Below are positions 1 to 34,957 of a stretch of 34,957 nt of DNA, in pieces. Source of the stretch: Coriobacteriales bacterium (lineage in GTDB: Bacteria; Actinomycetota; Coriobacteriia; Coriobacteriales; UMGS124); the NCBI GenBank assembly GCA_017515595.1, contig JAFWFL010000111.1:1-34957 (forward strand), written 5' to 3'. The notes under the pieces were generated by a model. That model saw only the letters and a program-made list of their open reading frames with translations, was not told the origin of the DNA and made no database searches. Position 1 is the stretch's first letter. Each line of letters begins with the position of its first letter. Position numbers and translations under genes: made by a program.

Positions 1-388
1 TCAAATGCGTTTGAGTAGTCATGAATTGACAAATTCTCTGCACGAGATAGTTTTTTGACAGTCTGACAGAGGGTTGTCACATATGCGTCAGTAAATCATA
101 AGGACGCGGGTTTTGTCTCGTAAGACAGAACCCGCGTCCTTATGACTCATTCAGAATGCTCGTTATCCGTGCCTTTCTAGGATGCATATGAACATTGTAT
201 TATGCCTGATAAAAGGCATATACCATCAGCATGGGTAGTCAAAGCTATCAAAATACCGTCATTCTGGAGATGCTAATTTTGCCTGTGCGGCTACGATATA
301 CGATTGTCCACAGGCGCCTGGTTTTGACAGGAGCCAAAGACATAGGTATGTCTTAATAACATGGTTGTATTTTGAAAGGGGTACTGTT
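1..388. other. Upstream intergenic region of the first flavoprotein
   Basis: No gene was recognised here. The stretch holds a strong 22-bp hairpin (97-144, listed separately) and a smaller inverted repeat at 201-220 (TATGCCT, 6-nt gap, AGGCATA). A weaker pair lies at 281-287 and 309-315 (GCCTGTG/CACAGGC). The last two lie between the hairpin and the flavoprotein start and could be regulator-binding sites, but nothing in the sequence shows which protein would bind. A GAAAGGGG Shine-Dalgarno sequence lies just before the start codon at 389. Confidence 0.4.
97..144. repeat. Long perfect-type hairpin, 22-bp arms
   Basis: The arms 97-118 and 123-144 are reverse complements except for one G-T wobble, with a 4-nt loop (CGTA). 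The core CGCGGGTT/AACCCGCG makes the stem very stable. No T-run follows on either side, so it does not look like a simple intrinsic terminator unless it serves a gene ending left of the window. No second copy was seen in the window. Confidence 0.75.
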
Positions 389-2023
389 ATGAGTAATTCG
401 TTCGATCTGAGCCGTCGTACGTTCCTTGCCGGAGCTGCTGCTGCCGGCGCTGTTGCTGCGGCTGGTGTAGCTGCTGCTTCTGCAGATGAAGCTGCCTGGC
501 TGCCCGAGGCTTGGGATTATGAGACTGACGTTTTGGTCATTGGTTACGGCGGCGCCGGTGTTTGGGCTGCTCTTACCGCAGCTGACGAAGGCGCATCAGA
601 AGTCTTAATTCTTGAGAAGGCCCCGGTTCGCGGCGGTGGCAACTCTTCCATTAACCTCGGCGAATTCACCATCCCGGTAGACGCCGCAGGGTGCGCTCTT
701 TACATTAAGTCATTTACTGCCGGCCTGGTTCCTGACAGCATGTGCGAGGCTTGGGCAAACGAGGCCGTTCGTAACGGCGAGTACGCAACCCTTTGGGGAC
801 TTCCCTGGGTACAGAATGCCGGTACCCTTGCAAGCCGTTACACCGAGAGCTGCGAGTATCCGTTCCTTCCCGGTTCTGACTCAATGGCCATTGGCGCTAT
901 TGACGGCTACGGCATGAACTTCTGGGATATCATGGACGCAAACCGTGCGGATATGGGCATCGAGGTTCTTTTTAGTGTTACCAACGAGGAGCTTATCCAG
1001 AATCCCGAGACCAAGGAAATCCTTGGCTGCTATGCTGACTATGAGGGCAAGCGCATTGCTATCAAGGCTCGCAAGGGCACTATTCTGACCTTGGGTGGCT
1101 TTGAGTTTAACGAGGAACTCAAGAATGAGTATCTCAAGGTTTACCCGGCACTCGGCTTCTACGGCTGGCCTTACAACACCGGCGACGGCATTAAGATGGT
1201 CCAGAAGGTTGGCGCACAGCTTTGGCATATGAACTGCATGATTGGCGGCGCTAACCCCAACTTCCATGATCCCGAGTATCCGTTCGCTATCCAGCTTTCG
1301 CCCAAGTCAGACAACTACATTTGGGTAAACCGCGTTGGTAAGCGTTGGCGCAATGAAAAGGCCAGCAGCAGCCCGCATGTTGGCTGGCATCAGTGGCTCC
1401 CGTTTGACGACTCTATCTGCGGCTTTGAGCGCATTCCCACCTGGGCTGTTATTGATCAGACCGCATTTGAGGCAGGCATGCTTGGTCCTGACCCAACCGC
1501 AAGGCTTGCCCGCGGTATGTATGCTCCGACCCTTCCCAAGGAGCTTGGCCGCTATGACGGTTGGAGTGCAGACAACCAGGCTGAGGTTGACCGCGGCTGG
1601 GTTCTCAAAGGCGAAACCATTGAGGAGCTTGTAGCCAAGATGAACGAGATCGATCCCGGTATGATGACTGCTGAGGCACTCCAGGCAACCATTGACACCT
1701 ACAACGGCTACTGCGCAGCCGGCGAGGATCCTGATTTTGGCCGTCCCGCTGATAACCTCCTCCCGGTAGAGAAGGCTCCGTTCTATGCATGGCCCATTTA
1801 CCCGGGTGGCTGCTCAACCCTTGGTGGCCCCAAGAAGAACGAGAACGCCCAGGTTGTTGACTTTGACGACAACCCCATTCCTCGTCTTTATGCAGCCGGT
1901 TGCTTTGGCAACTTCGCAGCTCACACCTATGGTATCTCCGGCGGTAACAACGCCGAGAACATGGTATGGGGCCGCATCAGCGCCCGTCATGCCGCAAGCC
2001 TGACCCCATGGGATGCCGAGTAA
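389..2023 (+). CDS. Tat-exported FAD-dependent fumarate-reductase-like flavoprotein (544 aa)
   Basis: The protein begins with a twin-arginine signal (SRRTFLAG, residues 8-15) and an alanine-rich hydrophobic stretch, so it is probably exported folded with FAD. The dinucleotide-binding motif GYGGAG is at 52-57, with the acidic Glu76 ending the second strand, followed by GGGNSS. The length and C-terminal LYAAG block fit the flavoprotein family of fumarate reductase, urocanate reductase and related enzymes. There is no CXXCH haem motif and no FMN-binding domain. The C-terminus reads GISGGNN where classical fumarate reductases carry GANRLGGN, so the usual proton-relay/substrate arginine is absent and the substrate is unlikely to be plain fumarate. 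I chose ATG 389, not the upstream in-frame TTG 365, because GAAAGGGG sits correctly before 389 and the Tat motif is then near the N-terminus. Codon use looks strongly biased, as in a highly expressed gene. It stands alone, closed by a terminator. Confidence 0.85.
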   Translation: MSNSFDLSRRTFLAGAAAAGAVAAAGVAAASADEAAWLPEAWDYETDVLVIGYGGAGVWAALTAADEGASEVLILEKAPVRGGGNSSINLGEFTIPVDAAGCALYIKSFTAGLVPDSMCEAWANEAVRNGEYATLWGLPWVQNAGTLASRYTESCEYPFLPGSDSMAIGAIDGYGMNFWDIMDANRADMGIEVLFSVTNEELIQNPETKEILGCYADYEGKRIAIKARKGTILTLGGFEFNEELKNEYLKVYPALGFYGWPYNTGDGIKMVQKVGAQLWHMNCMIGGANPNFHDPEYPFAIQLSPKSDNYIWVNRVGKRWRNEKASSSPHVGWHQWLPFDDSICGFERIPTWAVIDQTAFEAGMLGPDPTARLARGMYAPTLPKELGRYDGWSADNQAEVDRGWVLKGETIEELVAKMNEIDPGMMTAEALQATIDTYNGYCAAGEDPDFGRPADNLLPVEKAPFYAWPIYPGGCSTLGGPKKNENAQVVDFDDNPIPRLYAAGCFGNFAAHTYGISGGNNAENMVWGRISARHAASLTPWDAE

Positions 2024-2050
2024 GCCATTCCGTACTAAAGAGCTAAACTA

Positions 2051-2103
2051 AAATAAGCAGAGCGATGGTTTCAAGAGCATTGGGACCATCGCTCTGCTTA
2101 TTT
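2051..2103. terminator. Bidirectional-type intrinsic terminator after the first flavoprotein
   Basis: Arms 2051-2070 and 2084-2103 pair almost perfectly over 20 bp, with A-rich sequence before and TTT after. It starts 28 bp after the flavoprotein stop codon. Confidence 0.85.
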
Positions 2104-2180
2104 CTCCTGTTTATTCGATTGCAGAATGTTTTTATAACACTGGGGTAAACAGATTCTGCCATGTCATTGCCGTGGAGATG

Positions 2181-2209
2181 TTGCACCGGCGGTTTTTCTT
2201 GCTTATAGT
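2181..2209 (+). promoter_or_regulatory. Probable sigma-70-type promoter for the HD-GYP gene
   Basis: A TTGCAC -35-like hexamer (2181-2186) is followed after exactly 17 bp by TATAGT (2204-2209). This is 73 bp upstream of the start codon. The -10 matches the consensus in five of six positions; the -35 match is weaker. Confidence 0.45.
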
Positions 2210-2282
2210 GTACAAATTGATAAGAAGAATATGAACTGATTAATCATAGTTTTAAAGGTAAATTATACAGGAATACAGAGTT

Positions 2283-3071
2283 ATGACTTTTGAGAATACG
2301 CCGCAATCTACTCTTGAACTGTACCATGACCTGGTGCAGAGCATTGTGTCTGCTCTCGAAGCGCGGGATCCCCATACGGCCGAGCATTCTCTCCGCGTTG
2401 GAGATATGACAGAACGCGTATGCCTGCTTATGGGTTTACCTGAGGACCAAAGCACTGATATCCACATGGCAGCACACGTGCATGACATAGGAAAAATTGC
2501 TCTTCCTGATACCGTACTGCACCGTGACCGGCCTCTCACTCCGCACGAACACGAGTTAATGCGCGATCATGCGCGCGTTGGTGCAGAGATCATTGGGAGC
2601 TGCACTTCGCTTAAGGGTATAGCATCTATTGTTCTTCATCACCATGAAAAATGGAACGGGAGCGGTTATCCTGATGGTCTTGCCGGAGAAGACATGCCGC
2701 TTGGAGCGCGTATTGTGGCAGTATGTGATGCTATTGACGCCATGATGGGTAAGCGTCTTAGCAAAAAAGCGCTTACCCATGAAGCATGCCGGGAACAAAT
2801 TGAGCAGGGGATCGGGACAAGCTTTGACCCTGCGATAGCAAGGTTTGTCCTTGATCATTGGGACGAAATTGTTGGACCCGTTAACTTCAGGGATTCAGAG
2901 ACCAGCGAGTTTTCATGGAATCTTGTAGTAAACAACAGAACCGGCCAAGATACAGCCAATCCTTCTCCTGCCGAGAAGACCGGTAATACAACGTTAAGCA
3001 TCAGCCGCCCTCTCATGTGCGAGGTGCCAAAAGCCCTGCTGGCACCAAAGGGGCAAGCTGCCTCGTCATAA
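2283..3071 (+). CDS. Stand-alone HD-GYP domain protein (262 aa)
   Basis: HD-GYP proteins are metal-dependent phosphodiesterases, usually acting on cyclic-di-GMP. The HD pair lies in HVHDIGK (His67-Asp68), and the signature tail HHHEKWNGSGYPDGL is at 119-133 with GYP at 128-130. Other metal-binding histidines in HTAEH and the HHHE segment are also present. No receiver, PAS or membrane domain precedes it. The domain starts about ten residues in and is followed by an uncharacterised tail of about 70 residues after position 190. The ATG at 2283 is preceded by AGGA. The gene converges on the Old Yellow Enzyme gene, and their stop codons overlap by 6 bp (3066-3071). I see no diguanylate cyclase in the window, so the signal it responds to is unknown. 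Confidence 0.85.
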   Translation: MTFENTPQSTLELYHDLVQSIVSALEARDPHTAEHSLRVGDMTERVCLLMGLPEDQSTDIHMAAHVHDIGKIALPDTVLHRDRPLTPHEHELMRDHARVGAEIIGSCTSLKGIASIVLHHHEKWNGSGYPDGLAGEDMPLGARIVAVCDAIDAMMGKRLSKKALTHEACREQIEQGIGTSFDPAIARFVLDHWDEIVGPVNFRDSETSEFSWNLVVNNRTGQDTANPSPAEKTGNTTLSISRPLMCEVPKALLAPKGQAASS

Positions 3072-4100
3072 AACGCCAACCTGGCATAAGCTCGAGATGG
3101 CTTTTGCTGCCCAGTCTGGCTGGCGCATGAGGAGCCTTCCTATGCCCACCAAATCTGTTGCACCGGTTTGCAAGAGCCATTCTGCCTCCTGGGGTAAATG
3201 CACACCTCCCGCGGTAAGCACCGGGATGTGTATCGCAGCATGTATGGCTGTGCTCGATTCTCTGAAAAAACCAGGAGGCCGCAGCTCATGAGCACTGAAG
3301 TTAAACATCCCTCCCGAGACATCAATGATATCTGCTCCGGCTTGTTCCAATAAAACAGCCGCCTGCGGGCCGTCCTCTAAGACAGCGCCGTTAGGTGCAT
3401 AATCGCATGGACCAAAGCGCACGGCTATAAGAAAAATCTCTCCCACAGATTCGCGCACACGTTGTATTGTCTCGCAAAGAAAGCGCGTTCGGTTTTCGAT
3501 CGACTGAGGGCCATACTCGTCATCACGATGATTTGTAAGGGGAGAATAGAACTGATCAAGCAGGTAACCGTGGGCAGCATGAAGCTCGACTCCGTCAAAG
3601 CCTGCCGCTTCAGCGCGCTGTGCGGCTTCACAAAAGCAGTCTGTCAGTTCATGAATCTCATGACTGGTGAGAGCATGGGGAACAAGCCCGGTATTACCTG
3701 AACGCTTGTGCCCGGGATGTATACAGGCACTTGGAGCAACCAGTCCGTTCGATAAATCTGCAGGCAAAGCATTGCTACCGGCATGTGTGAGCTGGCAAAT
3801 TGCGAGCGTACCGCCAAAAGGCTCGTGAATAGACCCAACCAGCTGAGAAAGCCCCTCAATGCAATCATCTGTAGCGATACTCAGCTGGTTTGGTGCAAGC
3901 CTGCCTTGCGGGTGGATAAAAGCATGTTCAACGATGATGGCGCCCAATCCTCCCGCCTTTGCCCTGCGGTGATAGTAGTCGCAAAGATTACGGGTTACCA
4001 GCCCATCTTCATTCGCACGTCCGGTTGCCATGGGAGCCATGACCAACCGGGTTTTCAACACGCTATTTCGAACAGAGAGAGGCGTGGCTATGAGACTCAT
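3066..4100 (-). CDS. Old Yellow Enzyme family NADH:flavin oxidoreductase (344 aa)
   Basis: This is an FMN-dependent ene-reductase of the TIM-barrel OYE family. The barrel start (RNSVLKTRLVMAPM, residues 11-24) and the hallmark HAAHGYLLDQFYSPLTN (174-190) followed by RDDEYG are clear. C-terminal FMN-phosphate-binding features (TAGGV, GIGRLLMRQPDW) are present. At 344 residues it is the single-domain form: it lacks the C-terminal Fe-S/FAD portion of 2,4-dienoyl-CoA reductases and bile-acid/steroid BaiCD-type enzymes. It lies 76 bp downstream of, and on the same strand as, a flavin reductase-type gene that may supply reduced flavin or act in the same pathway. The substrate is probably an activated alkene, but the exact compound cannot be read from sequence. 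The start ATG has only a weak GAGAAA ribosome site. Confidence 0.9.
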   Translation of the reverse strand: MSLIATPLSVRNSVLKTRLVMAPMATGRANEDGLVTRNLCDYYHRRAKAGGLGAIIVEHAFIHPQGRLAPNQLSIATDDCIEGLSQLVGSIHEPFGGTLAICQLTHAGSNALPADLSNGLVAPSACIHPGHKRSGNTGLVPHALTSHEIHELTDCFCEAAQRAEAAGFDGVELHAAHGYLLDQFYSPLTNHRDDEYGPQSIENRTRFLCETIQRVRESVGEIFLIAVRFGPCDYAPNGAVLEDGPQAAVLLEQAGADIIDVSGGMFNFSAHELRPPGFFRESSTAIHAAIHIPVLTAGGVHLPQEAEWLLQTGATDLVGIGRLLMRQPDWAAKAISSLCQVGVL

Positions 4101-4176
4101 AATGTTTCTCAGTACAAAACATGTGCCAAAATGCGCATGTCCTTCTCCGATACGCTAAATATAATGCTCCTCATAG

Positions 4177-4734
4177 TTATTTAAGTGCAGCTCCGCAGCC
4201 AAAGGCATCTGCGATGCGTTCACCTAAGGTAAGATAACCGCTGTTCACTGCATCAAAGACAATGGGATGGAACTTGCTAAGGTCAATGTTATTGCCGTCC
4301 ATAATGCTTTCATCTGCACTGACGTTTACAATCTCGCCAAAGAGAAGGCCGGTTTTTGGATCATAGCTTTGGACTTTGCATTCAAGTGCAAACGGAAGTT
4401 CGTCAATGAGCGGAGCATCTACCAGCTCGCTCTTAGTGGCATGAAAACCTGCCTTTTCAAACTTATTGGGAACGTCATTGGCGCTCTCGATACCAACATA
4501 GTCACAGGGAATAACGGTTTCGGCAGTAGCCATACTTACGGTAAATGCCTGGCGGGCAATCAGATTTGCAACCGTCTTATGGCTGGCCGAGAGGCATAAG
4601 CAAATCTGCTGGAAATCGCTGATACCACCCCAAGCGGCATTCATAACATCAGGCGTCCCGTCTTCAGCATAGGTAGCGACCATAAACACATTCTGAGGAT
4701 AACAAAGCGGTTTTGCTCCAAGACTAATACGCAT
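4177..4734 (-). CDS. Flavin reductase-like FMN-binding split-barrel protein (185 aa)
   Basis: The sequence matches the flavin-reductase-domain family (DIM6/NTAB type). Its N-terminus PLCYPQNVFMVATY is followed by the segment MNAAWGGISDFQQICLCLS, the conserved core that binds FMN, and later by FGEIVNV. The usual length is 180-200 residues, so it is complete. Members bind FMN and either reduce free flavin with NAD(P)H or act as flavoprotein reductases themselves. It is the first gene of a two-gene minus-strand unit with the OYE gene. AAAGGA lies about 8 bp before the ATG. Divergent transcription from the broken LysR gene at 4936 suggests that regulator once controlled this pair, which is an inference from position. 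Confidence 0.85.
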   Translation of the reverse strand: MRISLGAKPLCYPQNVFMVATYAEDGTPDVMNAAWGGISDFQQICLCLSASHKTVANLIARQAFTVSMATAETVIPCDYVGIESANDVPNKFEKAGFHATKSELVDAPLIDELPFALECKVQSYDPKTGLLFGEIVNVSADESIMDGNNIDLSKFHPIVFDAVNSGYLTLGERIADAFGCGAALK

Positions 4735-4935
4735 AGCAACATCCTTTCCGAATACATCGAATACTGGCAGGCAGGATTATATATCCAAAGGAATTATCTA
4801 TTCAATATCTGTTACGGTCATGGTATAAGAGCGTGACGCCCAGATTCAAATGCTTTATTGTCTCGCGAAACATGATGGATTAATGTATAATACTCGCGTA
4901 CGTAGTTTTTGGGATCTTAAAGAGAGAATACTGCC

Positions 4936-5498
4936 ATGGACCCTGAGTTTTTACGTGAGTTTATTACGATAGCTGATACCGGCAATTTCTCAAAAGCTGC
5001 GGCGAAACTGTTTGTAACACAACCTACATTGAGCAAGCATATCTCGGCACTTAAAAAAATCTCGGACTCAGGTTGTTTGAACGCAATGCGATAAGTACAA
5101 GACTGACGTATGCCGGCGAAAGCTTTATACCTTATGCACGCGAAATTGTTACTGCAGATGATCGTGCTAATGCATGGATTACCGAGTATAAGAAGGCAAA
5201 ACCTCTTCATCTTGTGATCGAACTCTTTGCTGGTTTTAAAGTTACCGATGACCTTGCTTCGTTAATAAAGCTCAAGCTTTCTGAAAAGTATCCAAGTGCT
5301 GTTTTAGAGATTAAAGATATTAGGGAGGGCGACCCTCTTGAAGACCTTCGCAATAATGATTGCGATCTTGTCTTTGCTGCAATTCCAGAAAACGCTGACG
5401 TAGCCGGATTAATGAATGTTCCGGTCAATACCGAGCAACTTGCTGCTATTGTCAATAAAATGAACCCGCTTGCTGCCCAGGATGCTATTACAATATGA
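4936..5498 (+). pseudogene. LysR-type regulator, frameshifted and 3'-truncated
   Basis: The start ATG 4936 opens a typical LysR winged helix (EFLREFITIADTGNFSKAAA, then TQPTLSKHISAL). The reading frame then stops at 5092-5094 after 52 residues. Reading in the +1-shifted frame from about 5060 restores the family sequence LGLRLFERN and continues through the linker and half of the effector domain to a stop at 5496-5498. The break falls in a run of seven A residues (5053-5059); eight would restore one frame. Even restored, the protein would be about 187 residues against about 300 for the family, ending at NPLAAQDAITI, mid effector domain. A TATAAT -10 (4886-4891) precedes it. It is divergent from the flavin reductase/OYE pair. 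A sequencing error could explain the frameshift but not the truncation. Confidence 0.85.
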
Positions 5499-5913
5499 GT
5501 GGTATCTTGATCATGGTTATGACGGAGAAGGCATTGCTTCGCTCTTTACTGAGGATGGCCTTTGGGAGATCGAGGGTGTCGGTGGTGTTGCTCAGGGCCA
5601 TGACGCCATTGTTAACCATGCAGCTAACCTCGTTAAGTCTTTGCCTTGGGGTCAGCACAACATGCTTGCCCCTATGATTACCGTTGAGCCGGACGGTATG
5701 ACCGCAACCGGTACATTCTGCCTCATTTGCACTCTTACCCTTATTGAGGAAAGCGGTGAAGAAGCTGCGTATATCGAGATTGGCAAGTACCGCAATACCT
5801 ATGTTAAGGTTGATGGCGAATGGAAGTTCCAGCATCTTTATGGCAACATGGAGAAGGTAGGCCGTTGGGAGCTTGGCTGGGTTGCAGACTCCCTTGTTAA
5901 GGAAGAATGGTAA
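5482..5913 (+). CDS. SnoaL-like (NTF2-fold) protein, N-terminally truncated or fused
   Basis: The product resembles SnoaL-like polyketide-cyclase/NTF2-fold proteins: YEWYLDHGYDGEGIASLFTE near the start, then GHDAI, a middle block of beta strands, and YVKVDGEWKFQHLYGNM near the end. Family members are 130-150 residues with a short first helix. Here that helix is mostly missing and the reading frame begins inside LysR-derived sequence. The only starts are ATG 5482 (143 aa) or TTG 5470, neither with a proper ribosome site. It overlaps the LysR remnant by 17 bp, so it may be translated by coupling to that frame. Function is unknown; next to flavoprotein genes such proteins may bind or isomerise small ligands. 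It precedes the FMN/FAD flavoprotein by 83 bp on the same strand. Confidence 0.65.
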   Translation: MLLQYEWYLDHGYDGEGIASLFTEDGLWEIEGVGGVAQGHDAIVNHAANLVKSLPWGQHNMLAPMITVEPDGMTATGTFCLICTLTLIEESGEEAAYIEIGKYRNTYVKVDGEWKFQHLYGNMEKVGRWELGWVADSLVKEEW

Positions 5914-5996
5914 TTTTCACGGGTTGTCCTTTGTAGCAACATACGCATTTTTATCTTCTCATTCCGGGTATTTATTACAAAGATTAGGGGTTTGTT

Positions 5997-7724
5997 ATGT
6001 CAATTCTTTCCCGTCGTGATTTGGTTAAGGCAGGCGTCACAGTTTCTGCTCTTGTCACTACTAGCGTCGTTACCGGCAGCGCACTTGCAAATGAAGCGGC
6101 CACATTTGCACCTGGTACTTATACAGTGACCGTCCCTTCAATTAAAGGTGATATGACAGTTGCTACCAGCTTTAACGCAGATGTTATTACTGATGTCCAT
6201 GTTATTTCATGTGTGGATAGTAATGTTATTAAAGATGTTGCTATTCAGTCGGTATGCCCACGCATTGTTGAGCAGCAGAATATCGAGGTTGATGCCGTTG
6301 CCGGCGCAACCATGACTTCCCTTGCCATTAAGAATGCCGTTGCCCAGGCAATTAAGCTTGCTGGTGGCGATCCTGTAGCGTTCGAGAAAGGCTCAGACGC
6401 TCTTGCCGAGAAGCCCCAGGGCGAAGATGAAACCTATGACATTGTTGTTATTGGTGCCGGCGCTGCGGGTTTAAGCGCCGCTCTTACCGCCGCACGTGAA
6501 GAATCCGCTCCTTCAGTCCTGTTGCTTGAGAAGCAGGCATTTATTGGCGGTTGTTATCGTGTCTGCGGCGGTGGTATGTGGACCTTTAATGCGCCAATTA
6601 ACGAGTGGGTTGGGCAAGATTGTTCAAAAGAAGATCTTATCGACTTCATGACACGCCGTTCCGGTGAGTATCCAATTAATGAAGAGCTTTGGAGCAATAT
6701 CTTTGATATTTCCGGAGAGATATTTATGAATCTCTGGAAGGAAGGTGTTGGCTTTAACCCCTTGACCTGGTCACTTGGCAACGCCCAATCACAAATTCCT
6801 TGCTTCTGGACCTTGCGTCATTCAGATATTCCATGGGAAGACGTTGTGTCTGGTTGGTCAGACCAAGAAAAGCTTATTGTTGACCGTGCCGGTGTTGAGA
6901 CTCGCGTAAACAGCCGCGTTATCGAGCTTGTCACAGATGGCTCAAAGGTCGAGGGTGTTGTTGTCGAAGACCTCGAGAAGGTCTACACTGTTCATGCCAA
7001 AAAAGTCATTATTGCAACCGGTGGTTTTACTCAAAATATGGAATATCGCGATCAATATGCTCCTGAGTTTGAGAATGCCTTTGCTTTTACTTCTGCAGGC
7101 GACACCGGTGATGGTATTACCCTTACCCGCGATCTCGATGTACCGATTGTTGGTAATGGCATGATGGGCCTCATGGGTCTCAATCCTGCTTTAGGTTATT
7201 ATGGCGAATTTGGTAGCTTGGTTTGGCTCCCACAAATGTGCGTAAATGCAGAAGGAGAGCCTATAGATCTCTCAATTCACTATGGCGATACCCTTAAGCT
7301 TATTTGTGATCAGACCGACGGGCATATTTTTGGCATTTTTGATGCAACCAATGCAGTAGCTGAACGCCTTGAGAAGGCCTTAGCCCTTGGCTATGTTTCT
7401 AAGTATGATTCACTCGAGGAGCTTGCTGCCGGTGAGGGTATTGCTGCCGATGCATTTGTTGCTTCTACAGCGAACCTTGCAGAAGGCCCTTACTACTGCA
7501 TCATTATACGCCCCTTGTTCATTGGGTCAATCCCCGGTCTTCAGGTTGATGAGAAGTGCCATGTTATTAATGCCTCCGGTGAGATTGTCGAAAACCTTTA
7601 TGCTGCTGGTATGTGCATGTTTGGCAATGTCTTTAACATTGCTTACCCAAGCTCCGGTACCGGTGTTGGAACCAGCCATTACACAGGTGCAATAGCCGCC
7701 CGTGACGCAGTAGCTGCACTATAA
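5997..7724 (+). CDS. Tat-exported flavoprotein with N-terminal FMN-binding domain (575 aa)
   Basis: The twin-arginine motif SRRDLVKAG (residues 5-13) leads a signal peptide. Residues about 38-125 form an FMN-binding domain with DAVAGATMTS at 99-108. Family knowledge says the threonine of the D-x-x-x-G-A-T motif (Thr105 here) is covalently loaded with FMN by ApbE. Residues 145-575 are the FAD/fumarate-reductase-like domain, with GAGAAG at 153-158 and the acidic LLLEKQ following. This FMN plus FAD layout is that of urocanate-reductase-type enzymes, where FMN passes electrons to FAD. The C-terminal signature is YPSSGTGVGTSHYTG, without GANRLGGN and its arginine, so the acceptor is unknown. No apbE gene is in the window. 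AGGGG precedes the ATG. Codon use is more relaxed than in the flavoproteins at 389 and 17946. Confidence 0.85.
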   Translation: MSILSRRDLVKAGVTVSALVTTSVVTGSALANEAATFAPGTYTVTVPSIKGDMTVATSFNADVITDVHVISCVDSNVIKDVAIQSVCPRIVEQQNIEVDAVAGATMTSLAIKNAVAQAIKLAGGDPVAFEKGSDALAEKPQGEDETYDIVVIGAGAAGLSAALTAAREESAPSVLLLEKQAFIGGCYRVCGGGMWTFNAPINEWVGQDCSKEDLIDFMTRRSGEYPINEELWSNIFDISGEIFMNLWKEGVGFNPLTWSLGNAQSQIPCFWTLRHSDIPWEDVVSGWSDQEKLIVDRAGVETRVNSRVIELVTDGSKVEGVVVEDLEKVYTVHAKKVIIATGGFTQNMEYRDQYAPEFENAFAFTSAGDTGDGITLTRDLDVPIVGNGMMGLMGLNPALGYYGEFGSLVWLPQMCVNAEGEPIDLSIHYGDTLKLICDQTDGHIFGIFDATNAVAERLEKALALGYVSKYDSLEELAAGEGIAADAFVASTANLAEGPYYCIIIRPLFIGSIPGLQVDEKCHVINASGEIVENLYAAGMCMFGNVFNIAYPSSGTGVGTSHYTGAIAARDAVAAL

Positions 7725-7765
7725 GTAAAATATTTTGACTTTAGCAGCTCCGTAAAATGTAGAAA

Positions 7766-7812
7766 CTCCTGCGAACAAGAATCAAACCCAGGGTTCGCAG
7801 GGGGTTTCTTCA
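7766..7812. terminator. Terminator between convergent genes
   Basis: The stem CCTGCGAAC (7768-7776) pairs with GTTCGCAGG (7793-7801), extended by flanking AAA/TTT, with a T-rich tail. It follows the flavoprotein stop by about 40 bp and precedes the end of the DUF2442 gene. Confidence 0.7.
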
Positions 7813-7858
7813 TTTGTATAACTGACTTATCTTGACAGTTCTTGAGTTTATAATTAGC

Positions 7859-8152
7859 TTATATTGCTATAGGGTATTCGTAAGAACATGCATAAAGTGA
7901 CTCTGGCGCAATGTCGACAGCTCCATCCAACCAGGTCAAAACTCCGTCATTAACTTTCACTGTATCAAATGCGGTTTTATCAATAATCTTTTTAAAAGCG
8001 GGCAGTTTGAATAATTCTGTACAGTCAACTAATCTGACCTCGCCTGTTGAAAAGGTCACAAGGATTATATAGTCACCAATATTCTTAACGCTTGTTACTT
8101 CCATATCTTTAGATGGTTCGCTACCATAAACAATCCCATTGACAATATACAT
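7859..8152 (-). CDS. DUF2442 domain protein (97 aa)
   Basis: The sequence fits DUF2442: an N-terminal strand with VTSVKNIGDYIILVTFSTGE, then LVDCTELFKLPAFKKI, and VNDGVLTWLDGAVDIAPESL. The length (90-100 residues) is usual. A longer frame in the same phase extends to 8455, but it overlaps the DUF4160 gene throughout and has no family match. GGAGAGTG before ATG 8152 marks the real start, 7 bp after the DUF4160 stop. Members are small soluble proteins often found next to DUF4160; the pair has been suggested to be toxin-antitoxin-like, but I know of no firm activity. Confidence 0.8.
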   Translation of the reverse strand: MYIVNGIVYGSEPSKDMEVTSVKNIGDYIILVTFSTGEVRLVDCTELFKLPAFKKIIDKTAFDTVKVNDGVLTWLDGAVDIAPESLYACSYEYPIAI

Positions 8153-8159
8153 TGTGTTA

Positions 8160-8423
8160 TCACTCTCCATCAATATGTTCAAAATCAATTCCCTGTACTG
8201 CATTATTCCATGCGGCATAAGCTTCTTCTTCATGAGCGGCAAGCCATCCGGAAACCATTCGCCATTGTTTAGCAGGCAAAAACCCAGATAGAACTTCTCC
8301 ATCCAATGCGACTGATGCTTTATATTCACCATATTTAACATGAACATGTGGTTTATTGTGCTGACCGGTGTCTCTAAAAAACATTTGTATAATGATTCCA
8401 CGAAAACGTCCGAGTTCGGGCAT
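8160..8423 (-). CDS. DUF4160 domain protein (87 aa)
   Basis: This is a recognisable DUF4160 protein. It has the N-terminal GIIIQMFFRD followed by HNKPHVHVKYGEY, the histidine-rich signature of the family, then ALDGEVLSG and LPAKQWRMVSGWLAAHEEE. The length is normal. AAAGGA stands before the ATG at 8423. It is the first gene of a tight two-gene unit with DUF2442, whose start follows 7 bp after its stop. No catalytic role is established for the family, so no function is assigned. Confidence 0.85.
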   Translation of the reverse strand: MPELGRFRGIIIQMFFRDTGQHNKPHVHVKYGEYKASVALDGEVLSGFLPAKQWRMVSGWLAAHEEEAYAAWNNAVQGIDFEHIDGE

Positions 8424-8521
8424 ATCAATCCTTTCGAATCATCAAATAAACCCATGACTATGTGCCAAGATATATTACCCTTCTGATCATATTATCGCAA
8501 TATCTGCTTATGATACAAGAG

Positions 8522-8640
8522 CGCAAGTTATGACGGGTACTAGCATGACAGAAAGTCAATTCGGAAGAGTTTCTCGGCAAAAACCCAGGTATTTTAAAAC
8601 ATTTGAGAATTGATCATACTAGCGCGCGTCATAACTTGCA
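8522..8640 (+). repeat. 119-bp palindromic element, copy 1
   Basis: Terminal inverted repeats (GCAAGTTATGACGGGTACTAG at the left, its near-complement at the right end) enclose a core containing TTTCTCGGCAAAAACCCAGG. The copies at 25049-25167 and 33431-33549 have the same length and core. This copy reads TTATGACG/CGTCATAA in the arms where the others read TTTTGACG/CGTCAAAA, so both arms changed together. It lies in the gap between the membrane LuxR gene's 3' end and the DUF4160 start. Confidence 0.8.
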
Positions 8641-8700
8641 AGAGCCAGACTTTCTGACCAGCATTTCATTGTATTTGGCAAACAATAAAAACGATATTTG

Positions 8701-10197
8701 TTACAGATTGTGGGGGTTCGTTTTTTGAGCAAGCTCAATGAGTTCTTGCTGATTATGAATTTCGAGCTTGGCATACACATGTTTGATATGTGTTTGGACA
8801 GTCCCTTTGGCAATGTATAACTTTGTCGAAATAGCGTTAGCATTGTAGCCTTTTGCCAGCAAATTAAGTACATCTGCCTCGCGTGGTGTAAGTCCTGCTT
8901 GCTGAGAAAGAACACGGCATGCAACAGTAAGATCATCTTCCTTGGGTTTTGAGGGTGTCTCGTCTGCAAATTGTTTGCGCTGAAGAGAATTAACGCTGCT
9001 GTTCTCGGGCAAAATCGAAATCCCAACTGCAACAAGCACCAGTATCATGACAAGAGACATGCTTTGAAGTGTAATAACACCCGCCTCAAGCTGGTAGTGG
9101 CAGAGGCCACCCAGTATATAGCCTAATGCTCTGCCGGCAAGCGTTGCTGCTATTGCGCCCGAGAAAACCCTGAGGTTACATATTTGCGGAGTTTCCTGTG
9201 CAACTCGTGCCATAACAATCCAAGAAAGCAAATCAAAGAGTCCGTATCCTGCCGTTGCAAACATGGAAGCGAAAACTCTATGATGGTCGCCAACGAGCGA
9301 AAAGAGTACATAACCTGTAATTATGAGGAGCACAACACTCCGGTAAACAGGAAGCGGGTTTAAGTCTCCTTTGATAAGATAAAAACCCAGAAAACATACA
9401 GCAACAAACAGATCTACAAGTATGGAATACCAGCGACCTAACCAATCAGGAAAACCATCGGTTCCCAACAGGTGTCGTAAAAAGGTCGTTGCAAATACAA
9501 AAGCAAACATTCCAATAGCAAGTTTTACCAAAGAAATTGTTGACTGCCTGCGATCTGAGACGGTTTGAGAAGAAATGTCCTTTGCGCAGTCAGACGGCGG
9601 AATGTCTATAGACACGCCGCATGCGGCAAGATTTATAGTTATGGCTGAACATGCAGGCAATATAAGCAAAAGAATCAGCATGGTGATTTGGGAACTTACC
9701 ATAAGAAATGCATCGAATCCAACGGCACAGCAAAACGATAAGCCAGTATACAGGCCCATAAACCGAGGATCGAGCTTTCCGTATATTTGACCCCATGACA
9801 TGCGGATAAGAGCAAGCGTACTTCCTCCCAAAAGGAGTGCGATAAACCAAAGGATACTGAGGCCACTCATCAAAGAGCAGGCAAGACATATTGCGGCAAG
9901 TGTTCCGACAATTGCTACACAATGATAAGTATGGCGGTTAAACCATGGTTCGATTTTTGGCGCAAGGAACGCAAACGTTAAAGCAACAATAGTACCGCAC
10001 GTAAAAAATATTGCATGAACCGGAGAAACTCGCAAATTCGTAATGAGTTCCAAATTTGCAATGCCTTGTGCAGCAAGCATGAGAAAACCATACGTCCATA
10101 CACGCGATAAGCTAAAACCCAGCAAAGCGAGCTTTTCTTTACCGGAAAAGGCTTCCTCCAGCACGAGCATAAATTTGCTTGTGTTAAGAATGCTCAC
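8701..10197 (-). CDS. LuxR-type regulator with multi-pass membrane N-terminal domain (498 aa)
   Basis: The first ~400 residues are a series of about ten to twelve hydrophobic helices resembling an MFS-like membrane domain. The last ~65 residues are a LuxR/FixJ helix-turn-helix (LTPREADVLNLLAKGYNANA, then GTVQTHIKHVYAKLEIH). Known relatives are abundant in Eggerthellaceae, where they sit beside reductase genes. The membrane part is presumed to sense a ligand or the redox state and the C-terminus to bind DNA in the cytoplasm. I chose GTG 10197 because AAAGGAAAGG stands 9 bp before it; an in-frame TTG 10227 has no such site. It is not beside a flavoprotein here, unlike the two other copies at 16194 and 21621. 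Its target is unclear. Confidence 0.85.
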   Translation of the reverse strand: MSILNTSKFMLVLEEAFSGKEKLALLGFSLSRVWTYGFLMLAAQGIANLELITNLRVSPVHAIFFTCGTIVALTFAFLAPKIEPWFNRHTYHCVAIVGTLAAICLACSLMSGLSILWFIALLLGGSTLALIRMSWGQIYGKLDPRFMGLYTGLSFCCAVGFDAFLMVSSQITMLILLLILPACSAITINLAACGVSIDIPPSDCAKDISSQTVSDRRQSTISLVKLAIGMFAFVFATTFLRHLLGTDGFPDWLGRWYSILVDLFVAVCFLGFYLIKGDLNPLPVYRSVVLLIITGYVLFSLVGDHHRVFASMFATAGYGLFDLLSWIVMARVAQETPQICNLRVFSGAIAATLAGRALGYILGGLCHYQLEAGVITLQSMSLVMILVLVAVGISILPENSSVNSLQRKQFADETPSKPKEDDLTVACRVLSQQAGLTPREADVLNLLAKGYNANAISTKLYIAKGTVQTHIKHVYAKLEIHNQQELIELAQKTNPHNL

Positions 10198-10258
10198 CGG
10201 TCTCAACCTTTCCTTTGCAGCACGCAACGCTTTATCATATTCTCAGCAGCGTGTATTA

Positions 10259-10573
10259 TTATAAGCCAGCTTGCCATTGGTGATTGCGCATGAGCACGCG
10301 GCCTTGGGCATCAAACTCAATACCTTCAGATTCAAGAAGACTACGTTGGACACCTTCTCCGCCAAAAGCAAAGGATGAAGCCAGCGAACCGTCTTTAAAG
10401 ACAACACGATGACATGGTACTACACCAGGATATGGGTTCACATGGAGCGCAAAGCCCACAAAGCGCGCATTGTGAGGGGCACCAATTAACTTGGCAATCT
10501 GTCCGTATGTAGCCACTTGCCCACGGGGGATTTGCTTTACCATCTCGTACACTCTGTTGTTAAAGTCCCCCAT
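10259..10573 (-). CDS. MGMT-like alkyltransferase domain protein (104 aa)
   Basis: This is only the DNA-binding/active-site domain of O6-alkylguanine-DNA alkyltransferases. IPRGQVATYGQIAKLIG (residues 15-31) contains the helix-turn-helix and NARFVG the arginine finger. VVPCHRVV carries the alkyl-acceptor cysteine. Alkyltransferase-like proteins of this ~100-residue size typically have Trp or Ala in place of that cysteine, whereas PCHR is kept here. It may therefore be an active minimal transferase or a damage-recognition protein with a retained cysteine. AAGGAG precedes the ATG. The membrane LuxR gene begins 61 bp downstream on the same strand. Confidence 0.85.
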   Translation of the reverse strand: MGDFNNRVYEMVKQIPRGQVATYGQIAKLIGAPHNARFVGFALHVNPYPGVVPCHRVVFKDGSLASSFAFGGEGVQRSLLESEGIEFDAQGRVLMRNHQWQAGL

Positions 10574-10726
10574 CGCTGCTCCTTATCAACCAAAATAGAT
10601 TGTATCAATATCCTAACGTGTTTGCCCGCATCTCTTCTACCGTATAGTAGCATAAATAAATGGTGTCAGGGTCAAACGGTCTGTCACAATGCAAGTTATG
10701 AAACTGTGTGTACAAGGGTTTATACG

Positions 10727-11959
10727 TTACTTCTTTTTCCAGGGTGAAACCTCGGTTGCTTTGAAGTTGTAGATAGGTTTGAGCTGCTCAACTATGTTGA
10801 CTGACTCTGCAATGGGCGTAAGAATGTCGGCAATGCTCTTATAGGCTGCGGGCGACTCGTCAAGCGTATCCTCACAGACACAGGTTGTATAGATACCTGC
10901 CATGCTTGCTTTGAAATCGTCCAGAGAGAGTGTTTGCTTTGCTGCCGCACGGCTCATGATTCTGCCTGCTCCGTGAGGTGCCGAGAAGTTCCAGCTTGCG
11001 TTACCGCGGCCGCGCGCAAGAATGCTGCCGTCGCGCATGTTGAGCGGGATGAGAACGAGCTCATCTTCATGGGCAGCAATGGCGCCTTTGCGAAGGATCT
11101 TCTCGGACGTATCAATATAGTTATGAATGGTGTGGAAGCCTTTGGGTTCCGGAAGCCTCAGCCGTTCTGCAATCACTGCGGCCATCAACTCGCGGGAACG
11201 CTTGGCAAATGCCTGGCAAATTGCCACATCATGCAGGTAATCATCAAGATGAGTACCATAGAGCCAGCAGAGCTCTTGCGGGACATCACTCTTATATGTT
11301 TGAGATCGTGTGGCCTTGAGCTTTTTCAGGGCAGCCTGAATTTCTCCGCGGCGGCCTTCTGCTTTATATTGCTCAATCAGCTGGTCGCGAGCCTCATAAT
11401 ACTCCTGGCCAACGGAGTGCAATTCAATGGCAATATCCTGGTAGAAGTTTGCAACCTGTAAGCCAAGGTTGCGGCTTCCCGAGTGGATAATGAGATACTT
11501 ATGCCCGTCTTGCGAAACATCAACCTCAATAAAGTGGTTGCCGCCGCCCAGCGTGCCAAGGCTCCGCTCAATGCGTCTCGTATCCTTTAACGAGCGAAAG
11601 CACACAAGCTCAGTGAGGTCAAACTTCTCGAGCCTGCCTCCCCATACAGAAAACCCGCTTGGTACATGATGACAGGCTGCATCAAGGTCGTGCATGTCAA
11701 GATCGATGTCTCCCAAATCACAGGTATACATACCGCATCCAATATCAACGCCCACTACATTAGGAACCGCAGCGTCTTTGACCTGCATGGTTGTGCCAAT
11801 AGTACAGCCCGTACCCGCATGGGCATCAGGCATGATGGCAACGTTGCATCCGCGCGTAAATTCCTGGTCACACATTGTCTTTATTTGATCTATAGCAGCC
11901 TGCTCAATCTGTGTTGCATAGCAAGCAGCGGTTGCACATTTTCCTTCAATGGTAAACAT
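10727..11959 (-). CDS. rtcB: RtcB-family RNA ligase (410 aa)
   Basis: RtcB joins RNA 2',3'-cyclic phosphate or 3'-phosphate ends to 5'-OH ends using GTP and Mn2+. Family blocks appear in order: PDAHAGTGCTIG near residue 44, GVDIGCGM (~70, metal-binding Asp and Cys), LGGGNHFIEV (~137), HSGSRNLG (~158), SAPHGAGRIMSR (~330) and CEDTLDESPAAYK (~360). The 410-residue length matches the short bacterial form, against about 480 for archaeal enzymes. No archease, rtcA or rtcR gene lies beside it. GAGGG is placed before ATG 11959. Its neighbours share the strand but no obvious pathway. The role is likely RNA repair. Confidence 0.92.
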   Translation of the reverse strand: MFTIEGKCATAACYATQIEQAAIDQIKTMCDQEFTRGCNVAIMPDAHAGTGCTIGTTMQVKDAAVPNVVGVDIGCGMYTCDLGDIDLDMHDLDAACHHVPSGFSVWGGRLEKFDLTELVCFRSLKDTRRIERSLGTLGGGNHFIEVDVSQDGHKYLIIHSGSRNLGLQVANFYQDIAIELHSVGQEYYEARDQLIEQYKAEGRRGEIQAALKKLKATRSQTYKSDVPQELCWLYGTHLDDYLHDVAICQAFAKRSRELMAAVIAERLRLPEPKGFHTIHNYIDTSEKILRKGAIAAHEDELVLIPLNMRDGSILARGRGNASWNFSAPHGAGRIMSRAAAKQTLSLDDFKASMAGIYTTCVCEDTLDESPAAYKSIADILTPIAESVNIVEQLKPIYNFKATEVSPWKKK

Positions 11960-12051
11960 GGTAAATCCCTCATTTTTACTTGATCTTGCTTATGCCATAG
12001 AGACATAATCTAATAATGCCGGAGCCGCAAAATATCTTCTCCAATAGCAAA

Positions 12052-12504
12052 TTATAAATAGCATATGAGATTCAACGCATCAGGTACATCTTCATCAACG
12101 TACCCTGAATCTTTGAAGCCGTGTTTCTCATAGAGATAAATTGCTGCGGCATCGTCTTTCTTTACGCATACTTCTACATGATCATAATGGCCTTCTTTTC
12201 GCAGCTCATCCAATATAAGCTGCAGAGCGCTTGAGCCATAACCTTTGCCCTGGTATCGTTCATCAATCATGAATTGCTGCAGATCATAGCCAAGGGGTTC
12301 ATCAGTAAACTCCCTTACAAGCGCCACGCCAACAATGGTGTTATCGTCTTCAATCACAAAAACTTTGGCATTACAATCTCGATACACATACCCTCGCGCC
12401 AAAATGCCAATTGCCGGTGCAACATAGCCTTTTTGGTTGTCTTTTACCTGTAGAGAAGCCACATCGAGCCAGTTTTCCTCGGTAATATATGCAAGCTTAA
12501 GCAC
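12052..12504 (-). CDS. GNAT-family N-acetyltransferase (150 aa)
   Basis: GNAT enzymes transfer an acyl group from acyl-CoA to an amine. The acetyl-CoA pyrophosphate loop is visible as YQGKGYGSSALQLILDEL (motif Q/R-x-x-G-x-G/A), preceded by the beta-4 strand ending in LQQFMID. The C-terminal YLYEKHGFKDSGY is typical. I chose GTG 12504, which has AAAGGA before it, over a GTG at 12531 that has no ribosome site. It resembles spermidine/diamine- or protein-acetyltransferase-like members, but the substrate cannot be told. RtcB lies 92 bp downstream on the same strand. Confidence 0.8.
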   Translation of the reverse strand: MLKLAYITEENWLDVASLQVKDNQKGYVAPAIGILARGYVYRDCNAKVFVIEDDNTIVGVALVREFTDEPLGYDLQQFMIDERYQGKGYGSSALQLILDELRKEGHYDHVEVCVKKDDAAAIYLYEKHGFKDSGYVDEDVPDALNLICYL

Positions 12505-12667
12505 CGTTTTGCATCCTTTCAGATCAAACACTAAACAGAGATCTTGAATCGATAATCAAAGCATATCACAATGTACGTTCCGTATTCGTGCTGATTCATT
12601 AAGATGAAACCTGCCGTTCGCGTGTACAATAAGCTTAGAAAGAAAACCCGCATTTGAAGGGATCAGA

Positions 12668-12703
12668 ATGGGTTTTATGAACCGGAATTCCGAGAGCACA
12701 TGA
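12668..12703 (+). other. Possible 11-codon leader ORF overlapping the next start
   Basis: ATG 12668 opens an 11-residue frame (MGFMNRNSEST) that stops at 12701-12703, overlapping the ATG at 12700 in the ATGA arrangement. AAGGGATCAG lies before its start, whereas ATG 12700 itself has no good ribosome site. It may therefore couple translation of the downstream gene. It has no family and may simply be chance. Confidence 0.35.
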
Positions 12704-13719
12704 AAAAGCCAACACAGATTGACGCGTTTTGCGCTTTAACTACCATAGCAGCTGAGGACGGACGCCGTGAAGCGCTGTTTGGAGACTGTCTCGATTTGGC
12801 GCCATACATCTATGAACGCACCCTTATTGGCAGTGGATACCCCAATGCATACCTGGAATTCCCGCTTCTGGGCAAACCGTGTTTAGACATACTTTCAGTA
12901 CACGGATACGTAGAACCCGGTGCGACGTTTGCTCCCGGAGCAGGCTTTGGCCGCCAGGCTATGTATGATTGGTTCACTGGCGTGTGCAAACCGGACGGCC
13001 TGGTAAGCTGTGGGCTTGAGCTGGATCTTTCGACCGGAGAAGCAGAGACCGCCAGCGTATACCTGCAGCAGCGCAAACACACAGAGCTGGTAGCTCCCTT
13101 CCTGGAAAGCATTGGAGAAAGCACGCGGACTCAGAGCTACCTTGATGCTCTTATGCGTATGCCAAATGGCTGGCCCCCCTCCTACGTAGGGCTGTTCCCC
13201 GGGCGGCCCGGAACACCAATGCGCATTGGTGGCTACATGAGTGCAGGCGAGCTGGCGCGATGCGCAGAAAACCCGGAGTACCTGGGAGAGCAATTCAGGC
13301 AAATTGGCTTTTTGGCCTTTGATGCACCTATGCTCAAACGCTGCTCGCAGTTCATGAGCCTTGCTCCGTCGGTCGACTTTCAGTTCGATATCATGCCCAA
13401 CGGACAATTAAGCGACACATTTGGCCTATCACTCTCGTTTAACGAGACAAAGCCGCGCAAAGCACGGGAGTGCATGGAGTCAGGTTACGGAGCCGCTCTT
13501 ATGCAGACGCTGCAAACCTGGGGTTTGGCTGATGACCGCTGGAAGCTCATTGCCGGAGCAGCTTTCGCACGCCACATAGGCTATGAGCGCGACGACGGAA
13601 CCGAGGGCCGTTTTGCACTTTGCATACTGTTCAATTATGCAAAAGTAAAATTCAAGGATTGTGAACCTCAGCCGGCTAAGTTTTATTTAACCTGCACTTC
13701 GGGGGACTTGGAGACCTAG
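12700..13719 (+). CDS. Unrecognised protein, paralogue 1 of a tandem pair (339 aa)
   Basis: I do not recognise this family. It has no signal peptide and no membrane segment. It aligns end to end with the next gene. Shared blocks are E-x2-LFGDC (residues ~24-31), E-x-PL-x-G-x-P, F-x-PGAG, LP-x-GW-x3-Y-x-G-x2-PGRPG-x-P-x-R (~155-178), FQFDIM and T-F-GLSLSF. Several regularly spaced strand-like stretches alternate with helices, which could fit an antiparallel alpha-beta barrel; this is only a reading of the pattern. The single shared cysteine is in FGDC. Its TAG stop directly abuts the ATG of paralogue 2, and a radical SAM/SPASM enzyme follows, so the three are surely one operon. A role as partner, carrier or modifying enzyme in peptide maturation is inference. 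Confidence 0.75.
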   Translation: MKKPTQIDAFCALTTIAAEDGRREALFGDCLDLAPYIYERTLIGSGYPNAYLEFPLLGKPCLDILSVHGYVEPGATFAPGAGFGRQAMYDWFTGVCKPDGLVSCGLELDLSTGEAETASVYLQQRKHTELVAPFLESIGESTRTQSYLDALMRMPNGWPPSYVGLFPGRPGTPMRIGGYMSAGELARCAENPEYLGEQFRQIGFLAFDAPMLKRCSQFMSLAPSVDFQFDIMPNGQLSDTFGLSLSFNETKPRKARECMESGYGAALMQTLQTWGLADDRWKLIAGAAFARHIGYERDDGTEGRFALCILFNYAKVKFKDCEPQPAKFYLTCTSGDLET

Positions 13720-14724
13720 ATGGTAATAGACCGGCTTTCTGTATACGACACAATTTATGCGCTCGCCTCAGACAAAGGTTGCGAAAAGGTACTGTTTGGT
13801 GACTGTGCGCCACTCGCGCACAAAGCGTTTCAACAAAGCCTCATTGGCGATAAGTTTCCGCTGTTGTGGTTCGAGGTCCCGCTCGCGGGCAATCCCCGCT
13901 TTGACCTCCATGTAGCGCTCTCACGCGAGTCCTTGCATGCCGGAGTACAGTTTCTTCCCGGTGCAGGTAATAGCTATGACGAGCTCTTTCGCTGGTATTC
14001 AGAGAACGAGACGGGCGGTGGCGGACTTACGTTTGCCTACGATGTCTCAGAAAGACGTATCGACAATCCGGCTGTTCATGTAAACGTGAATAATGCTCCG
14101 CTCACCAACATAAGCCGCTTCTTTGACCTTGTGGCCGGCGACGGCGCATACGTACGCTATTCAGATTTTGAGAACCGCCTTCCGCAAGGCTGGCGCATAT
14201 GGTATACAGGCGTACACCCCGGCAGGCCCGGGTCACCTGTGCGCGTCGACTGTTTTGTAAGTCCGGCACTCAAGGCTGCTTATGCAGGTGACATTACGCA
14301 GCTTGAGCATGATCTGCACGCCTGCGGGTTCACAGCCACAAGCCCGGCGCTACGCGATCTTGTGATGCCTATTCTGGAGTCTCCGTTCAGTTTGGAGCTG
14401 CAGTTTGATGTTATGTGCGATAATACGCTCGGGACTACGCTGGGTGTCTCGGCAGGATTCCCATTTGTCAACGAGGCTGGCACACGCAAGCTCTTTAATG
14501 ATGGTGGTACAATAGCGCACCTCATGAACAGGATTGAGGACATGGGTCTTGCAGACAAGCGCTGGCGTCACATTCCTGACGCAACGTTCGCCACGCTTAT
14601 CAGGGTAGACGGCTCAGCGCTTGCGCTTTATTGCGTACCCACATTCTTGAAGATGCGCATGCGTGACGGCAAGCCGCTTGATGCCAAAACTTACCTGCAA
14701 GCCGGTGCATCTGTATTGAGATAG
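13720..14724 (+). CDS. Unrecognised protein, paralogue 2 of a tandem pair (334 aa)
   Basis: This gene starts at the base after the stop of paralogue 1, so translation is probably coupled. The protein repeats the same blocks: KVLFGDCAPLA (~21-31), WFEVPLAGNPRFDL, QFLPGAGNSYDELFRWY, GGGLTFAYDVSE, LPQGWRIWYTGVHPGRPGSP (~151-170), LELQFDVM and LGTTLGVSAGF. Overall similarity is moderate, with clear divergence outside the blocks, so the two probably form a heteromer or act on different partners. No catalytic motif of a known family is evident. It is soluble, with no signal peptide. The radical SAM gene begins 46 bp downstream with its own GGGAGG ribosome site. Base composition looks slightly richer in GC than the flavoprotein genes. 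Confidence 0.75.
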   Translation: MVIDRLSVYDTIYALASDKGCEKVLFGDCAPLAHKAFQQSLIGDKFPLLWFEVPLAGNPRFDLHVALSRESLHAGVQFLPGAGNSYDELFRWYSENETGGGGLTFAYDVSERRIDNPAVHVNVNNAPLTNISRFFDLVAGDGAYVRYSDFENRLPQGWRIWYTGVHPGRPGSPVRVDCFVSPALKAAYAGDITQLEHDLHACGFTATSPALRDLVMPILESPFSLELQFDVMCDNTLGTTLGVSAGFPFVNEAGTRKLFNDGGTIAHLMNRIEDMGLADKRWRHIPDATFATLIRVDGSALALYCVPTFLKMRMRDGKPLDAKTYLQAGASVLR

Positions 14725-14770
14725 CCAACCAATAAACTTATCAACCTTACCAATATGACGGGAGGATGTC

Positions 14771-16141
14771 ATGGAGTCTCAGGAGCAAACACAGGAGAAC
14801 ACATCGCGGACGGCGGGAGAAGCAGGTTGGCACGTATCGCGTTATAACCTGATCGCGCAAGTCCCGGACTCAAAAATGGTGGCTATTGCCAATCTTTACA
14901 ATGGTAACTGCGCTGCGTATACACCGCTCGAGATGTACCTGCTTTCTGTCTTGGAAGAGCTTGACGAGAATCATCCCATCATTGAGCGTTTTGCCAAGCG
15001 CGGCATCATTTGCAATCTTGACGAGCGTGCAGCGCTTGAGACTATGGGACGTGCTGCATGCGCGGCCAGCCCCAGTATTGGACTCACCATCTGCCCCACA
15101 ATGGGGTGCAACTTTGACTGTCCGTATTGCTTTGAAGACCACGGACGCGGAAAGATGTCACAAGAGGTCCAGGATGATGTTATAGCTCTTGCGGAGCGCA
15201 TGCTGAATGCTTCCAACACAAAAGGCATGCATGTTGCCTGGTTTGGCGGCGAGCCGCTTTTAGCCCCCGATATTATAGAGTCACTGTCAACCCGCCTGAT
15301 ACAGCTCGCAGATGAGCACAACGCCGCATACCATGCAAGCATTATTACAAACGGATATCTGCTCTCGCAAAAAATTGCTGACATGCTGGAAGCAGCAAAA
15401 GTCGAGTCAGCTCAAGTCACCATTGACGGATTAGGCGCAACCCACAACGCCACACGCCATCTGTGTAACGGTGGCCCCACGTTTGACCGCATTGTAAGTA
15501 ATCTGAGAAATCTGAAGCTTCCTTTTAAAGTAAACATACGTCACAACGTACATGAGGGCAACCGTGCAGAGACAGATGATCTACAAGCGTTTGTCAAGAA
15601 ACTCGCAGAGGAATCAGGCAATGAGATTACATATTATCCGGCACCAGTCAGTGGCAGCGAAGTTGCAGATGAACGAGGCAAGCAGGTAGGTTTGCTTTGT
15701 GGAAGCGACGCGAGCGAGATTGGTATACGTCAGGAGGCGGGACGCTTTAGTGTGGGTCGCGGTCACTATTGTGGCTCGCATAGCTTATGGTCCGTTGGTA
15801 TTGATGACCGCGGTAACCTGCAAAAGTGTTGGGAAGCTGTCGATAAACCATGGATCTCTTTTGGCACTGCCCACGACTGGGATCCCGCAAACCCACTGGC
15901 TACAGCAAGCAAACCCAACAACCTTACCATGTATTTAAACACAGCCAGTCCCGTGCCTGACGAAGAATGCCGGGAGTGCGTATGGCTTCCCATGTGTGTA
16001 GGCGGATGCCCTCATAAGCGCTTATTTGACAAACGGCAGTGCGTCCCGTTTAAGGATAACCCGGAACAATACGTCCTGGCGCTCTATGCCCGCATTGGCG
16101 AAAAAAAGACAGAGGACAACAAACCGTCACCAACGGAGTAG
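14771..16141 (+). CDS. Radical SAM/SPASM peptide-maturase-like enzyme (456 aa)
   Basis: The radical SAM cluster motif is C113-x3-C117-x2-C120 (ICPTMGCNFDCPYCFEDHGR), followed by WFGGEPLL, the SAM-binding GGE. Residues 400-413 are C-x2-C-x5-C-x3-C (CRECVWLPMCVGGC), with a further Cys at 424, the SPASM arrangement that binds auxiliary 4Fe-4S clusters. An earlier pair of cysteines lies at YCG and QKCWE. Residues ~20-85 resemble the N-terminal leader-recognition-like region (PqqD/RRE type) of RiPP enzymes. Relatives make thioether, C-C or epimerised links in ribosomal peptides. No precursor peptide is recognisable next to it; the two upstream paralogues are the only obvious partners. GGAGG precedes the ATG. 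Confidence 0.85.
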   Translation: MESQEQTQENTSRTAGEAGWHVSRYNLIAQVPDSKMVAIANLYNGNCAAYTPLEMYLLSVLEELDENHPIIERFAKRGIICNLDERAALETMGRAACAASPSIGLTICPTMGCNFDCPYCFEDHGRGKMSQEVQDDVIALAERMLNASNTKGMHVAWFGGEPLLAPDIIESLSTRLIQLADEHNAAYHASIITNGYLLSQKIADMLEAAKVESAQVTIDGLGATHNATRHLCNGGPTFDRIVSNLRNLKLPFKVNIRHNVHEGNRAETDDLQAFVKKLAEESGNEITYYPAPVSGSEVADERGKQVGLLCGSDASEIGIRQEAGRFSVGRGHYCGSHSLWSVGIDDRGNLQKCWEAVDKPWISFGTAHDWDPANPLATASKPNNLTMYLNTASPVPDEECRECVWLPMCVGGCPHKRLFDKRQCVPFKDNPEQYVLALYARIGEKKTEDNKPSPTE

Positions 16142-16193
16142 GTCAAAAACCTGCAAAAGAGAACCGAGCTATGCGGTTGAAATAACACAGAGG

Positions 16194-17630
16194 TTACAGA
16201 GCGAAGGGATCAGGACCTGAGTCTGCGCCGGTATTCTCGGTAATACCGAGCATCTCAAACATTTCTTCGCGCGAATGGACATCAAGCTTTTGGTAAATAT
16301 GCTTGACATGGGTTTTTATGGTACTGGCGGCTACATAGAGTTCGCGTTCTATTTGGGCAGGCTTTTTGCCAAGTGCCAAGAGGAGCAAAATCTCAGACTC
16401 ACGTGCGGTTAACCCGTATTCATCAGAAATTTCGTTCACCTTTGCGCCAATGCGGGCACGTGAATCTTCAGGCTCTTTGCCAACAATATCTTTAAGCACA
16501 ATACCCCATGGCGTAGTCAGCTGCTTCTCAGAAAGGAAGAATTTAGTTGCGATCACAACCATGGCGGCCACAATAATACTGATGAGAACGTTGTCCAAAA
16601 CGGGAGGCCAATCCGGCAATGTAATAAGTTTGTGCATTCCGGCTCCGGCTTCGACCGAGACCAGCCGCACCGCACGCTCGATTCCAAACAGCCACACCGC
16701 ATTAAATCCATATTGATACGTGAGGTTGCTTAGTACCACCATAATGGCTATAAGCACAAACGTATAACTTGCAAGAGCACAGAAGCTTGAGATATTATCG
16801 CCAAACGGCATAAAACTCCCAAATGGAATGAGCGAAATAATTGCAAGAATGCAGGCAGCGCGGTAGGTCAAAGCCAGCTGCAGGTTGTCGCGCTTGTAGC
16901 ATATAGCTGCATATACAACCGCCGCAGCAAATACACACCCCAGCCCTGAATGGATGCCAAGCACACTGCCAAACACGCTTTCGCACATACCGTAAGCAAA
17001 TGAATACAGAGCAACAATCGCGATGGGCTTCCAGGGAACCGGTTGCTGTAACAGCCCTAACCTTGGACGCTCCTCTGCCGGCAGGAGTTTGTATGCACGC
17101 TCAAGGCAATAAAGCGAGAGCGGAGGTATGAGGCAGGTGCAAACCCAAAGCCAGGGCACCGCAAGTCCTTTGAACAGCCATAATATGAGCGCACCCACTA
17201 TGAGTCCGCCAGAAAAATACAAACCCACGCGCAACGGGTTAAGACAGCCAAACAGCTCGGACCACAAAAGAATAATAAATGAGATGCCTACAGCTCCGCT
17301 CAACGCGGCAATAAGGCCAACATATGCCGCACATTCTGGAATGTAGTAACTTAAAAAATTCAGACAGGTCGAAGCTACCATGGTGGCTGCCGTAACAACA
17401 TAAACCCACTTTTTATTATAAAGCGGAGAAACTCGCTTTGCGTTGAGCGCGAGTAGTATGAGTATGACTGCAGCCATAAGATTGAACGCAGTAAAGCCAA
17501 ACGGAGTGTCATGTTGTGTAGGAAATGTGATCATACTATTGGAGTAGACCGTCTCGGTCCAGACTCTGAATATTCCCATTCCGGTAAAAGCAAGCGGCAT
17601 CGCAATAAAGCGATTTTCTCGGCCTTCCAT
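16194..17630 (-). CDS. LuxR-type regulator with multi-pass membrane N-terminal domain (478 aa)
   Basis: About ten to twelve hydrophobic helices fill residues ~10-390. The C-terminal LuxR helix-turn-helix reads YGLTARESEILLLLALGKKP, then STIKTHVKHIYQKLDVHSRE. I chose ATG 17630, which has AGAGGAG upstream; ATG 17669 is possible but has no ribosome site. It is divergent from the Tat flavoprotein at 17946 across a ~315-bp region carrying G/C-tract direct repeats, so that flavoprotein is its likely target. It also converges on the radical SAM gene with only a 52-bp gap. The membrane domain likely perceives the reductase substrate or its redox effect, an inference from how similar pairs are arranged. 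Confidence 0.85.
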   Translation of the reverse strand: MEGRENRFIAMPLAFTGMGIFRVWTETVYSNSMITFPTQHDTPFGFTAFNLMAAVILILLALNAKRVSPLYNKKWVYVVTAATMVASTCLNFLSYYIPECAAYVGLIAALSGAVGISFIILLWSELFGCLNPLRVGLYFSGGLIVGALILWLFKGLAVPWLWVCTCLIPPLSLYCLERAYKLLPAEERPRLGLLQQPVPWKPIAIVALYSFAYGMCESVFGSVLGIHSGLGCVFAAAVVYAAICYKRDNLQLALTYRAACILAIISLIPFGSFMPFGDNISSFCALASYTFVLIAIMVVLSNLTYQYGFNAVWLFGIERAVRLVSVEAGAGMHKLITLPDWPPVLDNVLISIIVAAMVVIATKFFLSEKQLTTPWGIVLKDIVGKEPEDSRARIGAKVNEISDEYGLTARESEILLLLALGKKPAQIERELYVAASTIKTHVKHIYQKLDVHSREEMFEMLGITENTGADSGPDPFAL

Positions 17631-17718
17631 GTGAATGCAATCTCCTCTGTCCGGACAGCTGTGTGACATGGATTTATTATAGTAGTTCGAAAACCCTTAC
17701 TTGTCAAAAAATGTCATC

Positions 17719-17789
17719 TCCCCCTACTATTTTGGGATGGGGGGAGAGGGGGTAGAAAGTAAATCCCCCCACTATTTACCTGCGGGATG
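17719..17789. promoter_or_regulatory. C/G-tract direct repeats in divergent LuxR-flavoprotein promoter region
   Basis: A C-run followed by ACTATTT and then GGGATG occurs twice: CCCCTACTATTTTGGGATG (17721-17739), and CCCCCCACTATTT (17765-17777) with GGGATG at 17784-17789. Between them is a G-rich tract with runs of six and five G (17739-17752). No comparable tracts were seen elsewhere in the window. It may hold binding sites of the LuxR regulator, or the G-runs may form a quadruplex; both are inferences. Confidence 0.45.
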
Positions 17790-17945
17790 ATGTACTTTTT
17801 GCGTCAGGGGTGCATTATTGTCACCGTGCTTGAGCGAACAGCACATGCCCGCTTCCACAGAAGCACATAGGCATCGTGTTGTCCGCTGTATATATCAACG
17901 AGTGAGAAACAAACCTCACCAAAACGTTCTGATAGGAGAACAACC

Positions 17946-19547
17946 ATGGATATGACTCGTCGTTACTTTTTGACCGCTTCTGCAACCGCTGCCGCAGCCG
18001 CTGTTGCAAGCAACGCAGCAATGGCACTTGCTGATGAGGCTCAAGAGGCCAAGCAGCCCCGCTGGAGCTGGGAAGTTAAGCCCGAGCCCATTTCTGATGA
18101 CCAGATTGCCGAGACACTCGACGCCGACATCTGCGTAATTGGCTTTGGTTCATCAGGTACCACCTGCGCTATGGCTGCCGCACAGAGCGGTGCCAAGGTT
18201 GTTGTTCTCCAAAAGATGGAGCGCGTTGTAACAAACGGTTGGTGCGTTGCTGCTTACAACTCAAAGATGTTCCTCGAGGCCGGCAAGACCTATGACCTTC
18301 CTAAGATTTACGCTGATTTCGCTGATCTTTCTAACGGCCGCGACAACCCCAAGGTTGTACAGACCTTCCTTAAGCGCAGCGGCGAGGTTGTTGACTACGT
18401 TATTCGTCAGACCCCTGAGTTCACCCCCATTATGCTTGGCACCGGCCACACCTACGGTTGGTACATCAACAACGACATGGCTACCCGTTACAACCAGTTC
18501 CAGAAGCTTCTCAACGCTATCGCTAACAAGGCTATCGAGGCCGGCGCAGAGATTCGTTACAGCACCCCGGCAGTTCAGCTTGTTCAGGACGAGACCGGCC
18601 GCGTAATTGGTGCAATTGGTGAGGGTCCCGACGGTTATGTTAAGGTTAACGCTGCTAAGGGTGTTATCATCTGCACCGGCGACACCTCAGACGACCCCGA
18701 GATGATTGAGGCTTTCTGCCCCATTCTTGAAGGCGTTCGCAGCGTTCATATGGAGCCCTGCAACACCGGTGACGGCCACAAGATGGCTCTCTGGGCAGGC
18801 GCAAGCATGGACCCGGCACCTCACACCATGATGATGCACTTTGATCCCACCTGGATGATCGAGGGCAATGCTCCTTACTCCGGTATTCCGTGGCTCCGTG
18901 TTAACCTCAACGGCGAGCGCTTTGGTAATGAGAACCTTGGCTATCAGAGCCATGTAACCCAGGTTCGTTTCCAGCCCGAGATGACCGCTTTCCAGATCAT
19001 TGACTCCAACTGGGACAAGCATGCTCCTAACGGTGAGTATCCGCATCCCAACAGCCACAGCCGTTCAACCGCTGACCCGGTAAATGACTGGGCAGCCGCT
19101 CTCGAGCGTGGCGCCATTATCCAGGCCGACACCCTTGAGGAGCTTGCAGACCTTTGCGGCATCAACAAGGAGAACTTCCTCGCCACAGTCGAGCGTTACA
19201 ACGAGCTCGTAGACCTGGGCGTTGACGAGGACTTTGGTATCCCCAGCGAGTTCATTGTTCTCAATGGCATCAAGGAGCCCCCGTTCTTCGCAATCAAGCG
19301 TATGCCTGCTAAGCTTGCTACCTGCGGCGGCCTTACTATCAATGAGAAACTCGAAGTTCTCAATGCTGAGGGCGAGCCTCTTGGTGGCCTCTATGCAGCC
19401 GGCAACGCCTCCGGTTCTTACTACGGCGACGACTACCCGCTCTTCATCACCGGTGGTTCTCATGGCCGCGCCTGGACCTTTGGTGTTCTCTCCGCCCGCT
19501 CCGCTCTCGGTCTTCTCGACGAGCCCGTTGACGAGCTTGGTATGTAA
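17946..19547 (+). CDS. Tat-exported FAD-dependent flavoprotein (533 aa)
   Basis: The signal is TRRYFLTAS (residues 4-12) with an alanine-rich hydrophobic core ending near ALADEA. The FAD motif GFGSSG is at 66-71. The substrate/FAD domain of the fumarate-reductase-like family follows, with LGGLYAAGNASG near the C-terminus and DDYPLFITGGSHGRAWTFG in place of GANRLGGN. There is no haem motif and no FMN-binding domain. Electrons must come from an unlinked quinol or cytochrome partner, none of which is visible here. AGGAGA lies before ATG 17946. Codon use is strongly biased (CTC, AAG, GAG, CGT), suggesting high expression. The next gene at 19964 is a paralogue with the same C-terminal layout but relaxed codon use. 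A strong terminator follows. Confidence 0.87.
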   Translation: MDMTRRYFLTASATAAAAAVASNAAMALADEAQEAKQPRWSWEVKPEPISDDQIAETLDADICVIGFGSSGTTCAMAAAQSGAKVVVLQKMERVVTNGWCVAAYNSKMFLEAGKTYDLPKIYADFADLSNGRDNPKVVQTFLKRSGEVVDYVIRQTPEFTPIMLGTGHTYGWYINNDMATRYNQFQKLLNAIANKAIEAGAEIRYSTPAVQLVQDETGRVIGAIGEGPDGYVKVNAAKGVIICTGDTSDDPEMIEAFCPILEGVRSVHMEPCNTGDGHKMALWAGASMDPAPHTMMMHFDPTWMIEGNAPYSGIPWLRVNLNGERFGNENLGYQSHVTQVRFQPEMTAFQIIDSNWDKHAPNGEYPHPNSHSRSTADPVNDWAAALERGAIIQADTLEELADLCGINKENFLATVERYNELVDLGVDEDFGIPSEFIVLNGIKEPPFFAIKRMPAKLATCGGLTINEKLEVLNAEGEPLGGLYAAGNASGSYYGDDYPLFITGGSHGRAWTFGVLSARSALGLLDEPVDELGM

Positions 19548-19575
19548 TTAACATAGTTCCTGACAGATAATCTTT

Positions 19576-19610
19576 AAGCAGGGGGAGATGGCAACGTCTC
19601 CCCCTGCTTT
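19576..19610 (+). terminator. Strong intrinsic terminator with GNRA-like loop
   Basis: AAGCAGGGGGAGA (19576-19588) pairs with TCTCCCCCTGCTT (19597-19609); the stem continues inward to a GCAA tetraloop, and T-rich sequence follows. It comes 29 bp after the flavoprotein stop codon. Confidence 0.9.
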
Positions 19611-19638
19611 TGCATGTAATTTGTGTCATCAATGAATT

Positions 19639-19702
19639 TGTGTCATGGAGACGTATCTGCTGACACATTCAGAACGTGTCAGCAGATACGTCTCCATCAG
19701 AG
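19639..19702. repeat. Two head-to-head copies of the ~29-nt palindromic repeat
   Basis: Copy 1 (19639-19667, minus strand) and copy 2 (19675-19702, plus strand) both read GTGTCAGCAGATACGTCTCC. Together they make a perfect 22-bp inverted repeat (19645-19666/19676-19697) with a 9-nt loop. Related sequences occur at 23688, 25209, 30620 and 33361. It could form a second hairpin behind the terminator. Confidence 0.8.
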
Positions 19703-19819
19703 TTTGGCACCAAGCAGAATGTAAATGTGGATAAAATGAGGACAATCAGCAAGAAATTTCCTTACTTATATTGAGGTATGGCTGATCTTTCAGTTGCAAT
19801 ATTATTCCAGATAAATGAC

Positions 19820-19844
19820 GGGTTATAAGGTATCGGGTTATAAG
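19820..19844. promoter_or_regulatory. 10-bp direct repeats GGGTTATAAG upstream of the second flavoprotein
   Basis: GGGTTATAAG occurs at 19820-19829 and again at 19835-19844, a 15-bp period, about 120 bp before the start at 19964. A tandem activator site is a plausible reading. The 260-bp region otherwise shows no gene. Confidence 0.35.
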
Positions 19845-19963
19845 ATTATGCCTCTTAAGACTAATTTGCAGATGTATAAATAATCTCAAAAAGGTATGGT
19901 TTGAGTTGTTGGACGCGGAGATGCGTATCCGCAAAAATTCAAATCGCTTTAGGAGGAATATCT

Positions 19964-21559
19964 ATGATCGAAGGAATTAGTCGTCGCAGTTTTTTGGGCG
20001 CAACAGCAGGTAGTATTGCCAGTGCAGCTGCAGTCTCAGCAGGCATCGCTCACGCGCAGGACACAGAAGCCATTGTTACTGTAGATGATTATAGCTTCTC
20101 CCTCAATACAATACCAAGCTTTGTTAATCCACCCGCACCTGTGGCAGATGCAGATCTCATCGCAACTTATGATTATGATATTGTAATTGTTGGTGCCGGT
20201 ACAGCCGGTCTCGGAGCAGCAACGGCAGCTCATCAGTTTGGTGCCAAAACAGCTGTTGTCCAAAAACAATCCATGGGTGTGGCACAAGGTAATGGCGGTA
20301 GCGGTGTTGATCTCGAAGCAAGTGATCCGGCTGCTATAGAAATGCTTATTAATATCCATATTGCTGCAAACGCGTATCGTCCTCTTAGAAAACTTGTCCG
20401 GACTTGGGTTGACTATTCTGCCAAAGCATGGAATGCTTTGGCTGATTTTACAAAAGATCTTGCTTTCCCCATTGAAATCTCCAGACCAGTTGAGCGAGCC
20501 TATGCAGAAGATCGTATAGCACATACATTCCACGCTGCACCAAAGGGATCGAACTTTGCCGGTGCAACTCCGGGATACTATGATGCGTTTGCCGAAGCAG
20601 GAATTGATGTTTATTATGAGACTCCCGCTGAGCAATTAGTCCAAAATGAGGCAGGCGCCGTTACCGGTGTAATTTGTAAAACCGCAGATGGTTATGTTAA
20701 GTTCAATGCAGCTAAAGGTGTTATTCTAACTGCCGGTGACTATCAAAATGATCAAGAAATGGTTGATTACTTCTTGCCGGATATGTCAAATTGTGTACGC
20801 AAGCAATCCGGTAAAACCGGCGATGGTATCAAAATGGGCCTCTGGGCTGGCGGCGTTATTGAGCCTGTTGGTCATTCAAAAATGAGCCATGATTTTGGCA
20901 GTGGCCCTCTCGCTAGCGAGCCCACTCTTATTGTTAATTCAAACGGTGATCGTTTTTGCTGTGAAGGTATCCACTTGTCACTTATGCAAAACCTTTCTCG
21001 TTTCGAGAATCCCTGCGGTACATGGTTCCAAATATTCGACAGTAATTATCAAGAATATCTGGAAAGCTGGGGAAGCTCGGCTCCGAGCCCTGAAGAATTA
21101 GCTCCGTATAATCCCGAATCAGACGAATATCGTGGTCGCGGCCATGTTTATAGTGCTGATACACTTGAAGAACTTGCCGCAAAGATGGGGATTAGTGATG
21201 TCGAGAACTTTGTTGCACAAGTAGCACGCTATAACGAAATCGTCGCTCAGGGTGTTGATATTGATTTTGGTAAAGATCCAGCCTACCTTACCCCCGTTGA
21301 TACCGCACCGTTCTATGGAATTGTACGTAATACCGGCATTACCGCAATTCTCTCCGGCTTGCTAACTGATGAGCAACAGCGTGTTGTTAATGCAGATGGC
21401 ATGCCTATCCCCGGTCTTTACGCAGCAGGAAACAATGCAGGCGGATTCTTTGGAGCTATCGATTATCCCTTTGTTGGAGAATATATTGATGCTATTTCTA
21501 TTGGACGTGCCGTTACCGGTGGATATGCTGCTGTGGCATATGCAACCGGCAATGAATAA
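19964..21559 (+). CDS. Tat-exported FAD-dependent flavoprotein, second of a tandem (531 aa)
   Basis: The start is ATG 19964, with AGGAGG 8 bp before it; a longer frame upstream has no ribosome site. SRRSFLGATAG (residues 6-16) is a Tat signal. GAGTAG at 77-82 binds the FAD ADP moiety, and the family C-terminus reads PGLYAAGNNAGGFFGAIDYPF. The region replacing GANRLGGN is EYIDAISIGRAVTGG. It resembles its upstream neighbour at 17946 most closely, including a VDEDFG/VDIDFGKDP-type block and a PFYGI/PFFAI strand. The two probably arose by duplication and then diverged in substrate. There is no FMN domain and no haem site. It converges on the LuxR membrane gene at 21621, which may regulate it. 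Codon use is less biased and AT-richer than in its neighbour. Confidence 0.85.
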   Translation: MIEGISRRSFLGATAGSIASAAAVSAGIAHAQDTEAIVTVDDYSFSLNTIPSFVNPPAPVADADLIATYDYDIVIVGAGTAGLGAATAAHQFGAKTAVVQKQSMGVAQGNGGSGVDLEASDPAAIEMLINIHIAANAYRPLRKLVRTWVDYSAKAWNALADFTKDLAFPIEISRPVERAYAEDRIAHTFHAAPKGSNFAGATPGYYDAFAEAGIDVYYETPAEQLVQNEAGAVTGVICKTADGYVKFNAAKGVILTAGDYQNDQEMVDYFLPDMSNCVRKQSGKTGDGIKMGLWAGGVIEPVGHSKMSHDFGSGPLASEPTLIVNSNGDRFCCEGIHLSLMQNLSRFENPCGTWFQIFDSNYQEYLESWGSSAPSPEELAPYNPESDEYRGRGHVYSADTLEELAAKMGISDVENFVAQVARYNEIVAQGVDIDFGKDPAYLTPVDTAPFYGIVRNTGITAILSGLLTDEQQRVVNADGMPIPGLYAAGNNAGGFFGAIDYPFVGEYIDAISIGRAVTGGYAAVAYATGNE

Positions 21560-21604
21560 ATGGGTTTGTCCTTACGAGCCTTTAGCACAATTTAACTAGT
21601 ATCA

Positions 21605-21641
21605 GGGAACGCCCCGCTTTTTAAACAAGCGGGGCGTTCCC
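21605..21641. terminator. Terminator overlapping the 3' end of the facing LuxR gene
   Basis: GGGAACGCCCCGCTT (21605-21619) pairs perfectly with AAGCGGGGCGTTCCC (21627-21641), followed by ATTTT. The loop holds the stop codon of the minus-strand LuxR gene, and the right arm encodes its last residues. It can stop transcription from both directions. Confidence 0.88.
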
Positions 21642-23024
21642 ATTTTCTATGAGAGTCATAAGCTCTTTACGAGTATGTACACCCAGCTTTTGATATATAT
21701 GTTGTATATGAGCTTTGACAGTACCTTCAGCGATAAACAATTCTTTGGAAATAACAAGAGCAGAATTGCCTTGCGCTAACAGATATAGGATCTCTTCTTC
21801 TCGCTGTGTCAGATGAAACGTGGTGCCAAAACCTGCAAGCGGGTCTGCTATCTCCTGCTCACCGTTTTGAGTATTCAATACATAATTGATGTTCCAGTCA
21901 GAAAACACGGTTTTCTCGGATAAAACAATAAATGTCAGAATGGCAATGAGTCCCAAAACCGCAGCAACAAGGAGCGCCTCTGTATTAGTACCAAGAGGTA
22001 TCAAATAGGCAGATGCCGCTGTTCCCAAGAGAGTGCCGGCATATCTAAAAAATCGCGCAAAACCAAATAACCATAATGCGCTGATGCGAAGCCTGTGAGA
22101 TATTTGTCCCAAAACAAGAATGCCAAATACGGTAGCGCTAAAACTGCCAATTCCTACAAAATCAGCAATAATATTCTGAGGCAGCATATTACAAATAAGC
22201 AGCATTAATACCACTATAAGCATAGTAAACACTAATAAATGATTCACGCTTGAAGTAGTAAACTTACCTGGCCGCAGAGCGATTCCAACAATAATAATAA
22301 CTAACGGAATTGCCCATAACAAACGCTCGGGGTACAAAGAGCGGTACGTAATAATAGACGATTCAATAAAAGAAAATACAATGGCATATAATGCAACACA
22401 AAGAGTCGCTTTCAAGGGAATTTTTTTAGTAATACGATCTGCCAGAACCAAATCAAGCCGGGAGATACTGCTCGAACACTTGCGCAAACAATAAAACGCT
22501 GCAATAACAAACCCTGCAAGCATAGTATAAAGATACGGAGTCATATATCCATATAGCAGCCAAGCAAACGTATCTCCCAATACACGCGCAATAGAATAAT
22601 AAATAACAGCTCTCAGGGGGTTAAGCGAAGCATAAAACTCAAGCCACATGAGAACGGCTGCCGCAAAACCAAGACCTCCAAAAACTGCGTATAGATAAAA
22701 GCAATATACAAAGCCAAATTCAACTGCAAAAGATGCTGCTATTGTGCCCAGGATGAGCATTGTACCAATAAGCAGTCTTCCTTTTGAGTTAACAAAAAAC
22801 GGAGAAATGTATCGGGAAACTATTACCATAGCGGCAGAAGCAATAAGACAACTGATGTCAAAAACCGTTGTGTAGGAGTAACTCCCTGTCACAATCCATG
22901 CAGACGAGACTGTCGACCCAATTGTTAAAACCCAAGCCCGTAAGAACGCAAACCCAAAACAGAAAAATGGGACATCAGCAAAGATATTCTTAATGCGATG
23001 TAAAACTGCGAATACTCCCTGCAT
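21621..23024 (-). CDS. LuxR-type regulator with multi-pass membrane N-terminal domain (467 aa)
   Basis: A series of about ten to twelve hydrophobic helices (residues ~15-380) is followed by a LuxR helix-turn-helix: FHLTQREEEILYLLAQGNSA, then GTVKAHIQHIYQKLGVHTRK. I chose ATG 23024, which has AAAGGGAG 6 bp before it; the upstream ATG 23051 lacks one. It is the third such protein in the window and shares the block LNPLRA/LNPLRV with the 16194 protein, pointing to one expanded family. It faces the flavoprotein at 19964 tail to tail, so regulation of that gene would require action at a distance, or it may serve both tandem flavoproteins. It probably senses a membrane-soluble or periplasmic-side signal; this is inferred. 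Confidence 0.85.
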   Translation of the reverse strand: MQGVFAVLHRIKNIFADVPFFCFGFAFLRAWVLTIGSTVSSAWIVTGSYSYTTVFDISCLIASAAMVIVSRYISPFFVNSKGRLLIGTMLILGTIAASFAVEFGFVYCFYLYAVFGGLGFAAAVLMWLEFYASLNPLRAVIYYSIARVLGDTFAWLLYGYMTPYLYTMLAGFVIAAFYCLRKCSSSISRLDLVLADRITKKIPLKATLCVALYAIVFSFIESSIITYRSLYPERLLWAIPLVIIIVGIALRPGKFTTSSVNHLLVFTMLIVVLMLLICNMLPQNIIADFVGIGSFSATVFGILVLGQISHRLRISALWLFGFARFFRYAGTLLGTAASAYLIPLGTNTEALLVAAVLGLIAILTFIVLSEKTVFSDWNINYVLNTQNGEQEIADPLAGFGTTFHLTQREEEILYLLAQGNSALVISKELFIAEGTVKAHIQHIYQKLGVHTRKELMTLIENGNAPLV

Positions 23025-23246
23025 AACGCTCCCTTTACTGCATCGTACCATTCGTTATAGTATCATATTTACTGAAGACGGTTATGTAAGGAATTATCAT
23101 GCTTTAATAATTTTGACAGGTTATCGACCATTTTCTTCACACATATGTCAAAGTATCATGAGTAGTTAATGCCCGAGGTACCATCAATCTACAAATTGGC
23201 ACCAAAAGTAAACAAACCAGGTACTACTACTCATCTTACTACTTCT

Positions 23247-23477
23247 TTGCGCATAAAATGAACTCTATTTTTGCCACAAATTTTGAATGTGTGACCAACA
23301 AGAGCTAAATCACAGGCAAAAACTCTATAGCCGAGAAACTCTCAAAAAGCGTCAGTCTTTTTACCTGCGGGTTTTTCTCGGCATATATATTTGACCAGCA
23401 GAATAAATCTTGGATGTGGTGCTGCATGGCTACACATTTAAAATTTGTGGTCAAAATCGAGTTAATTCTATGCGCAA
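23247..23477. repeat. Large inverted repeat with 46-bp arms and internal hairpin
   Basis: Arm 23247-23292 and arm 23432-23477 are reverse complements at about 40 of 46 positions by my count. Between them a 9-bp hairpin (GCCGAGAAA 23330-23338, TTTCTCGGC 23374-23382) marks the middle. Read outward, both arms give the same amino-acid pattern TFKICG-x-NRV-x2-MR. They may thus be the starts of two divergent copies of one lost gene, or the ends of a decayed mobile element. Confidence 0.6.
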
Positions 23478-23669
23478 CGACGTTATTGAAAATCTCCGTA
23501 CCCAGTCCTATCCTGAAATCGCCCTTCCTTTTTTGTTGCAACTCTCCGGATTGGATGTACATCAAGGAATTCAACGCTCTATGTTCATGGTACCGATGTT
23601 GTTTATCAGCGGTACCAAGCATTGTTAGCTGATGGTGCCAGTCGCGTTTATTACTCAGTGACACAATAA
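23432..23669 (+). pseudogene. Decayed, frameshifted coding remnant of unknown family
   Basis: One frame gives TFKICGQNRVNSMRNDVIEN and continues through LLQLSGLDVHQGIQ. At about 23570 protein-like sequence moves to another frame, giving LYVHGTDVVYQRYQALLADG and ending YYSVTQ with a stop at 23667-23669. The switch and lack of a ribosome site indicate a broken gene. I do not recognise the family. A minus-strand frame across the same bases has no protein-like features. Confidence 0.45.
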
Positions 23670-23687
23670 CAGAACGAAATAGTATTA

Positions 23688-23714
23688 TGTCGGAAGATAT
23701 GTCCCCATGACACA
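23688..23714 (+). repeat. Divergent copy of the ~29-nt palindromic repeat
   Basis: The segment starts TGTCGGAAGATATGTC and ends TGACACA, matching the repeat at 33361 in outline with several changes. It lies just before the TetR promoter. Confidence 0.45.
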
Positions 23715-23731
23715 AGATGCTTCTTTTTCTC

Positions 23732-23780
23732 TTGACAGCTAATATCTATTAGCCTATAGTATGGCTAATAAATATTAGCC
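23732..23780 (+). promoter_or_regulatory. Promoter and paired operators of the TetR-GNAT operon
   Basis: TTGACA (23732-23737) and TATAGT (23755-23760) are separated by exactly 17 bp. The spacer is a palindrome: GCTAATA, 2 nt, TATTAGC (23738-23753, overlapping the last base of the -35). A second palindrome, GGCTAATA, 2 nt, TATTAGCC (23763-23780), covers the transcription start region. The centres are 26 bp apart. This is the expected layout of an autorepressed TetR gene. Confidence 0.85.
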
Positions 23781-23794
23781 ATCTGGAGGTGAGT

Positions 23795-24382
23795 ATGGGC
23801 GATACAAAACAGAGAATTCTCGCAGAAGCTGTCAGATTGTTTGCCCAAGAGGGATACGAGGCGGTAACTGTCGAAGATATTGCACAAGCAGTGGGCATAA
23901 AAGCTCCCTCCTTGTATAAACATTACAAAAGTAAGCGTGATATCTTTGATCATATCCTGCAAAAAATGGAACAAAACGATGCCAATAATGCCGAGGAGTG
24001 CTCGGTGCCGGCAGGAACCATTGATACTATGCCTGAAGCTTATGAGCAGTCCTCTTTAGAGGACCTTTTGGCATTTTGTAAAGTTCAGTTTCAATACTGG
24101 ACTGAAGACGAATTTGCCTCATCATTCAGAAAAATGCTGACCATAGAGCAGTATCGCAGCGAAGAAATGAATGCCCTGTATCATCAGTACCTTGGCTCCG
24201 GACCGCTGGACTACGTTGCTGACCTGCTGGGATCAAAGGAAGCAGCGCTCGCATTATATGGCCCCATGTACCTGCTCTATAGTGTGTATGATGTGGCAGA
24301 CAATAAAGAAGCAGTGTTCGACCTTCTTGACCGGCACATTCAACAATATCAAACACAAAAGAAAGGTGAGAACCATGAGTGA
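23795..24382 (+). CDS. TetR-family transcriptional repressor (195 aa)
   Basis: The N-terminal ~50 residues are a TetR helix-turn-helix: KQRILAEAVRLFAQEGYEAV, then VEDIAQAVGIKAPSLYKHYK. The rest is an alpha-helical ligand-binding domain. I chose ATG 23795 because GGAGG lies 5 bp before it; an in-frame GTG at 23789 overlaps that site. Two matching palindromes sit in and after its promoter, so it almost surely represses its own operon. The stop overlaps the start of the GNAT gene (24375-24382). The ligand is unknown. Release of the repressor would raise acetyltransferase expression, perhaps for resistance or detoxification, which is inference. Confidence 0.9.
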   Translation: MGDTKQRILAEAVRLFAQEGYEAVTVEDIAQAVGIKAPSLYKHYKSKRDIFDHILQKMEQNDANNAEECSVPAGTIDTMPEAYEQSSLEDLLAFCKVQFQYWTEDEFASSFRKMLTIEQYRSEEMNALYHQYLGSGPLDYVADLLGSKEAALALYGPMYLLYSVYDVADNKEAVFDLLDRHIQQYQTQKKGENHE

Positions 24383-25004
24383 TCAGGTGGTAATCCGTTT
24401 GGAACAAGAGAATGAACACCATGCGGTAGAAAACCTCGTAAGAGAAGCTTTTTGGAACGTGTACCGTCCCGGATGCCTTGAGCATTATGTACTTCATCAG
24501 CTCAGAAGCGACCCCGCATTTGTTCCGGAGCTTGACTTTGTGATGGAGAAAGACGGCGAGCTTATTGGGCAAAACATGTTCATGCAGGCAGAGATACAAG
24601 CAGATGACGGGCAAGCAATCCCCATTATGACCATGGGACCCATAAGTATCTCCCCGGATTGCAAGCGGCAAGGTTACGGGAAAATGCTGTTGGACTATTC
24701 TCTTGAAAAAGCAAAAGAACTGGGTTGCGGCGCCGTATGCTTTGAGGGAGACATTAACTTTTACGGGAAAAGCGGGTTTACCTACGCAAGTGAGTATGGC
24801 ATTCGCTATCACGGCCTGCCCGAGGGCGAAGACGCTTCGTTCTTCCTCTGTAAAGAACTCATTCCGGGATACCTGGACAATGTTAGCGGAGAATACGCCA
24901 CACCAAACGGCTATATGGTAGACGAGAAAGACGCCGAGGCCTTTGATGAAGCCTTCCCACCCAAAGAAAAGCTCGTTCTGCCGGGACAGCTCTTCCAAGC
25001 GTAA
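24375..25004 (+). CDS. GNAT-family N-acetyltransferase (209 aa)
   Basis: The CoA-binding signature CKRQGYGKMLLDYSLEKAKE follows the strand MGPISISP, and the later NFYGKSGF fits the family C-terminus. It resembles the larger predicted acetyltransferases annotated as YhbS-like. ATG 24375 overlaps the TetR stop, and AAAGGTGAG serves as the ribosome site. Earlier in-frame starts lie within TetR and are unlikely. It is co-transcribed with, and presumably controlled by, the TetR repressor through the two operators at 23738 and 23763. The substrate is unknown. Confidence 0.87.
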   Translation: MSDQVVIRLEQENEHHAVENLVREAFWNVYRPGCLEHYVLHQLRSDPAFVPELDFVMEKDGELIGQNMFMQAEIQADDGQAIPIMTMGPISISPDCKRQGYGKMLLDYSLEKAKELGCGAVCFEGDINFYGKSGFTYASEYGIRYHGLPEGEDASFFLCKELIPGYLDNVSGEYATPNGYMVDEKDAEAFDEAFPPKEKLVLPGQLFQA

Positions 25005-25032
25005 CATGTAATAAGAGATACGCCTTTTGTTC

Positions 25033-25235
25033 CGGAAAAGTCAATGAATGCAAGTTTTGCCGGGTGCTAGCATGATCAATCATCAAATGATTTAAATTAC
25101 CTGGGCTTTTGCCGAGAAACGCTTCGAATCTCCCTCGTTCTCATGCTAGCACCCGTCAAAACTTGCATCTAACATGTGCTTGGGGTACGAGATACGACTT
25201 CCTTAAAATGTGTCAGAAGGACGTATTTGCTGACC
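25033..25235 (-). repeat. Composite repeat, copy 1 (short palindrome + 119-bp element)
   Basis: On the minus strand the order is the ~29-nt palindrome (25209-25235), a ~41-bp spacer, the 119-bp element (25049-25167), then ATTGACTTTTCCG. The same order and spacing recur on the plus strand at 33361-33565. The terminal repeats of the 119-bp element match at 26 of 27 positions (TGCAAGTTTTG[C/A]CGGG). The short palindrome supplies the last codons of the LysR gene at 25203. Confidence 0.85.
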
Positions 25236-26105
25236 GCATTCTTTCCGGACTGTGTCGAGAAACACTTGGGCTTGCCGTGAGAGGGGACCTTTGCGCCAAA
25301 GAATGCCTTGGTTTGAGGTCAGGCGAGGTGCGAGAGGGATAAACACCAAGTTATTCTCGGCATTACCATCAAATAAGCCTTCATAGGTAAATGAAGAGCC
25401 AACACCTTCTTGTACGAGGAATTTACTGTTAAGTGGCAGGTTATAGAACGAGACAATCTTCAATTGTTCGCGCACATCACCCAGCCACTCGTCTAAAGCT
25501 CCAACCCTGTATGCCTGCCGGCTCATAATAACCTGCTCGCCAATCAGGTCCTGCGCATGTATTACCGGCAGCTTTGCCAGGTGGCTGTCTTTTCGCACAA
25601 GCATTCCCCAGACATCACGCTCCGGTAATTCAAGCACTTCAAAGTATTTATGAGATCGTACCTCGCACTCAAGCAGCATGTCATAAAAACCCTTAGCGAG
25701 GTTGTCCATGAGTTCTGCGCTGGTTCCGCTGTAGAGTTCAAAGGTTACTTTGGGGTACCGGTCACGCACGCTTTGCATCGCGCGGGCGAGCGACCGCATA
25801 ATGCGTGTTTCACCGGCTGCTATATGGACCGGACCTGCAACTGAGTGTTCCGGAAGCCTAATCTCTTCATTGGCTTTCTCGGCGAGCTGTACAATGGACT
25901 CGGCGTAACGGGCAAGTGTGATCCCATGTTCTGTGAGAACAATACCCTTGTTTGATCGCTGATAAAGCATACAACCGAGTTCACTTTCGAGTGCAGAGAG
26001 TTGCCGGGAAAGCGTTGGTTGCGTCATATGAAGCGCTTGAGCTGCCCCGGAAATATTCCCTTCTCGTACAACTGCCAAAAAGTATTCGAGTGTTCTGAGC
26101 TCCAT
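25203..26105 (-). CDS. LysR-type transcriptional regulator (300 aa)
   Basis: The helix-turn-helix is canonical (LEYFLAVVREGNISGAAQAL, then TQPTLSRQLSALESELG). The effector domain runs from about residue 90 (GPVHIAAGE) to the end, so the length is complete. It is divergent from the molybdopterin reductase operon across 145 bp containing T-N11-A-type palindromes, so it most likely regulates that operon and itself in response to the reductase's substrate. The last about ten residues (CGQQIRPSDTF) and stop are encoded by a copy of the short palindromic repeat, suggesting the repeat replaced or extended the original end. Confidence 0.9.
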   Translation of the reverse strand: MELRTLEYFLAVVREGNISGAAQALHMTQPTLSRQLSALESELGCMLYQRSNKGIVLTEHGITLARYAESIVQLAEKANEEIRLPEHSVAGPVHIAAGETRIMRSLARAMQSVRDRYPKVTFELYSGTSAELMDNLAKGFYDMLLECEVRSHKYFEVLELPERDVWGMLVRKDSHLAKLPVIHAQDLIGEQVIMSRQAYRVGALDEWLGDVREQLKIVSFYNLPLNSKFLVQEGVGSSFTYEGLFDGNAENNLVFIPLAPRLTSNQGILWRKGPLSRQAQVFLDTVRKECGQQIRPSDTF

Positions 26106-26119
26106 CCTGACTCCTCACT

Positions 26120-26174
26120 ATACATTATATGTATAACAAATATTACCACATAAGCATTTTACATAGTATAGTAA
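26120..26174. promoter_or_regulatory. LysR-type operator region between the regulator and the reductase operon
   Basis: ATACAT-TAT-ATGTAT (26120-26134) is a perfect palindrome containing T-N11-A, the standard LysR recognition pattern. A second palindrome, TTAC-N8-GTAA (26159-26174), lies about 39 bp further, in the position of an activation site. Both are inside the divergent promoter region. Confidence 0.65.
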
Positions 26175-26250
26175 CCGGCGTATTCTCATTCTCGACAAAA
26201 GGGGAGCCCAAAAACGGAGAGAGGCTCCACGAGAGGGAGGTAGGTCGAAC

Positions 26251-29100
26251 ATGGCATTGCTCGATCATAGTATGAAGCGTCGTGACTTTTTGCGTGCAAC
26301 CGCAGAAGGTGCCGCCGCGGCAGCGGCATTGGCAACCCCGGGTATTTCACGTGTGGCAAAAGCTCTGGCAGAAAACGCCGAGAATACTCCGCATGTAGTA
26401 GCATCCGACGAGGCTATTCTTGGTGATGCGGGCGAATGGCTGCCCATTCATTGTCATCAAAACTGCAACCAGATGTGCCTTAACATGGGATATGTCGTTG
26501 ACGGTGTTGTAGTGCGTCAAAAAACCGACGATTCCCATGCTGATTCGTTTGATTGTCCGCAACAGCGCGGATGTCTGCGCGGACGCTCACTGCGTCAGCA
26601 GGTATATAACGCTGACCGCGTAAAGTATCCTATGAAACGTAAGCACTGGCAGCCCGGCGGCGGAGAAAATGCCCATGGTGAGCTGCGCGGTAAGGATGAG
26701 TGGGAACGCATTACCTGGGATGAGGCTCTGACCTATGTGACTGACGAGCTCAAGCGTGTTTATGCTGAGTATGGCCAGGATGCCGTTATTGTAAACGGCT
26801 GGCGCTGGGCTCCCGCAACCGCAATGTTCCCGCATCTCGGCGGCGGTGTTTTTGATACCGAAACTGAATCGTTTGGCTGCTGGGCCTTCCAGACCGAGGC
26901 TCTTGGTATGTACTCATGGGGCGACCATCCTGACATTATGATGGCTTCTGATAAATATGATCTGCCCAATGCAGATACAATTGTTCTTTATGGCTGCAAC
27001 CCCGCATGGGCACAGCACTCGAGCATGTACTGGCTCAACAATGCCAAAGAAGCCGGTGTTCAGTTTGTAAGCGTTGGCCCTGATTACAACGCAACCGCAG
27101 CTCAGCTCAATGCTAAGTGGATTCGCGTCCGCCCCGGTACCGATACCGCATTCTTGCTTGCAGTCATCTATGAAATGGTGCGTCTTGACGAGGAGCGCGG
27201 TGACATTATTGACTGGGATTTCCTTGCCGAGAAAACCGTTGGCTTTACGCCCGAAACCATGCCGGAAGATGCCACAACAGATGAGAACTTCCGTGATTAC
27301 GTGTTGGGTGTTTACGACGGAATACCCAAAACACCTGAATGGGCGAACGAGATTTGCGGCACACCGGTAGAAGATATTACCTGGTATGCTGAGATGGCCG
27401 GCAAAAACAACGCTGTTATGTTCCTCCACAGCTATGCGGCTTCCCGTTACCTCGGCGCTGAGAACCTGCCGCAGGCCTTTATGACCGTGGGTGCTTTGGG
27501 CGGTCACTACGGTAAGAGCGGACATGGTTGCGCTGCCATTTATACCTGGGATGCCGGTGACTCGGGTTACCGTCTTATCCAGCACGCCGGCGGCGAATAT
27601 GGTTATATTGACAACCTGGTAGGCGCGCCGGGTTCAACCGGTCCCAACCGCTGCATTGAGGGTAACTCCTGGTGGAGTTCGCTGGCTGAGGGCAAGTACG
27701 TTTCGACTTCTGAAGGTTCATATGACCTTGGTTCAGGCGATGATCCTACAAAGCTCCGTTCGAATACCCCCACGTATCATGAGGCAATAGAGATGCCGGT
27801 CAATCCCCGTCTCCTGTTCCAAACCTGCTCTAACTTTATGCAGACCCGTGGCAACTTGAGCACTGCAATTGAGGTTATGCGTGCAGCTGATACCTGCATT
27901 TCTCTTGAAATTAAGTATTCATTGACTGCCCAGTTTGCAGATATTATCCTGCCGGTTGCCACTCATTGGGAGGGTAATAATGATGAGTCCTGGGGTGAGC
28001 TCTGCTGGCCGAGTGCTTTTGGTGACGGTAACGGCCAAAAGCAGCGCAAAGATGCTGTCTGTGCTTGGAAGCCGCTCATCAAACCCATGTACGAGGCTCG
28101 CGAGGAGAAGCGCATTTGCCGTGAAATAATGGAGCGCATGGGCGTTAATCCTGATGATGCATACCCCAAGAGCAACTATGATCAGTGGCTTGGTTACTTC
28201 CTTGGTATGCGCGTTTTGAATGAAGATGTTACCGCCTGGGAGCCCATGCTTACATGGACTGCCGAGGATAACGAGAAGTACCATGCAAATTACCCCGAGC
28301 AGGAAGGCAAGATGGGCTTTGACGAGTTCATGGCTGCCGGATGCTACGTAGTTGAGCGTAACCAGGATGACAAGCGCAACTATGTGGGCTACCGCGATGA
28401 CAAGCTTGGTATTGGTGCAGACGGTGTGTCTGTTGTAGTGAGCGATACCGCCTGGCCGCGTCCAAGCCAGTCCGGTAAGCTTGAGATCTACTGCCAGTTC
28501 AAGGCTGACAATGTGAACCGTATTGGCCTGAATCCCGAGCCTATTAAACCCTACGCCAATTACTTTGTACCGCGCCGCGGTTATCAGGAGACCTTTGAAA
28601 ACTGGGATACCAAGGTTAAGGGCAGGTATCCGCTCCAGGCATATACCCCGCACTACATGCGTCGTGCTCACAGCTGCTATGATAACCTTCTGTGGACTCA
28701 GGAAGCTTTTAAGAACCCGGTGTTCATGAGCATCCAGGATGCTGAAGAGCGCGGCATCAAAGCCGGTGACACTGTGGTATGTTACAACGACTTTGGCAAG
28801 ATGCTTCGCCACGCCCAGCCGCTCCAAGGCATGATGCCCGGAACCGTTGGTATTCCCCATGGCGTTCATTCAGTATTTGATGAAACCGGAGATGAGATCA
28901 TTGACCGCGGCGGTAGCGAGCAAATGCTTTCCGACGGATGCCAGTCAAACTATTTCCCGCAGGTAGACGGCTATAACAGCCTTTTGATTGAAATCGAAAA
29001 ATACAATGGCGAGCCGCTTGAAGAAGACTATGAGCGCGGACCTTTCTTCGCCATGGGAATTGATGCACAAGACCTGCCCGCCTACACAACCGGTGAGTAG
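26251..29100 (+). CDS. Tat-exported DMSO-reductase-family molybdopterin catalytic subunit (949 aa)
   Basis: The Tat signal is KRRDFLRATAEG (residues 9-20). A 4Fe-4S site follows: C68-x3-C72-x3-C76-x31-C108 (CHQNCNQMC ... GCLRGRS), the spacing of DmsA-type enzymes. The molybdopterin domains continue with ERITWDEAL, DTIVLYGCNP and, near the C-terminus, GDTVVCYNDFG. I cannot name the molybdenum ligand with confidence. The enzyme would reduce an organic acceptor outside the membrane, such as a sulfoxide, N-oxide or, as in Eggerthella relatives, a catechol; the sequence does not decide between them. GGGAGG precedes ATG 26251. It heads an operon with a ferredoxin-like subunit (41-bp gap) and a TorD-type chaperone. 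No DmsC/NrfD-type membrane anchor is present. Codon use is strongly biased. Confidence 0.9.
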   Translation: MALLDHSMKRRDFLRATAEGAAAAAALATPGISRVAKALAENAENTPHVVASDEAILGDAGEWLPIHCHQNCNQMCLNMGYVVDGVVVRQKTDDSHADSFDCPQQRGCLRGRSLRQQVYNADRVKYPMKRKHWQPGGGENAHGELRGKDEWERITWDEALTYVTDELKRVYAEYGQDAVIVNGWRWAPATAMFPHLGGGVFDTETESFGCWAFQTEALGMYSWGDHPDIMMASDKYDLPNADTIVLYGCNPAWAQHSSMYWLNNAKEAGVQFVSVGPDYNATAAQLNAKWIRVRPGTDTAFLLAVIYEMVRLDEERGDIIDWDFLAEKTVGFTPETMPEDATTDENFRDYVLGVYDGIPKTPEWANEICGTPVEDITWYAEMAGKNNAVMFLHSYAASRYLGAENLPQAFMTVGALGGHYGKSGHGCAAIYTWDAGDSGYRLIQHAGGEYGYIDNLVGAPGSTGPNRCIEGNSWWSSLAEGKYVSTSEGSYDLGSGDDPTKLRSNTPTYHEAIEMPVNPRLLFQTCSNFMQTRGNLSTAIEVMRAADTCISLEIKYSLTAQFADIILPVATHWEGNNDESWGELCWPSAFGDGNGQKQRKDAVCAWKPLIKPMYEAREEKRICREIMERMGVNPDDAYPKSNYDQWLGYFLGMRVLNEDVTAWEPMLTWTAEDNEKYHANYPEQEGKMGFDEFMAAGCYVVERNQDDKRNYVGYRDDKLGIGADGVSVVVSDTAWPRPSQSGKLEIYCQFKADNVNRIGLNPEPIKPYANYFVPRRGYQETFENWDTKVKGRYPLQAYTPHYMRRAHSCYDNLLWTQEAFKNPVFMSIQDAEERGIKAGDTVVCYNDFGKMLRHAQPLQGMMPGTVGIPHGVHSVFDETGDEIIDRGGSEQMLSDGCQSNYFPQVDGYNSLLIEIEKYNGEPLEEDYERGPFFAMGIDAQDLPAYTTGE

Positions 29101-29141
29101 TATTACCTGGTAAACAAATTCGAACAAGAAAGGAAACCGCA

Positions 29142-29720
29142 ATGAGTCTTGGTTTCTATGTAGATATGGAGCGCTGCATTGGATGTCGTACCTGCCAGGT
29201 AGCCTGCAAAGACCGTCACAACCTTCAGGTCGCAGGTCCTCGTCCGCGTCGCGTTGATTCCTTTGAGAGCGGAACTTATCCCGAGGTAGGTATGTTTCAT
29301 GTGGTTATGAGCTGCAACCATTGCGAAAACCCTGCCTGCACTGCAGCCTGTCCCACCGGCGCTATGTATAAAAGTGCCGACGGTACCGTCCTTCATGATG
29401 ACGAGAAGTGCATTCGCTGCCAGGCCTGCGTTATGGCATGTCCTTATGGTGCGCCGCAATACGTCAAGATAGATGATCTTATCCTCAAATGTGATGCTTG
29501 CGGAGCATTGCGAGTTGCCGGTAAGAACCCCACCTGTGTTGATGCCTGCCCCATGAGAGCTCTCGACTTTGGCGAGATGGACGAGCTTGTCCAAAAGTAT
29601 GGCGAAGGCCTTGTAAGCGAGCTTCCCTGTATTGAGCCTGCAGCTACTACCAATCCTAACCTGCTTATCAAAGCTTCCCCGGCAGCTCTGAGCGAAGAGT
29701 TCAACGCTATTGTTTTGTAA
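29142..29720 (+). CDS. DmsB-type four-cluster ferredoxin subunit (192 aa)
   Basis: Four cysteine groups typical of DmsB/NrfC/PsrB subunits are visible: CIGCRTCQVACK (residues 8-19), CNHCENPACTAACP (~64-77), CIRCQACVMACPYG (~90-103), and a last group with CDACG plus CVDACPMRAL. Each set would hold one 4Fe-4S cluster and form a wire to the molybdopterin subunit. There is no signal peptide, as expected for hitch-hiker export with its Tat-bearing partner. AAAGGAAA serves as the ribosome site. A hairpin lies between it and the chaperone gene. Without an anchor subunit, how quinol electrons reach it is open. Confidence 0.92.
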   Translation: MSLGFYVDMERCIGCRTCQVACKDRHNLQVAGPRPRRVDSFESGTYPEVGMFHVVMSCNHCENPACTAACPTGAMYKSADGTVLHDDEKCIRCQACVMACPYGAPQYVKIDDLILKCDACGALRVAGKNPTCVDACPMRALDFGEMDELVQKYGEGLVSELPCIEPAATTNPNLLIKASPAALSEEFNAIVL

Positions 29721-29731
29721 TCAGTACACCG

Positions 29732-29760
29732 GGTAACAGGGATATGTTACCTGTTACCCC
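29732..29760 (+). other. Intra-operon hairpin between ferredoxin subunit and chaperone
   Basis: GGGTAACAGG (29732-29741) pairs perfectly with CCTGTTACCC (29751-29760), with a 9-nt loop. It is followed by CCACCTAATACTC, not a T-run, so it is more likely an mRNA-stability or partial-termination element than a full terminator. Confidence 0.6.
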
Positions 29761-29801
29761 CACCTAATACTCATTTTTTACACCTAAAGAGGAGCAATAC
29801 C

Positions 29802-30644
29802 ATGACTGAGAAAACTATTTCTGAAGCGGCTGAGATTGAGGCATTGCTCCTCTCCCGCACCTATATGTATACGCTGTTCCATAAACTTTTGGGCGGATAC
29901 CCCAATGCAGAACTTATATCTGCTCTTACAAGCACAACTACACTGGATGTTATTGAGGAATACAGCGAAGATAATCAAACTATGGCCGGGTTTCTCGGCT
30001 TTCTCAAGAACTTTAACTCTTCAGATGCTGTTGCACTTGCAGATGATTTTACCGGTGAATACACCCGTATGTTTGTTGGACCGGGCAAACCGGAGGTGTT
30101 TCCGTATGAGTCGCCATATCTCACGAACGAAGCCACATATTTCCAGGAGAATACCGTAAAGGTTCGCGCTGCGTACAAAGCTTTTGGTATGAAGCCAAAA
30201 CGCCTTGGACATGTGCCTGATGACCACATTGCACTTGAGTGCGCGCTTATGGCAGCGCTTTCGGAACGCACGTTATCAGCTTTTTATGCTGCAGATACAG
30301 CTGTATTGACAGCATCTCTTGGTGATGCTGCAAGTTTCTGTGCCGCACACCTTGCCTGGACCGGTAAACTTGCGATTGCCGCCCGTCATACAAAAACAGC
30401 CAAGCTTTACCCCCAGGTTCTCGAAGCTCTGGATGCATTTATAAAAGTTGATTCTGTCTTTATGGGAGAAGCTCTGGCCTGGGTGAATACACTTGAAGAA
30501 GGCGATATGCCGGAATCCGCCATTTTAGGAGAGCGTCCTCATAGTTTTGAGACCGTCCGGGAATCTTTGGAGGCCTTACGTTCCATTAATCTCACCGGAA
30601 TCGAAGAAAACGAGCTCATTGTGTCAGCAGATGTGTCTCTCTGA
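29802..30644 (+). CDS. TorD/DmsD-type molybdoenzyme maturation chaperone (280 aa)
   Basis: TorD-family chaperones bind the Tat signal and apo-enzyme of molybdopterin reductases until the cofactor is inserted. The all-helical sequence shows the family's central block: FTGEYTRMFVGPGKPEVFPYES (split about residues 85-106), then GHVPDDHIALECALMAALSE (~146-165). At 280 residues it is longer than the usual ~200-230. The gene follows the catalytic and ferredoxin subunits and surely serves them. GAGGAG precedes ATG 29802. Its last codons and stop (SADVSL) lie inside a copy of the short palindromic repeat, so its C-terminal end may have been changed by that element. Confidence 0.9.
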   Translation: MTEKTISEAAEIEALLLSRTYMYTLFHKLLGGYPNAELISALTSTTTLDVIEEYSEDNQTMAGFLGFLKNFNSSDAVALADDFTGEYTRMFVGPGKPEVFPYESPYLTNEATYFQENTVKVRAAYKAFGMKPKRLGHVPDDHIALECALMAALSERTLSAFYAADTAVLTASLGDAASFCAAHLAWTGKLAIAARHTKTAKLYPQVLEALDAFIKVDSVFMGEALAWVNTLEEGDMPESAILGERPHSFETVRESLEALRSINLTGIEENELIVSADVSL

Positions 30645-30651
30645 CACAATG
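30617..30651 (+). repeat. Short palindromic repeat forming the 3' end of the chaperone gene
   Basis: TGTGTCAG (30620-30627) pairs with CTGACACA (30641-30648); the stem extends to 30617/30651. The inner sequence CAGATGTGTCTCT matches the family core. The chaperone stop codon (30642-30644) is in the right arm. Confidence 0.7.
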
Positions 30652-30709
30652 CTATCAGCATGTATAACATATTTTTATGTATCTTATTAATAACCCAATA
30701 GCGACTTTT

Positions 30710-30738
30710 TTAAATCACGGTGCTATACTGTGGTTTAA
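30710..30738 (+). promoter_or_regulatory. Promoter with overlapping inverted repeat for the fifth flavoprotein
   Basis: TTAAATCAC (30710-30718) and GTGGTTTAA (30730-30738) form an inverted repeat with one mismatch. It brackets TGCTATACT, an extended -10 element (TATACT at 30724-30729). A regulator binding the repeat would directly occlude or contact the polymerase. The start codon is 60 bp downstream. Confidence 0.5.
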
Positions 30739-30797
30739 GGGATCCCGACAGAGCAACTACTATAATTCTTAATTATTCATCTTTGGGGTGATGATTT

Positions 30798-32360
30798 ATG
30801 GAACTGTCTCGTAGAAGTTTTGTTGCAAGTGCAGCAGCTGCTACCGGAGCCCTTGCGGCCACCTCTGCTGTAACCGCATTTGCTGAGGAAGCTGCTCCTG
30901 CTGTTGAGCATGCCCCGGTATCAGAAGAAGATGCTGACATTGTTGTTGTTGGTTCCGGCACTGCAGGTATTTGTGCAGCAACAAGGGCTGCCGAGCTTGG
31001 CGCAAAGGTTATTTTGCTCGAGAAGCGCGGAATCCTTGGCGGATCCTCCGGTTTTGCAGAGGGCGTTGGCGGCATCAATTCTTATCTCCACAAACAACAG
31101 GGCATAGAAATTGACCTTGCCGAGGTATTCCAGCGTGCGCAAGAGTATCATCACTGGGCAGCAAATTCCGCTGTTCTTAAGAACTTTATTGCAGAATCCG
31201 GCCCCACAATTGACTGGCTGCATGAAAACTGCGGCGTTGATTTTTGCATTACAATCGTTGTTTCTGCAACGTCATACCCCAGCTGGCACTTGGCAAACGA
31301 CATGGACGGTAACCTCAACCGCATCTCTGAGAGCTTAATTGCTCCGCTCGAGCTTAAGCTTGAGGAGCTTGGCGCAGATGTACGCAAGGATTCTCCGGCG
31401 ACCGGCCTTGTAGTAGAAGATGGCGCTGTAAAGGGCGTTTACTGGACAGACGGTTCCAATGAGTATCAAATCAATGCTCCGGCAGTTGTATTAGCCACAG
31501 GCGGCTATTCAAACAACAAAGAGATGCTCGAGGAGTTCACGCATCAGTCATTTGATCGTATGCATAACTGGGGCGTTGAAGGCCGTGACGGTGACGGTAT
31601 TCGCTGGGCACATGAAATTGGCGGCGAGTATCACATTGTTTCTACCATGATGGGCGCCTGCACCGCAGTGCCTGAGCCAACCGTCTTTGAAGAGCCTCTG
31701 AACTGGATGTTCTCCTGGCAGCCCAATATGCGCATTAACCAGGATGGCAAGCGCTTCTTCTGCGAAGCATATGCGGCTGACTTCTGTGTTTCAACCAACG
31801 CTATCATGGCTGAGAGCCAGTGCTTCTCGATCATGGATCAGGGATATGTTGATATGATCGCCAATGAGGCGCTCCCGTTTGGTATGGCAAGTGTTGGCTA
31901 TGTAGCCGGAGTTCCCATGCCGGGCGCTGCTGAGACTGTCGCAGCTGCCGTTGAAGCCGGCCGTCTCCTTAAGGCTGACACCGTAGCAGAGCTTGCCGAG
32001 AAGATGGGTGTTCCTGCCGAGACATTAGTTGCAACCATTGAGAAGTTCAATGCAGACGCAGCTGCAGGTGCAGATGCCGAGTATGGTATGCCGCCCGAGA
32101 TGCTCCGTCCTTATGACCAGCCTCCTTATTACGCAGCTCCTATCCAACCCGGTTGCTTTACCAGCGTTGGTGGTTTGAATGTTGATGTAAACTTCCGTGT
32201 ATTGCGTTCAGACAGCAGCTTCATTGAGGGTCTTTATGCCCTTGGCGGAGACGAAAGTTCTGACACCGGCCGCGACTACGACGTGGGAGTATTTGCCGGT
32301 TCACAGCAGGGTTGGTGTGCAACAGGCGGCCGCCTTGTAGCAGAGCAACTTTTTGCGTAA
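30798..32360 (+). CDS. Tat-exported FAD-dependent flavoprotein (520 aa)
   Basis: The signal SRRSFVASA (residues 4-12) is followed by GSGTAG at 52-57 (FAD). LLEKRGILGGSSGFAEGV follows, and the family substrate domain lies beyond it. The C-terminal block DTGRDYDVGVFAGSQQGWC replaces GANRLGGN, so this belongs to a different subgroup from the other four flavoproteins. There is no FMN domain and no haem motif. GGGGTGATG serves as the ribosome site. It is transcribed from its own promoter, downstream of the molybdoenzyme operon, and is followed by a terminator and then a LysR gene on the same strand, its likely regulator. The substrate is unknown. Confidence 0.87.
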   Translation: MELSRRSFVASAAAATGALAATSAVTAFAEEAAPAVEHAPVSEEDADIVVVGSGTAGICAATRAAELGAKVILLEKRGILGGSSGFAEGVGGINSYLHKQQGIEIDLAEVFQRAQEYHHWAANSAVLKNFIAESGPTIDWLHENCGVDFCITIVVSATSYPSWHLANDMDGNLNRISESLIAPLELKLEELGADVRKDSPATGLVVEDGAVKGVYWTDGSNEYQINAPAVVLATGGYSNNKEMLEEFTHQSFDRMHNWGVEGRDGDGIRWAHEIGGEYHIVSTMMGACTAVPEPTVFEEPLNWMFSWQPNMRINQDGKRFFCEAYAADFCVSTNAIMAESQCFSIMDQGYVDMIANEALPFGMASVGYVAGVPMPGAAETVAAAVEAGRLLKADTVAELAEKMGVPAETLVATIEKFNADAAAGADAEYGMPPEMLRPYDQPPYYAAPIQPGCFTSVGGLNVDVNFRVLRSDSSFIEGLYALGGDESSDTGRDYDVGVFAGSQQGWCATGGRLVAEQLFA

Positions 32361-32384
32361 AATTCTAGACACTTATAGTTTATC

Positions 32385-32419
32385 TGGGCTGGTTGTGTTA
32401 AACAGCCAGCCCATTTTTT
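32385..32419 (+). terminator. Intrinsic terminator between flavoprotein and LysR gene
   Basis: TGGGCTGGTTGT (32385-32396) pairs with ACAGCCAGCCCA (32402-32413), followed immediately by TTTTTT. It is a textbook terminator, so the LysR gene downstream must depend on read-through or its own promoter. Confidence 0.92.
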
Positions 32420-32434
32420 CATGAGAGGGATAGC

Positions 32435-33334
32435 ATGGACGTATTCCGCATGAAGTGTTTTGTGAGTGTTGCCAAAAACAGAAGTCTCTCAAAAGCGGCG
32501 CACGAGATGCTTATTAGCCAGCCCGCAATGACTGCGCAAATGAATGCGCTCGAGAAAGAGCTCGGCGCTAAACTACTGGTACGTAAAAAAGAGACAGCAC
32601 TTACTGCTGAAGGCGAATACGCTTTGCATGAGTTTCTCAAGATCCTCAATGCCATAGAAACCATGCAAACAAATGTGCGCGCAATGAGCGAAGAAGGCTT
32701 TGGCAAAATCAGCATAGGTTTCCACGGCCCTTATAGCTGGGCTCATATTGATGAACTCATCAACGCATTTAGTCAACTTCATCCCAAACTGCAACTTGAT
32801 ATTGTAATGGCTACTTGGAGCGAGCTGCGAGAACAATTGCAATCGCGCGAACTTGACGTCTCGTTTATGGAGCTTTCTGAGGTCGAGGGCATTCCTGAAA
32901 TCGATTCTTGTTATCTCTATAGCGAAGAGCTATGCGCAGTTTTACCGGCTGAGCATCCTCTCGCAAACCGTATAAGTATTAAAGTGAGCGATATGGCGAA
33001 CTACAATATTATTATTCCAAATTATCGTGTAGCAGAGCGGCTTATGATTTCGATCCATGATCAACTGGTACGCGATGGCCTCGAGCTCACAAATTATTGT
33101 CAGGGTAACAGCGACGCGGCAGACAATGTGCCTGTAGCAGCCGGTTTGGGAATAGCCTATATGCCGCGCTCTTTTAAAATAAGAGATCCAAAGTTTGCGT
33201 TTGTTGATATTAAAGATGCCAAAGTATACCTTCGCATGGGCCTTGCATGGCGCAGTCAGGCAATGAACCCCACAATCCATGATTTTGTTGACTTTTGCCG
33301 CAGCTGGGATTGGGAGACCGCACGTATTATGTAA
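32435..33334 (+). CDS. LysR-type transcriptional regulator (299 aa)
   Basis: The N-terminus MDVFRMKCFVSVAKNRSLSK leads into SQPAMTAQMNALEKELGAKL, the LysR helix-turn-helix. The effector domain starts near residue 90 (GKISIGFHG). It is full length. GAGAGGGAT precedes ATG 32435. It lies directly downstream of the flavoprotein at 30798 and not divergent from it; the inverted repeat at 30710-30738 in that gene's promoter is a candidate binding site. The gene ends 26 bp before the second composite repeat, the same relation seen for the LysR gene at 25203. Confidence 0.9.
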   Translation: MDVFRMKCFVSVAKNRSLSKAAHEMLISQPAMTAQMNALEKELGAKLLVRKKETALTAEGEYALHEFLKILNAIETMQTNVRAMSEEGFGKISIGFHGPYSWAHIDELINAFSQLHPKLQLDIVMATWSELREQLQSRELDVSFMELSEVEGIPEIDSCYLYSEELCAVLPAEHPLANRISIKVSDMANYNIIIPNYRVAERLMISIHDQLVRDGLELTNYCQGNSDAADNVPVAAGLGIAYMPRSFKIRDPKFAFVDIKDAKVYLRMGLAWRSQAMNPTIHDFVDFCRSWDWETARIM

Positions 33335-33360
33335 AGTACGACTCAAGAAACAACGCACAA

Positions 33361-33565
33361 TGTGTCAGCAGATACGTTCCTCTGACACATTTTAAGGGAG
33401 ACGCATCTCATACTCCAGGCACACGTAAGGTGCAAGTTTTGACGGGTGCTAGCATGAGGACGAGGAGGATTTGAAGTGTTTCTCGGCAAAAGACCAGGTA
33501 ATTTAAATCATTTGATGATTGATCATGCTAGTACCCGGCACAACTTGCACCTATTGACTTTTCTG
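33361..33565 (+). repeat. Composite repeat, copy 2 (short palindrome + 119-bp element)
   Basis: The short palindrome (33361-33389: TGTGTCAG ... CTGACACA) is followed by TTTTAAGG and a ~41-bp spacer, then the 119-bp element (33431-33549) and ATTGACTTTTCTG. The order, lengths and most bases match 25033-25235 in inverted orientation. Inside the 119-bp element AATCAT-TTG-ATGATT is a further small palindrome. This fills much of the 433-bp gap before the DUF362 gene; no gene was seen there. Confidence 0.85.
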
Positions 33566-33767
33566 AAATGTGCCAGCCATTAGGTCTCAGCTTCTCTTTT
33601 GTGCCAGTTTTTTCTATTTGATCTGTTATTCTGTCTTTATCCCCGTGAACAGTTGCTTGCTGAGTGGGGAGTATAGCGAGATTACTGGTGACAGTTTAAT
33701 TATGCTATAGTAGCAACGTTATATTGCTTTGCTCGTAGGATCATCTGATGTTGAGGGGGTTTGACAT

Positions 33768-34661
33768 ATGACTGCAAACGTATTCTTTTCCCGGGAAATA
33801 ACTCCGCAAAAGGTTGTTGAACTCTACAATGCTCTGGGGGTCAAGCTTCCCGGAAAAGTGGCAGTTAAGCTCCACTCGGGTGAGAAGGGCAACCAAAACT
33901 TTTTGGGGCCTGATTTTTGGCGGCCAATGATTGAGAAGGTAGGCGGCACGGTTGTTGAGTGCAATACCGCCTACGGCGATGCATTTGACGGGGTGCGCGA
34001 CCACACCGAGTCCCATCTCCAGCTTATGAAAGATCATGGTTGGAGCACATATTTTGATGTGGACATCATGGATGCAGAAAGTCCTGATGTTATTTGGGAA
34101 GTCGAAGGCGGTCAGGTTCTCAAAGAAAATGCTGTTGGTAAGAATATTCTCAACTATGATTCCATGCTGGTACTGGCTCACTTTAAGGGCCATCCTATGG
34201 GAGGTTTTGGCGGAGCTTTAAAACAGCTCTCCATTGGGTGTGCATCAGCCAAAGGCAAAGCCCTTATTCACTCGGGCGGTATTTCGAGCGATAACATTGA
34301 GTGTTGGCAAAAGCATGCCGAGCAGGACCGCTTTTGCGAAGCCATGGCAGATGCCGCTTCAACAGTCGTCAGGCACTTTGGAGAAAACATTCTTTTTATC
34401 AATGTTATGAAGAATCTTTCGGTTGACTGCGACTGCTGCTCGGTTGCTGAGGATCCCTGCATGAAAGACATTGGCATCCTCGCCTCAACTGATCCTATTG
34501 CCATTGACCAGGCATGCATTGACCTTATTTACGCCGCTAAAGATGATCCCGGTCAGGCTCATTTTATAGAGCGCGTCGAGTCACGCCATGGCATCCATAC
34601 CATAGAAGCAGCCGCCAAACTTGGTTTTGGCAGCCGAACCTATGCTTTGACTACAATATAA
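33768..34661 (+). CDS. DUF362 domain protein (297 aa)
   Basis: DUF362 proteins are a widespread family in anaerobes, thought to bind metal or Fe-S through conserved cysteines. Here the typical opening AVKLHSGEKGN leads to AHFKGHPMGGFGGALKQLSIG (~140-160), and later comes a cysteine-rich DCDCCS, then GILASTDPIAIDQACIDL. The length is close to that of the non-ferredoxin form; no extra CxxCxxC ferredoxin domain is attached. A ribosome site is weak (GGGGG about 12 bp before ATG 33768). The hairpin at 34686 closes the unit. The function in the family is unsettled. Confidence 0.87.
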   Translation: MTANVFFSREITPQKVVELYNALGVKLPGKVAVKLHSGEKGNQNFLGPDFWRPMIEKVGGTVVECNTAYGDAFDGVRDHTESHLQLMKDHGWSTYFDVDIMDAESPDVIWEVEGGQVLKENAVGKNILNYDSMLVLAHFKGHPMGGFGGALKQLSIGCASAKGKALIHSGGISSDNIECWQKHAEQDRFCEAMADAASTVVRHFGENILFINVMKNLSVDCDCCSVAEDPCMKDIGILASTDPIAIDQACIDLIYAAKDDPGQAHFIERVESRHGIHTIEAAAKLGFGSRTYALTTI

Positions 34662-34685
34662 AACGTTTAGGGCAAACGATAACTT

Positions 34686-34715
34686 AGGAGCCGAGTGCCA
34701 CACCCCTCGGCTCCT
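34686..34715. terminator. Terminator after the DUF362 gene
   Basis: AGGAGCCGAG (34686-34695) pairs perfectly with CTCGGCTCCT (34706-34715), extended by T34685-A34716, then TTGTTT. It lies 24 bp after the DUF362 stop codon. Confidence 0.85.
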
Positions 34716-34816
34716 ATTGTTTATACTGATTGGTTACACTTGCCAGTGCTTAAGGCTGGGAAGCAAAGCAAATATGTGGGATATCGCTTTGTCGAGAAAC
34801 ACATTGATACTTCTTC

Positions 34817-34957
34817 TTATTCCGACACATCCCAGTACATATTGACGAGGGTTGTTTGGATCTGTTCGTGGATCATGCCGTCTGGTTGGACAAGTGACTG
34901 CAGATAGTCGCTGACGTTCTTCTCGGCTTGGGTGTTTAATTCATAATGTGCTCTTAA
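34817..34957 (-). CDS. 3' end of an unidentified gene, cut by the window edge
   Basis: On the minus strand an open frame enters from the right edge and runs 46 codons to a TAA at 34817-34819. It contains AEKNVSDYLQSLVQPDGMIH and ends MYWDVSE. The amphipathic, helix-forming composition looks like a real protein C-terminus, but the family cannot be told from this much. It converges on the DUF362 gene and its terminator. Confidence 0.55.
   Translation of the reverse strand, partial: LRAHYELNTQAEKNVSDYLQSLVQPDGMIHEQIQTTLVNMYWDVSE

Follow-up and report, generated by a model that had tools for sequence, protein, structure and literature searches.

Putative paired ABBA-fold prenyltransferases and a radical SAM/SPASM enzyme as probable tailoring enzymes of a dispersed peptide pathway in Coriobacteriia

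The lanthipeptide prenyltransferase MppC (JACS 2025) is an ABBA-type enzyme that geranylates a tryptophan of a Nif11-like-leader peptide in a leader-dependent reaction (PMC12715784). MppC is a single enzyme that works with a class II lanthionine synthetase and is encoded in a cyanobacterial cluster. The cyanobactin F-family prenyltransferases (PagF, DciF) also have the ABBA fold and peptide substrates, but are leader-independent (PMC12715784) and have no radical SAM partner. Trp residues of ribosomal peptides are also prenylated by the trans-IDS-like PalQ/ComQ enzymes (PMC10853753, PMC13290415), members of the isoprenoid-synthase superfamily that carry Asp-rich motifs. The Nif11-family precursors of the prochlorosins are served by one promiscuous enzyme, ProcM (PMC10783134); there the chemistry is lanthionine formation and the hosts are cyanobacteria. 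Among SPASM maturases, most of the TIGR04463, Clo7bot, CefB and PapB types act on Cys-rich precursors. The known bacterial DMATS-type Trp prenyltransferases (CymD, IptA, PriB and 5-/6-DMATS; PF11991) use free Trp or indoles and, to our knowledge, are neither paired nor tied to precursor peptides.

Here we analyze a three-gene cassette from a Coriobacteriales bacterium, located in a 34,957-nucleotide stretch (the window) of contig JAFWFL010000111.1. By description it resembles the MppC system in its predicted ABBA-type enzymes and its Trp-bearing peptides with Nif11-like leaders. It differs in having a radical SAM/SPASM partner, two paired prenyltransferase clades and dispersed genes. In our preferred reading, with a probability of roughly 0.7, the cassette supplies tailoring enzymes for a RiPP pathway whose genes are dispersed over the genome: two partner prenyltransferases would prenylate the core Trp, and the SPASM enzyme would make a further modification; we infer the chemistry.

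The cassette and its enzymes

The three open reading frames lie where the initial annotation placed them:

12700..13719, + strand: paralogue A, a predicted ABBA-fold prenyltransferase of 339 aa, clade {A, C60} (AlphaFold2 pLDDT 96, fold matches, tree)
13720..14724, + strand: paralogue B, a predicted ABBA-fold prenyltransferase of 334 aa, partner clade {B, C46, C79} (AlphaFold2 pLDDT 94, fold matches, tree)
14771..16141, + strand: radical SAM/SPASM enzyme of 456 aa (PF04055, co-occurrence, cysteine motifs)

The stop codon of A abuts the ATG of B, and the radical SAM gene starts 46 bp downstream of B. Promoter and terminator scans gave signals no better than chance. A and B share 29% identity across 332 residues (E 4e-39), and the motifs LFGDC, PLxGxP, FxPGAG and PGRPGxPxR are all found in both. 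As a family signature this set held only in part, because the Cys of LFGDC varies in an alignment of 60 members. The initial annotation knew of no family with these motifs, and our searches agreed: A and B matched nothing in Pfam, NCBIfam, PHROGs or the PDB by sequence, with zero Pfam or NCBIfam matches even at E ≤ 1, including none to a cyanobactin F-family model. PF11991 likewise matched neither A nor B nor a single one of 60 family members at E ≤ 1, and a PF11991 search of the window's own genome was empty. No phage homologues of A and no plasmid homologues of B were found.

The AlphaFold2 models of both proteins form an ABBA prenyltransferase barrel, which places them, as a prediction, in the ABBA (PT-barrel) superfamily. 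All 34 PDB fold matches of the A model at E ≤ 0.001 are ABBA aromatic prenyltransferases, mostly tryptophan prenyltransferases; all 14 matches of the B model at the same threshold are ABBA aromatic prenyltransferases too. A was closest in fold to prenyltransferases of free Trp and indoles, namely the bacterial DMATS-type enzymes whose PF11991 model fails to match it by sequence, whereas B gave weak fold matches to the cyanobactin F-family. TM-scores were 0.4–0.56 with rmsd values of 7–10 Å; thus the fold is common to A, B and the ABBA enzymes, but the relationship is distant. The family profile gave a weak, local match (probability 16) to a Streptomyces DMATS profile. The PalQ/ComQ fold is different from that predicted for A and B.

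In the 60-member alignment the invariant residues (A numbering) are G28, E53, P55, L56, D63, W91, D109, F134, R175, Q228, R280, K315, K327 and Y329, with no conserved Cys among them. The nine polar invariants (E53, D63, D109, R175, Q228, R280, K315, K327 and Y329) are common to both clades, as would be expected of enzymes that bind diphosphate. Among them, E53 is a candidate for the catalytic Glu of an ABBA barrel, and R175, R280, K315, K327 and Y329 are candidates for its Arg/Lys/Tyr diphosphate shield. Most of the nine are kept in a distant full-length homologue that lies within a lasso-type RiPP cluster on a Butyrivibrio plasmid (pNP243 of the cultured strain B. fibrisolvens D1). That cluster also carries separate PqqD-type recognition proteins.

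The third protein matches PF04055 and has a CX3CX2C motif plus SPASM cysteines at the positions first assigned (C113/C117/C120 and C400-x2-C-x5-C-x3-C). A Pfam scan gave no match to a PqqD/RRE domain in it. It scores well under every curated maturase equivalog cut-off in NCBIfam; the nearest models are those of the TIGR04463, Clo7bot, CefB and PapB maturases, with TIGR04463 the highest at 209 bits (cut-off 525). The peptides described below set this enzyme apart from those maturases, as they combine Nif11-like leaders with cores of the Trp-Cys type.

Precursor peptides encoded elsewhere in the genome

The initial annotation saw no precursor peptide because the precursors are encoded elsewhere in the genome. 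A leader-profile scan found none in the window, so we rejected a hidden leader-bearing precursor there; the window's genome encodes five Nif11-like precursors, all on other contigs; our leader profile matches in that genome at E ≤ 5e-19. The search for conserved small ORFs in relatives that had been proposed with the annotation recovered such precursors near the enzymes. That pass was dominated by low-complexity shadow frames of the GC-rich DNA; the Nif11-like set stood near the end of the list and was then confirmed by profile. Against TIGR03798, the own-genome peptide of contig C54 and its neighbours scored above the cut-off and those of C43 and C101 below it; one relative's precursor reached 32.2 bits against a cut-off of 32.3, and those of other relatives were weaker.

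In relatives these short peptides adjoin genes of the paralogue family and, as seen in the leader alignment and the cores, consist of a conserved helical leader, GG and a variable Trp/Cys-rich core. Trp occurs within core residues 1–8 in 63 of 70 distinct cores, mostly at positions 1–3 after GG, and the cores also carry Cys; the leaders contain 4 Trp in 3440 residues. A precursor lies within 2 kb of 37 of 80 paralogue genes and 12 of 32 radical SAM genes; the majority of paralogue genes lack one at this distance. A compact RUG087 locus (L186) reads precursor, radical SAM gene, A, two precursors and a C79-type gene. The pairs at two other loci (L072, L181) each have two precursors, one upstream of A and a second downstream of B, and genome G341 has a precursor upstream of an A gene but no close B orthologue. 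A precursor that carries Trp (core ADWGCSGFLSSYAY) is encoded in genome G253, where neither a paralogue nor a close radical SAM enzyme was detected; part of the role of Trp may therefore lie with another enzyme.

The window's pair is orthologous to pairs that adjoin a precursor with the core SWYxCMNETW. The own-genome copy of this precursor, on contig C101, is MASFDKLTPEQMEKAKACKNSDELIALAESEGIELTDNQLDAIAGGSWYSCMNETW, which ends GG-SWYSCMNETW and is the predicted substrate of the window's pair. Cores of the form W-x2-C-(M/L)NETW were found in ten genomes, in one of which (G290) leader and core are in different frames. A B orthologue is present in 10/10 of these genomes versus 2/27 of the other paralogue genomes.

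Co-occurrence and strict pairing

We surveyed 398 Coriobacteriia genomes, and 37 contained the paralogue family. Leaders were present in 35 of the 37 (Fisher p 2e-42 over the 398 genomes, uncorrected for phylogeny). The close radical SAM lineage was present in 33 of the 37 and in no other genome (Fisher p 4e-44, likewise uncorrected for phylogeny), leaving four paralogue genomes without it. Put the other way, 33 of the 33 genomes that hold a close radical SAM enzyme also have the paralogue family, so at the genome level the enzyme is not one that mostly occurs without the paralogues. The initial annotation had proposed a search for the three genes as a conserved neighbourhood. Physical linkage is loose: only 10 of the 32 radical SAM genes with enough flank lie near a paralogue, and the exact A-B-radical SAM order was seen in the window's genome only. 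No large gene recurs generally beside the radical SAM genes. NHLM ABC1/ABC2 genes adjoin some of them; the stretches of the window's own genome that we examined showed no NHLM transporter.

The family tree has two clades, {A, C60} and {B, C46, C79}. All 29 adjacent paralogue pairs consist of one gene from each clade, a rule that the independent C60/C46 pairs, many of them with no precursor nearby, also obey. Paralogues are present in several copies per genome, compared with one or few radical SAM genes.

Proposed pathway and alternatives

In the proposed pathway A and B, acting as a heterodimer or in turn, would recognize the Nif11-like leader and, with an isoprenyl diphosphate as donor, prenylate the core Trp. 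The SPASM enzyme would introduce a link by radical chemistry, with a Cys thioether the probable form and a Trp cyclophane the less likely one. The modified peptide would then be cut after GG and exported via an NHLM-type C39-peptidase ABC transporter.

The initial annotation had left open whether the paralogues are modifying partners, carriers or the substrate itself. Their position beside the radical SAM gene in the window, and their several copies per genome against one or few radical SAM genes, would suit a carrier or substrate, but this reading is hardly credible given the high-confidence predicted enzyme fold, the separate short GG-leader precursors in relatives and in the own genome, the lack of Cys among the invariant residues and the four genomes that have paralogues without a close radical SAM enzyme; we rejected it on the first two grounds. 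The same predicted fold and the short precursors near the paralogues favour the modifying-partner option. A barrel that performs no prenyl transfer and instead binds leader or core, as a chaperone or recognition subunit for the SPASM enzyme, is improbable. The distant fold similarity and the weak DMATS profile match leave room for it and strict two-clade pairing would suit a scaffold, yet nine polar positions, five of which hold Arg, Lys or Tyr, do not vary across 60 sequences drawn from both clades, most persist in the Butyrivibrio homologue, whose cluster has separate recognition proteins, and those same four genomes lack a close radical SAM enzyme.

Two further readings accept prenyl transfer. 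If the paralogues modified a small molecule (free Trp, indole or another aromatic), the link to peptides and radical SAM enzyme would be coincidental or indirect. The best fold matches of A and the many paralogue genes without a nearby precursor agree with this; the genome-level co-occurrence of leaders and radical SAM enzyme with the paralogues, the precursors that adjoin paralogue genes, the match of B orthologues to the CMNETW core distribution and the distant homologue in another RiPP cluster make it quite improbable. More serious, if still unlikely, is that A and B are merely kept together and do not share a substrate, A modifying the DSWWCPTATSCPNYE type and B the SWYxCMNETW type. The precursors flanking both genes at L072 and L181 and the A gene of G341, with no close B orthologue, point that way, whereas the pairing of one gene per clade in 29 of 29 cases, repeated in the independent C60/C46 pairs, many of which lack a nearby precursor, argues for partnership.

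The analysis supports the earlier suggestion of a new maturation system in which the SPASM enzyme modifies a RiPP. Prenylation of a Nif11-leader peptide by an ABBA enzyme has a precedent in MppC; new are the enzyme family, its strict pairing and the radical SAM partner, and our literature search found no pathway in which an ABBA prenyltransferase works alongside a radical SAM/SPASM maturase. On a bolder reading, somewhat less likely than not, these genes define a RiPP class that is new and belongs to Coriobacteriia of the gut and rumen. Its Nif11-leader peptides would bear a radical SAM crosslink as well as prenylated Trp; the ABBA prenyltransferase would be heteromeric and obligately paired, all parts would be scattered over the genome, and a single enzyme set would act in trans on many peptides. 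Genome mining of the ordinary kind, which relies on gene clusters, would miss this pathway, since its enzymes and precursors often lie apart.

For a protein family that neither Pfam nor NCBIfam covers, the analysis provides a predicted fold and a probable chemistry, and it ties that family to a set of putative substrate peptides, with SWYSCMNETW as a directly testable core. The strict clade pairing raises the question of whether an ABBA barrel can act as a heterodimer, and the pathway as a whole points to lipidated, radical-modified peptides from mostly uncultured gut Coriobacteriia.

Gene cassette and predicted fold

The three genes proposed in the initial annotation lie at the positions it gave them, and the motifs shared by the two paralogues and the cysteines of the radical SAM enzyme held up on re-examination of the sequence:

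12700-13719, + strand, paralogue A (339 aa)
13720-14724, + strand, paralogue B (334 aa)
14771-16141, + strand, radical SAM/SPASM enzyme (rSAM, 456 aa)

A and B gave no match in any sequence library searched. AlphaFold2 models built on 60 homologues had pLDDT values of 96 (A) and 94 (B). Upon comparison with the PDB all 34 fold matches of A at E ≤ 1e-3 were ABBA (prenyltransferase barrel) aromatic prenyltransferases, the top ones being 5- and 6-dimethylallyltryptophan synthases, CymD, IptA, MpnD and PriB, and all 14 matches of B at this threshold were also ABBA prenyltransferases, including NphB (Orf2), AmbP3, EpzP, FAMD1, DMATS1, AmbP1 and AnaPT. By prediction A and B have the ABBA prenyltransferase fold, and as the TM-scores are only about 0.4-0.56, their kinship to the known enzymes is distant. 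Fourteen residues are invariant in the alignment of 60 homologues, and E53, D63, D109, R175, Q228, R280, K315, K327 and Y329 (A numbering) among them are kept in both clades of the family. Hence, neither partner looks to be a dead copy. No correspondence of the invariant residues to the DMATS active site was obtained.

The genome, a 3.3-Mb draft that is 98% complete and has the window as contig C11, encodes three additional paralogues (contigs C60, C79 and C46), whereas the only close rSAM copy is that of the window. The C46 paralogue lies ~40 bp downstream, on the same strand, of a gene pair recognised by eye that we take to be TldE/TldD-like (L016, G000:C46, 6022-9750). In other RiPP pathways, peptide trimming is carried out by TldD/E proteases. 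Among named homologues, the nearest to A (78%) comes from a goat-ileum Eggerthellaceae MAG; the others are from Coriobacteriia MAGs, several with ruminant-gut names, and one bin labelled Erysipelotrichaceae. Within the window five putative reductase flavoproteins are interspersed with three putative regulators, assigned from sequence appearance and shared gene clusters:

365-2023, putative flavoprotein, fumarate-reductase-type-like
5997-7724, putative flavoprotein, fumarate-reductase-type-like
8701-10227, putative membrane LuxR-type regulator
16194-17669, putative membrane LuxR-type regulator
17946-19547, putative flavoprotein, fumarate-reductase-type-like
19901-21559, putative flavoprotein, fumarate-reductase-type-like
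21621-23051, putative membrane LuxR-type regulator
30798-32360, putative flavoprotein, fumarate-reductase-type-like

Pairing and co-occurrence

A tree of 90 sequences, a few long-branch rows of which are of unsure place, split B and the C46 and C79 copies from A and the C60 copy with support of 99/99. All 29 distinct adjacent pairs had one gene from each clade, and same-clade pairs numbered zero. As every pair is so composed, the pairing suggests a two-part function, and A-type and B-type partners may form heterodimers.

One set of 398 Coriobacteriia genomes served for all three components. The paralogue family was present in 37 and precursor leaders in 40, with both in 35 (p = 2e-42), and a close rSAM (≥44% identity) in 33, all inside the 37 (p = 4e-44), although these p-values take no account of phylogeny. 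Carriers belong to at least five families. The exceptions were four paralogue genomes in which no close rSAM was present and five genomes with leaders but no paralogues. Copy numbers per genome are lower bounds, the best five candidates per genome having been scored.

Precursor peptides

The initial annotation saw no precursor, and a leader scan of the window likewise gave none. The search for small ORFs in relatives that it called for, done in the surroundings of rSAM orthologues, uncovered Nif11-like leader peptides (consensus roughly MxFxDLTPEQxEKAKACKTxEELxALAKEEGxELSDEELxxIAGG, then a short core) that score near or under the TIGR03798 cut-off. Among genes having enough flank, 37 of 80 paralogue genes and 12 of 32 rSAM genes had a precursor within 2 kb. 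Of the 70 distinct cores, 63 have Trp within residues 1-8, for the most part at position 1-3, with Cys usually one to five residues further on; leaders have 4 Trp in 3440 residues. As genome G253 has a Trp-bearing precursor with no paralogues detected, the Trp may also matter to some other enzyme. The five precursors of the window's genome are all on other contigs.

Precursor cores in the window's genome
C101: SWYSCMNETW
C54: KKWYDCDAVKCYHVVLP
C43: ENWKDKCMLLSCYLFG
C43: EEWYEPCKKYTCYWFY
C43: SWATNCPKEDC...

This genome seems to have several separate rSAM-RiPP systems, as other Nif11-type Cys-rich peptides (L127, L128 and L130, on C49, C4 and C119) lie near different radical SAM genes.

The window's pair is orthologous to pairs at seven loci (A about 62-65% identity, B 45-50%). 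At six (L036, L072, L074, L076, L078 and L079) a precursor ending (S/A/T)WYxCMNETW lies directly downstream of B; L077 lacks it. The DNA pattern W-x2-C-(M/L/V)NETW was found in 10 of 398 genomes (reversed control, 0), all ten with a B orthologue, that of G279 only a contig-edge fragment; in G290 leader and core are in different frames. A B orthologue but not the peptide occurs in two more genomes, in one of which (G242) the gene is interrupted by a stop codon. Much of this match reflects joint inheritance of neighbouring genes. Given that it holds in the window's genome, where the peptide is on C101 apart from the pair on C11, we predict that A and B act in trans on the C101 peptide. A protein of about 400 aa (cluster c4; L072 8273-9511, homologues in L074, L078, L079, L100 and L113) with no NCBIfam match is encoded next to several loci of the A-B-precursor type and also next to some of the rSAM loci.

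Proposed pathway and distant relatives

Support so far extends to the predicted fold, the pairing and the association. In the proposed pathway the precursor leader would be recognised, a prenyl group would be transferred to the core Trp, and the SPASM enzyme would form a radical crosslink in the peptide. The nearest models of rSAM are mostly for enzymes acting on Cys-rich peptides. Cleavage would occur after GG with export by NHLM-type ABC1/ABC2 proteins, genes for which adjoin some rSAM genes. MppC offers a direct precedent for the Trp prenylation: this ABBA enzyme geranylates Trp in a lanthipeptide with a Nif11 leader, and its activity depends on that leader (PMC12715784). The enzyme family, strict pairing, radical-SAM partnership and dispersed layout were absent from the literature searched (most subscription journals and all bioRxiv-only preprints lay outside it). 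As prenylated RiPPs and Nif11 leaders are already known, the proposed pathway is a variation on a known kind.

Outside Coriobacteriia, a 12-kb stretch of RUG087 (a MAG labelled Erysipelotrichaceae, label as given; contig G+C 45%) has, one after another, precursor, rSAM, A, two precursors and a C79-type partner. Plasmid pNP243 of Butyrivibrio fibrisolvens D1, which as a named strain is probably cultured, encodes a distant homologue (22.5%, tblastn; full-length profile match, P 2.5e-26) that retains the positions aligned with E53, D109, R175, Q228, R280, K315 and K327. The mixed RiPP cluster that holds it (L279, NZ_CP146964.1 179097-200101) combines lasso-type genes, including one for a lasso B2 protein, with two PqqD proteins and an S24/S26 peptidase, and also encodes ABC transporters, an asparagine-synthase-related protein and a 57-aa Cys/Trp peptide. 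A relative of the A/B family is thus also present in a different phylum, within a ribosomal-peptide cluster.
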